Below, piece by piece: positions 1 through 64,000 of a DNA stretch of 64,000 nt. The number at the start of each line of letters is the position of its first letter. Within the stretch, counting starts at the first letter, position 1. Position numbers and translations under genes: made by a program. The notes below the pieces were generated by a model. It was not told where the DNA came from and ran no database searches. It saw only the letters and a program-made list of their open reading frames with translations. The stretch lies in contig NZ_SEWW01000001.1 of the NCBI RefSeq assembly GCF_011090385.1, positions 248,001 through 312,000 of the forward strand. The letters are read 5' to 3'. Source of the stretch: Aquirufa beregesia (GTDB taxonomy: Bacteria; Bacteroidota; Bacteroidia; Cytophagales; Spirosomataceae).

Positions 1-12
1 GATACCTTAGAT

Positions 13-84
13 AGTTATAAGTTATTAGGTATTAGTTGTTAAATTATAAAAAGCCCAAAATCTAATCCCTAATAACTTATAACT
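13..84. repeat. 23-bp inverted repeat (hairpin) downstream of the M42 peptidase gene
   Basis: Positions 13-35 and 62-84 are reverse complements at 22 of 23 positions, separated by 26 bases. It lies just past the stop codon of the leftward peptidase gene, so it would form a long AT-rich hairpin in that mRNA and may end the transcript or protect its 3' end. There is no clear U-tract, so a classical intrinsic terminator is not proven. Confidence 0.6.
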
Positions 85-89
85 AATAA

Positions 90-1169
90 CTAACTAAAGT
101 ATCTAAAATCTTCATTTCCTTTTACCTTCAATAAACAAGCATAAATTAGGTCAATAACTGCTTCCATGTCGGATTTGGCAATCATCTCTACCGTAGTATG
201 CATATACTTCAATGGTAAGGAAATCAAGGCAGAAGCTACCCCCTCTGTTGCATAGGCAAAGGAATCTGTATCTGTACCAGTGGATCTGGAGACCGCTTGT
301 CTTTGGAAATCGATCTTGTTTTCATTGGCAATATCAATAATGAAGTCTCTCACATTATTTTGAACGGCAGGGCCATAACAAATAACAGGCCCTTTTCCAC
401 AAGCCATATCACCTTGAGTTTTCTTATTGTACATGGGAGATTGAGTATCATGAGTGACGTCTGTTATGATGGCTAAATCGGGTTTTAGGCGCTTCACAAT
501 CATTTCTGCTCCTCGTAATCCAATTTCCTCTTGAACAGCATTCACCACATACAAAGTAAAAGGCAATTCAATTTTATTGTCTTTTAATCGCTTAGCCACT
601 TGAGCAATCATATATCCTCCAATACGATTATCGAGTGCACGGCCAACCAAATATTTTTCATTCAATTCCATGAGTCCATCCTCAAAAGTAACGACAGTAC
701 CTACATGGATTCCCATTTCTTCCACCTCTTTCTTATTGGATGCTCCACAATCAATGAATATATCACTCACCGTAGGGGCTTTATCTTTTGTTGTATCGCG
801 TACGTGTATAGCAGGCCAACCAAAAATACCTTTGATAACCTTGTCTTTGGTGTGAATATTAGCGCGCATGGATGGTGCAATCAAGGCATCAGAGCCTCCA
901 TTTCTACGTAGAAACAAATAACCATTTTCATCGATGTAGTTGACAAACCATGAAATTTCATCGGCATGAGCCTCGATAACGACTGAATACGGTTTCCCTG
1001 GATTAATGACAGCTACGGCAGTTCCGTATATATCAATAATTTTTTCGTCTAAGTAAGGTTTTAAATAATCCAACCAAATTTTTTGGCCCGACATTTCGAA
1101 ACCAGTAGGGGATGCATTATTTAAATATTCGTACAGAAAGTCATTCGATTTTTGAGACATAATTGACAT
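90..1169 (-). CDS. M42 family metallopeptidase (glutamyl/leucyl aminopeptidase type)
   Basis: Predicted 359-residue cytosolic di-zinc aminopeptidase of the M42 (FrvX/PepA-like) family, which trims N-terminal residues from peptides and usually forms tetrahedral dodecamers. The family signature is complete: His68 in HADE, Asp180 in ALDNR, Glu214-Glu215 in QEEIGLRG, Asp237 in ITDVTHD and His324 in KYMHTTVE match the expected metal ligands and catalytic Glu. There is no signal peptide. The ATG at 1169 is used, though a second ATG three codons later is equally possible. It is divergent from pfkA and stands alone. The exact substrate cannot be read from the sequence, because M42 members differ in preference. 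Confidence 0.9.
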   Translation of the reverse strand: MSIMSQKSNDFLYEYLNNASPTGFEMSGQKIWLDYLKPYLDEKIIDIYGTAVAVINPGKPYSVVIEAHADEISWFVNYIDENGYLFLRRNGGSDALIAPSMRANIHTKDKVIKGIFGWPAIHVRDTTKDKAPTVSDIFIDCGASNKKEVEEMGIHVGTVVTFEDGLMELNEKYLVGRALDNRIGGYMIAQVAKRLKDNKIELPFTLYVVNAVQEEIGLRGAEMIVKRLKPDLAIITDVTHDTQSPMYNKKTQGDMACGKGPVICYGPAVQNNVRDFIIDIANENKIDFQRQAVSRSTGTDTDSFAYATEGVASALISLPLKYMHTTVEMIAKSDMEAVIDLIYACLLKVKGNEDFRYFS

Positions 1170-1238
1170 ATTTTTTGAATGTGCAATTTACTAAGGCTAA
1201 TTTATATTTGAATTTTATCGAAAAAATAAATTTAAGAG

Positions 1239-1269
1239 TTTTGGAGAGCCATTTTAAAGCTTAAATTTG
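1239..1269 (+). promoter_or_regulatory. Bacteroidetes-type promoter for pfkA
   Basis: TTTTG at 1239-1243 is followed after 18 bases by TAAATTTG at 1262-1269. This fits the -33 TTG / -7 TAnnTTTG consensus of the primary sigma factor in Bacteroidota. Transcription would start near 1275, about 60 bases before the pfkA ATG. Confidence 0.6.
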
Positions 1270-1336
1270 TAGTTAATAGTGAAAATTTATCCAGGTTAGG
1301 ATTGTTTTTATCATTTTATTAGTAAAACAACATTTG

Positions 1337-2311
1337 ATGAAGAAAATAGCAGTTTATACATCAGGAGGAGATGCCCCAGGAATGAATTCTTGTATTCGTG
1401 CCATTGTACGAGGTGCCGCTTATCATGGAGTAGAGGTTTATGGAATTGTGAGGGGGTATAATGGTATGATTAATGGAGACATTATTCCGTTGAATTCACA
1501 GTCGGTTAGTAATATTATTCAAAGAGGAGGAACCATCTTAAAATCAGCTCGTTCCAAAGAGTTTTTAACTACAGAAGGACGTAAGAAAGCATACAATCAA
1601 TTGCAGGCTAAAGGAATAGAAGGTTTAGTAGCTATTGGAGGAAATGGTACATTTACAGGAGCCGAAATTTTTTATAATGAATTTAAAATTCCTTGTGTAG
1701 GTGCTCCAGGTACCATCGACAACGATTTATATGGAACAGATTATACCATTGGTTATGACACCGCTGTCAACACAGCTTTAGATGCCATCGATAAAATTAG
1801 AGATACTGCAGATTCGCACGATCGCGTGTTTTTTATCGAAGTAATGGGTCGTGATTCTGGTTATATTGCCATTCAATGTGCGATTGCGGGTGGTGCAGAA
1901 GCCGTTATGATTCCAGAAAACTTAACTCCGGTTAGCGAAGTGATGGAAACATTACAAAAAGGCTTTTCTAAAGCTAAATCTTCTTCTATCGTGATCGTAG
2001 CAGAAGGGGATGAAGAAGGAAATGCACAAAAAGTAGCTCAAAAGATTAAAGATCAAATGAAAATCGAGTTAGATATTCGTGTGACCACTTTAGGGCATAT
2101 TCAACGAGGCGGAGTTCCTACAGCAGCAGACCGAATTTTAGCTAGTCGATTAGGTCTTGGTGCCTTAGAAGGGCTTTTGCGCGGGGAAAAGAACGTGATG
2201 GCTGGTGTTGTAAACAATCAATTGGTTTATACTCCATTCCATGATACCATCACCAAAAAGAAACCTGTATCGGAAGATTTGATTCGAATGGTGGAAATTT
2301 TATCTACCTAG
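1337..2311 (+). CDS. pfkA: 6-phosphofructokinase
   Basis: 324-residue phosphofructokinase, phosphorylating fructose-6-phosphate at the committed step of glycolysis. Visible motifs are SGGDAPGMN (nucleotide loop), GGTILKSARS, PGTIDND with the catalytic Asp at 128, MGRDSGYIA (substrate loop) and GHIQRGG. The ATG at 1337 is preferred over an in-frame TTG at 1334. The loop that normally reads GGDGS/T reads GGNGT here: codon AAT gives Asn103 where E. coli PfkA has the Mg-binding Asp103. The Gly that follows (rather than Asp) argues for ATP rather than pyrophosphate as donor. The stop codon shares CTAG with the convergent gene. A Bacteroidetes promoter lies upstream. Confidence 0.93.
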   Translation: MKKIAVYTSGGDAPGMNSCIRAIVRGAAYHGVEVYGIVRGYNGMINGDIIPLNSQSVSNIIQRGGTILKSARSKEFLTTEGRKKAYNQLQAKGIEGLVAIGGNGTFTGAEIFYNEFKIPCVGAPGTIDNDLYGTDYTIGYDTAVNTALDAIDKIRDTADSHDRVFFIEVMGRDSGYIAIQCAIAGGAEAVMIPENLTPVSEVMETLQKGFSKAKSSSIVIVAEGDEEGNAQKVAQKIKDQMKIELDIRVTTLGHIQRGGVPTAADRILASRLGLGALEGLLRGEKNVMAGVVNNQLVYTPFHDTITKKKPVSEDLIRMVEILST

Positions 2312-3084
2312 ACATAACCTTGAAGCTTGTAAGCTAGAATACCTACAAATTCTCTCGTTAATTGAAAAAAGACTTGTAAGCTTTGTTCGCTTGGTTTAAA
2401 ATTAGAAAGGATGCCCGGAGGGGTGTCCTTTTTTAATATATCGGCTGAATAAGGTCTTACTTTAAAGCCCTGCTTTTCAAAACATAATACGGACCGTCTA
2501 ATATGCATGGCAGAAGTAATGACTACAATAGTATCGTTTTTTATGTAGTTTCTTAACATTTGACTTGAATAGAAGGCATTTTCATAGGTATTTCTAGCCT
2601 TATTTTCCACAAATATATCTCGGGAAGGAACCCCCATCTTAATTAGAAGTTTGCGGACATTCATGGATTCATGGGTGTTATCAATGATTAAATTTGGTAT
2701 GCTAGTTTCTCCTCCAGATATCAGTATTTTCTTTATTGCCCCTTGTTGATATAAATGAAAAGTCTGTAACATACGGTCAGATACTTGACCTAAGGATATC
2801 CTATCAGGATGTCTATCGGTTGATTGTATCATTCCGCCAGTTAAAACAACTCCCCAAGTATAAGACTTTCCCCTTGGAATATCGGGTGCATCCACCTCCC
2901 AACTCTGTAGAAATAAGTTACAAATGAACCCATTTGTTAGTACCAGAAGTAATAGTAATGATGTGTAAATGGCCACTTTAACTTGTTTTATATTTTTCAA
3001 ACGTAATGCAATGACCAAAGGGATAATTATCCAAACTGTTGGTGAAAGTAAGATGTCTAATATTTTAGATAGTATGAAAAACAT
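2308..3084 (-). CDS. YdcF/ElyC/SanA family (DUF218) membrane protein
   Basis: 258 residues. Two N-terminal membrane segments (about residues 15-28 and 35-58) are followed by a DUF218 domain, the fold of E. coli ElyC, SanA and YdcF. Family landmarks seen are VVLTGGM near residue 80, ILISGG, the ENKARNTYENA segment and VVITSAMHIRRS. Members are linked to cell-envelope integrity and, for ElyC, to lipid-carrier use in peptidoglycan synthesis. The precise chemistry is unsettled. Its stop codon overlaps that of pfkA (CTAG, 2308-2311), and its start faces the start of the thioredoxin-fold gene across a 41-base gap. Confidence 0.82.
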   Translation of the reverse strand: MFFILSKILDILLSPTVWIIIPLVIALRLKNIKQVKVAIYTSLLLLLVLTNGFICNLFLQSWEVDAPDIPRGKSYTWGVVLTGGMIQSTDRHPDRISLGQVSDRMLQTFHLYQQGAIKKILISGGETSIPNLIIDNTHESMNVRKLLIKMGVPSRDIFVENKARNTYENAFYSSQMLRNYIKNDTIVVITSAMHIRRSVLCFEKQGFKVRPYSADILKKDTPPGILSNFKPSEQSLQVFFQLTREFVGILAYKLQGYV

Positions 3085-3092
3085 TGTAATTT

Positions 3093-3100
3093 TAGATTTG
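3093..3100 (+). promoter_or_regulatory. -7 element (TAGATTTG) for the thioredoxin-fold gene
   Basis: TAGATTTG matches TAnnTTTG and lies 25 bases before the ATG at 3126. No good -33 TTG is seen at normal spacing, so the call rests on the -7 box and position only. Confidence 0.4.
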
Positions 3101-3125
3101 TTAGTCTGTAAATTTAATTAAATAT

Positions 3126-4577
3126 ATGAAAGTATTTTTTTTGGCATTCAGCATCATGCTAAGCGGATTTGGATCAATCGCCCAAGTAAAAAAGACAAAC
3201 AACCCAGCTACTTCACAAGCAGGTTTCTTAATTAAAGGTAAGATTAATGGAATTAGTCATGTTGAGCTCTATTTAGCCCATTATTTTGGTTCTACGCAAC
3301 AGGTGATCAAAGACACTGCCCGGGCAGATGGACAAGGGAATTTTGTTTTTCAAGGGAAAGAAGATTTACCTAAAGGTCTGTATTTAATTAGCTTTTCGAA
3401 AAACAAGTATCTCGATGTCATCATTGGTAACACTAATTTTTCCTTTGAGACTGATACTCTGGATCCCATCAATCACATGAAATTCCAAAATTCTTCAGAA
3501 AATGAAGCTTTCTTTAGTTTTCAAAAAGAAATGGGAAAACGGTATGTAGATTTGAGAAAATTGGAATTGGAAAGAAAAGATCCTTCACAAATAAGTAATA
3601 TTCGGAATGAAATCACTCAATACCAACAGGCTTGGTTTGAAAAAAATAAACAACTTTTTGTGTCTAAATTAGTCAGAGCAACTTTTGAACCTGAAATCCC
3701 GCCTTTCAAGAAAAAGATTCTTAATGCTAAAGACAGTACAGCGTTTTATCAATATCAATTTAGTTATTACAAAAAACATTTCTTTGATAACGTTGACCTG
3801 AACGATGACCGCTTCATCCGTACACCATTTTTGCAAAAGAAATTAGAAAAATATTTTGAGGATTTAGTCGCCCAACAGCCTGATTCCATCATTAAAGATG
3901 CCGATATACTTCTAACGAAAATTAAGAATAGGGATGTTAGACGCTACGTCATTTATAAGATTTCAAGTACCTATGAGACCTCTAATATTGTTGGTACCGA
4001 TGCTGCATTCGCCCATATGGGAGAGAAGTATTATGTAGGAGAACCCGCTTTATGGGATACCACTACTATCCGACAAATGAGAGATCGTATCAAAGTTTTA
4101 AAACCATTGTTAATCGGAAAACGAATTCCAGAGTTATTTTTAACGGATACTTCCGGTAAGCGTTTAACGACAGCATCCATTCCTGGAGAATATACCTTAG
4201 TCTATTTTTATGATCCAGATTGCAGCCACTGTAAAGAGGAAACACCTAAATTGATGGCTCAAGCTAATTATTTTAAATCTAAAAAAATATCGGTTTTAGC
4301 TACTTCTATTGCTAGAAATAAAGAACAATGGACCAGTTTTATCAAAGAATATAAAATGGAGTCTATTTATAATGGAATTGATATACATCCCAATGCCAAG
4401 ACTGGCAAAGAGGAATATTATACGGATTTCTTACACACTTTCGATATTTATTCAACTCCGATTATTTATGTCTTAGATAAAAATAAAAGGATTATCGGGA
4501 AGAAAATACCAACCGATAAAATCCAAGATTTTATCACATTCTATGAAAACCGTCAAAAAGAGTTAGGTATTAAATAA
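3126..4577 (+). CDS. Exported thioredoxin-fold protein (DUF4369/DUF5106/TlpA-type)
   Basis: 483 residues. An N-terminal signal peptide ends near residue 20 (SIAQ). A beta-rich DUF4369-like domain follows (about 30-130), then a helical DUF5106-like region, then a C-terminal TlpA/redoxin domain from about 335. That domain carries the redox pair Cys366 and Cys369 (DCSHC) and a later cis-Pro segment (YSTPIIYVLD). Such three-part proteins are common in Bacteroidota and are thought to handle thiol-disulfide exchange in the periplasm. The partner is unknown. The gene has its own -7 box, and its 3' end overlaps the convergent DUF58 gene by 8 bases. Confidence 0.8.
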   Translation: MKVFFLAFSIMLSGFGSIAQVKKTNNPATSQAGFLIKGKINGISHVELYLAHYFGSTQQVIKDTARADGQGNFVFQGKEDLPKGLYLISFSKNKYLDVIIGNTNFSFETDTLDPINHMKFQNSSENEAFFSFQKEMGKRYVDLRKLELERKDPSQISNIRNEITQYQQAWFEKNKQLFVSKLVRATFEPEIPPFKKKILNAKDSTAFYQYQFSYYKKHFFDNVDLNDDRFIRTPFLQKKLEKYFEDLVAQQPDSIIKDADILLTKIKNRDVRRYVIYKISSTYETSNIVGTDAAFAHMGEKYYVGEPALWDTTTIRQMRDRIKVLKPLLIGKRIPELFLTDTSGKRLTTASIPGEYTLVYFYDPDCSHCKEETPKLMAQANYFKSKKISVLATSIARNKEQWTSFIKEYKMESIYNGIDIHPNAKTGKEEYYTDFLHTFDIYSTPIIYVLDKNKRIIGKKIPTDKIQDFITFYENRQKELGIK

Positions 4578-5454
4578 CTTGCCTAATGAGCTCAAAAAGG
4601 CTTGTGTTGACACAAAGTGAATGATATTGGAAACCTTTACTGAGTAAGGGATTAATTCTTTGCTCAATAAAAACACCTTGTTGTTTGACTTGTAATTGAT
4701 TCCATTCTTCAATGGGTAGGGAAAGTACTTGATTCGTTTCAATGTCTTTGTATTGTAAAATACTTCCCAGTTTAGAATCTTGTTGCCTTTCACTTTCATC
4801 CCAAACATGAAGAATTTTAATACTATTTTTATTGGCTTTTATTTCTGAAAGACACTGTAAAAATAGAGTAAAATCGTGATCGTTAAATAGCAGGTCAGTT
4901 AAAATAAAGACAATTTTTCTTTGGCCAATGGCAGCAACTTTGCTGGATAATATAGTTGGAAGCTTGCTAATTTCCTCTAAAGATTCCCGTTGTAACAATC
5001 CCTCTAATTGGTGGTAAATGTCATATAAATGCCCTTTGGTATTAGATAAAGGACTTTCCCAAAGTAATTCATTGGAAATGCCTAAAACACCAAATTTGTC
5101 CCTTTGCTTTTGCAAAATTTTACATAAGACAGCAATGATTTGAATGGATTTATGGATTTTTTCTAGATTCTCTCGTGGAAAAAACATGGATGAGGATAAA
5201 TCAACGAAGAAGTAAGCACTGATGTTTGATTCATCATGAAAGTGTTTAGTAAAAAGTTTATCCGTTCTTCCATATAACTTCCAATCCACTTGTTTTAAAT
5301 TGTCACCCGTTTGGTAGGCCTTGTATTCTTTAAATTCGGAAGAATATCCATGAAAGGCACTACGATGTTTACCGTGATATAGTTCCTGGCTTATTTCTTC
5401 CGCTATAATGGACAAGGTGTTACTTGCCTGTTCTTCCGCTACTTTTCTTAGCAT
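4570..5454 (-). CDS. DUF58 domain protein (VWA-like)
   Basis: 294 residues, no membrane segment. The DUF58 signature is clear in the first 80 residues: HRSAFHGYSSEFKEYKAYQTGDN, VDWKLYGRTDKLFTKHF. A VWA-like core follows with a DLSSSM metal-site motif near residue 90 and LTDLLF later. DUF58 genes usually sit with a MoxR AAA+ ATPase and BatA/BatB-type VWA proteins in chaperone-like envelope systems. Here no MoxR gene is nearby. The start at 5454 lies inside the end of rlpA (35-base overlap), which suggests translational coupling, but the start is not certain. It overlaps the convergent thioredoxin gene by 8 bases. Confidence 0.83.
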   Translation of the reverse strand: MLRKVAEEQASNTLSIIAEEISQELYHGKHRSAFHGYSSEFKEYKAYQTGDNLKQVDWKLYGRTDKLFTKHFHDESNISAYFFVDLSSSMFFPRENLEKIHKSIQIIAVLCKILQKQRDKFGVLGISNELLWESPLSNTKGHLYDIYHQLEGLLQRESLEEISKLPTILSSKVAAIGQRKIVFILTDLLFNDHDFTLFLQCLSEIKANKNSIKILHVWDESERQQDSKLGSILQYKDIETNQVLSLPIEEWNQLQVKQQGVFIEQRINPLLSKGFQYHSLCVNTSLFELIRQVI

Positions 5455-6019
5455 GGCTAATTCTCTTTTTACGTTTTTTATTCACAGTACCCTTCTTTTT
5501 ACCTTTTATTAGGTAAGAACGGTGGCGAATATGTCTTTTTAGGCGGTACTTCTTTTTATACTTAAGTCGTGTTTTTTGGTAATATTTACTGCTAAATTTT
5601 GGACTTGTTTCCATTTCCAAATGCTGATAGGGGATGAGCATTTGTTCATTTTCAAATCCAATAATCTTTAAACGAACTTTTGTGAGACCAATTTTTCGAA
5701 TATTAAGTTGTTTGGCACTTATTTCAGTTAAATCGATAATTCGACCAGATTTATAAGGACCACGGTCATTGATGCGGACAATGACCGATTTTTTGTTTTG
5801 TAAATTAGTAACTTCCACCAAGGTATTAAATGGATATACACGATGAGCGGCGGTAAATTCATTTCTATTCAACAGCTCTTGATTGGCTGTTTTATTCATG
5901 TAAAAACTGCGAGAATAATAGGATGCAATCCCATAACTTTCATCTCCCAGGTTTTGTGCCTGGACTTGGAAAATGAAGTGATAGATTAGGGTAAATAGTA
6001 TGATCCTATACGAAGTCAT
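5420..6019 (-). CDS. rlpA: RlpA-like septal ring protein (double-psi beta-barrel)
   Basis: 199 residues from the ATG at 6019. A TTG 15 bases upstream is less likely because the signal peptide MTSYRIILF...VQAQ then starts cleanly. The mature part opens with GIASYYSRSF and contains RVYPFNTLVEVTNL and VRINDRGPYKSGRIIDLT, the RlpA double-psi barrel with its catalytic Asp region (NDRGP). RlpA cleaves naked glycan strands at the division site in some bacteria. No SPOR domain is present. The C-terminal 60 residues are an unusually Lys/Arg-rich tail, perhaps for binding peptidoglycan or lipopolysaccharide (inference). Its 3' end overlaps the DUF58 gene. Confidence 0.85.
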   Translation of the reverse strand: MTSYRIILFTLIYHFIFQVQAQNLGDESYGIASYYSRSFYMNKTANQELLNRNEFTAAHRVYPFNTLVEVTNLQNKKSVIVRINDRGPYKSGRIIDLTEISAKQLNIRKIGLTKVRLKIIGFENEQMLIPYQHLEMETSPKFSSKYYQKTRLKYKKKYRLKRHIRHRSYLIKGKKKGTVNKKRKKRISHAKKSSGRTGK

Positions 6020-6131
6020 GATGCAACTTATCAAATTACCCGCTTATTGTGCAATTTTTATACTTATAATTTAAGATTATCTAACTTTTGTACAAAAAAT
6101 GTGCAATTTTTGACAGTAAATTTCCATTATA

Positions 6132-6165
6132 TTTTTTGAGTGATTGAGAATAAATAGTAGATTTA
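6132..6165 (+). promoter_or_regulatory. Probable promoter for the DUF3276 gene
   Basis: TTTTTTG at 6132-6138 is followed after 19 bases by TAGATTTA at 6158-6165, one base off the TAnnTTTG consensus. The predicted transcript start is about 25 bases before the GTG start codon. Confidence 0.45.
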
Positions 6166-6195
6166 CGCATTGTAAAACTTAAATACTTATTTAAA

Positions 6196-6513
6196 GTGGA
6201 AGAAAGAGACAGAGAAGAATTGTTTTCAAAAAGAATTCGTGCGGGTAAAAGAACTTATTTTTTTGATGTTAAATCAACTCGTTCACAAGATTACTACATA
6301 ACTATAACTGAAAGTCGCCGTCACCAAAAAGAAGATGGATTTGTGTATGAAAAGCACAAAATGTTCCTTTACAAGGAGGATTTTGATAAATTCATGGATG
6401 GACTGAAAGAAGCAGTGGATCATGTGAAGACAGAATTAATGCCAGATGTGGATTTTACACAATTCAATCGTGATGAAGATGAGTTTGGTGGTACAGATTT
6501 AAAGTGGGAATAA
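6196..6513 (+). CDS. PUR-alpha-like DNA/RNA-binding protein (DUF3276)
   Basis: 105 residues. The sequence matches the short DUF3276/PUR family that is nearly universal in Bacteroidota and also known from Borrelia: GKRTYFFDVKSTRSQDYYITITESRR followed by an acidic C-terminus. The fold is a PUR repeat that binds single-stranded nucleic acid. Its target is not known here. It uses a GTG start at 6196, because no in-frame ATG lies upstream and the conserved domain starts within 15 residues. It has its own promoter and is followed by an intrinsic terminator, so it is a monocistronic unit. Confidence 0.85.
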   Translation: MEERDREELFSKRIRAGKRTYFFDVKSTRSQDYYITITESRRHQKEDGFVYEKHKMFLYKEDFDKFMDGLKEAVDHVKTELMPDVDFTQFNRDEDEFGGTDLKWE

Positions 6514-6533
6514 AAATTTACTGGATATTTACG

Positions 6534-6564
6534 AAAAAGCCGCTGTACAAACAGGGGCTTTTTT
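6534..6564 (+). terminator. Intrinsic terminator after the DUF3276 gene
   Basis: AAAAAGCC at 6534-6541 pairs with GGCTTTTT at 6556-6563, and an inner CTGT/ACAG stem extends the hairpin. The 3' arm runs into a T-tract. It lies 21 bases after the stop codon and separates this gene from ychF. Confidence 0.75.
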
Positions 6565-6576
6565 AATTTTTAAGCG

Positions 6577-6584
6577 TATTTTTG
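6577..6584 (+). promoter_or_regulatory. -7 element (TATTTTTG) for ychF
   Basis: TATTTTTG, a full TAnnTTTG match, starts 28 bases before the ychF ATG, just past the preceding terminator. No -33 TTG is visible. Confidence 0.5.
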
Positions 6585-6604
6585 CGCTTCATTTTAAATA
6601 AGCT

Positions 6605-7708
6605 ATGGGATTAACGTGTGGAATTGTTGGTTTACCCAATGTAGGTAAGTCAACTTTATTTAGTGCTATTTCTTCTAACAAAGCAGAAGCAGCTAATTAC
6701 CCTTTTTGTACGATAGAACCCAACGTGGGAATTGTCACTGTACCGGATGAACGCTTGTTCATTTTGGAAGCGTTAGTTAAGCCTCAGCGGGTTTTACCTA
6801 CCGTCATTGAATTTACGGATATCGCAGGTTTAGTTAAAGGGGCATCTCAAGGAGCAGGTTTAGGAAATAAATTTTTAGCCAATATTCGTGAAGTGGACGC
6901 GATCATTCATGTGGTGCGTTGTTTTGTGGATGAAAATATTGTTCACGTAGAAGGGCGTGTCAATCCTGTCAGTGATAAAGAAATCATTGATATGGAATTG
7001 CAACTAAAGGATTTAGAATCTGTAGATAAGAAGATTTCTAAAACAGAACGTGCAGCTAAGGCAGGTGATGCCAAGGCGAGACAAGAATTAGCGGCATTGC
7101 AGCAGTTTAAAGCCACTTTGGAAGCGGGTAAATCTGCACGTACCTTGGATATGGATCCTGAATTAAGAGCTGCCGCAATTGGGGATTTATATCTATTAAC
7201 TGATAAGCCAGTTATTTATGTTGCCAATGTGGATGAATCAGCCTTAGCTCAAGGGGGTAATGAATATGTGGATCAATTAAGAACCAATGTGCAAGCTGAA
7301 AACGCTGAAGTGATTGTGGTTTGTGCTGCTATAGAAGCTCAGATTGCCGAAATTGAAGACTTAGACGAAAGAGCTATGTTTTTAGGTGAATATGGCTTAA
7401 CCGAATCGGGCTTAAGCAAGTTGATTCGCAGTTCTTACTATTTGTTGAATTTGATCACTTATTTTACCGCTGGTGTACAAGAAGTCCGTGCTTGGACTAT
7501 CCAAAAAGGCTGGAAGGCGCCTCAGGCAGCAGGTGTTATACATACTGACTTTGAGAAAGGCTTTATACGTGCTGAAGTCATTAAATTGTCAGATTATCAG
7601 ACCTTAAAAACGGAATTGGCCTGTAAAGAAGCCGGAAAAATGAGTGTGGAAGGGAAAGAATACGTGGTACAAGATGGTGATATCATGCACTTTAGATTCA
7701 ATGTCTAG
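6605..7708 (+). CDS. ychF: Redox-regulated ATPase YchF
   Basis: 367 residues, the full length of the Obg-family protein YchF/OLA1. The P-loop GLPNVGKST is at residues 9-17, followed by the switch region IEFTDIAGLVKGASQGAGLGNKFL and a C-terminal TGS domain ending in VVQDGDIMHFRFNV. YchF prefers ATP over GTP, binds ribosomes and is tied to the oxidative stress response. The gene lies between a terminator and a convergent neighbour, with its stop codon ending one base before that of the T9SS plug gene, so the two 3' ends touch without any spacer. Confidence 0.95.
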   Translation: MGLTCGIVGLPNVGKSTLFSAISSNKAEAANYPFCTIEPNVGIVTVPDERLFILEALVKPQRVLPTVIEFTDIAGLVKGASQGAGLGNKFLANIREVDAIIHVVRCFVDENIVHVEGRVNPVSDKEIIDMELQLKDLESVDKKISKTERAAKAGDAKARQELAALQQFKATLEAGKSARTLDMDPELRAAAIGDLYLLTDKPVIYVANVDESALAQGGNEYVDQLRTNVQAENAEVIVVCAAIEAQIAEIEDLDERAMFLGEYGLTESGLSKLIRSSYYLLNLITYFTAGVQEVRAWTIQKGWKAPQAAGVIHTDFEKGFIRAEVIKLSDYQTLKTELACKEAGKMSVEGKEYVVQDGDIMHFRFNV

Positions 7709-8944
7709 TTAAGGATAAATTAATTTATTATATCCCAATAAAGAATCATGGCGATCGCCAGGTTTTCTAAAATAGACTAATACCTCATAGGTATTTTCAG
7801 TTTGTGAGTAATTTCCTTCTAACATGGTATTAGGTTTATTACTTACAAACTGATAATTATAAATCCCTTGTTTTAAACGGATTTTCTTGGTGTACATCTG
7901 CTTGGATGCATGGTATTCCATTAAATTATCTAAGCTTTTTTCATATTGGTTAAAAGCACCTACTACATAAATTTGTTCATCGGCCAATTCCTCCATTTTC
8001 AATTGGAAATTACACCAGATATAATCAGATGCTACGCTGGCGTTTCCATTTTCATAATGATCAATGACAAATGATCCATCAAAATCGGGCCTTTGGACAT
8101 AAGAATAATTCCCTTGCGGAACTTCTACCATGGTACTTATTTCCGTAAATGCATCCGATTGTCGAATACTCTCTACAAAGGTCATTTTTTGCTGGGTGCT
8201 CGATAAATTGATTAATCGAAATTCATTTCCTCCTGGAATCACATTTTCATTATCATAAAAGGGAAAAGTGATTTTTCGCTCTTGTCCATTTATTTGAGCT
8301 CTTGGAATTTTACTCAACCAATTTTCTGTCTGATAATTTTTTCTCAGGATAATGTCTAACCCATCGTCCGAATTTAACATGAGTTGATTTGGATATAACA
8401 AAGTTAGATCGATTGCTTGATGGGTATTGCGAAGATGATTGGGTCTAGCAAAAGAGATTTTTGCTGCAACGGTTATGGCGTTTTCATAGACCGAAAATCG
8501 CTTGGTAAACACGGTATCTCGCTTATTTCTTTGGGCATACACCATGGCAATGAAATTACCACTGATTCTAACTTTAGGTAATTCAACTTGATAATGTAAG
8601 TAAGGGATTTTGGTGCCAAATGAGTTTTTGGGTGATCGAATAGGCACATCGTTAAAATCTTGTAAATACTCAATCTCAGATAGGGAAGAAGGCTTCCAAT
8701 CTGCTTGGCAATGAATGATGCGAAGATGATAGGTTAAGTTCTTCATTGCCAAATCATCAAAGGATAATTGATGATTACCTTGAGTAGAAAGGTCAATTAC
8801 TGGATTATCGGTGATGATGGTTTTTTCTTCAGATTGACTCAAAATAATGGTCTGAACTTCACTTTTGATTTTTTTATTTTTGATCTGTCCAAACGAGGAG
8901 AAGTATAAAATAAAAAATAAGCAGGTTAAACCATGAAATTTCAT
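7709..8944 (-). CDS. Type IX secretion system plug protein (DUF5103)
   Basis: 411 residues with a signal peptide (MKFHGLTCLFFILYFSSFG). The body matches the DUF5103 family, now named T9SS plug protein. Landmarks are LSFDDLAMKNLTYHLRIIHCQADW near residue 70, ISGNFIAMVY, and a C-terminal E-set-like part with YVVGAFNQ and GIYNYQFV. In Flavobacterium the Plug protein seals the periplasmic face of the SprA translocon when it is not loaded. Its presence implies a type IX secretion system encoded elsewhere. It follows the ABC-F gene by 4 bases on the same strand, so the two are probably co-transcribed. Confidence 0.8.
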   Translation of the reverse strand: MKFHGLTCLFFILYFSSFGQIKNKKIKSEVQTIILSQSEEKTIITDNPVIDLSTQGNHQLSFDDLAMKNLTYHLRIIHCQADWKPSSLSEIEYLQDFNDVPIRSPKNSFGTKIPYLHYQVELPKVRISGNFIAMVYAQRNKRDTVFTKRFSVYENAITVAAKISFARPNHLRNTHQAIDLTLLYPNQLMLNSDDGLDIILRKNYQTENWLSKIPRAQINGQERKITFPFYDNENVIPGGNEFRLINLSSTQQKMTFVESIRQSDAFTEISTMVEVPQGNYSYVQRPDFDGSFVIDHYENGNASVASDYIWCNFQLKMEELADEQIYVVGAFNQYEKSLDNLMEYHASKQMYTKKIRLKQGIYNYQFVSNKPNTMLEGNYSQTENTYEVLVYFRKPGDRHDSLLGYNKLIYP

Positions 8945-8948
8945 CGTA

Positions 8949-10829
8949 TTAAGCGATTAAAGTTTCCCATTCATTCATCACCAAACTTAATTCTTGTGTT
9001 ACTACTGTTAGTTTTTCTTCCCAAGTTTTCATTTCTTGAAATTGGTTATTTTGGGCCAATTCAGACATTTTAGTCTCAATTTCTTCCTTCTTATTTTCCA
9101 ATTCCATGATTTTAGCCTCCAGCTTTTCAATTTGTTTGGCATGATTCACTACGGGATTGACTGGGGCAATCGTTTTTTCAATTTCTGGTTTAGGTTTCTC
9201 CGCTACCTTTTTATTTCCACTAGGTAATTCTGCTTTTCTAGTTTCTTGCCATGTTTCGTATTCTTCAAATGTGCCTGGATATTCTTTGATTTCGTAATCC
9301 TCCAAGTACCAAATTTTATTGGCAATTTGAGATACAAAGAATCGATCGTGAGAAACAACCACATAACTGCCTTCGTATTGCTGCAATGCTTGAATCAAAA
9401 TATTCACTGACTGCATATCTAGGTGGTTGGTAGGCTCATCCAAAAGCAGGAAGTTAGCCTGAGAAATAAGGACTTTAGCTAAAGCTACACGTGATTTTTC
9501 ACCTCCTGAAAGTACTTTGATCTTTTTGAATACTTCTTCGCCTGAAAACAAAAAGCATCCCAGGATACTTCTTAATTCCATTTCAGTTTTAGCCGTTCCT
9601 GTCGACTTTAATTCATCCAAAAGTGAATTTTCTACTTGTAAGCTTTCTAACTGATGCTGAGCAAAAAAGGATTCAATTACATTATGGCCTAGTCTTCTTT
9701 CTCCTTCAATTTTTTCAGTGCCAGAAATGACTCTCAATAAGGTTGATTTCCCCTTACCATTAGCACCAATTAAGGCAATTTTATCTCCTCGATTGATGGT
9801 TGCCGAGGTATTTTTTAAGATGATTTTTTCTCCATAAGCCTTGGAAATTTGTTCCAAGAAGAGGATGAATCGGCCTGGTTGTGTGCCAAAATTAAATTTG
9901 AAATTAACTTTTGCTTTTTCATCAATGACATCATCGATAATATCAATTTTGTCTAGTGCTTTCACACGCGATTGAACCTGTTTAGCTTTAGATGCTTTAG
10001 CTTTAAAGCGTTCTATAAATCGCTCTGTCTGGCGAATTTGGGCTTGCTGGTTTTCAAAAGCCCCTTTTTGTACTTCATTTCTTAAGGCTTTCTCTTCCAT
10101 GTAGAAGGAAAAATTACCTGGATATAACGTGATTTTAGCATTGGAAACCTCCGCTATATGATCGATGGTTCTATCTAAGAAATAACGATCGTGAGAGACC
10201 ACGACAATGGAGCCCTCATAATCGTGTATGTATTTTTCTACCCATTCAATGGACGGTAAGTCCAAGTGGTTGGTTGGTTCATCCAGTAATAGAAGGGCAG
10301 GTTTTTGTAAAAGTAATTTGGCCAGCATCACACGCATTCTCCATCCTCCAGAAAATAAGCGCAAGGGCCTGGATAAATCTTCGGTGCTAAATCCTAAACC
10401 TTCTAATATCTCTTCTGTTTTCGCTTGTATCGTGTAACCATCCAAACGCTCAAATTCCTCCTGTAAATAGGCTAACACATCAATGTCCTTATCTTCATAA
10501 TTAGTTTCCATCTTATGCAAGACAGCATCAATTTTATGTTGAAGCTCTAGTTGCTTGTCAAAGGCCTGCATGGCTACTTCCAAGATACTATCATCTGTTT
10601 GATAGGATAATAAATCTTGATTGAGAAAACCGATGGTACATTCCCCTGATTTGGAAATATTTCCACCATCAGGCGAGTATTCACCTGAAATTAAGCGAAG
10701 TAAAGTGGATTTACCTGTACCATTGGCCCCAATGAGACCAATCTTGGTTTTAGGTTTGATGTGCAAATTGGCATTTTCATACAATGCCCTACTACCGAAA
10801 TAGAAACTTAGATTGGATATGGATAACAT
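8949..10829 (-). CDS. ABC-F family ATPase (translation factor type)
   Basis: 626 residues from the ATG at 10829. A longer reading from 10913 would add 28 residues unlike any ABC-F start and run into the upstream gene. Two ABC cassettes without membrane segments are seen: Walker A GANGTGKST and signature LFSGGWRMR with DEPTNHLD in the first, GANGKGKST and LSGGEKSR with DEPTNHLD in the second, joined by a helical linker near 240-310. A charged coiled coil fills about 540-626. This is the layout of Uup/YdiF-like ABC-F proteins, which act on ribosomes. A TATCTTTG box sits only 4 bases before the ATG. Confidence 0.92.
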   Translation of the reverse strand: MLSISNLSFYFGSRALYENANLHIKPKTKIGLIGANGTGKSTLLRLISGEYSPDGGNISKSGECTIGFLNQDLLSYQTDDSILEVAMQAFDKQLELQHKIDAVLHKMETNYEDKDIDVLAYLQEEFERLDGYTIQAKTEEILEGLGFSTEDLSRPLRLFSGGWRMRVMLAKLLLQKPALLLLDEPTNHLDLPSIEWVEKYIHDYEGSIVVVSHDRYFLDRTIDHIAEVSNAKITLYPGNFSFYMEEKALRNEVQKGAFENQQAQIRQTERFIERFKAKASKAKQVQSRVKALDKIDIIDDVIDEKAKVNFKFNFGTQPGRFILFLEQISKAYGEKIILKNTSATINRGDKIALIGANGKGKSTLLRVISGTEKIEGERRLGHNVIESFFAQHQLESLQVENSLLDELKSTGTAKTEMELRSILGCFLFSGEEVFKKIKVLSGGEKSRVALAKVLISQANFLLLDEPTNHLDMQSVNILIQALQQYEGSYVVVSHDRFFVSQIANKIWYLEDYEIKEYPGTFEEYETWQETRKAELPSGNKKVAEKPKPEIEKTIAPVNPVVNHAKQIEKLEAKIMELENKKEEIETKMSELAQNNQFQEMKTWEEKLTVVTQELSLVMNEWETLIA

Positions 10830-10833
10830 AGTG

Positions 10834-10841
10834 CAAAGATA
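10834..10841 (-). promoter_or_regulatory. -7 element (TATCTTTG) directly before the ABC-F start
   Basis: On the minus strand TATCTTTG ends 4 bases before the ATG at 10829. If used, it would give a leaderless or almost leaderless mRNA. It lies in the 23-base gap after the upstream gene. Confidence 0.4.
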
Positions 10842-10852
10842 ACCAAACCTTT

Positions 10853-12442
10853 CTAAACCTGAGGCGCAAATGTTAATCGTTTTCTTGCTCCTTCTCCACC
10901 TAAATGAGAACAAGCTAATAAATCATGGAAACTACCATATTTTATGGGGTCTTTATGGTAGCCTAGTGATTTAGAAAGTGCAATGGTACGGTTATTATCT
11001 CCCATGGAGAATTCAATATCATCCATGGTCAATTGACATGGATGTTCATAGCCACAGGCATGGGTAATTTCTCCAATTTCTTTGATTAAGGTATAATGGT
11101 ACAAATAATAACGCTCACTCTTTAGGCTTACATCTATACCCGCTTGTAACCATTTATTGGACGTGGCTATTCCCGTAGGACAGTGATTGGTATGGCATTT
11201 TTGGGCCTGAATACATCCAATGGACATCATGGCTTCTCGGGCAATGTTGACGGAGTCAGCACCCATGGCAAAGGCCATTAGGGCTTTTTCAGGAAATCCC
11301 AGTTTCCCAGAGGCAATAAAAAAGATATGATGAGTCAATTCCTGTCTTTGAAATATTTGATACACTTTTGCAAAAGCAAAGGTAAATGGCATGGATACGT
11401 GGTCAGCAAAGGCATGTGGTGCAGCACCCGTTCCCCCTTCGCCACCATCTATGGTGATGAAATCTGGCCCTTTGCCCGTTTTTTTCATGTATTGAGCTAA
11501 TTCCTCCCATTGTTCTAATTTTCCTATGGCTGATTTAATCCCAACAGGTAGTCCAGTAGCTTCTGCCATTCTTTCGATGAAATCAACCATTTCTGGAATA
11601 TTGGAAAATTCAGAATGAAAAGCAGGGGAGAAGGCATCTTTTCCAATGGGTATATGCCGTATATCGGCAATTTCTTTATTAACCTTAGCCGCTGGGAGCA
11701 TTCCACCTTTTCCTGGTTTAGCCCCTTGGGATAGTTTTAATTCAATAGCTCTTAATCTTGGATTTGCCTGAACTTTTTCAACCAATTTTTCCATAGAGAA
11801 TTTACCGTCTAAATCCCGTACTCCAAAATAGGCTGTTCCAATATTCAATACGATATCGGCTCCCATTTGATGATAAGGCGACAAAGATCCTTCTCCCGTA
11901 TTATGAAAGCATCCAGCTAAATAGGCACCTTTATTCAAGGATTCCACAGCCTTGGCAGATAAGGAACCGTAACTCATACCAGAAATATTCACTACAGAAT
12001 ATGGGCGGAATGGTCGCTTCCTTTCATGATAGGCTCCTATGACTTTGGCAGCAGGAATAACGCCAGGATTGGTTCTAAATGGATGGTCCTTGGGAGGATT
12101 ATAACCCATCATGGCATTTTTTATAAAGATGTATCCAGGAGAATTAAAATCTTGATCACTTCCAAAGCCCTGTAAATTATTTTCATTCTTAGAGGATGCA
12201 TAAATCCAAGATCGTTCTTGTCGGTTAAATGGAAGCTCTTCCCGGTTATTGGCCACAATGTACTGTCGAATTTCTGGACCAATCCGCTCAATCCAATATC
12301 GAATATGGCCTACTATGGGAAAATTGTGCGTAATCGTATGGCTTTTTTGGATAAATACATCTCGTATTACGACGGCTATTAAAATAAGCACTAGCCAAAA
12401 CCAGAAGGACTGACTTAATTCAAGGAGATCATTAGTTTGCAT
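10853..12442 (-). CDS. FMN-binding glutamate synthase-family protein (GltB-like domain), membrane-anchored
   Basis: 529 residues from the ATG at 12442 (a TTG 39 bases upstream is less likely). An N-terminal membrane segment at about residues 12-30 is followed by a glutamate synthase FMN/Fe-S domain: VNISGMSYGSLSAKAV, HNTGEGSLSPYH, QGAKPGKGGMLPAAKV, DGGEGGTGAAPHAF and the 3Fe-4S cluster cysteines 410, 416 and 421 (C-x5-C-x4-C). It lacks the amidotransferase domain of true GltB, so it is a stand-alone homologue whose ammonia or glutamine use is unknown. It is divergent from the Ldh-family gene. Confidence 0.85.
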   Translation of the reverse strand: MQTNDLLELSQSFWFWLVLILIAVVIRDVFIQKSHTITHNFPIVGHIRYWIERIGPEIRQYIVANNREELPFNRQERSWIYASSKNENNLQGFGSDQDFNSPGYIFIKNAMMGYNPPKDHPFRTNPGVIPAAKVIGAYHERKRPFRPYSVVNISGMSYGSLSAKAVESLNKGAYLAGCFHNTGEGSLSPYHQMGADIVLNIGTAYFGVRDLDGKFSMEKLVEKVQANPRLRAIELKLSQGAKPGKGGMLPAAKVNKEIADIRHIPIGKDAFSPAFHSEFSNIPEMVDFIERMAEATGLPVGIKSAIGKLEQWEELAQYMKKTGKGPDFITIDGGEGGTGAAPHAFADHVSMPFTFAFAKVYQIFQRQELTHHIFFIASGKLGFPEKALMAFAMGADSVNIAREAMMSIGCIQAQKCHTNHCPTGIATSNKWLQAGIDVSLKSERYYLYHYTLIKEIGEITHACGYEHPCQLTMDDIEFSMGDNNRTIALSKSLGYHKDPIKYGSFHDLLACSHLGGEGARKRLTFAPQV

Positions 12443-12528
12443 AATTTGACGAAGTAAAATTCGATGAAACGAATATAGCAAAAGAACGTCGGCAAGCTGT
12501 TAAAAGTTTTATTCCCCCATAATATTTT

Positions 12529-12536
12529 TATCTTTG
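12529..12536 (+). promoter_or_regulatory. -7 element (TATCTTTG) for the Ldh-family operon
   Basis: A full TAnnTTTG match starting 25 bases before the ATG at 12554. It would drive the run of closely packed genes to about 16634. Confidence 0.5.
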
Positions 12537-12553
12537 TACTTTGTTTTTAGACT

Positions 12554-13633
12554 ATGCAAGCAGATTTCACCCGCTTACAAAATTTTGTGGCTTCAGTTTT
12601 CGAATCCATAGGAGTACCTGAAAATCAAGCACAGTTGGCCGCTGAAGTTTTGGTATCTGCGGATGCACGTGGAATTGATTCACATGGAGTAGCCCGACTA
12701 GCGGGATATGTACGTTTATTTGACCATGGAAGGCTTAATCCTAATCCGAATATAAAGATTATTCATGAATCTCCCTCTACTGCGGTGATTGATGGAGATA
12801 AAGGTCTTGGTTTGGTGGTAGCACCTTATGCCATGGAAATTGCTTGTGAAAAAGCAGAAAAAGCAGGTACAGGTTGGATAGCTGTTCGTAATTCGAATCA
12901 CTTTGGTATTGCAGGTTACCATGCCATGAAAGCTTTAGAACACCAAATGATAGGCTGGGCTATGACTCATGCTGCTCCACTCGTAACTCCCACCTTTTCC
13001 AGAGAGAAATTATTGGGAACAAATCCTGTGGCCATGGCAATTCCTGCTTTAACTGAACCAGCCTTTGTGGCTGATTTTGCCTCTACTGCAGTGGCCTATG
13101 GTAAATTGGAGATCTTACAAAGAAAAGGATTGGATACACCAGATGGCTGGGTGCAAGATGCAGATGGAAACCCATCCAACGATGCATTTGCTATTAAAAA
13201 CGGAGGTGCATTACTTCCTTTAGGCGGTGATAGAGAACATGGTTCACATAAAGGTTATGCATTAGGTGCTATGGTCGACATTTTATCGGGTGTCTTATCA
13301 GGTGCTAATTTTGGACCTTGGGTTCCACCTTTTGCTACAGCAGGTTTTATGTCGGCAGGTGAGACAGTAGGTATTGGGACAGGCCATTTTTTAGGTGCCA
13401 TGCGCATAGATGCTTTTAGACCAGCCGATGAATTTAAACAAGACATGGATAAATGGATACAACGTTTTCGATCAGCACAAGCCGTTGAAGGAAAGCAAGT
13501 TATTATTCCAGGTGATCCAGAAAGAGAATTAGAAGTGGAACGTAAAGCTCATGGAATTCCACTGCTGGAACCTGTAGTGGCTGATTTACAATCCTTAGCC
13601 AATCGATTTAATGTACCTTTTATACTAGCCTGA
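12554..13633 (+). CDS. Ldh_2-family NAD(P)-dependent oxidoreductase (malate/L-lactate/ureidoglycolate dehydrogenase type)
   Basis: 359 residues of the Ldh_2 (YiaK/ComC/AllD) family, which uses an atypical NAD(P) fold to oxidise 2-hydroxy acids. Signature stretches are DARGIDSHGVARL with the active-site His, VRNSNHFGIAGYHAM, LLGTNPVAMAIPA and GGDREHGSHKGYALG. The length is normal. The substrate (malate, lactate, sulfolactate or ureidoglycolate) cannot be set from the sequence alone. It is the first gene of a tight run with mltG, the YbgC-type thioesterase, the YihY gene and the Sua5 gene. The gap to mltG is one base. No pathway link between these neighbours is evident. Confidence 0.87.
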   Translation: MQADFTRLQNFVASVFESIGVPENQAQLAAEVLVSADARGIDSHGVARLAGYVRLFDHGRLNPNPNIKIIHESPSTAVIDGDKGLGLVVAPYAMEIACEKAEKAGTGWIAVRNSNHFGIAGYHAMKALEHQMIGWAMTHAAPLVTPTFSREKLLGTNPVAMAIPALTEPAFVADFASTAVAYGKLEILQRKGLDTPDGWVQDADGNPSNDAFAIKNGGALLPLGGDREHGSHKGYALGAMVDILSGVLSGANFGPWVPPFATAGFMSAGETVGIGTGHFLGAMRIDAFRPADEFKQDMDKWIQRFRSAQAVEGKQVIIPGDPERELEVERKAHGIPLLEPVVADLQSLANRFNVPFILA

Positions 13634-13634
13634 G

Positions 13635-14669
13635 ATGATTGACAACAAGAAATTCAAGATATTTATTTTAGTATTTTCGCTCTTGGCAGCCATGTTTTCC
13701 TATTATGTCTGGCAAGTATTCAAGACACCTAATTTTGATGTGAAGGCAGATAAGCCTTTTGCTTTATTAATACCCAAAGGAGCCAGCTTTCAAACGGTTT
13801 TGGATACGTTAGAAAAACATAAATTAGTTAGAGATCAATTAAGTTTTCGCTTTTTAGCCAAAGTATTATCTTATCCAGAAAGAGTAAAAGCAGGTCGCTA
13901 TTTAATTTATTCAGAATCGGGCAATTTTGAAATCATACGAAAGCTGAGAAATGGTCGACAAGATGCCATTCGACTAGTCATTAATACCTTTCGTTTAAAA
14001 GAAGATTTGGCAGGGAAGTTGGCCCAACAATTGCCATTTGATTCGACGTTTATATTCAATCAATTGGATTCCAATGAATATGTAAGTCAATTTGGTTTCA
14101 ATAAGGAAACAATTCCTTGTATGTTTATTCCCAATACCTATGAAATCCTTTGGACTTCATCTTTTGAGTTATTCATGTCAAAAATGAATAAAGAATATAC
14201 TAAATTTTGGACCTCTGAAAGAAAAGATAAAGCTAAGAAATTGGCATTGACGCCTACAGAAGTAGGGATTTTAGCTTCTATCGTAGAAGGTGAAAGTAAA
14301 AAATCAGATGAACAGTCGAGAATAGCGGGAGTTTATTGGAATCGTTTAAAAACGGGTATGCCTTTGCAAGCTGATCCGACGATCGTTTTTGCTTGGAAAG
14401 ATTTTACGATTAAACGTGTAACAGGAAAATATACGGCTATTAGTTCTCCGTATAATACGTATCGTTTAACTGGGCTTCCTCCAGGACCTATTTCCATTCC
14501 TTCACCACAAGTAATTGATAAGGTTTTAAGTCTGGAAAAGCATTCCTATCTGTATTTTTGTGCCAAAGAGGATTTTTCTGGATACCATTCTTTTGCTAGC
14601 ACATATGAAGAGCATATGCAGAATGCTCGAAGGTACCAAAGTGCTTTAGACGCTTTAAAAATTAAGTAA
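13635..14669 (+). CDS. mltG: Endolytic murein transglycosylase MltG
   Basis: 344 residues. One N-terminal membrane helix (about 8-27) anchors a periplasmic YceG/MltG domain. The catalytic region is present: IVEGESKKSDEQSRIAGVYWNRL with Glu218 at the position of the known catalytic Glu, then PLQADPTIVFA and NTYRLTGLPPGPISIPS. MltG cuts nascent glycan strands near the inner membrane and sets their length. It follows the oxidoreductase gene by one base and precedes the thioesterase gene by one base, so all are likely on one mRNA. Confidence 0.94.
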   Translation: MIDNKKFKIFILVFSLLAAMFSYYVWQVFKTPNFDVKADKPFALLIPKGASFQTVLDTLEKHKLVRDQLSFRFLAKVLSYPERVKAGRYLIYSESGNFEIIRKLRNGRQDAIRLVINTFRLKEDLAGKLAQQLPFDSTFIFNQLDSNEYVSQFGFNKETIPCMFIPNTYEILWTSSFELFMSKMNKEYTKFWTSERKDKAKKLALTPTEVGILASIVEGESKKSDEQSRIAGVYWNRLKTGMPLQADPTIVFAWKDFTIKRVTGKYTAISSPYNTYRLTGLPPGPISIPSPQVIDKVLSLEKHSYLYFCAKEDFSGYHSFASTYEEHMQNARRYQSALDALKIK

Positions 14670-14670
14670 T

Positions 14671-15075
14671 ATGTTTAGTCATGCAGTAACTTATCGAGTT
14701 TGTTATGCCGATACGGATCAAATGGGATATGTTTACTATGGTAACTATGCTCGATTGTATGAGATTGCTCGAGTTGAGACTTTACGCAGTTTAGGTGTTA
14801 GTTACAAGGATTTAGAAGATCAACAAATAGGTTTACCTGTTTATGAGAATTATTCAAAATTTTTAGCTCCAGCTTATTACGATGAGGTTTTAACCATAGA
14901 ATGTACTTTATTGTCATTACCTCAGGTGCGAATTCAATTTTCCTATCGAATATTGAATAGTAAGCAGGAATTAATCCACGAAGGCAAGACAACACTGGTT
15001 TTCATGGACATGAAACGACAAAAAATGGTGAAGGCCCCAGATTATTTATTGGAGGTTTTAAAGCCATATTTTTAA
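14671..15075 (+). CDS. YbgC/4HBT-family acyl-CoA thioesterase
   Basis: 134 residues, a single hot-dog-fold domain. The N-terminus carries the family motif with the catalytic Asp: VCYADTDQMGYVYYGNYARLYE, followed by KFLAPAYYDEVLTIE. Homologues hydrolyse short acyl-CoA or, near tol genes, act in envelope lipid metabolism. No tol-pal genes are next to it here. It lies between mltG and the YihY-family gene with one-base gaps, which places it in an envelope-flavoured operon, but the substrate is unknown. Confidence 0.88.
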   Translation: MFSHAVTYRVCYADTDQMGYVYYGNYARLYEIARVETLRSLGVSYKDLEDQQIGLPVYENYSKFLAPAYYDEVLTIECTLLSLPQVRIQFSYRILNSKQELIHEGKTTLVFMDMKRQKMVKAPDYLLEVLKPYF

Positions 15076-15076
15076 T

Positions 15077-16027
15077 ATGAAAAAAAGTATACTTCGTGAA
15101 TTTGAACTAATTTGGAAAGAACTGGAGGAGCACTATGTCTTAGCCCGAATTCTGAGTATACTTTATCAAAAGATATTTCAATTTGACATCGATGTTCGAG
15201 CTGCGGCTGTAGCCTATAATTTCACTTTAGCCTTTTTCCCGGCCATCATATTTCTTTTTTCCCTTTTGGCTTATCTACCTATTGATCATTTGGATGTCAA
15301 GATGATTGGCTTTTTAAAAGGGTCTATTCCTAAAAGTATGTTGAAGGATTTATCCGAATTGGTGGTGGAATTGGTAAGTAATAAAAGGGGAGGAGTGTTA
15401 TCATTTGGTTTTATTTTAGCGCTTTATGCGTCCACTAGTGGAATTATGGCATTAATAAGGTCGTTTAACTTGACATATAAAACCAATGAAAATCGGGGGT
15501 ATATCAAAGAAAGAGTCATAGCTGTTGCGCTGAATTTTTTGTTAACCTTTGTTTTAATTACCGCTTTTTTGGTATTCATTGTAGGTAATTTAATTGTTCA
15601 TAGTTTGGCCAATAAAGGCTTAATTAATTATGACTTTACGTTTTATTTTATCAAAATACTGACCTATTTCGTTATTTTCTCTGTATTCTTTTTAACGATA
15701 TCCATCATCTATTTTTATGCACCCGCTATCCATAAACGTTGGAAATTTTTCAACGCAGGGTCTATTACGGCTTCTATTTTAACGATATTTATTACCAATG
15801 TATTCTCCTATTATTTAGTGAATTTTGCTAGCTATAATAAGGTATATGGGTCAATAGGTTCTCTTATTGCTCTCATGGTTTGGTTATACTTTTTTGCGCT
15901 AATTTTATTGGTGGGTTTTGAAATCAATGCCAGTATTGACCAAGTGAAAATTGAGGATAATGAACAAGAACCCAATGATTTCTTTCATCCACCTTCTCGA
16001 CTAAAAAATGGAAGCTCAATTGATTAA
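15077..16027 (+). CDS. YihY/BrkB-family inner membrane protein
   Basis: 316 residues with about six membrane helices and the family landmarks DVRAAAVAYNFTLAFFPAIIF near residue 40, SFGFILALYASTSGIMALIRSFN, FYFYAPAIHKRWKFFNAG-like wording and GSIGSLIALMVWLYFFALILLVGFEINA. The family was once called ribonuclease BN in error. Its real function is not established. The C-terminal tail is hydrophilic. It overlaps the downstream Sua5/YciO gene by 20 bases, which points to translational coupling. Confidence 0.87.
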   Translation: MKKSILREFELIWKELEEHYVLARILSILYQKIFQFDIDVRAAAVAYNFTLAFFPAIIFLFSLLAYLPIDHLDVKMIGFLKGSIPKSMLKDLSELVVELVSNKRGGVLSFGFILALYASTSGIMALIRSFNLTYKTNENRGYIKERVIAVALNFLLTFVLITAFLVFIVGNLIVHSLANKGLINYDFTFYFIKILTYFVIFSVFFLTISIIYFYAPAIHKRWKFFNAGSITASILTIFITNVFSYYLVNFASYNKVYGSIGSLIALMVWLYFFALILLVGFEINASIDQVKIEDNEQEPNDFFHPPSRLKNGSSID

Positions 16028-16634
16028 AATTTACGAGAAGAATAATTCAGCTGCTCTCATGGAGCAAGTGGTACAGGCATTGAATAAAAATGGAGTCATT
16101 ATTTATCCCACAGATACCATGTATGCCTTGGGATGTTCTATACAATCTGCTCAAGCCATTGCTCGTATTTGTGAAATCAAGCAAATAAAACCCAATAAAA
16201 ATCGCTTTTCATTCATCTGTGCTGATTTGAGTTCTATTGCCAACTTTGCCAAAGTGAGTGATTTTGCCTTTAAGATCTTAAAGCGCTATTTACCAGGACC
16301 ATATACATTTGTACTGCCTGCAAGTTCCAAAGTTCCAGCGGTATTGGTTCAAGGTAAGAAAACGGTCGGAATTCGTATACCCAACTATTTGCCCATATTG
16401 GATATTGTCAAAGCTTTGGGACACCCCTTGCTAACTACGACATTACCTCAAGAGGGATTAGATATAGAAGATTATACCGATCCTAGTCTGATTTTTGATA
16501 CCTATAAGAATAAGGTAGATTTAGTCTTAGATGGTGATTTTGGAGGTTTGCTTCCTTCCAGTGTGATTGATCTACTTGATGATGAAATTGAGATTATTCG
16601 CGAAGGTGCAGGTGATTGTTCCGATTTTCTTTAA
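16008..16634 (+). CDS. Sua5/YciO/YrdC-family protein (threonylcarbamoyl-AMP synthase-like)
   Basis: 208 residues, a single YrdC-like domain with GVIIYPTDTMYALGC near residue 30, the KQIKPNKNRFSFIC loop, RYLPGPYTFVLPAS and KTVGIRIPNY. TsaC/Sua5 enzymes make threonylcarbamoyl-AMP for the t6A tRNA modification. The length and loop look more like YciO, whose members have weaker or uncertain activity, so the role in t6A is probable but not proven. It starts inside the YihY gene, and its TAA overlaps the stop of the convergent acyltransferase gene (TTAA). Confidence 0.85.
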   Translation: MEAQLIKIYEKNNSAALMEQVVQALNKNGVIIYPTDTMYALGCSIQSAQAIARICEIKQIKPNKNRFSFICADLSSIANFAKVSDFAFKILKRYLPGPYTFVLPASSKVPAVLVQGKKTVGIRIPNYLPILDIVKALGHPLLTTTLPQEGLDIEDYTDPSLIFDTYKNKVDLVLDGDFGGLLPSSVIDLLDDEIEIIREGAGDCSDFL

Positions 16635-17503
16635 TTCCATTTGATGGAAATATGTTCAGGCTTTTTATGTTTCCATCGACGGTGAGACCATAAATACTGC
16701 TCAGGATATTTGACAATTGATTTTTCTAATCTTCTAGCAAAGCGCTCAATAATTTCACCATAAGGTAGGTTTTCATAGCTAGGTTCTGCTAATAATTCAT
16801 AGGACATAGAATAATGTCCTCTTTTTTTGCGAATTAATTCGGCAAATACCACTGGATATTGATATTCCCGGGCAAATCGCTCCATGCCAGTAAAAAATGC
16901 TGTGTCCTGTTGTAGAAATGGTGTCCAATAAGCCGTTTCAGGTTTTTGTGGTGCTTGGTCGGCTGCTAAACAAATTACCCTGGGAATTAATTTTCTATCT
17001 CTGGTTAGTATGACCGACTCCCTTTTTTCCATTAATACGATATTCCCGAATCTTTGGCGAACCTGTTTACTAAATTCATTAAAGGCAGGATTATTTAATT
17101 TTTGATAAACAATATCATTAGTCAATTTGGTTAAAGCTAAGCGGTGGATAGCCCACTCCCAATTTCCTTGGTGGCCAGCTACCAAAATGACAGGAATTCC
17201 TTGATTGATGTAGTTTTGAACCAATTCGGGATTCTTTAATTCCACGCGTTCCAGTACTTGCTTTTCTGTTAAAGAAACTCCCTTAAAAAACTCCAATAAT
17301 TGGTCAGTTAAATAACCATAGAATTGAAAGGCAATTTTTTTGATTTCTTTGTCTGATTTTTCAGGGAAAGAACGACTCAAGTTCCCGATAATAACCTTTT
17401 TGCGATATGAAATAATAGCATAAAAGATCCATTTTAATGTATCGGCTAATCTATAAAGTACAAATAAAGGTAGTTGACCTAGTAACCTAAAGAAAAACAT
17501 CAT
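16631..17503 (-). CDS. LpxL/HtrB-type lipid A acyltransferase
   Basis: 290 residues with an N-terminal membrane segment. The acyltransferase HX4E motif is present as His111 and Glu116 in GHQGNWEW, followed by AADQAPQKPETAYWTPFLQQDTAFFTG and a C-terminal QYLWSHRRWKHK, all typical of the LpxL/LpxM family that adds secondary acyl chains to lipid A at the inner membrane. Bacteroidota usually carry one such enzyme. Two ATG codons open the gene; the first is used. The 3' end overlaps the Sua5-type gene by four bases, and the start is divergent from wbqC. Confidence 0.88.
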   Translation of the reverse strand: MMFFFRLLGQLPLFVLYRLADTLKWIFYAIISYRKKVIIGNLSRSFPEKSDKEIKKIAFQFYGYLTDQLLEFFKGVSLTEKQVLERVELKNPELVQNYINQGIPVILVAGHQGNWEWAIHRLALTKLTNDIVYQKLNNPAFNEFSKQVRQRFGNIVLMEKRESVILTRDRKLIPRVICLAADQAPQKPETAYWTPFLQQDTAFFTGMERFAREYQYPVVFAELIRKKRGHYSMSYELLAEPSYENLPYGEIIERFARRLEKSIVKYPEQYLWSHRRWKHKKPEHISIKWN

Positions 17504-17534
17504 TTGATTTCTGAACTTATTGGCTATATTCTAT

Positions 17535-17542
17535 TAATTTTG
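17535..17542 (+). promoter_or_regulatory. -7 element (TAATTTTG) for wbqC-type gene
   Basis: A full TAnnTTTG match, starting 32 bases before the ATG at 17567, in the short divergent gap. Confidence 0.45.
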
Positions 17543-17566
17543 CAAATATCCGATTAATTTTTGGGA

Positions 17567-18178
17567 ATGCGAATTGAGATCCACTATTTACCTAGTATAG
17601 AATATATTACTTTACTTCTTTCCCAAGAGCAAGTTCAATTCGAAGTCCACGAACATTTTCCAAAGCAAACGTATCGAAATAGAGCACTGATTTTAGGTGC
17701 TAACGGGATTGAGACATTAACAGTTCCCATTCAACATGCTCATTCGGGTAAAACGCTCATGAAAGATATTCGAATCGATTATGCTCAAAATTGGGTTAGG
17801 ATCCATCAAGGCGCTATACAGGCTGCTTATGGAAAAGCACCCTATTTTGAGTATTTTGAGCCATATATCCAGGCGATTTTTGCGAAAAAATTAAATTTTT
17901 TAGTAGATTTAAATATTGAATACATAGAGTTGTTTGGGCGAATTTTGGGGAGAAAGTGGAATTATTCTCTGTCAGAATCGTTTGAAATAGAAGATAAAGA
18001 TGTATTTTGGAATTATATCCAAGCTAAGCAAGATTGGCGAGATAGAAACGTTTATACGGAATTAGCATATCCCCAATGTTTTGGAAATGTATTTCAACCA
18101 AACTTATCTGTGTTGGATTTGTTAATGAATCAAGGCAGGGATGCTAATTTGATTTTAAATCAATTGAACAAAAAATGA
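17567..18178 (+). CDS. WbqC family protein
   Basis: 203 residues from the ATG at 17567 (an in-frame TTG six bases earlier is less likely). It matches the WbqC family: IHYLPSIEYITLLL at the start, FEVHEHFPKQTYRNRALILGANGIETLTVPI, a KDIRIDYAQNWVRIHQGAIQAAYGKAPYFEYFEP core and a W/F-rich end. Some WbqC genes sit in O-antigen clusters and are proposed to act in nucleotide-sugar or glycan modification, but the biochemical role is not firm. Here it lies between an LpxL-type gene and clpC, outside any visible O-antigen cluster. Confidence 0.82.
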   Translation: MRIEIHYLPSIEYITLLLSQEQVQFEVHEHFPKQTYRNRALILGANGIETLTVPIQHAHSGKTLMKDIRIDYAQNWVRIHQGAIQAAYGKAPYFEYFEPYIQAIFAKKLNFLVDLNIEYIELFGRILGRKWNYSLSESFEIEDKDVFWNYIQAKQDWRDRNVYTELAYPQCFGNVFQPNLSVLDLLMNQGRDANLILNQLNKK

Positions 18179-18202
18179 ACAAATAGAACGGTGTTCTTGT
18201 TC
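18177..18202 (+). promoter_or_regulatory. Palindrome/hairpin upstream of clpC
   Basis: AGAAC at 18185-18189 pairs with GTTCT at 18193-18197 around a GGT loop, and outer GAACA/TGTTC arms extend it to 26 bases with a two-base bulge. It begins at the wbqC stop codon and ends 20 bases before the clpC ATG. It could be an operator or a short terminator. It is not a CIRCE element. Confidence 0.45.
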
Positions 18203-18222
18203 TCGGCATAAAAATAAATTAT

Positions 18223-20778
18223 ATGGAGGCTAAGTTTTCAAATAAAGTGAAAGAAGTGATCTCTCTATCAAGAGAAGAGGCCTTACGTTTAGGACATGAT
18301 TACATTGGGACAGAGCACCTGATGCTAGGAATGATTCGTGATGGAGAAGGTCCAGGAATTGATTTATTGTTGAAGTCAAGTGTTTCCTTAGATCAATTAA
18401 GGCAAAGTATAGAACATTCAACTTCTTCTACCAGTCGTTCATCATTTGATAAACAAAATATGTTGAACATTCCTTTGACCAAACAAGCAGAAAAGGTATT
18501 GCGTTTGACATATTTGGAAGCGAAATATTTCAAAACCAATTTAGTAGGAACAGATCATTTGTTGATGGCAATTTTGCGTGATGAAGATAATGTGGCTACG
18601 CAGATTTTAGAAAAGTACCAAGTTTACTACGATTTAATCAAAGAAATGGTAGAATTTCAAAATGGTGCAGGTCAAGAGAATTCTCCCAAGGCAAGTTCGG
18701 ATACGGATGACAATGATGATGATAACCGCTTATATTCTTCAGGTTCTGGTGGATCTGCAAGTTCGGGCTCTGCATCATCAGGAACCAAAAGTACAGAGAA
18801 GAGTAAGACACCTGTATTAGATAATTTTGGCCGAGATTTAACTAAAATTGCAGAAAATGGTAAGTTAGATCCGATAGTAGGTCGTGAAAAAGAAATAGAA
18901 CGTGTAGCTCAAATCCTATCTCGTCGGAAAAAAAACAATCCTATTTTGATAGGTGAGCCTGGTGTTGGTAAAACGGCTATTGCAGAAGGTCTAGCGCTTC
19001 GAATCATTCAGAAGAAGGTTTCTCGAGTGTTATTTGGTAAGCGTGTAGTTACACTTGATTTAGCTTCATTAGTGGCAGGTACCAAATACCGTGGTCAGTT
19101 TGAGGAGCGAATGAAGGCGGTCATGAATGAGTTGGAAAAATCAACAGATGTTATTTTATTCATTGATGAGTTACATACGATTGTAGGGGCTGGTGGAGCT
19201 TCGGGGTCCTTAGATGCTTCCAATATGTTTAAACCAGCTTTAGCTAGAGGGGATATACAAGTTATTGGAGCCACTACCTTGGATGAGTACCGTCAATACA
19301 TTGAAAAAGACGGAGCTTTGGCTCGTCGTTTTCAAACGGTGATGGTTGATGCAACCACTGTAGATGAAACAATTGAAATTTTGCATAACATTAAGGACAA
19401 GTATGAAGAGCATCACCATGTGATTTATACTCCAGAATCCATTGTTTCCGCAGTGAAACTTTCGGATCGCTATGTCTCTGATCGTTTCTTACCTGATAAG
19501 GCGATTGATGTAATGGATGAAGTGGGGGCTCGTGTACATATTTCCAACATTAATGTACCTGCTGATATAGTAGCTTTGGAATCTCAAATTGAAATTGTCA
19601 AGAAAGAGAAAAACCAGGTAGTGAAATCGCAGAAATATGAGGAAGCTGCACAGTTGCGTGATCGTGAAAAGAAATTGATTGATCAATTGGAGCAGGCTAA
19701 AAATATTTGGGAAGAAGAGTCTAAAAAGCAAAAGTTCACCGTTACCGAGGAACATGTGGCTGAGGTAATTGCTCAAATGACAGGTATTCCTGTGAACCGG
19801 GTGGCGGCAAAAGAAGGAGAGAAGCTATTATTAATGGAGCAAGAAATGTCCAAGCATGTCATTGGTCAAGCAGATGCCATTAAAAAATTAGTGAAAGCTA
19901 TTCAACGTACTCGGGTAGGATTGAAAGATCCGAAAAAGCCGATTGGTTCATTTATTTTCCTAGGACCTACTGGGGTAGGTAAAACAGAAATGGCCAAGGT
20001 TTTAGCTTCCTACTTGTTTGACAAAGAAGATGCTTTGGTGCGCATCGATATGAGCGAATACATGGAGAAATTCAGTGTATCTCGTTTAGTGGGAGCGCCT
20101 CCGGGATATGTTGGATATGAAGAAGGAGGTCAATTAACTGAGAAAATCCGTAGAAAGCCTTATTCTGTGGTGTTGTTGGACGAAATAGAGAAGGCGCATC
20201 CAGATGTATTCAACTTGTTATTGCAAGTACTGGATGATGGTATTTTAACAGATGGCTTAGGAAGAAGAGTTGATTTTAGAAATACAATCATCATCATGAC
20301 TTCTAATATTGGAGCTCGAGATTTGAAGGATTTTGGTTCAGGAATCGGTTTCTCTACAAAATCTAGAACAGATAATATGGAGGAGCACGCTAAATCAACC
20401 ATTCAAAATGCATTGAAGAAAGCATTTGCTCCTGAATTTATTAACCGTTTGGATGATATTATTGTCTTTAATTCATTAGAACGAGCTGATTTACATCAAA
20501 TAATCGATTTAATGCTGATTAAATTGAAAACTCGTTTGAGCAATTTAGGATATACGGTAACTTTGACAGACAAAGCCAAGGATTATATTGCTGATAAAGG
20601 ATATGATCCTCAATATGGAGCTAGACCTTTGAATCGTGCCATTCAAAAATACTTAGAAGATCCTTTAGCTGAGGAAATATTAAGAGGACCTTTAGCTGAA
20701 AATGAGATTATCGAAGCCGATTTTGAGGAGGGGGCAACGGAAATAGTTCTAACAAGAAAAAACCAATTAAAAGATTAA
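18223..20778 (+). CDS. clpC: ATP-dependent Clp protease ATP-binding subunit ClpC
   Basis: 851 residues. Domains in order: a Clp N-domain with two repeats (1-150), a Gly/Ser/Asp-rich linker (about 155-195), AAA+ domain 1 with GEPGVGKT at 244-251, a middle domain carrying a UVR-like [18 protein letters not shown] stretch, and AAA+ domain 2 with GPTGVGKT at 581-588 and [12 protein letters not shown]. It unfolds proteins for ClpP. The UVR-bearing, shorter middle domain marks ClpC rather than the disaggregase ClpB. The extra linker is longer than in firmicute ClpC. A palindrome precedes the gene and fabG follows after 9 bases. Confidence 0.94.
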
Positions 20779-20787
20779 ATTATTTGT

Positions 20788-21534
20788 ATGAAATTAGTTG
20801 AAAACAAGGTTGTATTAGTTACAGGGGCATCTAGAGGAATTGGTCGTGCTATTGCTACCTCATTTGCTAAATCTGGTGCTAATGTAGCCTTTACCTATTT
20901 GTCTTCTGTGGAGAAAGGAGAGGCGCTTGAAAAGGAATTGGCCGCTTTTGGTATTCGTGCTAAAGGTTATCGGTCAGATGCATCTCAATATGCAGAATCG
21001 GAAGAGTTAGTTAATTCCGTTTTAGAAGATTTTGGCTCTATTGATGTATTAATAAACAATGCGGGAATTACACGTGATGGTTTGTTGATGCGTATGAGCG
21101 AGGAACAATGGGATGAAGTGATTCGGGTAAATTTAAAATCTGTTTTCAATTTGACAAAGGCGGTCATCAAGCCAATGATGAAAGCTAAGTCGGGTTCCAT
21201 CATCAATTTAACTTCTATAGTAGGTATTAAAGGTAATGCAGGACAAGCCAATTATTCAGCGTCAAAAGCAGGAATTATTGGTTTTACCAAATCAGTGGCC
21301 TTGGAATTAGGATCAAGAAACATTCGCTGTAATGCCATAGCTCCAGGGTTTATCGAAACAGAAATGACTGGAGAGCTCAATGAAGCTACTGTAGATGAAT
21401 GGACTAAGGCTATCCCATTGAAAAGAGGAGGACAAGCAGAAGAAGTAGCTAATGTATGCTTATTTTTAGGCTCTGAATTATCTTCTTATGTAACTGGTCA
21501 AGTATTACAAGTTGATGGGGGCCTATTAACCTAA
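20788..21534 (+). CDS. fabG: 3-oxoacyl-[acyl-carrier-protein] reductase
   Basis: 248-residue short-chain dehydrogenase. The NADPH site TGASRGIG begins at residue 12, NNAG follows near 88, and the catalytic Tyr156 and Lys160 lie in YSASK. The segments NAIAPGFIETEMTG and YVTGQVLQVDGG are typical of FabG, which reduces 3-oxoacyl-ACP in fatty acid elongation. SDR proteins can be reassigned, and other fab genes are not adjacent, so the fab role is likely but not proven. The stop codon overlaps the next start by one base (TAATG). Confidence 0.88.
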   Translation: MKLVENKVVLVTGASRGIGRAIATSFAKSGANVAFTYLSSVEKGEALEKELAAFGIRAKGYRSDASQYAESEELVNSVLEDFGSIDVLINNAGITRDGLLMRMSEEQWDEVIRVNLKSVFNLTKAVIKPMMKAKSGSIINLTSIVGIKGNAGQANYSASKAGIIGFTKSVALELGSRNIRCNAIAPGFIETEMTGELNEATVDEWTKAIPLKRGGQAEEVANVCLFLGSELSSYVTGQVLQVDGGLLT

Positions 21535-23348
21535 TGCATCCAATTCTCTTGAATTTATGGCTAAGCTCAGTTCCCCTTTGGGCGGGATTGGGCTTAGCTT
21601 TTTTTACAGGACTCGGTTATTATTGGTTTCAGCATAGAAATCATAACCATCGACTCATTATTAGTTTACAGGCTTTTCTGAGGGGGATATTTCTTGTAGG
21701 AATTGTTCTTTGTTTTATTCCTTGGAAAATTCCCATGGAGGAGTCGAATAATCATCCTCCGAAAGTTCTTTTGATCATTGATGATTCTCAATCTATGAAT
21801 CAGCCATCGTTTACTCATTTTATTGAAAAGGTATTTGATGATTTAGGAATAATCAATAGTCAATCCATTGAGCTAAAAGTCCTAGGATTAAATCAAGCAG
21901 GTTCAACCATACAGGAAATTACTCCTAAGGGAGCCATGTCATCCTGGGGGAAGGTGCAAGAATGGATTAGAAAAGAAAGTAAGAATTATCATTTATCGCA
22001 TGTGTTTTTTGTGACGGATGCCCAATTAAGTGATTTGGAAATTCCAGTACATCGTGGCCCTAAAATTCATTTGATTCCTTTTGGGAAGGTAATATCTCAA
22101 CAAAAAATAGGTATAAATTTCCCCACAAAGACATTATTCTCTGTGCCTGGAGAGCGCATTCATGTTCCGATTTATGTTTGGTCTAACCTTAATCAAGCGC
22201 AAAACGCCCTCGATATTCAAGTGTTTAAGGATGGCAAATTGTTTCAGACGTTGAGAGCGCCAGAATCTAGATGGAAAGATTTTCAACAAGTTGATTTAGG
22301 GCTTGTTGAAAATAAAATTGGGAAACACGCCATCCGGATTCAAATGGAAAATGATCCATTGTTGAGTCAAGGGTTTACTTGGGTTATACAAGATTTTCAG
22401 GCAAAAGTTGAGGCCTTTGCAGTAACTCCTAATCCCAATTTGGGCGTTATTAATCGAGTTGCTGAAGAAGCTAAAATTAATCTGCATTGGAATTTTGTTT
22501 CATCCATAACGGAATTACCTAGCTCAGAGAATTATCTATTTTACGGGATTTTACCTAAAGAATTACCCAAAGATAAGTCCGTATGGTATATGAATATTCC
22601 AGTTGAAATAAAGAAGGATTGGCCTCAATTTGAAGAATTAGCCAATTTAGGGAACTATTTTCCCAGTATCTGGAATAAAAATACAGAGCTAAGAACTAGT
22701 CTATTGAGTACTAATGCAGCACTTTGGAAAGAACAAATGGCTGAAATGAAAAGCTCTGGTTCTTTTCATCTATTGGATTCTAGTTTGCATGAAATGTTTA
22801 AAGTGAGTTTTTTACGGCAAGTGGATGATGTAGTTTCCATCGAATTAGCTAAGCCTCAGATTTCGATGGGGGAAGATGTAGTTTTTGAAGTAAGACAATT
22901 GAATCCAGATATTTTGGCTGCGAAAAAAATACGGGTACATTGGAAGATTTCAGGTACCAATTCACTCATTCAATATGATCGCACTTTGAGTGAAGCTCAT
23001 CAGATTATGAATTTCAGGCCTACTAAGCCTGGTAAATACCAGTATCAAGCTAAGTTGACCTATCAAGGTAAAGAAATGGAATTTAATGGTGAGTTTACTG
23101 TTCAAGATTCCAACCCTGAAAAGATTATAGGTCGAAATAATGCTACTTTACAGGTACTAGCTCATCGGGAAGGTGTTGATATTTTGGAAGCTTCCGAAAT
23201 TAAAAAACTTATTATGGATAATAATGAGCTTAGTAAAGAAGTTAACATCAAAGAAATAAATCTATGGGAATGGCCTTATTTTGGGGCTTTGATGCTGGTG
23301 ATATTGGGATTGGAATGGATTATTCGGAAAAGATTAAATCAATTATGA
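21534..23348 (+). CDS. VWA-like membrane protein of unknown function
   Basis: 604 residues. Two N-terminal membrane helices (about 10-30 and 42-64) are followed by a VWA-like domain with the metal-site motif DDSQSM at 83-88 and VFFVTDAQLSD later. A long beta-rich periplasmic region leads to a C-terminal membrane helix (WPYFGALMLVILGLEWIIRKR). The layout resembles the BatA-type and other von Willebrand proteins of Bacteroidota, thought to act in envelope assembly or stress. No enzyme activity can be inferred. It overlaps fabG by one base and the lipoprotein gene by four (ATGA). Confidence 0.7.
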   Translation: MHPILLNLWLSSVPLWAGLGLAFFTGLGYYWFQHRNHNHRLIISLQAFLRGIFLVGIVLCFIPWKIPMEESNNHPPKVLLIIDDSQSMNQPSFTHFIEKVFDDLGIINSQSIELKVLGLNQAGSTIQEITPKGAMSSWGKVQEWIRKESKNYHLSHVFFVTDAQLSDLEIPVHRGPKIHLIPFGKVISQQKIGINFPTKTLFSVPGERIHVPIYVWSNLNQAQNALDIQVFKDGKLFQTLRAPESRWKDFQQVDLGLVENKIGKHAIRIQMENDPLLSQGFTWVIQDFQAKVEAFAVTPNPNLGVINRVAEEAKINLHWNFVSSITELPSSENYLFYGILPKELPKDKSVWYMNIPVEIKKDWPQFEELANLGNYFPSIWNKNTELRTSLLSTNAALWKEQMAEMKSSGSFHLLDSSLHEMFKVSFLRQVDDVVSIELAKPQISMGEDVVFEVRQLNPDILAAKKIRVHWKISGTNSLIQYDRTLSEAHQIMNFRPTKPGKYQYQAKLTYQGKEMEFNGEFTVQDSNPEKIIGRNNATLQVLAHREGVDILEASEIKKLIMDNNELSKEVNIKEINLWEWPYFGALMLVILGLEWIIRKRLNQL

Positions 23349-24625
23349 GGTATTTTTTACTATTGCTGCTAGCTTTCTTAGGCTTTTCTTGTCGAAAAGC
23401 GACTCTTTTACCGTCAAAACCAGCTATTTACCAAGAGAAATTTAACCAATTAAAGCCTAGCTTTACCGAAGTAGACTTTGAATTCAGTTATGATACTTTG
23501 CAAAAATGGTTACAATTGCGCCCTGGTAAAACAATGTTTCAAACAGGTTCGAATACATCAATAGTTGGTTTTCCTTTGCAAGTAAATTTGTTGAATGCGG
23601 CGAAAATCCAAGGAAATAATGATCGGACTTTGTCCTTAAAATTACCGATTAGTTTTACTGCAGAGCCTAGTTTGGCTGGCTTTTCTGCTGGGAAAGTGAA
23701 TGGGCAAATGGACTTAACCGTACAAGCGGATATTGTTTCTAAGCCTATTAGTGCGCTATCTGTACAGCAAATTAAATATTCCTATCAATGGAAAGAAAAA
23801 CCTAGTTTACGAGTAGCAGGATTTGGGGTAAATGTTTCCTCGGTGATAGACCGACTGTTGGCAAGTAAACAAGAGCAATTGGTAAGTCAATTATCTGCCC
23901 AAATCAATCAATCGCTTCAAGTTACCCATTTGGAAAAAATGCTTAATTCGACTATTCATAGTATGCCTGTAGCAGATTTTATGTTGCATCCTACCGTTAG
24001 TCAAATTGCCTTGGATCATGTTGTTTTGGGAACCAATAGTGTACGTGGAACAGCTTATGTCAACTCTTCGTTGGAGTTTACGAATGTGTTTGACAATCGG
24101 GTACTTCAAAAGAATGCTCTCAAATTGATATCGACTGTACCTTCGGTGACTGAATCAGGAGCACCTTTTTCTGTTCAATTAAGTTGGGAGTATCTTCGGT
24201 CTTTGGTAGAAACACAAATGAGAAAAGGAGCCAAGCAACCAAATTTAACGTTGACTTTGCAGACGACGGATACGAGGTGGATACATTGTACTATTTTAGG
24301 ATACAAGGGAAAGGCTAGTTCTTTTAGTTTTGACTTTATTCCCGTTTTACTGGAAGATAATAAACTGAGTATTCGTTTGGTATCAAAGGAATTATCTGGA
24401 TTGAGTTTTCCATCCAATCTATTTAAGAAACAGGTTGTTAATAGATTGGAGCGGAATTTAAATCAATTCAATATTGACCCTATGTTGTTTATTGATCGCT
24501 CTAAGTGGATGAATAGTGGGTTGATTGATTCTGATATGAATATCCGTTTGGATAGTTTGCAATGGAATCTGGAGGTCTTGAATGTTTTGGGCAAAATTCA
24601 GGGTAAATGGTTGATAAGGAAATAA
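23345..24625 (+). CDS. Lipoprotein, DUF4403-like
   Basis: 426 residues from the ATG at 23345, chosen because it gives an immediate lipoprotein signal MRYFLLLLLAFLGFSC with the lipid-bearing Cys at 16. The upstream in-frame ATG at 23264 lies deep in the preceding gene. The mature protein has amphipathic beta strands around INQSLQ- and LQVNLL-like segments and two similar halves, reminiscent of DUF4403 proteins that may bind hydrophobic ligands. That family call is by resemblance only. ATGA overlap with the VWA gene suggests the two products act together. The gene is followed at once by the rnpB promoter. Confidence 0.55.
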   Translation: MRYFLLLLLAFLGFSCRKATLLPSKPAIYQEKFNQLKPSFTEVDFEFSYDTLQKWLQLRPGKTMFQTGSNTSIVGFPLQVNLLNAAKIQGNNDRTLSLKLPISFTAEPSLAGFSAGKVNGQMDLTVQADIVSKPISALSVQQIKYSYQWKEKPSLRVAGFGVNVSSVIDRLLASKQEQLVSQLSAQINQSLQVTHLEKMLNSTIHSMPVADFMLHPTVSQIALDHVVLGTNSVRGTAYVNSSLEFTNVFDNRVLQKNALKLISTVPSVTESGAPFSVQLSWEYLRSLVETQMRKGAKQPNLTLTLQTTDTRWIHCTILGYKGKASSFSFDFIPVLLEDNKLSIRLVSKELSGLSFPSNLFKKQVVNRLERNLNQFNIDPMLFIDRSKWMNSGLIDSDMNIRLDSLQWNLEVLNVLGKIQGKWLIRK

Positions 24626-24637
24626 ATACTACCTTTG
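24611..24637 (+). promoter_or_regulatory. Promoter of rnpB
   Basis: TTG at 24611-24613 and TACCTTTG at 24630-24637, with 16 bases between, fit the Bacteroidota promoter. The predicted start near 24644 coincides with the base where the P1 helix of RNase P RNA begins. Confidence 0.65.
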
Positions 24638-24642
24638 CGCCA

Positions 24643-25002
24643 GAGAAAATAAATCGTCTTATCGCTTTTTTAAAGAGGAAAGTCCGAACAACATAGAGCA
24701 TCGTGCTTCCTAACGGGAAGGGAGATTATTCGTAATTTTACAGATAGTGCCACAGAAAATAACCGCCTTTCGGGGTAAGGGTGAAAAGGCGAGGTAAGAG
24801 CTCACCGCTATTTTGGTGACAAAATAGGCATAGGTAAACCTCACGTGTTGCAAGATCAAATAGGCTGGCTGTCGAAAGACAAAAGGGTTGCTCGTCCGAT
24901 GTCAGCGGGTAGATTGCTAGAGGTGAACAGTGATGTTCATCCAAGATAAATGATAAGAAGGCTTTACAGCTTACAGAATTCGGCTTACAGATTTATTTTC
25001 TC
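24643..25002 (+). ncRNA. rnpB: RNase P RNA (catalytic subunit), bacterial class A
   Basis: The universally conserved core is plain: GAGGAAAGTCCGAACAAC at about 24675, ACAGATAGTGCCACAGAAAA near 24740, and the 3' part with GAGGTGAACAGTGATGTTCA and the AATTCGGCTTACAG end near 24976-24990. The ends were set from a perfect 13-bp P1 helix: 24643-24655 pairs with 24990-25002. The RNA is about 360 bases. It processes the 5' ends of tRNA precursors together with RnpA. Its own promoter lies directly upstream, and an AT-rich stretch follows P1. Confidence 0.95.
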
Positions 25003-25014
25003 TATTTCTTTTAC

Positions 25015-25045
25015 TTGGAAATTCTCTCCAAAATCATTAATTTCG
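25015..25045 (+). promoter_or_regulatory. Probable promoter for rpsP
   Basis: TTG at 25015-25017 and TAATTTCG at 25038-25045 (one base off TAnnTTTG), 20 bases apart. Transcription would start near 25052, giving a leader of about 45 bases. Confidence 0.4.
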
Positions 25046-25064
25046 CAAACATTTTTATAAACTC

Positions 25065-25081
25065 GAGGGACGAGATCCCTC
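25065..25081 (+). promoter_or_regulatory. Leader hairpin upstream of rpsP
   Basis: GAGGGA at 25065-25070 pairs perfectly with TCCCTC at 25076-25081 around a five-base loop (CGAGA). It is the only GC-rich element in the leader and ends 15 bases before the ATG, so it could affect ribosome access or bind S16. Confidence 0.5.
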
Positions 25082-25096
25082 ATAACCCAACAAATA

Positions 25097-25771
25097 ATGG
25101 CTGTTAAAATCAGACTAGCGCGTCGTGGACGCAAGAAATTGGCAATTTTTGACTTAGTTGTAGCAGATGCTCGTGCACCTCGCGACGGTCGTTTTATTGA
25201 GAAAATTGGTACGTATAACCCAAATTCAAATCCTGCTACTATCGTCTTGAACGATGCACAAGCACTTAAATGGGTGATGAATGGAGCTCAACCTACGGAT
25301 ACAGCGAAAGCAATTTTGTCTTACCGTGGTATTTTATACAAGAAACACTTACAAGTAGGTGTGATCAAAGGTGCTATTACACAAGAGCAAGCAGACGCTA
25401 AGTTTGAAGCTTGGAAAGCAGAAAAAGAGACTAAGATTCAAACGAATTCGACTAACATACAAGATTCTAAAGATAAGTCTAAGGCTACACGTTTAGCAGC
25501 TGAAGCTAAGGTTTCTGCCGCTCGTGCTGAAGTTATTGCAGCGAAAAACAAAGTAGAAGAAGAAGCTTTAGTAGCAAGTGTAGTAGAAGCTATTAATGAA
25601 AGTGATGATGATGCAGCTGAAGAAGTAGAAGTAGAAGAAACTGTTGTAGTTGAAGTAGTTGCAGAAGAAACTCCTGCTGCTGAAGAAGCGCCAGCGACAG
25701 AAGAAGCTGCTCCAGAAGCGCCAGCGACAGAAGAAGCTGCTCCAGAAGCAGAAGCTCCTGCTGCAGAATAA
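25097..25771 (+). CDS. rpsP: 30S ribosomal protein S16 with long acidic tail
   Basis: 224 residues. The first 80 or so are classical S16 ([42 protein letters not shown]). A Lys/Ala-rich helix follows (about 115-165), and the last 50 residues are almost only Glu, Ala, Val, Pro and Thr. Bacteroidota S16 proteins are commonly extended, but this tail includes a perfect 30-base tandem duplication at 25685-25744 encoding [10 protein letters not shown] twice. It is the first gene of rpsP-rimM-trmD, the usual ribosome/tRNA maturation operon. A strong hairpin terminator separates it from rimM. Confidence 0.95.
25685..25744 (+). repeat. Perfect 30-bp tandem duplication in the rpsP tail
   Basis: Two identical 30-base units, 25685-25714 and 25715-25744, encode [10 protein letters not shown] twice in frame. 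The repeat suggests slippage and a length-variable tail. Confidence 0.9.
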
Positions 25772-25786
25772 TTTTTAAATTCATTT

Positions 25787-25830
25787 AAAATCATACAAAT
25801 TTGATATTCAGATTTGTATGATTTTTTTTT
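25787..25830 (+). terminator. Strong intrinsic terminator between rpsP and rimM
   Basis: A perfect 14-bp stem (25787-25800 with 25812-25825) encloses an 11-base loop and runs into a T-tract to 25830. It starts 16 bases after the rpsP stop and ends 7 bases before the rimM ATG, so most transcripts should stop there. Downstream genes would depend on readthrough or a hidden promoter. Confidence 0.85.
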
Positions 25831-25836
25831 GTACCT

Positions 25837-26370
25837 ATGGCAGCAACAGAATATTTTGAATTAGGGACACTTTCTAAACCTCATGGTATCAAAGGTGCTT
25901 TTCACGTGTATTTAGATGTGGATGATCCAGAAGAATACGAGGATTTAGATGCTGTATTCCTACAATTAGGAAATGAAATGGTTCCTTATTTTATCACCGA
26001 TTTACAAATTAGATCCAACCTGAATTTGATGTGTTTGGAGGGGATTGATACCTTGGATGCTGCCAAAGAATTAGTAGGAGTCAAGTTATTTTTACCCGTT
26101 TCTATGTTGCCTAAATTAAAGGAGAATCAATTTTATTATCACGAAATTGTGGGATATCAAGTGGTAGATAAAAATCACGGTGCCCTAGGAACAGTTAAAG
26201 AAGTGTATTCTACAGGAGCCCAAGATGTTTTGGTTATGAGTTATCAATCCAAGGAAGTTTTAATTCCTTTAATGGATGAAATTATACCTAAAGTAGACAA
26301 GAAGAATCAAGTGATTCACAGTATTATACCCGACGGCCTTTTAGAAGTTTATTTAGATGATGCGAATTGA
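25837..26370 (+). CDS. rimM: Ribosome maturation factor RimM
   Basis: 177 residues. An N-terminal RimM barrel ([28 protein letters not shown]) is followed by a PRC-barrel domain ([12 protein letters not shown]...[18 protein letters not shown]...[13 protein letters not shown]). RimM binds S19 and helps to mature the 3' domain of 16S rRNA. The ATG lies only 7 bases past the T-tract of the rpsP terminator, leaving almost no leader. It overlaps trmD by 14 bases, so those two are translationally coupled. Confidence 0.95.
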
Positions 26371-27034
26371 TATCATTTCGGTGGTTCCAGCCCTCATGCA
26401 AAGTTTCTTTGAACATTCTATATGTAAAAGAGCTAGTCAAGCTGGTTTAGTGACCATACATTTGCACGATTTGCATGATTATTCCTCTAAGAAATTTAGA
26501 CAAGTGGACGATTATCCATTTGGTGGAGGAGCAGGGATGGTGATTGCGGTAGAGCCTCTTTCTACTTGTTTAGATCATTTAATAGCGGAAAGAACCTACC
26601 AAGATATTATATTTCTGACACCAGATGGTCAAACTTTTCATCAGGGTTTAGCGAACCAATTGAGTTTGTCAGAAAATATTCTATTCATTTGTGGGCACTA
26701 CAAGGGTATCGATGAAAGAATTCGAGAAAAATACGTCACTCATGAAATATCCATTGGCGATTATGTGTTATCTGGAGGAGAAATAGCTGCTGCAGTTTGT
26801 GCCGATGCGATCATTCGACTGATTCCTGGTGCGATAGGTGATGAGAGTTCAGCACTAACAGATTCGTTTCAAGATGGATTATTAGCCCCACCAGTTTATA
26901 CTCGACCTGCGAGTTTCAAAGGAATGGATGTACCAGAAGTATTACTTTCGGGTCATGAAAAGAAAATTGAAGCTTGGAGACACGAGCAGTCAGTAAAGCG
27001 TACTCTGGAACGTAGACCAGATTTATTACAATAA
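26357..27034 (+). CDS. trmD: tRNA (guanine37-N1)-methyltransferase
   Basis: 225 residues of the SPOUT knot family, methylating G37 of tRNAs with S-adenosylmethionine to prevent frameshifting. Motifs are [18 protein letters not shown] at the start, [12 protein letters not shown], the cofactor knot [12 protein letters not shown] and [13 protein letters not shown], then [14 protein letters not shown]. Two adjacent ATG codons open the gene (26357 and 26360), both inside the rimM 3' end. One base separates its stop from the following EamA gene start, so the mRNA probably continues. Confidence 0.95.
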
Positions 27035-27035
27035 T

Positions 27036-27959
27036 ATGTTAAAAAAGGGTTCATTAAGTTTACCTAATCTGATAGCATTAGGCTTACTTTATCTTATATG
27101 GGGTTCCACATTTCTTAGTGTTCGAATATTGGTGGCCTATTTCCCCCCTTTGTTTATTTCTTATGGAAGAAATATTACGGCTGGGTTATTGTTATTAAGT
27201 TGGTCCATTATAGGTGGGTATTGGGTGAAAATGCCCATAAAACATGTACGGGTTCACATCATGGCAGGATTACTATTTATCACGGTCAATAATGCTTCTT
27301 TAGCAGTGGCTAGTGCTATTGTTCCTTCTGGTTTTTCGGCGGTATTTATGGCTTTAGGGCCATTGATTTTGGTAATATTCTTCTGGCTAGAAGGAGTGAA
27401 GCCAAGTTTGAAAAAAATAGTAGCTACACTATTAGGCTTGGTTGGTATCTTACTAATGAGTTCTCAAAAAGGTTTATCCATTCCTGGTAAGGCTGATGAG
27501 TTCTTTTCAGGTATTTTACTATTATTAGGCGCTGTTATAGCTTGGAATATTGCTGTATTTCGGGTACAATCTACCAAGGCTAACTCCTATCATTTTACGC
27601 AAGTTTGTGCCATTCAAATGATTTCGGGGAGTATTCCATTGATTTTCATTAGTTCAATTAAAGGAGATTGGGCCTTATTGCATTTTGAGGCAGTTCCTTT
27701 GTCTGCGTGGTCTATTTTTGCCTATTTAACATTAATTGGCTCCATGGCAGGTTTTTCTTTGTTTGGTTATTTGTCAAAAGAATGTGATGCGACTTTAGTA
27801 GCTACCTATACCTATGTAAATCCAGTTGTAGCCTTGATTTTAGGGAATCTAGTTTTAGATGAAGAATTGCACCCTATTTTATTATTTGCCAGTTTTTTCA
27901 TACTATTGGCAGTTGTTTTAATTACCACCGATAAAACTAAACCTGTTATTAAGTCATGA
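27036..27959 (+). CDS. EamA/DMT-family transporter
   Basis: 307 residues with about ten membrane helices in two EamA repeats. Each repeat is recognisable: LLYLIWGSTFLSVRIL near the start and, in the second half, LTLIGSMAGFSLFGYLSKECDATLVATYTYVNPVVALILGNLVLDE. Drug/metabolite transporters of this kind often export amino acids or other metabolites, but the substrate cannot be read here. It sits one base after trmD, and its stop overlaps the start of the esterase gene (ATGA), so it may be the link between a housekeeping and a catabolic mRNA. Confidence 0.88.
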   Translation: MLKKGSLSLPNLIALGLLYLIWGSTFLSVRILVAYFPPLFISYGRNITAGLLLLSWSIIGGYWVKMPIKHVRVHIMAGLLFITVNNASLAVASAIVPSGFSAVFMALGPLILVIFFWLEGVKPSLKKIVATLLGLVGILLMSSQKGLSIPGKADEFFSGILLLLGAVIAWNIAVFRVQSTKANSYHFTQVCAIQMISGSIPLIFISSIKGDWALLHFEAVPLSAWSIFAYLTLIGSMAGFSLFGYLSKECDATLVATYTYVNPVVALILGNLVLDEELHPILLFASFFILLAVVLITTDKTKPVIKS

Positions 27960-28861
27960 AAAAAATCCTATTGACTCTTTTTTCTATTGTAAACCTATCT
28001 TTTTGTCTAATGGCTCAAGGTCCCCAAGCACTATATCCGGGAGCAGTCCCTAATTACATTGAAGGTCCCAATGAACAAAATGTAGCTGTTACCAACGGTA
28101 TTTCACGCATTGCCAAAGTAAGTATACCAACCTTTCAATTTTATTCTGCTGGATCAGGCGCTAATAAACCTTGTGTCATTGTTTGTCCAGGAGGTGGTTA
28201 TGGTATTTTAGCCTCATCTCATGAAGGTTCTGATATAGCAAAAAAATTTAATGAAAAAGGAATACATGCTTTGGTTTTATTTTACCGTTTGCCTGATGCA
28301 AAACGACAAGTGGATAAGCGAATAGCACCATTACAGGATGCTCAGCAAGCCATTCGAGTGACTCGTCAACATGCGACAGAATGGGGAATTGACCCTAAAA
28401 AAATTGGTATAATGGGCTTTTCAGCTGGAGGACATTTAGCCGCAAGTGTCGCCACTCATTTTACGAAAGATTATACGGGAATCAATGATGGGGCTAATTT
28501 ACGTCCTGATTTCCAAATCTTATTATACCCTGTAATTAGCTTTAGATCTTTTGGTCATCTAGGCTCAGCCAAGAATTTAATTGGGCCAGACATGTCTGAA
28601 GAAGATTTACATTTGTTTTCAAATGAAGAGCAAGTGAGCCCTCAAACACCTCCAGCGTTTTTAGTTCATGCAGCCGATGATAAGGCTGTACCTGTTAAGA
28701 ATTCCTTGTTATATGTTGAGAAATTAAGTAACCTGAATATATCCAGTGATTTACACGTATATGCCAAAGGGGGTCATGGTTTTGGACTTAATAATAAAAC
28801 CAATAGCGATGATTGGTTTGAGAGTTTAGTCAAATGGTTTAGAAGTCAATCTTTACTTTGA
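27956..28861 (+). CDS. Exported alpha/beta-hydrolase (esterase-like)
   Basis: 301 residues with a signal peptide (MKKILLTLFSIVNLSFCLMAQ). The hydrolase core shows the oxyanion region VIVCPGGGYGILASSHEG, the nucleophile elbow GFSAGG with Ser156, HAADDKAVPVKNS for the acid residue and GGHGFGL with the catalytic His. The pattern is that of Bacteroidota acetyl-xylan or feruloyl-type esterases that deacylate plant polysaccharides. The actual ester is unknown. It overlaps the EamA gene by four bases and the convergent permease gene by 16 bases. Confidence 0.82.
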   Translation: MKKILLTLFSIVNLSFCLMAQGPQALYPGAVPNYIEGPNEQNVAVTNGISRIAKVSIPTFQFYSAGSGANKPCVIVCPGGGYGILASSHEGSDIAKKFNEKGIHALVLFYRLPDAKRQVDKRIAPLQDAQQAIRVTRQHATEWGIDPKKIGIMGFSAGGHLAASVATHFTKDYTGINDGANLRPDFQILLYPVISFRSFGHLGSAKNLIGPDMSEEDLHLFSNEEQVSPQTPPAFLVHAADDKAVPVKNSLLYVEKLSNLNISSDLHVYAKGGHGFGLNNKTNSDDWFESLVKWFRSQSLL

Positions 28862-30255
28862 TTTCTTTTCATTAAATAATAAAAAGGTACTCCAGAAATC
28901 ACTAGACCAAGTCCGATGGTCGAAGATAATGTTTTGACATATAATAAATTAGCTGCAATGGCTACTAGGATTATTAAGTAAACAGCAAATAATAGTTTGT
29001 TTGTATTACTTAATAATCCTTTGGAAATCTTTTCCTTGTATAAGGACATCACGGTAAGGAAATAGAAAAGTAAAATAGCAAATACCGTAAAATCTAATAA
29101 AGTCCCGTATCCTCCTGAGAAACAAAGGAGGATGGCCCATACCCCTTGTATAATCAAGGAATAGGAAGGAGCGCCATTTTTGTTCAAGTGAGCTGCTTTA
29201 GAAAAGAATAATTTGTCTTGTGCCATGGCTTCAAAAAGTCGGCCGCCAGCCAAAATAATTCCATTGTTACAACCAAATGTCGAGACCATAATAAATATAG
29301 CCATCAATGTAGCACCTATGGTACCAAAGACACTTTGGAGAGCAGCAGATCCCAATCTATCTTGGCTAGCAAACATAATTCCACGGTCGTAGGCTGTAGA
29401 CCCATCAGGAGTCCCTTCTAAAGGCAAAATACCCAAATAGGCAATGTTGGTTAGTATATATAATAAACAAACTAAGGCTGAGCCATAAACTAAACCTTTA
29501 GCAATTGTTTTTTTGGGATCTTCAAAATCTTGACTGGCAAATGTGACATTATTCCAAGCTGATGATGAGAATAAAGGACCAATCATAGCCACGCCAAATA
29601 AACTTGCCAGTGTGAGTGTATCAATGGGTAGAAATTGTTGGGTGGAAGCATCATAGGTTGTGACTTCCCGAAAAAAATGCTCAAAATGTAGCCAATCATT
29701 TTGTATCCCAACATAAAAACCAATTAGGATTAATACGATGATGGCTCCGATTTTGGTAAAAGTGAATAGATTTTGTATGAATGAGGCAAACGAAATTCCT
29801 TTTAAATTAAAATAGGTTAACAAAGCAATTAAGGCAGCTGCTAAAATTTGCTGACTATTGATGTAATTGAACAAAATAGCATCTTCATTGATCCAAATGG
29901 GGAATAAAAATCCGGTATACTTGGCAAATGCAACGGCGACAGCTGCAATCGTCCCAGTTTGGATAACGAGAAATGTAGTCCAGCCAAACAAGAACCCTGT
30001 CATAGGGGAATAGGCCTCTTTTAAATAGATGTATTGACCGCCGGTTTGCGGAAATAGGGTGGAAAGTTTACCATATGCATAAGCTCCAGTAATGGTTAAA
30101 AAGCTGGTTAGTATCCATGTTCCCAGCCACATATATGGACTAGATATTTGTCTGGCTACTTCAGAACTAACCAAAAATATACCCGATCCGATCATGGATC
30201 CCATGACTAGCATAGAGGCATCCAAGGTGTTTAATTTTTTAATTTGTTGATTCAT
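28846..30255 (-). CDS. APC-family amino acid permease
   Basis: 469 residues with about twelve membrane helices. The APC signature lies in the first helix (DASMLVMGSMIGSGIFLVS), and FPQTGGQYIYLKEAYSPMTGFLFGW follows, as in LAT/serine-threonine exchangers. The substrate is uncertain. It is divergent from the sigma factor and SusCD locus across a 265-base region that holds a tandem palindromic operator, so it may share control with that locus. The 3' end overlaps the convergent esterase gene by 16 bases. Confidence 0.86.
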   Translation of the reverse strand: MNQQIKKLNTLDASMLVMGSMIGSGIFLVSSEVARQISSPYMWLGTWILTSFLTITGAYAYGKLSTLFPQTGGQYIYLKEAYSPMTGFLFGWTTFLVIQTGTIAAVAVAFAKYTGFLFPIWINEDAILFNYINSQQILAAALIALLTYFNLKGISFASFIQNLFTFTKIGAIIVLILIGFYVGIQNDWLHFEHFFREVTTYDASTQQFLPIDTLTLASLFGVAMIGPLFSSSAWNNVTFASQDFEDPKKTIAKGLVYGSALVCLLYILTNIAYLGILPLEGTPDGSTAYDRGIMFASQDRLGSAALQSVFGTIGATLMAIFIMVSTFGCNNGIILAGGRLFEAMAQDKLFFSKAAHLNKNGAPSYSLIIQGVWAILLCFSGGYGTLLDFTVFAILLFYFLTVMSLYKEKISKGLLSNTNKLLFAVYLIILVAIAANLLYVKTLSSTIGLGLVISGVPFYYLMKRNQSKD

Positions 30256-30372
30256 TTTATTTGGAAAACTTAAAAATAGTCAATTTTTAGTTTTTGGTAT
30301 TTTTTTTGGTAGAAATATTAATTAGTTCATTTTTTGATACACTTTCTCTCTTTTTCCTTAGACCCAAAAATT

Positions 30373-30398
30373 GTAAACGTTTACGGAAACGTTTACGG
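30373..30398. promoter_or_regulatory. Tandem LacI-type operator (two AAACGTTTACGG units)
   Basis: GTAAACGTTTAC at 30373-30384 is a perfect 12-bp palindrome with the central CG of LacI/GalR operators. AAACGTTTACGG occurs twice back to back (30375-30386 and 30387-30398), so a second AAACGTTT core sits exactly 12 bases on. It lies between the divergent permease and sigma factor genes. No LacI-family gene is in the window. Confidence 0.65.
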
Positions 30399-30520
30399 AA
30401 AAAAATTAAAGATTTTCATTGAATTATTATAATTGGTATATCTATATTGGTTTCACTCGAGGTAAGAAATGGAGTAAAATTTAAAAACTACTTACAAAAG
30501 TCCAATTAATCAGAATACCA

Positions 30521-31090
30521 ATGAAACAAAGCATTAATGAGGTGGAAGTTTGGGACCAATTCAGAAGTGGAAACCATCAAGCCTTTACTTGTCTTTATCA
30601 GCATTTTGTACAGCCTTTATATTCCTATTCGATGGGGGTTACAAGTGATAAGGAATTAATCAAAGATTGTTTACATGATTTATTTGTTGAACTGTGGCGT
30701 AATCATGCTAGCCTTGGGCCAACGACGAGCGTCAAGTTTTACTTGATGGCTTCCATTAAACGAAAATTGGTGCGTCATTTAGATGGTCAATTTAAAAATG
30801 CCCAGCATCATGCTAACTATTATTTGGAGTCTGCTGACCGGGATAATAGCCAAGAATATAGGATGATTCGAATGGAAGATGAATTAGCGACCAATAAACA
30901 ATTGTCTCAGTGTTTATTGAAATTAAGTAAAAGACAAAGAGAGGCCATTTCTTTGAAATTTTATCATAATATGGATACGGACCAAATCAGTCAATCCATG
31001 AAAATCAACCCGCAATCCGTGTATAATTTAATTTTCGGTGCTTTGCGCCAGATGAAAGAGTTAATGGTGTATGAAAATGTAGCTTTTTGA
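30521..31090 (+). CDS. ECF-type RNA polymerase sigma factor
   Basis: 189 residues, sigma-70 regions 2 and 4 only. Region 2 includes AFTCLYQHFVQPLYSYSM and LIKDCLHDLFVELWRN. Region 4 includes LSKRQREAISLKFYHNMDTDQISQSMKINPQSVYNLIFGALRQM. Bacteroidota ECF factors of this type usually pair with a FecR-like anti-sigma factor and a SusC with an N-terminal signalling domain. Here neither is present: a 64-residue basic ORF follows and SusC lacks the signalling domain. It probably controls the SusCD operon behind it, but by an unknown signal. Confidence 0.88.
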   Translation: MKQSINEVEVWDQFRSGNHQAFTCLYQHFVQPLYSYSMGVTSDKELIKDCLHDLFVELWRNHASLGPTTSVKFYLMASIKRKLVRHLDGQFKNAQHHANYYLESADRDNSQEYRMIRMEDELATNKQLSQCLLKLSKRQREAISLKFYHNMDTDQISQSMKINPQSVYNLIFGALRQMKELMVYENVAF

Positions 31091-31154
31091 GGTAAAATGA
31101 GTAAAAAGATTTGTATGATTGCTTTATATAATAATTGTACAAAAAAAACTTTAA

Positions 31155-31349
31155 ATGATTCATATAAATGGAAAGGCACAAAGAAACTTAAAACGATTAA
31201 TGCGTTATCGCATTGGTAAATTTTTAGTAAGATTTTCTAGTAATCCCTGGAACCAGTCTAGAAAAGTTATAAACCCTAAGGTCCAGCTAACTCCTGATGA
31301 GAGCAAGGCATTATGGAGTAGAATACAAAATACTTTGCATTCTTATTAA
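31155..31349 (+). CDS. 64-residue basic protein, possible anti-sigma remnant or mini anti-sigma factor
   Basis: I do not recognise this family with certainty. The first 45 residues are very rich in Lys and Arg, with only two acidic residues in the whole chain. The last 20 (QLTPDESKALWSRIQNTLHSY) resemble the W-x-R-I segment that precedes the membrane helix in FecR-like anti-sigma factors. No membrane helix or periplasmic domain follows. It begins 65 bases after the sigma factor gene and ends 19 bases before susC, exactly where fecR is expected. It may be a decayed gene, a soluble mini anti-sigma factor, or a chance ORF. Confidence 0.45.
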   Translation: MIHINGKAQRNLKRLMRYRIGKFLVRFSSNPWNQSRKVINPKVQLTPDESKALWSRIQNTLHSY

Positions 31350-31367
31350 CATAATATTTTAGAACAA

Positions 31368-34300
31368 ATGAGAAAAAAATTACTTTCAAAGTTCCTATTA
31401 AGCATGATATTTGTTTTTTTAGGGATTCAGTTGTTTGCTCAGGAACGTTCCATCAGTGGAAAGATTCTTTCAGCCGATGACGGTTCAGGCATACCTGGGG
31501 TTTCTGTTTTAATTAAAGGTACTAAATTAGGTACATCCTCTGATGCCAATGGAAATTTTAAAATTTCTGCATCAAATTCATCCATCTTATTGATTTCTTC
31601 AGTAGGATATTTACCTCAGGAAATTACGGTAGGATCCAAAAGTCAAATTGATGTTAAGCTTTTAGCAGATAATACCAATTTAAGCGAAGTTATTGTTGTA
31701 GGTTATGGTACTCAGAAAAAGAGTCAAATGACTGGGGCTATATCTTCCGTTGGGGCTAAAGAAATTTCAGAATTACCCGTTACAAATGCTAGACAAGCCT
31801 TACAAGGTAGAGCTGCGGGAGTTGACGTAGTACAACCTGGTTCAAAACCTGGGGCTGGGCCACAAATTCGTATTCGTGGAAGAAGGTCGTTCAATGCTTC
31901 CAATGATCCATTATATGTAGTAGATGGAATTCCATTATCTGGTGGTATTGATGATATTAATCCATCTGATATTACTTCTATGGAGGTATTAAAAGATGCT
32001 TCTGCTACTGCTATTTATGGTTCTAGGGGAGCGAATGGTGTTGTTATCATTAGTACAAAACGCGGTAAAGTTGGTAAAACAATAGTTTCGGTGGATTCAT
32101 ATTATGGTGTTAATCAACAATTAGGAACAATTCAGGTAATGAATGGTTCTGAGTTTGCTGAATATAAACGTGAATCTCGTCGTGCCGTAGGACAGTATCC
32201 ACTTGGTGCTGGAACTGCTGCTGACGATGCTAAAATATTTGAGCCTCGAGAATTAACTAGTATTGCTACTGGTAGAAGTACGGATTATGTAGGAGGGATG
32301 TTGCGCGCTGGTGCTATTCAAAGCCATCAAGTTTCAGTTTCTGGAGGATCTGATAAAACTACTTTCAATATTTCTGCTAATTACTTTAATGACATTGGTG
32401 TCGTGAAAATGCAGGATTTTACACGTTATACATTTCGTGTAAACTTAGATCATCAAATCAATAGTAAGATCAAAATTGGTTTATCTACCTTGGTTGTAAA
32501 CAGCTTGCGTAATGGTGAAAACTTAAATACTTTAGGTGGAGCCATGCAGGAGAATCCACTGGGAGAGCCATATGATGCCAATGGGAATTTAGTATTTCTA
32601 CCAACCAATGATGGCTTAAGAACTAACCCTTTTGCTGAAATTGTTCCAGGTGCTAATATTGATGAGAATAAGCGTTTTAGGACATTTAATAGTCTTTATG
32701 GCGAGTGGAATATTGCTAAAGGTTTAAAGTATCGTGTGAATTTTGGACCAGATTTAACCATTGGACGCGCGGGTAGATTTATAGGTGCTTTTACAAATAA
32801 TAACCGTGGTGGAAATGCTAATGGAAGTATTAGTGAACAATTTTTGTTCAATTGGACTTTAGAAAATGTCATTACTTACAACCGCAAATTTAAAGATGTT
32901 CATAATATCAATTTTACTGGATTACAATCTATTCAGCGTGATCGTGATGAAAGAACTTCTATTTCTGTTAACGGTATTCCTGCAGAATCAGAATCATATC
33001 ATCGATTAGGTGATGCAAGCCAGATTACAGGAGCTAATACAGATTTAATTGAATGGACTTTACTTTCTTATATGGGTCGTTTGAATTATGACTATAAAGA
33101 AAAGTATTTAATAACCGCTACTTTGAGAGCAGATGGGTCTTCCCGATTCGGGGCAAACACCAAATTTGGATTATTTCCTTCTGTGGCTGTTGGTTGGAAT
33201 ATGTCTGAGGAACCTTTTATTAAGGATATTACGGCCATTGATCAATTAAAATTACGTGCTAGCTGGGGAGCCATTGGTAATCAAGCAATAAATCCTTATC
33301 AAACACAAGCTTTGTTAGGTAGAACGGCTTATGCATGGGATAACGCTGCCGCTTATGGATATCGTCCTAATACGATTGGTAACCCAGACTTACGTTGGGA
33401 AACTTCCACTACCAAAAACATAGGTTTAGATTTTAGTTTCCTTCGTGGTAGAATTTCCGGTACAGCTGAATATTATGTTACCAATACGACGAATTTATTA
33501 GCACCTCAACCTTTACCAACTTCTATTGGTTTTGGAGGTTTTACAACCAACGTAGGAGAGACTCAAAACTCAGGTCTTGAATTGACTTTGTCATCTGTCA
33601 ATGTCGATAAAGGTGGATTTAATTGGACAACTGATTTGATTTTCAACCGAAATAGAGAGTCTATCGTGGAATTAGCCAATGGAAAAGTCGATGACATTGG
33701 TGCAGGAAGATTTATAGGTCAACCATTAAGTGTATTTTTTGATTATAAGAAAATAGGCATTTGGCAAACTTCAGAAAAAGATGAAGCTGCTAAATATGGT
33801 GACAAAGTGGGTCAAATTAAAGTTCAGGACTTTAATAATGATGGTAAAATTAATGCCGATGATCGTCAAATTTTAGGTTCGGCAGTTCCTTCTTTTACCG
33901 CTGGTTTAACAAATAGATTTTCTTACAAAGGTTTTGATTTATCATTCTTTGTATTTGCCCGGGTAGGTCAAATGATACGTAGCCGTTTTCATGATAACGT
34001 GAATCAATTAGCCGGTCGTTATAATAACTTATCGTTGAATTTTTGGACTCCTAATAATCCAACCAATGAGTTTCCTCAGCCTGTTGTAACTCAAGAATTT
34101 CCTAAATATGGTAGTTCATTAACCTATTTTGAAGGATCATTCTTTAAAATTAGAAATATCAATATAGGTTACAATATTCCCGACGCAGTAGCTAAAAAGT
34201 GGAAGATGGAAAGTATTCGTGTGTATGCAAGTATTCAACAACCACTGATTTTGGCAGAGTACCGTCAAAAATACAAAGGTATAGATCCAGAAACCTATGT

Positions 34301-34394
34301 GGATGGTGAGCAAGGTGTTGGAGGGGGTGAGGTAAACACCAGCGTATCTCCAGCGACAAGTGTACTTACTTTTGGTGTAAATCTTAAATTTTAA
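31368..34394 (+). CDS. SusC/RagA-family TonB-linked outer membrane protein
   Basis: 1008 residues. A signal peptide ends at FAQ near residue 25. A carboxypeptidase-regulatory-like domain follows (SISGKILSADDGSGIPGVSVLIKGTKLGTSSDANGNF), then a TonB-box region (LSEVIVVGYGTQKKSQMTGAISSV), a plug domain with YVVDGIPLSGG and VLKDASATAIYGSRGANGVVIISTKRG, and a 22-strand barrel ending in the C-terminal GVNLKF. There is no STN domain, so it should not signal to an anti-sigma factor. It imports an oligosaccharide or similar ligand captured by the SusD partner encoded next. Confidence 0.95.
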   Translation: MRKKLLSKFLLSMIFVFLGIQLFAQERSISGKILSADDGSGIPGVSVLIKGTKLGTSSDANGNFKISASNSSILLISSVGYLPQEITVGSKSQIDVKLLADNTNLSEVIVVGYGTQKKSQMTGAISSVGAKEISELPVTNARQALQGRAAGVDVVQPGSKPGAGPQIRIRGRRSFNASNDPLYVVDGIPLSGGIDDINPSDITSMEVLKDASATAIYGSRGANGVVIISTKRGKVGKTIVSVDSYYGVNQQLGTIQVMNGSEFAEYKRESRRAVGQYPLGAGTAADDAKIFEPRELTSIATGRSTDYVGGMLRAGAIQSHQVSVSGGSDKTTFNISANYFNDIGVVKMQDFTRYTFRVNLDHQINSKIKIGLSTLVVNSLRNGENLNTLGGAMQENPLGEPYDANGNLVFLPTNDGLRTNPFAEIVPGANIDENKRFRTFNSLYGEWNIAKGLKYRVNFGPDLTIGRAGRFIGAFTNNNRGGNANGSISEQFLFNWTLENVITYNRKFKDVHNINFTGLQSIQRDRDERTSISVNGIPAESESYHRLGDASQITGANTDLIEWTLLSYMGRLNYDYKEKYLITATLRADGSSRFGANTKFGLFPSVAVGWNMSEEPFIKDITAIDQLKLRASWGAIGNQAINPYQTQALLGRTAYAWDNAAAYGYRPNTIGNPDLRWETSTTKNIGLDFSFLRGRISGTAEYYVTNTTNLLAPQPLPTSIGFGGFTTNVGETQNSGLELTLSSVNVDKGGFNWTTDLIFNRNRESIVELANGKVDDIGAGRFIGQPLSVFFDYKKIGIWQTSEKDEAAKYGDKVGQIKVQDFNNDGKINADDRQILGSAVPSFTAGLTNRFSYKGFDLSFFVFARVGQMIRSRFHDNVNQLAGRYNNLSLNFWTPNNPTNEFPQPVVTQEFPKYGSSLTYFEGSFFKIRNINIGYNIPDAVAKKWKMESIRVYASIQQPLILAEYRQKYKGIDPETYVDGEQGVGGGEVNTSVSPATSVLTFGVNLKF

Positions 34395-34418
34395 CTATTA
34401 TTTCAAATATTGATAGAT

Positions 34419-36095
34419 ATGAAAAGCTTTAAATTATTTAAAAAAATAAGTTTTTTAGCAAATTTAGGATTGATTGGAACTTTAGGTTTAGGTTTACAAT
34501 CCTGTAATGATTTGCTAACAGAGAATGTCGTTTCTCGTATTGGGAATGACTACATTAATACTGCTAAAGGATTGAATGACGCAACAAGTGCTGCTTATTC
34601 AACGATGCGTTCTTGGTATGGTACTGAGCGTGGAATGAATTTGACTATTTTTGGTACAGATTCTTACACCAATGGTGCTGATGGCAGCTGGAAATTTATG
34701 AATACCTATACTACTGATTTCGATACACGAAACGGTTTATTGGCAGAAATTTGGAATGATTTTTACCAAGGTATTAATACATGTAATGCAATTATTGGGC
34801 GTGCGCCTTCTGTAACAGGTTTAACTGAGTCAATTAAAAAACAGCGCGTTGCGGAAGCTAAGTTTATTCGTGCTCATCATTATTTTATTTTTACTCAATT
34901 ATTTGGTGGGGTAGATTTGCGTTTAACAGAAACATTAGCACCTACTAAAGTTGTAAAACGTAGTACCGTAGCTGAGCAATATGCTCAAATCATTAAAGAT
35001 TTGAATGAAGCAATTCCAGATTTAGAAAATAAATCTAGATCTGCTGAATATGGTCGTGCTACACGTGCTGCTGCTGAACATTTATTAGGAAGAGTGTATT
35101 TGACAAAAGCGACTTCATCAGCCAAAGCTGGAGATGATTATGCTAAAGCCATTGTTAATTTAAAAAATGTTATAGCTAATTATGGCCTAATTTTATTACC
35201 CAATTTCGCTGACGTGCATAAGCAAGGAAATGAAATGAATAATGAGGTTATTTGGTCAATTCAGTATACTCGTGATCCATTAACGAATGCAGGAGGTAAT
35301 AATGCTCACGTATTTTTTGGTATGGAGTATGATGTATTACCGGGTATGCAACGTGATACGGAAAATGGTCGTCCATTTAAGCGATACAAGCCTACCAATT
35401 ATACCTTGGATGTAGTTTTTAACAATCGCGAAAATGATAGTCGCTATAAGAAAACTTTTAAAGATACCTACCTTTCTAATAAACCAGGGACTTACAATAC
35501 AAGTTTTGACCTAACGAAGAAAACAGTCACATTTGCTTTAGGCGATACGGCTATTTTCTTACCAGGTTATGAAATGTCGGAAGCTGAAAGAGCTAAAAAG
35601 AAATATCAAGTGTTGGTTCCGTCTCGATATGACGAGCGTATTTTCCCAGCTATTAACAAGCATTTTGATGGTGGTCGTGTAGACCGTACTCAATTTGAGG
35701 GAGGACGTGATTTTATTGCTTTCAGGTTGGCTGATACGTATTTGATGTTAGCAGAAGCTCAATATTTCTCTGGACTTAAGTCAGATGCTGCGACAAATTA
35801 CAATTTGATACGTCGTCGTGCAGCTTGGTCAGGAAAAGAAGCAGAAATGATGGTTAAAGCAGAGGATTTAACGCTTGATTTTGTTATGGATGAACGTGAA
35901 CGTGAATTAATTGGTGAACAATCTCGCTGGTTAGATTTAGCTCGTTGGGGTAATTTGATTGAACGTGTGAAAAAATATAATCCGCAAGCAGCTTCATTTA
36001 TTAAAGCTCATCACGTTTTAAGACCTATTCCTCAATTGCAAATTGATAGAGCAGAAGGTACTTCTACAGGTTTTCCTCAAAATTCAGGCTATTAA
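34419..36095 (+). CDS. SusD/RagB-family nutrient-binding outer membrane lipoprotein
   Basis: 558 residues from the ATG at 34419 (a TTG nine bases upstream is less likely). The lipoprotein signal ends at LGLQSC with the lipid-bearing Cys at 29. The helical TPR-like SusD body is recognisable from AKFIRAHHYFIFTQLFGGVDL, then AEQYAQIIKDLNEAIPDL, and DERERELIGEQSRWLDLARWGNL near the C-terminus. SusD forms the lid over SusC and binds the substrate. The genes are 24 bases apart and form one unit. The ligand cannot be read from the sequence. Confidence 0.94.
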   Translation: MKSFKLFKKISFLANLGLIGTLGLGLQSCNDLLTENVVSRIGNDYINTAKGLNDATSAAYSTMRSWYGTERGMNLTIFGTDSYTNGADGSWKFMNTYTTDFDTRNGLLAEIWNDFYQGINTCNAIIGRAPSVTGLTESIKKQRVAEAKFIRAHHYFIFTQLFGGVDLRLTETLAPTKVVKRSTVAEQYAQIIKDLNEAIPDLENKSRSAEYGRATRAAAEHLLGRVYLTKATSSAKAGDDYAKAIVNLKNVIANYGLILLPNFADVHKQGNEMNNEVIWSIQYTRDPLTNAGGNNAHVFFGMEYDVLPGMQRDTENGRPFKRYKPTNYTLDVVFNNRENDSRYKKTFKDTYLSNKPGTYNTSFDLTKKTVTFALGDTAIFLPGYEMSEAERAKKKYQVLVPSRYDERIFPAINKHFDGGRVDRTQFEGGRDFIAFRLADTYLMLAEAQYFSGLKSDAATNYNLIRRRAAWSGKEAEMMVKAEDLTLDFVMDERERELIGEQSRWLDLARWGNLIERVKKYNPQAASFIKAHHVLRPIPQLQIDRAEGTSTGFPQNSGY

Positions 36096-36118
36096 TGTCA
36101 ATTTGATTTTGTTATTTT

Positions 36119-36156
36119 GTAAAATTCCGAGGAGTCATTCTCGGAATTTTACTTTA
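36119..36156 (+). terminator. Terminator-like hairpin after susD
   Basis: A perfect 13-bp stem (36119-36131 with 36140-36152) with an 8-base loop follows the susD stop by 23 bases. The T-rich tail is short. The hairpin is nearly symmetric and lies 12 bases before the next ATG, so it may cut expression of the downstream gene relative to SusCD. Confidence 0.7.
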
Positions 36157-36167
36157 AACTTATTTTT

Positions 36168-37217
36168 ATGAAAAAATTACTTTTAATCTTATCTAGTTGC
36201 ATTGCCTTACAGGTAAGTGCTCAAAATCAATCGGTTAGTTTTAAGAAGAATGATGCCGAAAAGAAGATTGATGTCTTAGTTGGGGGCAAATATTTTACAT
36301 CTTACTTTTTTCCTGGGGAAGCCATATTAAAAAAGGCAGTTCTTTACCCTATTCTAAGTGCTAAAGGAAGTACCATTACACGTGGTTATCCTGTGGCCAT
36401 TCGTTCAGGAGAACGTACTGACCACCCTCACCATGTAGGTATGTGGTTAAATTATGAGGATGTCAATGGTTTTGACTACTGGAATAATTCCAATAATATT
36501 TCTAGTGGAATGAAAAGCCACAAATTTGGCACCATTGTTCATGAACAAGTATTGAACATAAAACCAGGTAAGGAAAAAGGTGAATTGGGCGTCTCAGCTA
36601 CTTGGATTGATAGCGATGGTCAAGGCGCCAAAGTTTTGGCAGAAAAGACAAGCTATGCTTTTTCTGGTACTTCGGATGTACGTGTCATAGATCGTATTAC
36701 TACACTAACCGCTTTAGCTGAAACAGTGATTTTTAAAGATGTAAAAGATGGCATGTTTGCTATTCGAGTAGCTCGTCAATTAGAAATTCCATCGAATAAA
36801 CCGGATATTTTCACTGATGCACATGGAGTGGAAACAAAAGTTCCAGTGTTGGATAATACTGGTGTGAGTGGAGACTATGAAAGTAGTGAAGGAATAACAG
36901 GTGAGAAAGTATGGAGTACCCGTGCAAAATGGATGAATTTGAAAGGGGTATTGGATAATCATCCTATCAACATTGCTATTTTAGATCACCCAGCTAATGT
37001 TAGCTATCCAAGTTATTGGCATGCGAGAGGATATGGTTTATTTGCTGTAAATCCATTAGGAGCTAAAGTATTCAGTAATGGGAAGGATGAGCGTAATTTG
37101 ACTTTGAAAAAAGGGGAATCCGTGACATTTAGATATAGAACAGTTATTGCAGATAAGCAATTGACCAAAGACGTTTTGGATAAAATGCAGGCTGATTTTG
37201 CTAAGCAAGTGAAATAG
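36168..37217 (+). CDS. PmoA-family (DUF6807) exported protein
   Basis: 349 residues with a signal peptide (MKKLLLILSSCIALQVSAQ). The family landmarks are RSGERTDHPHHVGMWLNYEDVNGFDYWNN near residue 90, TLTALAETVIFKDVKDGMFAIRVARQLE and HPANVSYPSYWHARGYGLFAVNPLGAK. The family is named after a doubtful link with methane oxidation. In Bacteroidota and Planctomycetota it usually sits with sugar oxidoreductases and glycan uptake genes. Its His-rich HPHH stretch could bind metal (inference). It lies behind SusCD but past a hairpin, so it may be expressed at a lower level. Confidence 0.82.
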   Translation: MKKLLLILSSCIALQVSAQNQSVSFKKNDAEKKIDVLVGGKYFTSYFFPGEAILKKAVLYPILSAKGSTITRGYPVAIRSGERTDHPHHVGMWLNYEDVNGFDYWNNSNNISSGMKSHKFGTIVHEQVLNIKPGKEKGELGVSATWIDSDGQGAKVLAEKTSYAFSGTSDVRVIDRITTLTALAETVIFKDVKDGMFAIRVARQLEIPSNKPDIFTDAHGVETKVPVLDNTGVSGDYESSEGITGEKVWSTRAKWMNLKGVLDNHPINIAILDHPANVSYPSYWHARGYGLFAVNPLGAKVFSNGKDERNLTLKKGESVTFRYRTVIADKQLTKDVLDKMQADFAKQVK

Positions 37218-37242
37218 TCATTTCTATTTCACGAAAAAGCTG

Positions 37243-37250
37243 TATTTTTG
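37243..37250 (+). promoter_or_regulatory. -7 element (TATTTTTG) for the beta-CASP nuclease gene
   Basis: A full TAnnTTTG match. Transcription would start near 37257, only a few bases before a perfect hairpin. Confidence 0.5.
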
Positions 37251-37260
37251 TGGTGTATCA

Positions 37261-37277
37261 GGGGCTCTTTGAGCCCC
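37261..37277 (+). promoter_or_regulatory. Perfect 7-bp hairpin at the 5' end of the beta-CASP mRNA
   Basis: GGGGCTC at 37261-37267 pairs with GAGCCCC at 37271-37277 around TTT. It sits just past the predicted transcript start and 15 bases before the ATG at 37293. It could also serve as a terminator for the upstream gene, because T-rich sequence follows. Confidence 0.6.
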
Positions 37278-37292
37278 TATTTATTTGATTTT

Positions 37293-38717
37293 ATGAAGCT
37301 ACAATTTTTAGGTGCGGCCAAACAAGTGACAGGAAGTATGTACTTGCTAGAATTGGAAGATGGATTTAAGATTTTGATCGACTGTGGTACGGATATGGAG
37401 CGGGAGATTGATTTTGATGAACCATATGAGAGCAAAGCGTTTTTTCCATTTGATGCTTCCCTGATCAATTTAGTCATTCTTACCCATGCCCATATTGATC
37501 ATTCGGGAAATATTCCGATGCTGTATCGAGAAGGTTATGAAGGACAAGTGCTTTGTACGCCTCCAACAGCTGAATTAGCAGAATTGCTTTTAATGGACTC
37601 GGCTAATTTGCATTTGAGGAAACTAAAAGCTGCTCAAGGAGAAAGTCGTAAAAAACATAAACAAATGGATCGCCTATTACGTAAAGGTGATTTGTATTTA
37701 CAAAAAGATGTAGAACATTCCGTAACTCATTTTATTACCATACCTTTTAGTAAGAAATTTAGAGCAACGGAGAATTTAGAAATTACCTTTATTCCAGCGG
37801 GTCATTTATTAGGAGCCGCTCATGTTCATTTAGGGATTACTGAAAATGGAGTAAAGAAAACAATAGGTTTTAGTGGTGATGTGGGTAGAAAAAATTACCC
37901 ATTGCACATAGATCCACAAATGATGCCTCCTTGCGATTATTTGGTTTGTGAAACTACCTATGGAAATCGTATCCATGAGGATAAAGAAAGTACCAAGAAA
38001 GCATTAGGTGATATCATTAAAGCGACCTGCATTGATAAACCCGGTAGATTAATCATACCAGCTTTTTCAGTAGGTAGAACTCAGGCTGTTTTGTATACCT
38101 TAAATCGCTTAATTGAAGAAGACCATTTTCCTGCTATTCGGGTATTTACCGATAGTCCAATGGGAAGAAGTTCTACTCGAATCTATACTAAATATGCTTC
38201 TTATTTAAATCGAGAAGCTAGGGAATTTCAAGCTGAATATGGTGAATTATTCGACTTTGATAATTTGAAGTTTTTACAAACTGAGAAAGAAAGTAGAGCT
38301 ATTAAAAACTACCATGAACCTTGTATCATTATTTCTTCTTCTGGAATGATATCAGGAGGTAGAGTAGAAACCCACATAGCTGATAATATTTCCAATAGCT
38401 ATTCTACTATTTTGTTGATCGGTTATGCGGCTGAAGGTACCTTAGGCCGACAGTTATTAGCGGGCACAGACCATATTCAAGTACGTGATCGAGAGTATAA
38501 AGTTCATGCCCAAATTCGTAAAATTGATGTCTTTTCAGGACATGCCGATAAAATAGGTTTATTGGATTTTATGAAAGTACAAAGTCCATCGACGCTTAAA
38601 AAAGTGTTTCTATCACATGGGGAAGAAGAAAGTATGGTAGAATTCAAAGAAGAGTTAACAAATTTGGGATATCAGGAAGTTATTTTGCCTGAAAAGAATC
38701 AAACTTTCATTCTTTAA
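37293..38717 (+). CDS. Beta-CASP metallo-beta-lactamase-fold RNase (CPSF/Ysh1-like)
   Basis: 474 residues from the ATG at 37293. A longer reading from 37248 would translate the promoter and hairpin. The MBL core has THAHIDHSGN (HxHxDH), PAGHLLGAAHV and SGDVGRK. The beta-CASP domain has ETTYGNR, PAFSVGRTQAVLY and SSSGMISGGRV. The last part carries IDVFSGHAD, the RMMBL motif. Members cleave RNA in archaea and eukaryotes, and bacterial relatives are thought to act as RNases. It lies before accA with its own promoter and a hairpin in the leader. Confidence 0.9.
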   Translation: MKLQFLGAAKQVTGSMYLLELEDGFKILIDCGTDMEREIDFDEPYESKAFFPFDASLINLVILTHAHIDHSGNIPMLYREGYEGQVLCTPPTAELAELLLMDSANLHLRKLKAAQGESRKKHKQMDRLLRKGDLYLQKDVEHSVTHFITIPFSKKFRATENLEITFIPAGHLLGAAHVHLGITENGVKKTIGFSGDVGRKNYPLHIDPQMMPPCDYLVCETTYGNRIHEDKESTKKALGDIIKATCIDKPGRLIIPAFSVGRTQAVLYTLNRLIEEDHFPAIRVFTDSPMGRSSTRIYTKYASYLNREAREFQAEYGELFDFDNLKFLQTEKESRAIKNYHEPCIIISSSGMISGGRVETHIADNISNSYSTILLIGYAAEGTLGRQLLAGTDHIQVRDREYKVHAQIRKIDVFSGHADKIGLLDFMKVQSPSTLKKVFLSHGEEESMVEFKEELTNLGYQEVILPEKNQTFIL

Positions 38718-38750
38718 TTGATAATTTTACAGTTGAAATTAACATCTACT

Positions 38751-39707
38751 ATGAGAACATTATTAGAATTTGAAAAGCCAATTGCTGAATTAGAGGATAA
38801 GTTGATAGAAATGCGCAAATTAGCAATTGAAAATAATGTCGATGTCACTGCTACTGTACAATCGTTGACAGAAAAAATTCTAGAATTGAAAAAAGAGACA
38901 TTTTCTAATTTAACTCGTTGGCAACGGGTTCAATTATCCCGACATCCCGATCGCCCATATACCTTTGATTATATTGAAAAAATGTGCGAAGAATTCATCG
39001 AGATACACGGTGATCGTTCGGTTGCAGATGATAAAGCCATGGTAGGTGGTTTTGGAAATATAGATGGCGAATATTCAGTGATGTTCATTGGTCAGCAGAA
39101 AGGTCGTAATACCAAACAAAGACAATATCGAAATTTTGGTATGCCCAATCCCGAAGGTTATCGCAAAGCCTTGCGTTTGATGAAAATGGCGGAGAAATTC
39201 AATAAGCCAATTGTTTGTTTAATAGACACGCCAGGGGCATTTCCAGGCCTAGAGGCAGAGGAGAGGGGACAAGGAGAAGCTATTGCGCGTAATATTCGCG
39301 ATATGTTTATGTTGAAAGTACCCGTTATTTGTATTATAATAGGCGAAGGAGCTTCCGGTGGTGCATTGGGTATAGCTGTAGGTGATCGTGTCTTAATGAT
39401 GGAAAATACGTGGTATTCCGTGATTTCCCCAGAATCTTGTTCGTCTATTTTATGGAGATCATGGAACTACAAAGAGCAAGCTGCTGAAGCTTTGAAATTG
39501 ACAGCAAACGACATGGAGCAAAATGGCTTAATTGATGGTATTATTCCAGAGCCTTTAGGTGGTGCTCACTTAGATCCAGATTCAGCTGCCTCTAAAATGA
39601 AAGCTGTCATCAAAGAAGAACTGAAAAAGCTTTGCGCAATGGATACACGTGCAAGAATTGATGCACGTATAGATAAGTACGGTAAAATGGGTGTTTTCGT
39701 TGAGTAA
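38751..39707 (+). CDS. accA: Acetyl-CoA carboxylase carboxyltransferase subunit alpha
   Basis: 318 residues from the ATG at 38751, close to the 319 of E. coli AccA (a TTG 33 bases earlier is less likely). Signature stretches are [88 protein letters not shown] and [32 protein letters not shown]. With AccD it transfers the carboxyl group from biotin to acetyl-CoA, the first step of fatty acid synthesis. The gene lies 33 bases after the beta-CASP gene. Confidence 0.96.
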
Positions 39708-39712
39708 GTGTT

Positions 39713-40351
39713 ATGTCATCGACTAAACCCTCACTTCTCTTTGATTTAGGCAATGTCTTGTTGCCCATCGACTTAGATAAAACCTATCAGGCATTTGCTG
39801 ATTTATCTAGCCGGTATTCAGCTCAGGAAGTGAAGGAGTTGACTCATACTCAGTCGCTCTGGGCTGAATATGAAAGTGGTTTACAAAATGATGATGAGTT
39901 CAGAGATTTTCTTCGAATAGCTTTAGCATTGGAATGTAGTGATGCGCAATTCGACCAAGCTTTTTCATCTCTTTTATTAGATTTTCATCCTGGAGTGTAT
40001 AATTGGTTGGGAAATCTAGCGAAACAATTCCCTATATTTTTGTTGAGTAATACCAGTGCAATTCATGCGCAGCAGTTTACTCAAGTACCATTGGGACCCC
40101 AAGGGGAGAGCTTATTTACTTTGTTTGAGAAAACTTATTTTTCTTTTAATCTGGGGATGATTAAACCTGATGAAAATATTTATCATCATGTACTGCAAGA
40201 TTTATCGTTAAAACCAGAAAATCTTGTTTTTTTTGATGATAATTTTCATAATATTGAAGCAGCAAAACGAGTAGGCATTGATGGAGTGCTCATTAATCCT
40301 TCGTGTTCTTTAAAACAAATTGACTCCTATTTACTGCAATTATGCTCATAA
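39713..40351 (+). CDS. HAD-superfamily phosphatase (YihX-like)
   Basis: 212 residues. The first HAD motif is FDLGNVLLPID, the variant of YihX-type sugar phosphatases in which the Asp-x-Asp is replaced by Asp-x-Gly-Asn. Motif II is LLSNTS, motif III has the Lys in GMIKPDENIY, and motif IV is FFDDNFHNIEAA. Cytosolic, with a helical cap after motif I. YihX dephosphorylates alpha-glucose-1-phosphate; the substrate here is unknown. It starts 5 bases after accA and overlaps the acyltransferase gene by 10 bases. Confidence 0.87.
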   Translation: MSSTKPSLLFDLGNVLLPIDLDKTYQAFADLSSRYSAQEVKELTHTQSLWAEYESGLQNDDEFRDFLRIALALECSDAQFDQAFSSLLLDFHPGVYNWLGNLAKQFPIFLLSNTSAIHAQQFTQVPLGPQGESLFTLFEKTYFSFNLGMIKPDENIYHHVLQDLSLKPENLVFFDDNFHNIEAAKRVGIDGVLINPSCSLKQIDSYLLQLCS

Positions 40352-40902
40352 AATCTGCATTGTTCGACCTTTTCTTTAAGGGAATGGGTTGGGAAATGAA
40401 AGGAAATATTCCACGAAATATTCCTAAAAGCATTGTTATAGTGTGCCCACACGCTACTTGGGTTGACTTTCCTATTGGTTTAGGTGTTCGTTCTATACTC
40501 AATATGAAAATCTATTTTTGGGGAAAGCAAGAACTGTTTAAAGGTATATTTGGCTGGATATTTCGCTGGTTAGGGGGCTATCCTGTAGACCGCTCTAAAA
40601 ATCAAAATTTAGTGAGTGCCATCGTAGATATTTATCAAGCGAATAAATATTTTCATGCGGCATTGGCACCAGAGGGTACACGTAAAGATGTGCAAGAATT
40701 AAAAACGGGGTTTTATCATATTGCCGTTCAGGCAAACATCCCCATTATTATGGTGGGTTTTGATTATGTGAATAAATGGGTACATATTAATGATCCATTT
40801 TATCCAAGCGGAGATTTTGAAGTTGATAAGAAGGTGATTGCTAACTATTATGCTACTATTCCTGGAGCACAAAAATCTTGGATTAAGAATTACTTAGCTT
40901 GA
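40342..40902 (+). CDS. 1-acyl-sn-glycerol-3-phosphate acyltransferase-like protein
   Basis: 186 residues, a short PlsC-type domain. The HX4D motif is at His37 and Asp42 (PHATWVDF), and the glycerol-phosphate-binding APEGTRKDV stretch is near residue 111. The short length and the CPHATWVDFPIG wording mark the subgroup of acyltransferases often found in Bacteroidota and close to those of ornithine or glycine lipid synthesis. The acceptor is unknown. It overlaps the HAD gene by 10 bases and the convergent lpxB by 13 bases. Confidence 0.84.
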   Translation: MLIKSALFDLFFKGMGWEMKGNIPRNIPKSIVIVCPHATWVDFPIGLGVRSILNMKIYFWGKQELFKGIFGWIFRWLGGYPVDRSKNQNLVSAIVDIYQANKYFHAALAPEGTRKDVQELKTGFYHIAVQANIPIIMVGFDYVNKWVHINDPFYPSGDFEVDKKVIANYYATIPGAQKSWIKNYLA

Positions 40903-41996
40903 AAAGCTACAGCATACTCAAAAATTAGTTTAGCTGTTTTTTTTGATGCACCCGCAGGGCCAATGATTTGTGCCAATTCATCGTAAAGTTTCATTTGCTT
41001 TTGTTTACTAGTTGAGTTATGTTCTAGTAATTGATTGAGCTTAAGCGATATATGTGAAGTCGTAAATTTAGATTGTATCATTTCTGGTACAGCTTCTTTT
41101 CCCAAAATAATGTTGACTAAGGAAATGAATTTTATCTTAACCAAAAGTTTGGCTAAAGAATAAAATAGCCAATCTGTTTTATAAACTACGATTTGAGGTA
41201 TTTTGAATAAGGCCGTTTCTAAGGTTGCAGTTCCTGATGTAACGATTGCCACTTGAGATACTTGTAATAAATTGTAGGTATCATCATATATGACATCCAA
41301 ATGATAAGCTTCATAAATGGATTTCCATTCCTTAAGACCGGCAACATAAAAATGTAAATCAGGAAATTGATATTTTATTTCTTGAAAAACGGGTAAAGCG
41401 GCACTAATTTCTTGCTTTCTACTGCCAGCTAATAAAGATATACAAGGTTGTTTGATGGAATGTTGTTCGGCAAATAGAGGATTGGGTTGAAAGTCATCAA
41501 TGGAATCTTTCAAAGGGTTTCCCACATAATGAGTGGAAATTCCATGTGCTTCAAATAGTTTTTTTTCAAAAGGGAAAATGACATACAATTGATCAACCCA
41601 TTTTTTGATCACATCCACTCGGCCTTTATTCCATGCCCATACTTTTGGTGCTATGTAGAATTGCGTATGAAAACCTTGTAATTTGGCTATTCTAGCAGCT
41701 TTTAGGTTAAATCCACCATAATCAATGAAGATGATAGTATCTGGTTGAAATTGCTGGATTTGATTTTTGAACTTCTGGAATAGGCCCTTTAATCGTTGGA
41801 TGTTTTGTAATACACCCAATAAGCCCATAATGGCTAATTCTTTATGATGGATGAGCACTTCTGCACCTGCATGCAGCATATCATCTCCCCCCCAGGCTTG
41901 TATTCTAGCAGTTGGATCAAGAATCAATAGCTCCTTAATTAATTTGGAACCGTGTAAATCTCCTGATTTTTCTCCTGCTAGTATAAAATACTTCAT
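40890..41996 (-). CDS. lpxB: Lipid-A-disaccharide synthase
   Basis: 368 residues of the GT19 family, joining UDP-diacylglucosamine and lipid X at the inner membrane. Landmarks are LAGEKSGDLHGSKLIKEL at the start, ELAIMGLLGVLQ, IDYGGFNLKAARIAK, IAPKVWAWNKGRVDVIKK, FPFEKKLFEAHGI with YVGNPL, LLAGSRKQEI and TSGTATLETALF. The start ATG directly follows the queD stop (TAA then ATG), so the two form one operon driven from upstream of queD. Confidence 0.95.
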   Translation of the reverse strand: MKYFILAGEKSGDLHGSKLIKELLILDPTARIQAWGGDDMLHAGAEVLIHHKELAIMGLLGVLQNIQRLKGLFQKFKNQIQQFQPDTIIFIDYGGFNLKAARIAKLQGFHTQFYIAPKVWAWNKGRVDVIKKWVDQLYVIFPFEKKLFEAHGISTHYVGNPLKDSIDDFQPNPLFAEQHSIKQPCISLLAGSRKQEISAALPVFQEIKYQFPDLHFYVAGLKEWKSIYEAYHLDVIYDDTYNLLQVSQVAIVTSGTATLETALFKIPQIVVYKTDWLFYSLAKLLVKIKFISLVNIILGKEAVPEMIQSKFTTSHISLKLNQLLEHNSTSKQKQMKLYDELAQIIGPAGASKKTAKLIFEYAVAFQAK

Positions 41997-42419
41997 TTAT
42001 ATTTCTCCGTAATACTCTACCGAGTTTTTGTTGGTTTCTACCAAATGAATTTTATGTAATTGGGCACTGGAAGAAGCTGATTGAATTTTAGGAGCTAATA
42101 TTTTCCAAAATTCCATCACCAAGTTTTCACAACTCGCTAATTTACCCGTCATGAAATCCACATCCATATTTAGGTTTTTGTGATCTACTTGATCAATAAT
42201 TTCCATTTTGATCAGTTTACCTAATTCTTTTAAATCAAAAACAAAACCAGTTTCAGGATCGGGATAGCCTTTGACTGTTACGATTAATTCAAAATTGTGG
42301 CCATGCCAATTTTTGTTGGCACATGGACCAAACACTTCTTCATTCTTTGCTTCAGACCAATTGGGATTGTATAGCCGATGTGCGGCATTAAAATGTTCCT
42401 TACGGATGACGTAAATCAT
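41997..42419 (-). CDS. queD: 6-carboxy-tetrahydropterin synthase / PTPS family
   Basis: 140 residues of the QueD/PTPS family, converting dihydroneopterin triphosphate. Zinc ligands are His14 (FNAAHRL), His39 and His41 (HGHN), and the catalytic Cys is Cys33 in FGPCAN. DHKNLN and the late Glu region are also present. The C-x5-HGH spacing fits QueD or PTPS, but the sequence alone does not separate queuosine from tetrahydropterin synthesis. The gene precedes lpxB without a gap. A TACCTTTG box lies upstream. Confidence 0.86.
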   Translation of the reverse strand: MIYVIRKEHFNAAHRLYNPNWSEAKNEEVFGPCANKNWHGHNFELIVTVKGYPDPETGFVFDLKELGKLIKMEIIDQVDHKNLNMDVDFMTGKLASCENLVMEFWKILAPKIQSASSSAQLHKIHLVETNKNSVEYYGEI

Positions 42420-42483
42420 TGTTTTCAGTTGTTTAAAGTGAGGGCGATCTGGGAAAACATTAGCAGAATCACCATTAATTCTG

Positions 42484-42491
42484 CAAAGGTA
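42484..42491 (-). promoter_or_regulatory. -7 element (TACCTTTG, minus strand) for queD-lpxB
   Basis: A full TAnnTTTG match on the minus strand, 65 bases before the queD ATG. A GCAGAAT/ATTCTGC inverted repeat (42463-42469 and 42478-42484) straddles the predicted start and could be an operator. Confidence 0.5.
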
Positions 42492-42514
42492 TGGAATGCT
42501 ATTGGGATTCTACG

Positions 42515-42522
42515 TAAATTTG
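42515..42522 (+). promoter_or_regulatory. -7 element (TAAATTTG) for hldD
   Basis: A full TAnnTTTG match, 30 bases before the hldD ATG, back to back with the queD promoter in a 132-base divergent region. Confidence 0.5.
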
Positions 42523-42551
42523 AAGGCTAAATCTATATAATCTATTTAATT

Positions 42552-43517
42552 ATGATCATTGTTACAGGAGCTGCTGGATTCATCGGTAGTTGTTTAATTC
42601 AAAAACTTAATGAATTAAATTTTAACTACATTATCGCAGTAGATGATTTTTCTTTCGAAGAAAAAAACAAAAATTTAATTGGTAAAAAAATCAAAGAAAG
42701 GGTAGAGAGAACTCAATTTTTTGCTTGGCTTGATTCCAATTTTAGGGAAGTAGAGTTTATCTTTCACATTGGTGCGCGTACAGATACCACTGAGTTTGAT
42801 AAAGCAATCTTTGATGATTTAAATGTGAATTATTCCAAAGAAATTTGGAATCGTTGCGTGGAATATCAAATTCCTTTAGTGTATGCTTCCTCAGCCGCTA
42901 CCTATGGCTTGGGTGAGTTGGGATATGATGATGATGAAAGTAAAATTCCAGGTTTGAAGCCATTAAACCCTTATGGGGATTCCAAAAATGACTTTGATAT
43001 TTGGGCATTGCAACAAGAGAAAAAACCATTTTTCTGGGCAGGATTAAAGTTTTTTAACGTGTATGGTCCCAATGAATACCATAAAGGCCGTATGGCATCG
43101 GTTATTTGGCATGCCTTCCGTCAAATTAATGAAAAGGGTAGCCTAAATCTCTTTCGATCACATCGTCCGGATTATGGTGATGGAGAACAAATGCGTGATT
43201 TTATCTATGTTAAGGATTTAATTGATGTTTGCATATTCTTCATGGAACACCGCAAAAATTCCGGTATTTATAATTTGGGAACAGGTATTGCCCGTTCATT
43301 CAATGATTTGGGCAAATCCACTTTTGCCGCCATGGGTAAGGAAGCTGTCATTAATTATATTGATACACCAATCGATATACGTGATAAATACCAATATTTC
43401 ACGGAAGCTAATATGACTAAGTTGCGTCAAATTGGATTTACTCAACCTTTCCACACCTTGGAAGATGGTGTTAAAGATTATGTTCAGAATTATTTGCTTA
43501 AGAAGGCTTATTGGTAA
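42552..43517 (+). CDS. hldD: ADP-L-glycero-D-manno-heptose 6-epimerase
   Basis: 321 residues, an extended short-chain dehydrogenase. TGAAGFIGSCL binds NADP, HIGARTDTTEFD and the catalytic Tyr141 and Lys145 (YGDSK) follow, then LKFFNVYGPNEYHKGRMASVIWHAF, all close to E. coli HldD/RfaD. It epimerises ADP-heptose for the lipopolysaccharide inner core. Its promoter is divergent from queD-lpxB, so two LPS genes flank one control region. The 3' end overlaps the convergent glycosyltransferase gene by 20 bases. Confidence 0.92.
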   Translation: MIIVTGAAGFIGSCLIQKLNELNFNYIIAVDDFSFEEKNKNLIGKKIKERVERTQFFAWLDSNFREVEFIFHIGARTDTTEFDKAIFDDLNVNYSKEIWNRCVEYQIPLVYASSAATYGLGELGYDDDESKIPGLKPLNPYGDSKNDFDIWALQQEKKPFFWAGLKFFNVYGPNEYHKGRMASVIWHAFRQINEKGSLNLFRSHRPDYGDGEQMRDFIYVKDLIDVCIFFMEHRKNSGIYNLGTGIARSFNDLGKSTFAAMGKEAVINYIDTPIDIRDKYQYFTEANMTKLRQIGFTQPFHTLEDGVKDYVQNYLLKKAYW

Positions 43518-44484
43518 TTTTCTTCCAAGCCTCTTCTAAAAATCCTTGGCCGTACGCGATTAACTGTATGTTTGCCGCTATCAGGCCAAGGATTGCTATG
43601 TGCAGGCTTTTTGTCTGAATAAAGGCATCTACTAAAATGCCTATCCAATATAATAGGACAAAGCCTGCCATATATTTACCTATAGTAGGTAATAGTAAAA
43701 GGCTTATTCCTACGAATAGCATTCCGATCAAATAGCAAGCAGGGAAAAAATGAACCCATTTTAATTCCTGGGGGAAAAATCTGGAAATATTGATTCTAGC
43801 TCGCCCGAAGAAATGCAATTGCTTATAAAATTGAGAAAAATCAGTTCTTCTTTTATGATAAATATAAGCTTTTGGTAATAAGGCCGACTTGAAACCTAGG
43901 GATAAACAACGAATACTAAATTCGATATCTTCACCCATGCGGGTAATTTTAAATCCTTGGGTGGCTTCCCATACCTTTCTGGATATACCCATATTGAAGC
44001 TTCTTGGGTGAAATTGTCCACCCACATTCTTTTCTTTACCCCGTATCCCCCCCGTAGTAAATAGACTTGTCATGCTAAAACTAATGGCTTTTTGTATGGG
44101 AGTGAAGCTTGGATGATCTTTATCAGGGCCACCAAATAGATCAATTCCTTTTTCTTGGATGCCTTTATCCACTTCTTCCAAATAATTGGCTTCTACTAAT
44201 GCATCGGAATCCAATATGACAAAGAAATCTCCTTTAGCTCTTTCAAAGGCATAATTTCTAGCAAAGCCCTGTCCTCCGTTTTCCTTATAAAAATATTGAA
44301 TGGATAGATTTTGGGTATATTTATCCACCATTTCCTTAGAAGAAATTTGGGAACCATCTTCAATGATGACTACTTCAAAATGCTTGTACTGTTGTTGAAC
44401 TAAACAGTTTAAGAGTTCATCCAATTCGTGTGGACGATTGTAGACTGGAATAATAACACTAAAGAAAGTGTATCCTTCTTTCAT
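43498..44484 (-). CDS. Family 2 glycosyltransferase with C-terminal membrane helices
   Basis: 328 residues. An N-terminal GT-A domain with VIIPVYNRPHELDELL, VIIEDGSQ, NGGQGFARNYAFERAKGDFFVILDSDAL (DSD metal motif) and MGEDIEFSIRCLSLGFK is followed by about three membrane helices (about 240-320). It likely transfers a sugar onto a lipid-linked or surface glycan. The target is unknown. It is the last gene of the leftward run pyrG-yidC-hemL-GT2, with a 27-base gap after hemL, and it overlaps hldD at the 3' end. Confidence 0.85.
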   Translation of the reverse strand: MKEGYTFFSVIIPVYNRPHELDELLNCLVQQQYKHFEVVIIEDGSQISSKEMVDKYTQNLSIQYFYKENGGQGFARNYAFERAKGDFFVILDSDALVEANYLEEVDKGIQEKGIDLFGGPDKDHPSFTPIQKAISFSMTSLFTTGGIRGKEKNVGGQFHPRSFNMGISRKVWEATQGFKITRMGEDIEFSIRCLSLGFKSALLPKAYIYHKRRTDFSQFYKQLHFFGRARINISRFFPQELKWVHFFPACYLIGMLFVGISLLLLPTIGKYMAGFVLLYWIGILVDAFIQTKSLHIAILGLIAANIQLIAYGQGFLEEAWKKITNKPS

Positions 44485-44511
44485 ATAGCTACAGATCTGA
44501 TTTAGCTGATA

Positions 44512-45804
44512 TTAGGCCCCAAGTGTTTTTTCCAAGGCTATTCGACTAGCTTTTAAAATATGGTCTAGATGTGACTGATCTAGAGCAGCGGATAAAAACC
44601 AAGATTCAAATTGAGAAGGAGGTAAGTAAACTCCTTGGTTCAACATCTCTCTAAAGTATACTCCAAATTTTGCAGTATCCGAGGTTTTGGCATCACTGAA
44701 ATTTTTCACAGCAATATTGGTGAAAAATAAAGTGAACATAGAACCTATCTGATTAACAAAGCCATCAATCTGTAGATCTTTTAACTGCTGACGTATCCCT
44801 TCGGCTAAAAATTCTCCTTTTTGATTTAAAGCTTGGTAAACTTCTGGGTGATTGGTAATTAAATTCAACATGGCTAAACCAGCTGTAGTCGCTAAGGGAT
44901 TTCCCGAAAGCGTACCTGCTTGATAGACAGGTCCAGCGGGAGCAATCATGTTCATGATTTCGGCTTTTCCACCGTAAGCACCCACAGGTAGGCCGCCACC
45001 TATGATTTTCCCCAAGGTTGTTAAATCCGGTTGAATTTGCGTGAGCCCTTGATAACCAGAAGAGGAAAGTCTAAAACCAGTCATGACCTCGTCAAATATC
45101 AATAGACTACCATGAGTCTGACATAATTGTTGAATTCCTTCGATGAAACCAGGTTCAGGGATAACTAATCCCATATTACCTACTACAGGTTCTAATATAA
45201 CAGCTGAAATACTGTTTGGATTAGCCTTAAATAAGAGTTCTAATGAAGCTAAATCATTATAAATAGCCGTTAATGTATCTTTTGCTGTGGAAACAGTTAC
45301 ACCTGGACTATCGGGTGTTCCTAAGGTGGCTACACCAGAACCAGCAGCAATCAAAAAGGAATCGCCATGGCCATGATAACAACCTTCAAATTTAATTATT
45401 TTATCCCTATTGGTATAAGCTCTAGCCAAACGAATGGCCGCCATGGTAGCCTCTGTACCTGAATTTACTAAGCGGACCTTCTCTATGGAAGGAATCATGG
45501 AAACGATTTTTTCCGCGATTAAAACCTCGTTATACGACGGAGCTCCAAATGAAAATCCATTCGATAAGGCCTCACGGACTGCATTTTCAATACTAGGATG
45601 TGCTTGTCCAAAAAGCATAGGTCCCCAAGAGCCTATTAGGTCAATGTATTCTTTACCGTCTACATCCTTTAGGTATGCCCCTTTAGCCGATTGAATGAAT
45701 AGGGGAGAACCTCCTACTGATTTAAATGCTCTAACAGGGGAATTAACGCCACCAGGAATAACTTCTTGTGCACGTTCAAAATAGGAAGCACTTAATGATC
45801 CCAT
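44512..45804 (-). CDS. hemL: Glutamate-1-semialdehyde 2,1-aminomutase
   Basis: 430 residues of the class III aminotransferase fold, forming 5-aminolevulinate for haem. Motifs are FERAQEVIPGGVNSPVRAFK, SGTEATMAAIRLARA, GCYHGHGDSFL, LIFDEVMTGFR and the PLP lysine Lys266 in TLGKIIGGGLPVGAYGG. The length is that of E. coli HemL (426). It follows yidC by 2 bases, and no other haem genes are next to it. Confidence 0.95.
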   Translation of the reverse strand: MGSLSASYFERAQEVIPGGVNSPVRAFKSVGGSPLFIQSAKGAYLKDVDGKEYIDLIGSWGPMLFGQAHPSIENAVREALSNGFSFGAPSYNEVLIAEKIVSMIPSIEKVRLVNSGTEATMAAIRLARAYTNRDKIIKFEGCYHGHGDSFLIAAGSGVATLGTPDSPGVTVSTAKDTLTAIYNDLASLELLFKANPNSISAVILEPVVGNMGLVIPEPGFIEGIQQLCQTHGSLLIFDEVMTGFRLSSSGYQGLTQIQPDLTTLGKIIGGGLPVGAYGGKAEIMNMIAPAGPVYQAGTLSGNPLATTAGLAMLNLITNHPEVYQALNQKGEFLAEGIRQQLKDLQIDGFVNQIGSMFTLFFTNIAVKNFSDAKTSDTAKFGVYFREMLNQGVYLPPSQFESWFLSAALDQSHLDHILKASRIALEKTLGA

Positions 45805-45806
45805 AT

Positions 45807-47624
45807 CTATTTCTTCTTCTTAGTATTGGTATTCTTTTGATCCTTTTGTTGTTCTTCAACCGCTTTCATTTGCGTTTGTAGGTATTGAGAGAAACGCGAT
45901 TTTTTAGCGCCACCACCAGCAGCTATTTTCTTGCGATTTTCATCCAAAAGACGCTTGATTTTATCTTCATCCACAAATTTGCGAATCGCTAATTGCTGAC
46001 CAATAGTCACTAAGTTGGAAACGAAATAGTAAAAGCTTAATCCCGCTGGGAATGAGTTCATCACAAACATAAAGATGACTGGCGTCACATAGGCCATCAT
46101 TTTCATGTTAATAGGTTGTCCAGGCTGATCTGGAGTAATTTGATTGTTATAATAACCGTAAGCCAATTGAGACAAAGTCATCAATAAACAAAACATACTG
46201 ACATGAGAACCATAAAACGGAATGGTAAATGGTAAATCTAATACGGAGTCAAAAGTCGATAAGTCATTTGCCCACCAAAATGATTCTTGGCGAAGGTTAA
46301 TCAAGTTTGGAAATAACATAAATACCGCCATTAAGACTGGCATGGTAGCTAAAACTGGAATACAGCCACTCAGTGGATTGACACCCACTTCACCGTATAA
46401 TTTCATTGTTTCTTGCTGAACTTTTGCAGCATCATCTCCAATTTTCTCTTTAATGGCAGCAATTTCAGGAGCTAAAATTCTTGTTTTAGCCATGGACACA
46501 TATGACTTATAGGTCAATGGCAATAAGGCTGTTTTGATAATTAAAACCAACAGAACAATTAATAGTCCATAATTAGAAACGATACTTTCTAAGAAATCAA
46601 ACAAGGGCACGAATATATAGCGCGTAATAGGTAATAAGAAGTCATAACTTAATTTGACATTCTTACCAAAAGAGGGAGCTACATGTTTAATGATGGAATA
46701 ATCATTAGGTCCAAAGTAAAATTTGAAATTCGATTTTCCTTGAAGCAAATCCTGCGAAGAAGCAACAATGTTGGCATCCAATGTTTTAATGTTCAAAGAA
46801 TCATTCAAATTTGGAGTACTACTTAGAGCCGCTTTTTGAAATTGAAATCCTTGTGGAACCAAACCAGCAATGAAATACTTCTTTTTAAAGGTGATCCAAT
46901 CCAATTTAGATGTGATATTTTCCGCTTCGTTAGCTGATGGATTTTCTGATAAATAATCAAATTCCTCATCTTCATGCAACAAATAATTGATAGTAGCTTT
47001 TCTTTCTTCAGCTATATCCTTCTCTGTTTGATGGATATTTTCTTTCCAATGAATTTGATATTCAGCTCCTAAATCAGTTCCTAAAGATTTAGCATCAATG
47101 GAATAATTTAGTTCAAAACCTTCTTTAGCCAGGCTATATATTTGCTTAATGACCTTTCCACTAGCTAAGGTGCTAACAAACACAATACTTTCTCCTGATG
47201 CTTTGGCCTGATAAGTTAAATCGTTCAATTTGACTTTTTTACCAGAAATAGGAAGTTCTATGTCGAATTGATCTTTTTTTGCATCAAATAATTTTAAACC
47301 AGCTTTTAATCCTTGGTTGTAATTCTTGTAAGATTCGTAATTCTTTAGAGTTACGGAAACTATTTTTCCTCCGTAATTACTTAATTGAACACGAATATCC
47401 TTGTTTTCTAATACAAAGGTCTCCTCTTTAATGGCAGCTACTGCTGTATCTAAAGCTTGAGTTGCAGGGGCTACTTTTGATACTAAAGAATCAACTTTTT
47501 TAGTGCTTGATGCGGCCTTTACGCTGGTTTCACTCTTAATCGGTTCTTTGGGAGCAAAGAAGTATTGATATCCCAATAACATGGCTAATATCAATACTAT
47601 ACCGGTAACTGAATTCCTATCCAT
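45807..47624 (-). CDS. yidC: Membrane protein insertase YidC
   Basis: 605 residues. An N-terminal membrane helix (about 6-22) precedes a Lys/Ser/Thr-rich stretch and a large periplasmic domain (about 70-345). The conserved YidC core follows with about five membrane segments: LLIVLLVLIIKTALLPLTYKS, NPLSGCIPVLATMPVLMAVF and PAGLSFYYFVSNLVTIGQQ. The C-terminus is basic (KKSRFSQYLQ...), as for ribosome binding. It inserts inner-membrane proteins with or without SecYEG. It lies between pyrG (16-base gap) and hemL (2-base gap). Confidence 0.96.
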   Translation of the reverse strand: MDRNSVTGIVLILAMLLGYQYFFAPKEPIKSETSVKAASSTKKVDSLVSKVAPATQALDTAVAAIKEETFVLENKDIRVQLSNYGGKIVSVTLKNYESYKNYNQGLKAGLKLFDAKKDQFDIELPISGKKVKLNDLTYQAKASGESIVFVSTLASGKVIKQIYSLAKEGFELNYSIDAKSLGTDLGAEYQIHWKENIHQTEKDIAEERKATINYLLHEDEEFDYLSENPSANEAENITSKLDWITFKKKYFIAGLVPQGFQFQKAALSSTPNLNDSLNIKTLDANIVASSQDLLQGKSNFKFYFGPNDYSIIKHVAPSFGKNVKLSYDFLLPITRYIFVPLFDFLESIVSNYGLLIVLLVLIIKTALLPLTYKSYVSMAKTRILAPEIAAIKEKIGDDAAKVQQETMKLYGEVGVNPLSGCIPVLATMPVLMAVFMLFPNLINLRQESFWWANDLSTFDSVLDLPFTIPFYGSHVSMFCLLMTLSQLAYGYYNNQITPDQPGQPINMKMMAYVTPVIFMFVMNSFPAGLSFYYFVSNLVTIGQQLAIRKFVDEDKIKRLLDENRKKIAAGGGAKKSRFSQYLQTQMKAVEEQQKDQKNTNTKKKK

Positions 47625-47640
47625 AAGATATTTCTATATA

Positions 47641-49347
<1,707 letters not shown>

Positions 49348-49391
49348 TTAATCCTATTTTTATTTTATCTTGCATTCTAAATAGTTTTTTC

Positions 49392-52300
49392 ATGTTAGCC
49401 TCCCCTTTACAACTGTTTTCTGCTTCTGCTGGGTCTGGTAAAACCTATACATTAACGCTGGAGTACATCAAGTTGTCCTTACATCAAGTGGAACCAAGGG
49501 GATATTTTCGACGTATTTTAGCAGTAACATTTACCATTAAAGCTGCCGAGGAAATGCGGACAAGAATCATCAAAGCATTATCAGGTATATCAGCATATCC
49601 AGATTTTGCGGATGTGGCAGAAAAAGAGATTTCAGAGTCAAATCAATTATTGCATCGAATTCAAGAGGATCTAGCGAAGGAGGGCATTGAATTAACCTTA
49701 GACGAATTGGCTTTGCGTGCCTACATTACCTTACAACAAATTCTTCAAGATTATGGTCTTTTTTCAGTTATGACCATTGATGCATTTGTTCAAAGGTTGA
49801 GCAGTTCCTTTGTAGAAGAACTTCATTTACCAAGTCAATTTGAGGTTATCTTGGATATAAACTCTTTGATGAATGATTTGATGGACCAGCTTTTAGACAA
49901 AGTAAATCAATCAGGAGATCCCGTTTTAACTGATTTAATTCTTTCCTTCGCTCGACAAGAAGTCATAGATGGTAGAAATTGGAATCGTATTCGACAAAGT
50001 TTAATTGATTTCTTGAAGATTTCTTTTTCAGAAAATTATTATGGAATTAAACAAGAAATGGACGCCTTTTCCATGTCTGATTTTTTACAAATAGAACATC
50101 AGATAAATACTAAAATTAAATCAATAGAGGGGCAGGTAGTCACTATCTCTAAGCAAATTCTAGGTTTGGTTGATTCACTACAAATTCAAGAAACTGATTT
50201 TACAGGAGGTTTAACGGGACCCATCAATACTTTTAGAAAATTTGTTAATGGTCAAAGCATAGAATCTAATAAATATGTCAAATTGCGCAATGCCATTGAT
50301 CAGAATAAATGGTATGCTTCAAAAGTAGACCCCGTCAATAAATCCAATATTGAGGCTATTTCAGATCAATTAACTGAATTGGCGAAAGATTTTATTGATT
50401 TATATGATGAAGAGCTTTCTCGCTATTTATTATTTAAATTAATAGCGAGAGATTTAAAAAAAATAGCCTTGATATCTTCCATAAATGAGGAATATCAAGT
50501 TTATCAACACGAACAATCGAGTATTTCTATTTCTGAATTTGCTAGGAGAATCAATGAGATTATTTCCCAAGATCCTGTGCCTTTTATTTATGAGAAATTA
50601 GGAGATCGTTATTTTCATATTCTAATTGATGAATTCCAAGACACATCAGTATTACAGTGGAAAAATTTCATGCCTTTACTCGAAAACACGGTTTCATTAG
50701 GAAAACGCAATTTATTGGTAGGGGATGCCAAACAATCCATTTATAAGTTTAGGGGAGGAGAAGTAGGCCTAATTGCTTCATTAACGGCTAAAAATCCACA
50801 TTTAGTGGGTGATAAAATCAGTCAATCTGAATTCGATCAAGTTCGTTTTGATTATTTGATTAATCAAATTCAATTAAATCAATTAGAAAGTAATTATCGA
50901 AGCGCTCCTGAAATAGTGGAGTTTAATAATGCCTTGTTCTCCTGGATTTCTCAAGAACCTACATATCAGAATTTATGTGCCTTTCTAGAGCCTGTTTATG
51001 GACATCATATGACCCAAATTTCACAAGTATCGTCAAGAGCTTTGTCGGGCCAAGTAGATGTATTCGTTTTTCAAAAACCAACGATTACACAAGAAAATAA
51101 GGATGTAGAATTGACGTGGATGCTACACCAAGTCATTCAATTAATTGAATATAATGCATCTCTTGGATTTAGATTACGTGATATAGCTTTGCTGACTAGG
51201 AAAAATAAGGAGGCTAAATTTTTGGCTTTACAACTAAAAGAGCTAGGTTATCCCATTATTTCAGCTGATTCCCTATTGGTTTATTATTCATCATTGGTGT
51301 CTTTCATTTTGGCTTTATTAAAAATGAAAGTAGATGCAGAAAAGCCCATATTGTTATTTGAAGCAGCCTATGCATTAGCTGATGTTCATGGCAAATCAAT
51401 TTCTCTTGATGCTTTGGAATTTTTGCAAATTCAAAGCAAAAAAGCAGACCAACAAAAAGTACTGAATCTGTATATTCATGAATTTTATGGGATTCGTATG
51501 AATTCTATTTGGGAAGAAGAAAATTTGGTTGATACAGTTTATAAAACAATTGGATTGTTTGACTTATTTAATCAGGCGGAAGGTTCAGAATATGTATTGA
51601 AATTGCTGGATATAATGCAAGATTTTATCTTGAAAAATACCCCTACAATTTCGGATTTTTTGACTTATTTCGATCTCAACAAACATAGTTTCAGCATTTC
51701 TTGTCCTGATAATGTTGATGCCATTACCATAACAAGCATTCATAAATCAAAAGGACTTGAATACCCTGTTGTTATTTTACCATTTGCGGCTTGGTCACAT
51801 CAAGCCAGTGACCGGGATAAAATCTGGTTTAAACTGGACATGTTAGAAGATGAATTCCGAATGGAAGAAAAAGGAGCATTACCCTATTTTTATGGAAGGG
51901 CCAATGCCAGCGATCTCGATCTATATCCACCGTTAGCTATTCAAAAACAACAAGAACTAGATGCTATATTTTTAGATGCCTTGAATATGTTGTATGTAGC
52001 TAGTACACGTGCGAAACAACATCTACATATTTTACTTTCGGAACCTAATACAGATGCGCATCATAGAACGAAGGCCACTTTTGAACAATCCATTGGTAGA
52101 TTGTTGCTTGATTATTTACAATCTGTAAAGTCGCATTCAGATGATTTACCCTCTTTTGTCGATGCTGAATTTCAGGAAAATAGTACGTATTATTTACTGA
52201 GTAAATCTGACGCATTTATTAGCCAACCAATCACATCGGATCCCGAAAAACATGTTACTTTAGAATTGAATGCTAGAACATCCGTAAAGCCTTTATTACG

Positions 52301-52715
52301 TGTAAAAACAGCGCAGGCAGATCTTTATACGCTTGCCAAAGAAAAGCGTGAACGTGGCGATATTATACATAAGCAACTGGAGAATTTGAAATCCTATGAG
52401 GACCTAAAGGAAGAAGAAGTATTACCTGAAATATTGGAATTGCTTGAAATGGAGGAGATTAAACAGTTTTTTATTCCCGGTGAATTATTCTTATCTGAAG
52501 AGGATATTCTATTGCCTGATGGAAATGCCATAAGGCCAGATCGTGTTATTAAGCAAAATGAATCTTTGATAGTTGTTGATTATAAAACGGGTAAAAAAGA
52601 AGAAAAACATATAAATCAAGTAAATTCCTACTGTGATGCATTGAGACAAATGGGCTATCCAAAGGTAAAAGGTGCCATTATTTATACGGTGGATAAAGTA
52701 GTAAAATATGTATAA
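49392..52715 (+). CDS. AddA-like UvrD helicase with RecB nuclease domain
   Basis: 1107 residues. The UvrD-type helicase shows motif I SASAGSGKT with Lys17, motif II FHILIDEFQDTSVLQW, GDAKQSIYKFRGGE, LESNYRSAPEIV and ITSIHKSKGLEYPVVILPF. A C-terminal PD-(D/E)xK nuclease has IRPDRVIKQNESLIVVDYKTGKK. This is the architecture of AddA/RecB, which processes double-strand breaks for recombination. AddAB needs an AddB partner, and none is adjacent, so it must be elsewhere or this one acts differently. It overlaps the lipoprotein gene by 8 bases. Confidence 0.88.
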   Translation: MLASPLQLFSASAGSGKTYTLTLEYIKLSLHQVEPRGYFRRILAVTFTIKAAEEMRTRIIKALSGISAYPDFADVAEKEISESNQLLHRIQEDLAKEGIELTLDELALRAYITLQQILQDYGLFSVMTIDAFVQRLSSSFVEELHLPSQFEVILDINSLMNDLMDQLLDKVNQSGDPVLTDLILSFARQEVIDGRNWNRIRQSLIDFLKISFSENYYGIKQEMDAFSMSDFLQIEHQINTKIKSIEGQVVTISKQILGLVDSLQIQETDFTGGLTGPINTFRKFVNGQSIESNKYVKLRNAIDQNKWYASKVDPVNKSNIEAISDQLTELAKDFIDLYDEELSRYLLFKLIARDLKKIALISSINEEYQVYQHEQSSISISEFARRINEIISQDPVPFIYEKLGDRYFHILIDEFQDTSVLQWKNFMPLLENTVSLGKRNLLVGDAKQSIYKFRGGEVGLIASLTAKNPHLVGDKISQSEFDQVRFDYLINQIQLNQLESNYRSAPEIVEFNNALFSWISQEPTYQNLCAFLEPVYGHHMTQISQVSSRALSGQVDVFVFQKPTITQENKDVELTWMLHQVIQLIEYNASLGFRLRDIALLTRKNKEAKFLALQLKELGYPIISADSLLVYYSSLVSFILALLKMKVDAEKPILLFEAAYALADVHGKSISLDALEFLQIQSKKADQQKVLNLYIHEFYGIRMNSIWEEENLVDTVYKTIGLFDLFNQAEGSEYVLKLLDIMQDFILKNTPTISDFLTYFDLNKHSFSISCPDNVDAITITSIHKSKGLEYPVVILPFAAWSHQASDRDKIWFKLDMLEDEFRMEEKGALPYFYGRANASDLDLYPPLAIQKQQELDAIFLDALNMLYVASTRAKQHLHILLSEPNTDAHHRTKATFEQSIGRLLLDYLQSVKSHSDDLPSFVDAEFQENSTYYLLSKSDAFISQPITSDPEKHVTLELNARTSVKPLLRVKTAQADLYTLAKEKRERGDIIHKQLENLKSYEDLKEEEVLPEILELLEMEEIKQFFIPGELFLSEEDILLPDGNAIRPDRVIKQNESLIVVDYKTGKKEEKHINQVNSYCDALRQMGYPKVKGAIIYTVDKVVKYV

Positions 52716-53220
52716 AAGAATTGCAAGTATAGTGATTGTTGTTTTTCTTATTTCATCTTGCTCGGTTTGGAAAAAAACGATACGCTTTTTAGGTCTATCT
52801 AATGTGCCTATTGAAACTAATTATTCCATACGTGAAGTGGATCAACTTATTCAATCCGGATTGTCTTATCGGGGTATACCATATCGCACAGGAGGAGTAG
52901 ATCGGAAAGGGATGGATTGTTCGGGTTTATTATTTAGAATTTATACAGATCAACATTTTCAGATTCCCCGACTTTCAAAAGATCAAGCTCAATTTGGTTT
53001 ACCCATTTCAATTCAAGAAGCTCAGGTGGGAGATTGGATATTTTTTGCCACGAGTCAAACTAAAGTCATCAATCATTCTGGTATTATTTCACAGATTAAA
53101 TCGGCCAATGAGGTATATTTTCTACATGCTAGTACTTCTAAAGGCGTTCGGGAAGACAATTTATATACCAAATATTGGCTAGGTAGTTTTGTGAAAATTA
53201 TTCGTCCATTTAAAAATTAA
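52708..53220 (+). CDS. NlpC/P60-family peptidoglycan hydrolase lipoprotein
   Basis: 170 residues. A lipoprotein signal ends at LISSC with Cys18. The NlpC/P60 domain shows the catalytic Cys71 in GMDCSGLL, VGDWIFF, the His in VINHSGII and HAST. Such enzymes cut the D-Glu-mesoDAP bond of peptidoglycan stem peptides. It starts within the last codons of the AddA-like gene (8-base overlap), an unexpected pairing for a DNA repair gene. A Bacteroidota-type promoter follows before the next gene. Confidence 0.9.
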   Translation: MYKRIASIVIVVFLISSCSVWKKTIRFLGLSNVPIETNYSIREVDQLIQSGLSYRGIPYRTGGVDRKGMDCSGLLFRIYTDQHFQIPRLSKDQAQFGLPISIQEAQVGDWIFFATSQTKVINHSGIISQIKSANEVYFLHASTSKGVREDNLYTKYWLGSFVKIIRPFKN

Positions 53221-53253
53221 TGAAAGCTTGAAGGATAAAAGCTTCTCTTGATG

Positions 53254-53261
53254 TATTTTTG
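53254..53261 (+). promoter_or_regulatory. -7 element (TATTTTTG) for the carboxyspermidine operon
   Basis: A full TAnnTTTG match, 28 bases before the ATG at 53282. A TTG at 53228-53230 is a possible -33 element with 23-base spacing. Confidence 0.5.
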
Positions 53262-53281
53262 CATTCTTTTTAAATAAAACT

Positions 53282-54496
53282 ATGTCGAAAAAGGTAATTG
53301 TAATCGGTGCAGGTGGAGTTGGAAATGTGGTGGCGAAGAAATGCGCTATGAATCCCCAGGTCTTTTCAGAAGTTGTTTTGGCTTCTAGAACTTTATCAAA
53401 ATGTGATGCCATTGCAAAAGAGGCTCAAGAAATTGGACTTCCCATTGCTATTAAAACCCGTCAAGTCGATGCTGATTCTGTTCCAGAACTAGTCGATTTA
53501 TTTACGGAAGAAAAACCATTTATGGTGATCAATGTGGCGTTACCATATCAAGATTTAACCATCATGGATGCCTGTTTAGCAACGGGTGTTCATTATTTAG
53601 ATACAGCCAACTATGAACCAAAAGATGAAGCCAAATTTGAATATTCATGGCAATGGGCTTATCAAGAAAGATTTAAAGAGGCGGGTTTAATGGCCTTGTT
53701 GGGTTGTGGATTTGACCCGGGTGTTACTGGTGTATATACTGCATATGCCAATAAACATTACTTTGATGAAATGCATTATTTGGATATCATTGATTGTAAC
53801 GCTGGTGATCATGGTAAGGCATTCGCTACCAATTTTAACCCAGAAATTAATATTCGTGAAATTACGCAAAAAGGTAAGTATTGGGAAAATGGCCAGTGGG
53901 TAGAGATTGATGCCATGTCCATTCACAAGCCTATTGAATATCCTAATATTGGACCAAAGGAGTCTTATCTTTTATTTCATGAAGAGTTAGAGTCTCTAAC
54001 GAAAAACTTCCCCACGTTAAAGCGTGCCCGTTTTTGGATGACATTTGGTCAGGCTTATTTAACTCATTTAGAGGTACTGCAAAATGTAGGTATGACCTCC
54101 ATTCGGCCAATTAAATTCAATGGAATGGATATTGTGCCATTGGAGTTTTTAAAAGCTGTTTTACCAGAACCAGGTACATTAGGTGAAAATTATTCAGGTC
54201 AAACTTCCATTGGATGTCAGATTAAGGGTGTCAAAGATGGCCAGGATGTAACTTATTATGTGTACAACAACTGTCATCATGCAGCATGTTATAAAGAGGT
54301 TCAGGCGCAAGGTGTTAGTTATACAACCGGTGTTCCTGCCATGATTGGAGCAAGTTTAATGATTCAAGGGGATTGGATGAAGGCGGGAGTATATAACGTG
54401 GAAGAATTTAATCCAGATCCTTTTATGGAGAAGTTACAAATTCACGGCTTACCTTGGCATGAATTGCACAATATCACTCTACCGCATGAGTATTAG
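53282..54496 (+). CDS. Saccharopine dehydrogenase family, carboxy(nor)spermidine dehydrogenase
   Basis: 404 residues. KVIVIGAGGVGNVVAKKCAM is the NADP-binding loop, with LASRTLSKCDAIAKE, DTANYEPKDE and LMALLGCGFDPGVTGVYTAYA following. It resembles the carboxynorspermidine dehydrogenases that condense aspartate semialdehyde with a diamine and reduce the imine. The next gene encodes the matching decarboxylase, which makes this role likely. A general saccharopine dehydrogenase is the alternative. The two overlap by 11 bases. Confidence 0.87.
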   Translation: MSKKVIVIGAGGVGNVVAKKCAMNPQVFSEVVLASRTLSKCDAIAKEAQEIGLPIAIKTRQVDADSVPELVDLFTEEKPFMVINVALPYQDLTIMDACLATGVHYLDTANYEPKDEAKFEYSWQWAYQERFKEAGLMALLGCGFDPGVTGVYTAYANKHYFDEMHYLDIIDCNAGDHGKAFATNFNPEINIREITQKGKYWENGQWVEIDAMSIHKPIEYPNIGPKESYLLFHEELESLTKNFPTLKRARFWMTFGQAYLTHLEVLQNVGMTSIRPIKFNGMDIVPLEFLKAVLPEPGTLGENYSGQTSIGCQIKGVKDGQDVTYYVYNNCHHAACYKEVQAQGVSYTTGVPAMIGASLMIQGDWMKAGVYNVEEFNPDPFMEKLQIHGLPWHELHNITLPHEY

Positions 54497-55634
54497 GCCT
54501 CACGAAGTTTATCCTTCCATACCCTCTCCTTGTTTTGTCTTGGAAGAGAATTTATTGCTGAATAATCTTCGACTTTTACAAAGAGTCCAGCAAGAAGCAG
54601 GCATTGAAATTATTTGTGCTCTCAAAGGTTTTTCTTTTTACCATGAATTTCCTTTGGTGAGAAAGTATTTGGCGGGGGCTACAGCTAGTTCCTTGCATGA
54701 AGCACGCTTGGCATTTGAAGAAATGCAGGTAAAATGCCATGTGTATTCGCCTGCCTATTTAGAAAAAGAGTTTGAAGAATTGGCTTCTTATACTAGCCAC
54801 TTGTCATTCAATTCATTCAATCAATATCAGCAATTTTATCAAAGAGCGGCACAAAAAGGGATTTCCTGTGGTATTCGTATCAATCCGGAATATGCTGAGG
54901 TTGAAACAGATATGTATAATCCATGTGTTCCCGGATCTAGATTGGGTATTCGTCGGTCTGATATAGGAGAATTTCTACCTGAAGGTATCAAAGGTTTGCA
55001 TTCACATACATTGTGTGAAAATGATTCCTATGTTTTAGAGCGGACCTTGGCAGTTATCGATGAGAAATTTGGCGATTTGTTGCCCCAAGTCAAATGGTTA
55101 AATCTTGGTGGTGGGCATTTGATTACACGTGCAGATTACCATGTCGAACATCTAATCCAAGTATTGACAAGCTTTAAAGCCAAATATCCTCATTTAGCTA
55201 TCATCTTAGAACCAGGTTCAGCGGTGGGTTGGCAAACGGGATTTTTAAAATCCAAGGTGTTGGACATTGTTCATTCAGCCGGAATTGATGTGGCTATATT
55301 GGATGTATCTTTTGCAGCTCACATGCCTGATACTTTAGAAATGCCTTATAAACCTAGAATTCGTTTTGCGGATTCAGAACCTGTAGCTGGAAAACCCACG
55401 TATCGTTTTGGAGGTATGACTTGTCTTGCAGGAGATTATTATGGTGATTATTCTTTTGAGGAGCCTTTACAAATAGGGGATGAGATTATTTTAGAAGATA
55501 TGATTCATTATACCATGGTCAAAACAACAACCTTTAATGGGGTTAATTTACCTAGTATAGGGAAGCTAGATTCGAATCAAAACTTTATTCTATTTAAGAA
55601 TTTTGGGTATGAATCTTTTAAAGATAGATTGTAA
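54486..55634 (+). CDS. nspC: Carboxynorspermidine/carboxyspermidine decarboxylase
   Basis: 382 residues from the ATG at 54486 (a start at 54459 is possible). An alanine-racemase-like PLP barrel decarboxylase: PLP Lys47 in CALKGFSFY, GIRINPEYAEVETDMYNPC, the HSHTLCEN stretch, NLGGGH, EPGSAVGWQTG and GGMTCLAGDYYGDY. It removes the carboxyl group from carboxyspermidine or carboxynorspermidine, completing spermidine or norspermidine synthesis without S-adenosylmethionine decarboxylase. Which polyamine is made cannot be told from the sequence. It overlaps the dehydrogenase gene and ends before a perfect palindrome. Confidence 0.92.
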   Translation: MSIRPHEVYPSIPSPCFVLEENLLLNNLRLLQRVQQEAGIEIICALKGFSFYHEFPLVRKYLAGATASSLHEARLAFEEMQVKCHVYSPAYLEKEFEELASYTSHLSFNSFNQYQQFYQRAAQKGISCGIRINPEYAEVETDMYNPCVPGSRLGIRRSDIGEFLPEGIKGLHSHTLCENDSYVLERTLAVIDEKFGDLLPQVKWLNLGGGHLITRADYHVEHLIQVLTSFKAKYPHLAIILEPGSAVGWQTGFLKSKVLDIVHSAGIDVAILDVSFAAHMPDTLEMPYKPRIRFADSEPVAGKPTYRFGGMTCLAGDYYGDYSFEEPLQIGDEIILEDMIHYTMVKTTTFNGVNLPSIGKLDSNQNFILFKNFGYESFKDRL

Positions 55635-55650
55635 GTTTAGTATAGAGGTA

Positions 55651-55681
55651 GTTTTGTCAAATTTTCAAAATTTGACAAAAC
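55651..55681. terminator. Perfect 15-bp palindrome after nspC
   Basis: Positions 55651-55665 and 55667-55681 are exact reverse complements around one base. As RNA it would fold with a 13-bp stem and five-base loop. It starts 17 bases past the nspC stop and likely ends transcription from both sides, though no T-tract follows. It also marks the left edge of the Fic/HNH segment. Confidence 0.6.
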
Positions 55682-55689
55682 TTAGGTTT

Positions 55690-55718
55690 TACATGACCCT
55701 ACGGAATATGTAGAACAG
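55690..55718. repeat. 29-bp palindromic repeat, left copy
   Basis: The sequence matches the copy at 57579-57607 at 27 of 29 positions in direct orientation. Each copy is itself a palindrome with arms ACATG/CATGT (here weakened by base changes) around a CCCT-CGG core. It lies 39 bases before the end of the Fic gene. Confidence 0.75.
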
Positions 55719-55757
55719 TGAGAGTTGTGTTCTGTCCCCTTTTTTGTCGTTTTTTCA

Positions 55758-56639
55758 TTAGTCATTTTCTTCGTAGTAATATGAGTAGTCAATCCCTTTC
55801 ATAAACATTTCGCGGTCGTTTATTTTGATGGTGAGCACTTTTTCCAAAAGTGTTTTTAGAACACTACTTTTGATTGGACTTAGTATCATTGCATTCATGT
55901 ACTCTCGCTTACTTATTTTACTCCAATCAACGCATTTTTTGAGGCGTTTTTTTAGTATCAAATCCAACCATATTCTGGTGCTTCTCCCATTACCTTCCAT
56001 AAAAGGGTGTGCAATGTTCATTTCTACATATTTGTTTACGATTTCGTCCAATGTAGTTTCGGGCATCGCTTCTATTTGTTTTAATGTGTCGCCTAAAAAG
56101 CGCGATACGGCAAATTGAAAATCCCCTTTTGAAATATTTTTTTGTCTGATTTGTCCCGCAAAATCATACAATCCGCCAAACAAATAAGCGTGTATTTGTT
56201 GCAAACCTTTGGTTGAACCAACTTCTATGCTGTTGATAAAAGTACTTTCAAACAATGCATACGCTTTTGTTTTGCTTTTTCCGTCTATGCTTTCAGCGCT
56301 GTATGTAAACCATTCAATAAATCGGTTTGCCTTTTTGCCCGGAAATTCTTTGCCTAAGGCAATAATGCCAGTGTAATCCAACATATCGGCTAAACGCATT
56401 TTACCATCTGGTGCAAGGAATTTCAAGTGGGTAGTGTCACTAACCACTTGACTGTTTTCTTTCTTCAACTTCGCTTTAAGATATTTCCAATAGTTGCGAG
56501 TTTTGGCGTAGTCGTCTTGGTCGGTAAGCAAAGCTACAATATCCAACACACTAAACCACCACTTGGCGTTTTGCTCGTCCCAAACAGCTCGCACTTCGCG
56601 GTCGTCAAAAAAACGTATGGATATTTTTGTATTACTCAT
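55758..56639 (-). CDS. BRO-N/Fic fusion protein (putative regulated AMPylase toxin)
   Basis: 293 residues. The first 110 resemble a BRO-N/antirepressor domain ([60 protein letters not shown]). A Fic domain follows from about 135, with [17 protein letters not shown] and the complete active-site motif [12 protein letters not shown] starting at His211. Fic enzymes transfer AMP or similar groups onto proteins. I see no canonical [S/T]xxxE[G/N] inhibitory motif and no antitoxin gene beside it. The gene lies in the repeat-bracketed segment near tRNA-Ala, so transfer is likely. Confidence 0.85.
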
Positions 56640-56708
56640 AATTTAAATGTTACCTATACTGTCACTTTAAAATTATTTATCTAAAGGTATGATAAATAAT
56701 TATATCTT

Positions 56709-56801
56709 GTGGTTGCTGTACGCTGTGTTACAATGCCCTCAACGGCAGTATATTAAAGGTTATGTTAGCATGGTTCCTATGGTTTGGCTTGCAGCCACCA
56801 C
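56709..56801. other. Structured non-coding segment between the Fic and HNH genes
   Basis: GTGGTTGCTG at 56709-56718 and CAGCCACCAC at 56792-56801 are complementary at 9 of 10 positions, closing a 93-base segment right behind the HNH stop codon. It could be a terminator, a structured 3' end, or a relic recombination site. There is no ORF in it. Confidence 0.35.
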
Positions 56802-56807
56802 GAAAAC

Positions 56808-57386
56808 TTAGCTGTTATAGGGAGTTTTATTCTTATATATGTTTAGAGTCATTTCGTTAGGTTTTGGGAAATTTGTTGGTAAAAGGTCAATTCTAAATGG
56901 AAGTTCCATATCTTTTAATTCGTCAATTAGTTTGTCTAAAAGTCCGTTTTCATTGCAGTAGTTAAAAGTCAGTTTTAAATATCGTCTGATAATCATTAAT
57001 GGTAAAAACTGTCCCCGAAAAGCCATCCATTCCATTAAGTCTTTTTTCCCTTTTGAACTGTTACAAGTCCGACAAGCAAAAATTAAGTTTTCTGCATCGT
57101 CCTTGCCACCAAGTTTTTGCGGAAAAATATGGTCTAATGCTAACTTATCTATCGAACCGCAATAATTACAAATTTGTCCTGTTTGCAATTTGATTTTTTC
57201 ATCGTCAAAAATTGTCCGCATATTCATTGTTCCGTCTTTTAGTCCTTTGAATAATTTGGCTCTAATCATAAAGTTAAACATCTCATATTTTTCTTGTTTT
57301 TTGTCAATGGCTGTATGTGCCATAGCTAAGTTTGCATATGAGTAGTAAATTAAATGTCTAACAGTTTCAATTTTTTGTTTCGCCAT
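56808..57386 (-). CDS. HNH endonuclease
   Basis: 192 residues. A helical N-terminal part is followed by a zinc-bound HNH domain: Cys73 and Cys76 (CNYC), LALDHIFPQKLGG with His86, the Asn100 of DAENLIFAC and Cys105-Cys108 (CRTC). No methylase, helicase or specificity subunit is adjacent, so it is a solitary nuclease of the kind seen in mobile elements and defence islands. It faces the same way as the Fic gene, 168 bases upstream of it. The start is the ATG at 57386. Confidence 0.85.
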   Translation of the reverse strand: MAKQKIETVRHLIYYSYANLAMAHTAIDKKQEKYEMFNFMIRAKLFKGLKDGTMNMRTIFDDEKIKLQTGQICNYCGSIDKLALDHIFPQKLGGKDDAENLIFACRTCNSSKGKKDLMEWMAFRGQFLPLMIIRRYLKLTFNYCNENGLLDKLIDELKDMELPFRIDLLPTNFPKPNEMTLNIYKNKTPYNS

Positions 57387-57689
57387 TGTTCGCTATTGTC
57401 GCTTGTTTTGTTGTCGTTCTAAAATGCCCGCATAAATTATCGAATGAAAACTGATGTTTGGGGTGCTTTGAGTACTTACACTCTTTTTTGGATGGTATAA
57501 CCTCTTTCAAAGCCTCCTCGTTTTATTTCTTTTAATCTTATGTTGTGCGTTCGTGCTATACTGTTTATATAGCTATTCTACATGACCCTGCGGAACATGT
57601 AGAACAGCTGGGTCTATATTTCAGAACAAAAAAAAGTAGAACCAAGAACCGAATTTACATTCGACATTCTTCATTCTACATTTCACCAG
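57387..57689. other. Intergenic stretch without a gene (303 bases)
   Basis: Between the HNH start and the tRNA 3' end I see the right copy of the 29-bp palindromic repeat and otherwise AT-rich sequence with no convincing ORF. A GTTGTGCGTTCGTGC stretch near 57543 is GC-rich for the area but has no recognised function. Confidence 0.6.
57579..57607. repeat. 29-bp palindromic repeat, right copy
   Basis: The better preserved copy: TTCTACATG and CATGTAGAA arms are perfect (57577-57605) around an 11-base core. It matches 55690-55718 at 27 of 29 positions, so the two direct copies bracket about 1.86 kb holding the Fic and HNH genes. Confidence 0.8.
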
Positions 57690-57763
<74 letters not shown>

Positions 57764-57812
57764 GTTTATGGATTGCAAATGTCATGATTTTTCAGTGAAA
57801 TTGCAATATCAA

Positions 57813-58334
57813 TTAGAAATTAACCCGAACCCCAATTCCCCCTTGAACGTGAAAAAAGAAAGGGTTAGGTGCAATCTCATTGTAAAAACCTATTTCCCCA
57901 AAAAAGGATAAATTGGGCGCATCAATCGGATAAAACTCTATTCCACCTACAGCCGCTGCTCCAAATCCTCCATTGTTAGTCGGTGTCGTACTGCCTTTGG
58001 CATATAAATCTCTCGAGGTATACTGAGGACCAAATCCATAATAGGTATGTATATCTGAATTAACCAAGGTAGGATGATGCCATAGATACAAAGCATTCAT
58101 TGTAAAACCAATGTTCTTGAATGTACCATCTTTATAATTCCTGTCGGTTCCCCACAAGCCACCATAGGCTCCAATATTTACTTCAACAGCATTGATGCCA
58201 TTACTCAAATATTTCCGCGCCATGAATCCCCCAGGTTCACCAATTCTAAAACCTGAGGCCCATTCTTGAATTTGCCCATAAGCAATAGAGGAAAGACAAG
58301 TAAATAACAGAATGAATAGGCTCTTTTTAATCAT
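57813..58334 (-). CDS. Small secreted outer-membrane-type beta-barrel protein
   Basis: 173 residues with a signal peptide (MIKKSLFILLFTCLSSIAYG). The mature part alternates Gly and aromatic residues in strand-like stretches (AVEVNIGAYGGLWG, HTYYGFGPQYTS, LSFFGEIGFYNE) and ends in GVRVNF, a C-terminal aromatic typical of outer-membrane barrels of about eight strands. I recognise no specific family. It begins 4 bases after hisC, so it is probably on the his mRNA, an unusual place for it. Confidence 0.65.
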   Translation of the reverse strand: MIKKSLFILLFTCLSSIAYGQIQEWASGFRIGEPGGFMARKYLSNGINAVEVNIGAYGGLWGTDRNYKDGTFKNIGFTMNALYLWHHPTLVNSDIHTYYGFGPQYTSRDLYAKGSTTPTNNGGFGAAAVGGIEFYPIDAPNLSFFGEIGFYNEIAPNPFFFHVQGGIGVRVNF

Positions 58335-58338
58335 ATAG

Positions 58339-59388
58339 TTAAGAATAAAATTCTTGCATCTTTTGAACTAGTACTTGGTTTTCCTCGGGTAAACCAACAG
58401 TAATTCGAATGGAGCTTTCACATAAAGCCACATTAGATCGATTTCTAGTAATGACTTGTTGAGAAATTAAATAATCAAATAATTCTTGCGCCTTTTCCAT
58501 TTTCACTAATATAAAATTAGCGTGAGAAGGAAAGATACGAATCACTTGAGGCATAGCTTCCAACTTTGAAATTAACGTATTTTTTGCATGATTTATTTGT
58601 TGAATCGAATTAAATAAAAATTCTCTATTTCTTAAAGCCTTTAAGACTAATGCTTGAGTCGCTCCACCTATATTATAAGGAGGCTTAATTTTATTTAAAA
58701 TTTGAATGATTTGAGGATGAGCAAAAGCCATTCCCAAACGTAATGACGCCAATCCATATGCCTTTGAAAGCGTTTGCATGACGATTACATTCGGAAATGT
58801 ATTTAATTCATGTAGGAAACTTGGCTCATCTGAGAAATCAATATATGCCTCATCAATAATCACAAAACCCTGCTGAAATTTCTCAATGATTGAATAAATG
58901 TCGGTTCGATTTATTTTATTTCCAGTCGGATTATTTGGGGAACAAATAAAGATTATCCGAGTGTCCTCTTGAACAGATGCTAATATGTGAGAAACGTTTA
59001 GTTGATAATCCTTAGTTAGTGGTACAGATATGATATTGACATTGTTGATCGAAGCACTCACTTCATACATACCATAAGTGGGTGGGCATAAAATAATGGA
59101 ATTGGCTGCCCCTGCACAGGTCATGCGGATAATTAAGTCAATGGCTTCATCTGATCCATTTCCTATAAAGATTTGATCTACAGGAACCTTTTTAATATTG
59201 GCAAGTTCTTCCTTGATTTCCCATTGCATTGGATCAGGATAACGATTCCAATTTTCTGAAAGGGGAGAACCCAAGGGATTTTCATTTGCATCTAAAAATA
59301 TTCCTTCTTTACCTTTAAATTCATCTCTAGCCGAGGAATAAGGTTTCAAATTCCAAATATGTGGTAAAATGATGGATTGATAATTCAT
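58339..59388 (-). CDS. hisC: Histidinol-phosphate aminotransferase
   Basis: 349 residues of the class I/II aminotransferase fold. LDANENPLGSPL, NPTGNKI, FVIIDEAYIDFSDEPSFL and the PLP lysine in QTLSKAYGLASLRLGMAF are clear. It converts imidazole-acetol phosphate to histidinol phosphate with glutamate. It overlaps hisD by four bases (ATGA). The usual next gene, hisB, is missing; a small outer-membrane-type gene follows after 4 bases. Confidence 0.95.
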   Translation of the reverse strand: MNYQSIILPHIWNLKPYSSARDEFKGKEGIFLDANENPLGSPLSENWNRYPDPMQWEIKEELANIKKVPVDQIFIGNGSDEAIDLIIRMTCAGAANSIILCPPTYGMYEVSASINNVNIISVPLTKDYQLNVSHILASVQEDTRIIFICSPNNPTGNKINRTDIYSIIEKFQQGFVIIDEAYIDFSDEPSFLHELNTFPNVIVMQTLSKAYGLASLRLGMAFAHPQIIQILNKIKPPYNIGGATQALVLKALRNREFLFNSIQQINHAKNTLISKLEAMPQVIRIFPSHANFILVKMEKAQELFDYLISQQVITRNRSNVALCESSIRITVGLPEENQVLVQKMQEFYS

Positions 59389-60656
59389 GAACGTGTAGTT
59401 AATCGAATCGCCACAGCATTGGCATGTGCTTGCAAAGATTCAGCCTCTGCCATTTCAATGATACTTTGACCTAATACTTCTAAACCAGCCTGACTGATAC
59501 TTTGAAGCGTAATTTTTTTCTGAAAACTTGCCAAATTAACCCCTGAATAAGCTTTCGCGAATCCATTCGTAGGCAATGTATGATTAGTGCCTGAGGCATA
59601 ATCTCCAGCAGCTTCTGGCGTGAAATTACCTAAAAAGATAGATCCTGCATTCACAATGTGATCAGCAAATTCTTCAGGATGTTCACAGGCTAATATCAAG
59701 TGCTCAGCGGCATATTCATTCAATAAATGAATCGCTTCTTGTCTGTTTTTTACCAAAATTGCTTTTGAATGAGTCAAAGCTTGCAAGGCTAAATCCTTCC
59801 TTTCCAATACTTGGACTTGCTTTTCCAGTTCTAGCTGTGTTTTTTCAATAAAAGACTCTTCTAAAGCTACTAAAAAGACTTGAGAGTCAACTCCATGTTC
59901 AGCTTGAGATAATAAATCAGCAGCCACATAAGAAGGGTTGGCATGTGCGTCTGCATATATAGCTACTTCTGAAGGACCCGCCGGCATATCAATAGCAATT
60001 CCTTTGTGATTCGCATACATTTTAGCTGCAGTAACGTATTGATTACCTGGACCAAATATTTTAAAAACCTTAGGTATTGATTCCGTTCCTAAAGCCATAG
60101 CAGCCACTGCTTGTGCTCCACCCACTTTAGCCATCTTAGTTACACCACACAATTGCGCTGTATAGAATATGGCCGGATGCATGGCTGGAGTGCATAATAC
60201 GATTTCTCGACAACCTGCAATTTTTGCCGGAATGGCTAACATCAATATCGTGGAGAATAAGGGCGCAGTTCCTCCAGGGATATAGATGCCCACTTTTTCT
60301 ATTGGACTTGCCTTTTGCCAACAAATTACACCAGGACTTGTTTCTATTTTTTGAGGTATAAACTGCTGCGATTCATGAAAGGTAAGAATGTTGGCGTAGG
60401 CTTGTTGGATGGCTTTTTTAAGTGAATCAGGAACTTGATTAGCTAATTCACTGATTTCATCTTGACTATACAAAATTTCTTGGATCTCCCTTTTTTCAAA
60501 TTTTAAGGTAAAATCTCTTAAGGCTTGATCTTGTTGTGTTTCAACTTGAGCGAATATTCCTTCAATGATTTGGTCCAAAGATTGGGCATCTAAGCTTGGT
60601 CTTTGACAAATTTGAGCAAAGGAGTCAACCGTTGGATATTTAATAAAAGGAATCAT
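59385..60656 (-). CDS. hisD: Histidinol dehydrogenase
   Basis: 423 residues, a zinc-dependent NAD enzyme oxidising histidinol to histidine in two steps. Clear family stretches are VGIYIPGGTAPLFSTILMLAIPAKIAGC, GPGNQYVTAAKMYANHKGIAIDMPAGPSEVAIYAD, LLSQAEHGVDSQVFLV and GNFTPEAAGDYASGTNHTLPTNGFAKAYSG. One base separates it from hisG, and its stop overlaps the hisC start. Confidence 0.96.
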   Translation of the reverse strand: MIPFIKYPTVDSFAQICQRPSLDAQSLDQIIEGIFAQVETQQDQALRDFTLKFEKREIQEILYSQDEISELANQVPDSLKKAIQQAYANILTFHESQQFIPQKIETSPGVICWQKASPIEKVGIYIPGGTAPLFSTILMLAIPAKIAGCREIVLCTPAMHPAIFYTAQLCGVTKMAKVGGAQAVAAMALGTESIPKVFKIFGPGNQYVTAAKMYANHKGIAIDMPAGPSEVAIYADAHANPSYVAADLLSQAEHGVDSQVFLVALEESFIEKTQLELEKQVQVLERKDLALQALTHSKAILVKNRQEAIHLLNEYAAEHLILACEHPEEFADHIVNAGSIFLGNFTPEAAGDYASGTNHTLPTNGFAKAYSGVNLASFQKKITLQSISQAGLEVLGQSIIEMAEAESLQAHANAVAIRLTTRS

Positions 60657-60657
60657 A

Positions 60658-61521
60658 CTAAAGTATCATTTTCTCTATTGGCAACACTAAAATTCCTTGA
60701 GCACCTGCTTCGCGTAAGGACTCAATAATTTCCCAAAAATCATTCTCAGAAATAACAGAATGTAAAGAATACCAGCCTTTTTCTGCTAATGGAACACGAG
60801 AAGGTGATTTCATACCTGGTAAAAGAGCCATGATTTTATCTAAATTCTTTTCTTCCGCATTTAAAACGACGTATTTGGCATTTTGACCTCTTTGTACGGA
60901 ATCTATACGGAAAGTAAGCTTGTCTAAGATACTTCTCTTTTCAGCGGTTAAGGATTTATTAGAAATCAATACAGCCTGACTTTTAAATACCTCAGCTACT
61001 TCTTTTAACCCATTACTTAGTAGTGTTCCACCAGTAGAAACAATATCACAAATTCCTTCCGCTAGACCAATGCTTGGAGCAATTTCTACAGAACCTGAAA
61101 TCTCATGTGTATGCGCAGTAACACCTTGCGATGTTAAAAAGGTATTGGTCAAGTTAGGGTAGGAGGTTGCTATATTTTTTCCCTCAAAATAACTTAAATC
61201 GGTATATACCTCATTTCTTGGGATAGCTAAAGATAATCTGCATTTAGAAAATCCTAATTCTTTGACAATCTCAACGTCCTTACGATTTTCTTCTAATACG
61301 TTCAGACCAATGACTCCTAAATCTGCCACACCATCTTCTACATATCCTGGAATATCGTCGTCGCGTAGAAATAAAAACTCTATAGGGAAATTGCTAGATA
61401 TCGAGCGCAACTTAGATCCGCCTGATTCAAACTTAATTCCACATTCTTTAAATAATTTCAATGAATCGTCACTTAATCTTCCTGATTTCTGTACAGCGAT
61501 TCGGATGTTGGTATTGCTCAT
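60658..61521 (-). CDS. hisG: ATP phosphoribosyltransferase (long form)
   Basis: 287 residues, the long hexameric form with a C-terminal ACT-like regulatory domain (about 205-287) for feedback by histidine, so no HisZ is needed. The catalytic part has IAVQKSGRLSDDSLKLFKECGIKFE, LRDDDIPGYVEDGVADLGVIG, ATSYPNLT and GICDIVSTGGTL. It opens the his run hisG-hisD-hisC. A hairpin lies between it and the upstream pyruvate dehydrogenase gene; I see no good promoter after that hairpin. Confidence 0.95.
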   Translation of the reverse strand: MSNTNIRIAVQKSGRLSDDSLKLFKECGIKFESGGSKLRSISSNFPIEFLFLRDDDIPGYVEDGVADLGVIGLNVLEENRKDVEIVKELGFSKCRLSLAIPRNEVYTDLSYFEGKNIATSYPNLTNTFLTSQGVTAHTHEISGSVEIAPSIGLAEGICDIVSTGGTLLSNGLKEVAEVFKSQAVLISNKSLTAEKRSILDKLTFRIDSVQRGQNAKYVVLNAEEKNLDKIMALLPGMKSPSRVPLAEKGWYSLHSVISENDFWEIIESLREAGAQGILVLPIEKMIL

Positions 61522-61536
61522 ATTCGTATTTTTCCT

Positions 61537-61569
61537 AAAATAGACAAGCCCCGAAATTTTCGAGGCTTG
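61537..61569 (-). terminator. Hairpin terminator between the PDH E2 gene and hisG
   Basis: On the minus strand, CAAGCC/GGCTTG arms (61545-61550 and 61564-61569) and an inner CGAAA/TTTCG pair form a hairpin with one mismatch, followed by TCTATTTT. It starts 14 bases past the E2 stop and ends 16 bases before the hisG ATG. Confidence 0.65.
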
Positions 61570-61582
61570 CCATTATTAATGT

Positions 61583-63187
61583 TTAAATAAACATCTTAAT
61601 GGGATCCTCAAGATACTGTTTTAATGTTAGTAAAAACGCTGCACCTGTTGCTCCATCTACCACGCGATGGTCGCAAGTCAAGGTTAGTTTCATGATATTA
61701 GTTGCATAGAATTGACCATTCTTAACACCAACCGTCTCTTTGATACCGCCTACTGCCAAAATACACGATTCTGGAGAGTTGATGATTGATGTGAATTGGT
61801 CGATTCCAAACATACCTAAGTTGCTGACGGTAAATGTATTACCTTCCCAATCTTTTGGTTGCAATTGTTTGTTTTTTGCTTTTCCACCTAATTCCTTCGC
61901 CTCAGCGGAGATTTGTGCAATCGACTTTTCACTAGCAAAACGAATCACTGGAACTAATAAACCATCTTCCACAGCTACCGCCATACCGATGTGTACATGT
62001 TTATTTACGCGAATTCTATCTTCCATCCAATAAGAATTAACTTTAGGATGTTTAACCAGAGATAATGCTACCGCTTTGATCACCATGTCATTGAATGAAA
62101 TTTTGACTGGCAATACTTCATTCATACTAACACGCGCTCCCATGGCTTTGTCCATGTTGATTTCCATGGTTAAATAAAACTCAGGAGCACTGAATTTAGA
62201 CTCAGACAAACGACGAGCGATTGTCTTACGCATTTGACTGTTTGGAATATCTTCGAAACTTTCTTCTCCCGAAATAAAGTTGCCAGTGGCTCCTCCCGCA
62301 TTGGGTTTATAGTTTTCAACATCGGATTTGGTAATTCTACCTCCGTCACCTGTTCCTTGTAACCAATTGAGGTTAATATTCTTTTCTTTAGCTAAAGCTT
62401 TAGCTAGAGGAGATGCTTTGATAATTCCTCCTTTAGAATCTGCTTGAATACCAGAAGGAGATGCTTTTACTTCCGATGCTTTGGGAGCTTCCTTTACAGG
62501 TGCTGATGCAGCTACTGCCACAGGAGCAGGTGCTGGAGCTGCTGGAGCCGAAGCTTGTTGTAATAGGGGTTGAAAATCGGTTCCTGGCTCACCCACAATC
62601 ATAATGATTCCGTCTACAATAACACCTTCACCTTCTTTGGCTCCGATGTATAAAATGGTACCATCTTCATAATTTTCTAATTCCATGGTAGCCTTGTCGG
62701 TTTCTACCTCAGCAATGATATCACCAGATTTAACCACATCACCTACTTGCTTCAACCACTTGGCAATGACACCTTCTACCATGGTATCACTCATCTTAGG
62801 CATTCTTACTGCTTTCGCTGGAATTGAACTTAAATCTACTGTTGGTGCAACAGGAGCAGCAGCTACTGGCGCAGCTGTAGGTGCTCTTGCTTCCACAGCG
62901 GCTGCTGGAGCTGCTGGTGCACCAGCTAATAAACTAGAATAATCTTCTCCTGGAGTACCAACGATGGCTATAATTCCATCTACGGGTACAGCTTCACCAA
63001 CTTTAACTCCAATATATAATAATGTTCCATCCTCATAATTCTCCAATTCCATCGTTGCTTTGTCGGTTTCCACCTCAGCTATGATATCACCAGACTTGAT
63101 TACATCACCCTCTTTCTTTAGCCAATTTGCGATTACACCTTCAATCATGGTGTCGCTCATCTTGGGCATTCTAATTACTTCAGCCAT
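61583..63187 (-). CDS. pdhC: Pyruvate dehydrogenase complex dihydrolipoamide acetyltransferase (E2)
   Basis: 534 residues. Two lipoyl domains lie at about 1-80 and 126-205, each with EVETDKATMELENYEDG and the lipoylated Lys43 and Lys165. Ala/Pro-rich linkers separate them. A peripheral-subunit-binding domain (ASPLAKALAKEKNINLNWLQGTG) near 265 and a catalytic domain from about 310 with the C-terminal DHRVVDG motif follow. It forms the core of the complex and makes acetyl-CoA. Its promoter box is close upstream. Genes for E1 and E3 are not in the window. Confidence 0.94.
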   Translation of the reverse strand: MAEVIRMPKMSDTMIEGVIANWLKKEGDVIKSGDIIAEVETDKATMELENYEDGTLLYIGVKVGEAVPVDGIIAIVGTPGEDYSSLLAGAPAAPAAAVEARAPTAAPVAAAPVAPTVDLSSIPAKAVRMPKMSDTMVEGVIAKWLKQVGDVVKSGDIIAEVETDKATMELENYEDGTILYIGAKEGEGVIVDGIIMIVGEPGTDFQPLLQQASAPAAPAPAPVAVAASAPVKEAPKASEVKASPSGIQADSKGGIIKASPLAKALAKEKNINLNWLQGTGDGGRITKSDVENYKPNAGGATGNFISGEESFEDIPNSQMRKTIARRLSESKFSAPEFYLTMEINMDKAMGARVSMNEVLPVKISFNDMVIKAVALSLVKHPKVNSYWMEDRIRVNKHVHIGMAVAVEDGLLVPVIRFASEKSIAQISAEAKELGGKAKNKQLQPKDWEGNTFTVSNLGMFGIDQFTSIINSPESCILAVGGIKETVGVKNGQFYATNIMKLTLTCDHRVVDGATGAAFLLTLKQYLEDPIKMFI

Positions 63188-63206
63188 TATCTTATTTTTA
63201 AAAATT

Positions 63207-63214
63207 CAAAATTA
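63207..63214 (-). promoter_or_regulatory. -7 element (TAATTTTG, minus strand) for pdhC
   Basis: A full TAnnTTTG match on the minus strand, 20 bases before the ATG at 63187. No TTG at the normal -33 spacing is seen. Confidence 0.4.
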
Positions 63215-63259
63215 AGCTTTAGAAGCCTGTTTCGAAAACTATTATGTAAAAATATTTGA

Positions 63260-64000
63260 TTAATCTAATTTTAAAACTGCCATAAATGCTTCTTGAGGTA
63301 TTTCTACATTACCCACTTGACGCATTCTCTTTTTTCCTTTTTTCTGTTTCTCTAACAACTTTCTTTTACGAGAAATATCACCTCCATAACATTTTGCTAA
63401 AACGTCTTTTCTTAAGGCTTTTACCGTCTCACGAGCAATAATTTTTTGACCAATTGCTGCTTGAATAGCTATTTCAAATTGCTGCCTAGGCAATAATTCA
63501 CGCAATTTCTCACATAAACGCTTTCCCCAATCATAGGCTTTGTCCCGGTGCACAATGGCCGACAAAGCATCTACTTTTTCCCCGTTCAGCATGATATCTA
63601 ATTTAACCAAGTAACCAGGCTCATATCCTTTATATTCATAATCCAAAGATGCATAACCTCGAGAAATGGTTTTTAAACGATCAAAAAAGTCAAATACTAC
63701 TTCGGACAAAGGCATGTCAAAAGTAAGTTCTACTCGGTCTGTGGTTAAATAAATTTGATTAGTTAAGATACCCCGTTTATCCATACACAAGCTCATTATG
63801 ATACCAGTGTATTCTGATTTGGTGATAATTTGAGCTTTAATGTAAGGTTCTTCAATAATGTTGATCAAATTGGGTTCAGGTAAATCACTAGGAGCTGATA
63901 CCCATAATTCTTCATTGGCAGTGGTTAATACCTTGAACTTTACCGAAGGCACAGTGGTAATAACAGTCATGTCAAATTCACGCTCTAAGCGTTCTTGTAC
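63260..64000 (-). CDS. lepA: Elongation factor 4 (LepA), 3' part only
   Basis: The last 246 residues of LepA; the rest lies beyond the window edge. The reading frame is open to position 64000, where [20 protein letters not shown] continues upstream without a break. The LepA-specific C-terminal domain is present: [84 protein letters not shown] and the closing [11 protein letters not shown]. It is a GTPase that acts on ribosomes in translation or their assembly. Confidence 0.96.

Follow-up and report, generated by a model that had tools for sequence, protein, structure and literature searches.

The locus described here lies in a 64,000-nucleotide stretch of Aquirufa beregesia DNA (the window, to whose + strand all coordinates of its features refer) and is read, with the weight roughly even for and against, as a rewired FecI-FecR-SusC module in which a LacI-type regulator would act on an ECF sigma gene, the sigma factor on an operon consisting of a small ("mini") gene, susC and susD, and the mini protein as a feedback anti-sigma factor built on the last helix of FecR. 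It seems that, in a freshwater bacterial group, a membrane-spanning guard of a sigma factor has been cut stepwise to a short soluble protein, and that control of the sigma gene has passed to the site of a sugar-type regulator. What is firm is that the mini gene is conserved, that its C-terminal helix is under selection and related to the FecR domain, and that two DNA elements are present with the distribution described below.

The ECF sigma factor (189 aa, 30521..31090) matches Pfam Sigma70_r2 and Sigma70_r4_2 above cut-off and, among the NCBIfam models, is closest to TIGR02985 (FecI-like ECF sigma of Bacteroidota), its score of 84.7 bits being below the curated cut-off of 126.4. The sigma gene has a dN/dS of 0.03 across six clade-A species, and its nearest named relative among the matches listed is that of Aquirufa aurantiipilula (97% identical). 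It is followed by a probable sigma-dependent promoter (31099..31125), by the mini ORF (64 aa, ATG start, 31155..31349), which is characterised by conservation, selection and profile matches to the FecR helix, by the gene of a SusC-type TonB-dependent receptor (1008 aa, 31368..34394; Pfam and NCBIfam) and by that of a SusD-type lipoprotein (561 aa, 34410..36095; Pfam SusD_RagB and SusD-like_3). The mini gene adjoins both the ECF sigma gene and the TonB-dependent receptor gene, and the layout of sigma gene, 64-residue ORF and susC given in a first-pass annotation of this DNA holds in its coordinates, as does the statement that SusC lacks an STN domain, Pfam finding none in the window SusC, nor in the three sister-genus SusC proteins tested (L062, L068 and L071). 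Beyond that annotation, the present analysis adds a tandem operator (30373-30397) and a conserved element resembling a promoter (31099-31125).

The 64-residue ORF is confirmed as a genuine gene, conserved and under selection. A sigma search of 39 genomes yielded 22 same-genus orthologues (62-100% identity, own genome included), and 24 loci were oriented, from which L022 (cut off by the contig end), L023 (from another family, its sigma gene being followed by an ordinary FecR) and L024 (a weak paralogue) were set aside, leaving 21 same-genus loci with sequence reaching susC. The first-pass annotation had proposed looking for the ORF beside ECF sigma genes of related genomes, with its absence from close relatives counting against it; a small ORF of 44-65 aa (counted from the first Met in the open frame) occupies this slot in all 21 loci, its stop codon lying 11-21 nt upstream of the susC ATG in each, and it is kept wherever susC is kept. 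Nine columns are invariant in the 21 mini proteins (the start Met, L45, E49, A52, L53, W54, I57, T60 and L61), and the conserved end reads LxxxExxALWxxIxxTL. The dN/dS ratio, which the same annotation had suggested determining, is 0.03 for the C-terminal part (44-63) versus 0.50 for the front part in six close clade-A species, the genus-wide value for the 17 C-part codons being 0.23 (21 sequences) and not 0.03. Within these 17 codons the third position is variable in 13, the first in 9 and the second in 5, while in six clade-A sequences each of the two alternative frames of the small-ORF stretch is interrupted by 3 to 10 stops. Synonymous changes are fewer in the C-part than in the sigma gene (pS of 0.25 versus 0.69), and ACTTTG, representing the Thr60-Leu61 codons, is invariant in 21/21 loci though both codons have synonyms; some constraint may therefore act on DNA or RNA.

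The window protein is very basic (K+R 13, D+E 2) and lacks a membrane helix (its best mean hydropathy over 19 residues is -0.26, and none of the 21 proteins exceeds 1.09), in agreement with the earlier description. The front part is basic in 26 of 27 mini proteins (net charge of +5 to +13), being neutral in Sandaracinomonas L059, and is poorly alignable between subclades; an amphipathic front helix acting as a membrane-surface anchor was not supported, the hydrophobic moment being above that of shuffles (fraction <0.05) in only one of the 27. Pfam gave nothing significant for the 64 aa protein (best E 0.09), with no match to FecR (PF04773), and its structure model is of low confidence (pLDDT 69). 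When 390 genomes of the order, only seven of them belonging to the genus, were searched with the small protein, it was found in nine, these being the seven genus genomes, G213 from another genus of the family (the same protein as that of L059), and a single 408-aa frame, the match to which (E 0.004) was taken as chance.

When named genomes, some of them shared with the 39 above, were scanned using the sigma alignment, 155 relatives emerged, of which 80 were kept and 60 were read in their downstream region. The mini ORF is present in 10 of the 11 Aquirufa and Sandaracinomonas loci read, the exception (L067) being without susCD too. The same slot holds an intact ORF of 87-90 aa in 11 of 13 loci from Arcicella, Flectobacillus, Pseudarcicella and four differently labelled loci that group with them, this ORF being frameshifted in L070 and missing, as is susC, from L064. 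Another 36 loci, from Fibrella, Dyadobacter, Runella and others, have the sigma gene alone, the next long ORF not being SusC in 35 of them and L082 breaking off; by eye, 26 of the 36 (L075-L110, the orphan-sigma loci) have a next long ORF whose start resembles LAERLRPRTLDDYIGQ, presumably RarA. In a quick sigma tree, which contains several long branches, the mini clade including Sandaracinomonas (support 83) lies beside the soluble-domain clade (94), with the orphan sigma factors outside. A release of the sigma-4 face in the mini clade was rejected, given that per-domain sigma conservation shows no difference that stands out.

Judged from profile comparisons, the 87-90 aa Arcicella-type protein is the entire FecR cytosolic domain and stops short of the membrane helix. 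Its profile matches the L023 FecR, which Pfam recognises as such and which had been reached by way of its sigma gene, with E 5e-21, and frames in 70 of 241 genomes of the order, most of the listed ones being 330-400 aa long; against 24 FecR-type proteins, 23 of which had been gathered with that same profile, the match has a probability of 99.6 (E 6e-25), covers residues 7-89 and stops before their hydrophobic stretch. The Arcicella-type proteins have a dN/dS of 0.09-0.21 (three comparisons, 7 of 11 proteins), and AlphaFold (pLDDT 83.7) predicts helices at 14-28, 33-45 and 47-61, a linker, and then a helix at 72-88. Among solved structures, no relative of this domain was found, the best sequence match being a choline kinase (E 0.028), and there was no fold match.

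By comparison with this domain, the window protein appears to correspond only to its last helix. A profile of the 21 mini proteins matches the 11 Arcicella-type proteins over the last 24 columns (probability 94, E 1e-7), and a last-helix profile derived from the latter selects the mini frame among 126 six-frame translations in 15 of the 21 loci (E 1e-8 to 0.03). The last cytosolic FecR helix, with its conserved Leu-Trp, is therefore present in the mini protein by profile, being weak or unseen in six of the 21 (L016 to L021: E 0.14 to 1.5 in L016, L018, L020 and L021; L017 and L019 absent from the matches listed); against the 24 FecR-type proteins the 21 mini proteins reach a probability of only 61 (E 8e-5). 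The three-helix bundle gave no significant match in any frame of the 21 sigma-susC gaps (bundle profile, best E 0.66), and a bundle remnant hidden in another frame of the gap was rejected. The resemblance of the ORF end to the segment preceding the FecR membrane helix, which the first-pass annotation had remarked upon, is thereby borne out at the level of the last cytosolic helix. Since a soluble, whole FecR cytosolic domain occupies the same slot in sister genera, it is very likely that the mini ORF is derived from an anti-sigma domain. An intact fecR in this place, of which the ORF would be the remnant, occurs in none of the close relatives examined; in the own genome two ordinary FecR matches lie away from the locus, and 20 of 38 genus genomes have any FecR match.

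In class I anti-sigma domains, sigma-4 is contacted by helix 1 and sigma-2 by helix 4, which covers the clamp-binding face (PMC7406223). The Arcicella type resembles those of the RseA, ChrR and RskA type in its predicted three-helix bundle, linker and fourth helix, and the conserved Trp in the last helix is a further likeness, whereas the window protein keeps the last helix alone. CnrY is a very short, membrane-anchored anti-sigma module without a bundle; it shares shortness and the missing bundle with the window protein, which unlike CnrY is soluble. The isolated N-terminal domain of Leptospira LIC12756, a construct of 73 aa, is reported to act as an anti-sigma factor and to stabilise its sigma factor in assays (PMC13118517), the short form being a laboratory truncation there and a natural protein without a bundle here. 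The open-access literature searched, with subscription papers and preprints outside its scope, yielded no description of a naturally truncated soluble FecR or of this locus.

Of 40 loci with a mini or soluble-domain ORF, 33 carry the promoter-like element GAGTA-N18-CTTT (in the window, -35 at 31099-31103 and -10 at 31122-31125) in the gap that separates this ORF from the sigma gene, the count being 26 of 28 with a mini ORF and 7 of 12 with a soluble domain; a few of the 40, such as L002 and L031, are near-duplicates. Among other spacings from 10 to 26, one locus each was found at 11, 13 and 19 and none elsewhere, and single-base shuffles gave GAGTA...CTTT in a mean of 0.03 and a maximum of 2 of 40 loci. 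By eye, six of the seven loci without the exact motif carry close variants (AAGTA, N19 or CTTG), L070 being outside this reading. The fuller form TGAGTA-N17-GCTTTA occurs once in the own genome, at this locus (control 0). In the window the -10 box ends 29 nt upstream of the mini ATG, and in the matching mini loci GAGTA is located 49-56 nt upstream. The element is presumably read by the locus's own sigma factor, and, given this apparent sigma-dependent promoter upstream of it, the mini gene would come first on a transcript presumed to depend on sigma. In E. coli, fecR is placed with fecI, ahead of the fecA promoter; the mini gene differs in being behind the presumed sigma promoter.

A relaxed form of the promoter was found in 6 of 15 loci of other genera, lying before a gene for the FecR domain plus a membrane helix that precedes SusC in L150, L155, L161 and L166, and in L151, where a gene of this type is followed by a further sigma-FecR pair; the sixth match, in L158, may be chance. 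The motif is absent from the other nine of the 15 loci tested, including L162 and L164 with a full FecR and three f12 loci. A wider regulon was rejected, since the pattern TGAGTAnAA-N12-16-CTTTT gave 26 matches in nine genomes of two related genera versus 31 for the reversed control, and hence no enrichment. Four of these 26 loose-pattern matches are located just upstream of genes with a FecR cytosolic domain.

The second DNA element, a tandem LacI/CcpA-like operator (30373..30397), consists of two palindromes, GTAAACGTTTACG (30373-30385) and GGAAACGTTTACG (30385-30397), with AACGTT cores 12 bp apart. It is present upstream of the sigma gene in 43/43 loci of the Aquirufa, Sandaracinomonas, Arcicella, Flectobacillus and Pseudarcicella group (with AATCGTT in three of the 43) and in 0/33 orphan-sigma loci, and at most 1 of the 43 had it in 1000 single-base shuffles. 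The operator consensus of LacI, GalR and CcpA is a palindrome with a central AAACGTTT, and this centre is found here, replaced by AATCGTTT in 3/43 loci. In the own genome the double site is unique; allowing up to three mismatches gives three matches, two of which are this site on both strands (control 7), and for single operators there is no enrichment (6 matches versus 12 in the control).

A LacI match is present in 35 of 38 genus genomes, and one orthologue, located near a gene read as gyrA and 77-83% identical to L179 where full length, accounts for 24 of 29 LacI loci from other genus genomes; in the one-contig genome G007, which has the operator, this orthologue is the sole LacI match. The L179-type LacI protein is, by genome content, a candidate regulator of the operator, and the sigma gene is apparently under LacI-type operator control. 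The Bacteroidota housekeeping promoter consensus is of the -33/-7 type, and a putative promoter of this kind, TTGA-N20-TATATTGG, is located at 30419..30450, with TTGA or TTTG followed by TATATT resembling it in most of the 43 sigma upstream regions (by eye, uncounted). As the operators are upstream of the putative -33 box, repression is not the obvious mode of action.

In the circuit proposed here, a LacI-family regulator on the tandem operator would set the sigma level, and sigma would transcribe the mini-susC-susD operon from GAGTA-N18-CTTT. The first gene of this operon would give rise to a soluble mini protein whose C-terminal helix would be the surviving helix 4 of the FecR anti-sigma domain, and which would contact the sigma-2 domain as class I helix 4 does, where the polymerase clamp binds, so that the operon would be kept in check by its own product, a negative feedback independent of any surface signal. 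We infer that LacI binds the operator, that sigma uses the promoter, and that the mini protein both binds and inhibits sigma. Because, according to PMC7406223, FecR-type domains show poor alignment with the other class I groups, the helix 4/sigma-2 contact is likewise one that we infer. Beside the conservation, selection and profile results and the recurrent LacI orthologue, the circuit is supported by L067 (5001-6062), a genus member with its sigma factor on a long branch, which keeps the sigma gene and the tandem operator, has lost susCD and the mini ORF, shows no GAGTA motif by eye, and has DUF6807 directly after the sigma gene, and by the relaxed promoter before the domain-plus-helix genes of L150, L155, L161 and L166, whose stretches revealed no sigma of this kind on that strand. 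Counting against the circuit are the lost bundle, the genus-wide C-part dN/dS, the weaker last-helix matches, the low-confidence mini model, the position of the operators and their lack of enrichment as single sites, the unremarkable sigma-4 conservation, the restrained synonymous sites and the loci of other genera without the motif.

Compared with the FecI-FecR-FecA systems of E. coli and Pseudomonas, the locus is alike in having genes for an ECF sigma factor, a FecR-derived protein and a TonB-dependent receptor side by side, with sigma apparently driving the receptor operon; it differs in having no membrane helix, no periplasmic FecR domain and no STN on the receptor, in the position of the FecR-derived gene behind the apparent sigma promoter, and in the LacI-type operator at the sigma gene. 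In E. coli, residues 9-59 of FecR, well before the membrane helix, are the part reported to bind and activate FecI (PMC9249621). With the bundle gone, the helix retained in Aquirufa is not the part shown to work there, and since the part kept is, by position, outside residues 9-59, a last-helix feedback inhibitor is favoured, its chances being about even. Tentatively, and with the balance somewhat against it, FecR may have lost its periplasmic part, then its membrane helix and then its bundle, the last helix being left as a stand-alone sigma-2 inhibitor within an intracellular relay from LacI to sigma to operon that took the place of a surface-signalled switch. The first-pass annotation had considered a cytosolic mini anti-sigma factor, for which a FecR-domain origin is very likely and solubility and conservation are supported, and whose shortened form may still bind sigma, and a sigma factor freed from control, which applies to surface signalling and not to control as such, the gene being apparently under a LacI-type operator.

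Several readings compete with this feedback circuit. The mini ORF might be a leader that is translated only to pass ribosomes on to susC, its product having no target of its own and its end being conserved by nucleotide constraint close to where susC starts. The short presumed leader between promoter and ORF (29 nt from the -10 box and 49-56 nt from GAGTA to the ATG), the 11-21 nt between the mini stop and the susC ATG in 21/21 loci, the fast-evolving front part, the invariant ACTTTG and the low C-part pS are all consistent with such coupling; yet third codon positions are the most variable ones in the conserved stretch (13 of 17, versus 9 first and 5 second), this stretch aligns with the FecR helix, and sister genera have a complete domain with a dN/dS of 0.09-0.21 (three comparisons, 7 of 11 proteins) in the same slot, which makes translational coupling as the sole role rather unlikely. 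Decay of a leftover fecR on its way to loss, with sigma controlled through LacI only, is very improbable: the FecR-type proteins of related genera, shortened to various lengths, the front part with its dN/dS of 0.50 and poor alignment between subclades, and the loss of the mini ORF in L067 point in that direction, but L067 lost susCD at the same time, and the ORF persists in all 21 loci in which susC is retained, has an invariant core and shows a C-part dN/dS of 0.03 in close species.

A soluble FecR piece could alternatively help its sigma factor, so that the module would be genetically pre-cleaved and on whenever sigma is made. Soluble N-terminal fragments of E. coli FecR activate FecI without a signal, and truncated FecR (59 to 116 residues), FoxR 1-93 and FiuR 1-91 are reported to activate their sigma factors (PMC9249621); the Arcicella-type protein, moreover, ends near the expected start of the FecR membrane helix. 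Against this, the Aquirufa form is without the bundle, the counterpart by position of the activating part, the Leptospira LIC12756 N-terminal domain inhibits as well as stabilises its sigma factor (PMC13118517), an FpvR fragment is reported to inhibit, and the mini gene lies behind an apparent sigma-dependent promoter, so that a pro-sigma cofactor is considered distinctly unlikely.

If the feedback reading is true, the mini protein would represent a new, minimal kind of anti-sigma factor, forms like its intermediates living in extant genera, and its retained helix would be the half complementary to the E. coli fragment that activates FecI. FecR-type regulators inhibit, activate or do both, and which part does what is unsettled; with graded shortened forms beside one sigma family and a readable promoter, the roles of the bundle and the last helix become directly testable. 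The locus also suggests a route by which a nutrient receptor operon may pass out of surface signalling into intracellular, sugar-type control with its sigma factor kept.

Further shortened or unusual FecR forms were observed. The domain-plus-helix proteins of L150, L151, L155, L161 and L166, from two genera of the same family, comprise the FecR cytosolic domain and a membrane helix with no periplasmic part, and are 126-130 aa long (160 aa from the first start in L161); in all but L151 the gene is followed by SusC, and that strand of the stretch shows no related sigma, whereas in L151 another sigma-FecR pair comes next. Proteins of 262-269 aa in L152, L153, L165 and L167 have the domain, a membrane helix and a periplasmic part shorter than that of usual FecR, a SusC-like gene being next in 3 of the 4. 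A parallel, though from few loci, is offered by f12, another family of the order, where in three loci (L154, L156 and L157) a soluble FecR-domain protein of 97-130 aa follows the sigma gene; L156 and L157 have a LacI-type gene (by eye) within about 3 kb, and L156 carries GGAAACGTTTCC about 33 nt upstream of sigma. Finally, L158 (3949-6015 after reverse complement) and L159 encode a protein of 688-692 aa with at least five tandem FecR-type cytosolic domains, which in L158 has no membrane helix in residues 61-189, its gene being located between an ECF sigma gene and a gene with an STN-type TonB receptor-like N-terminus.
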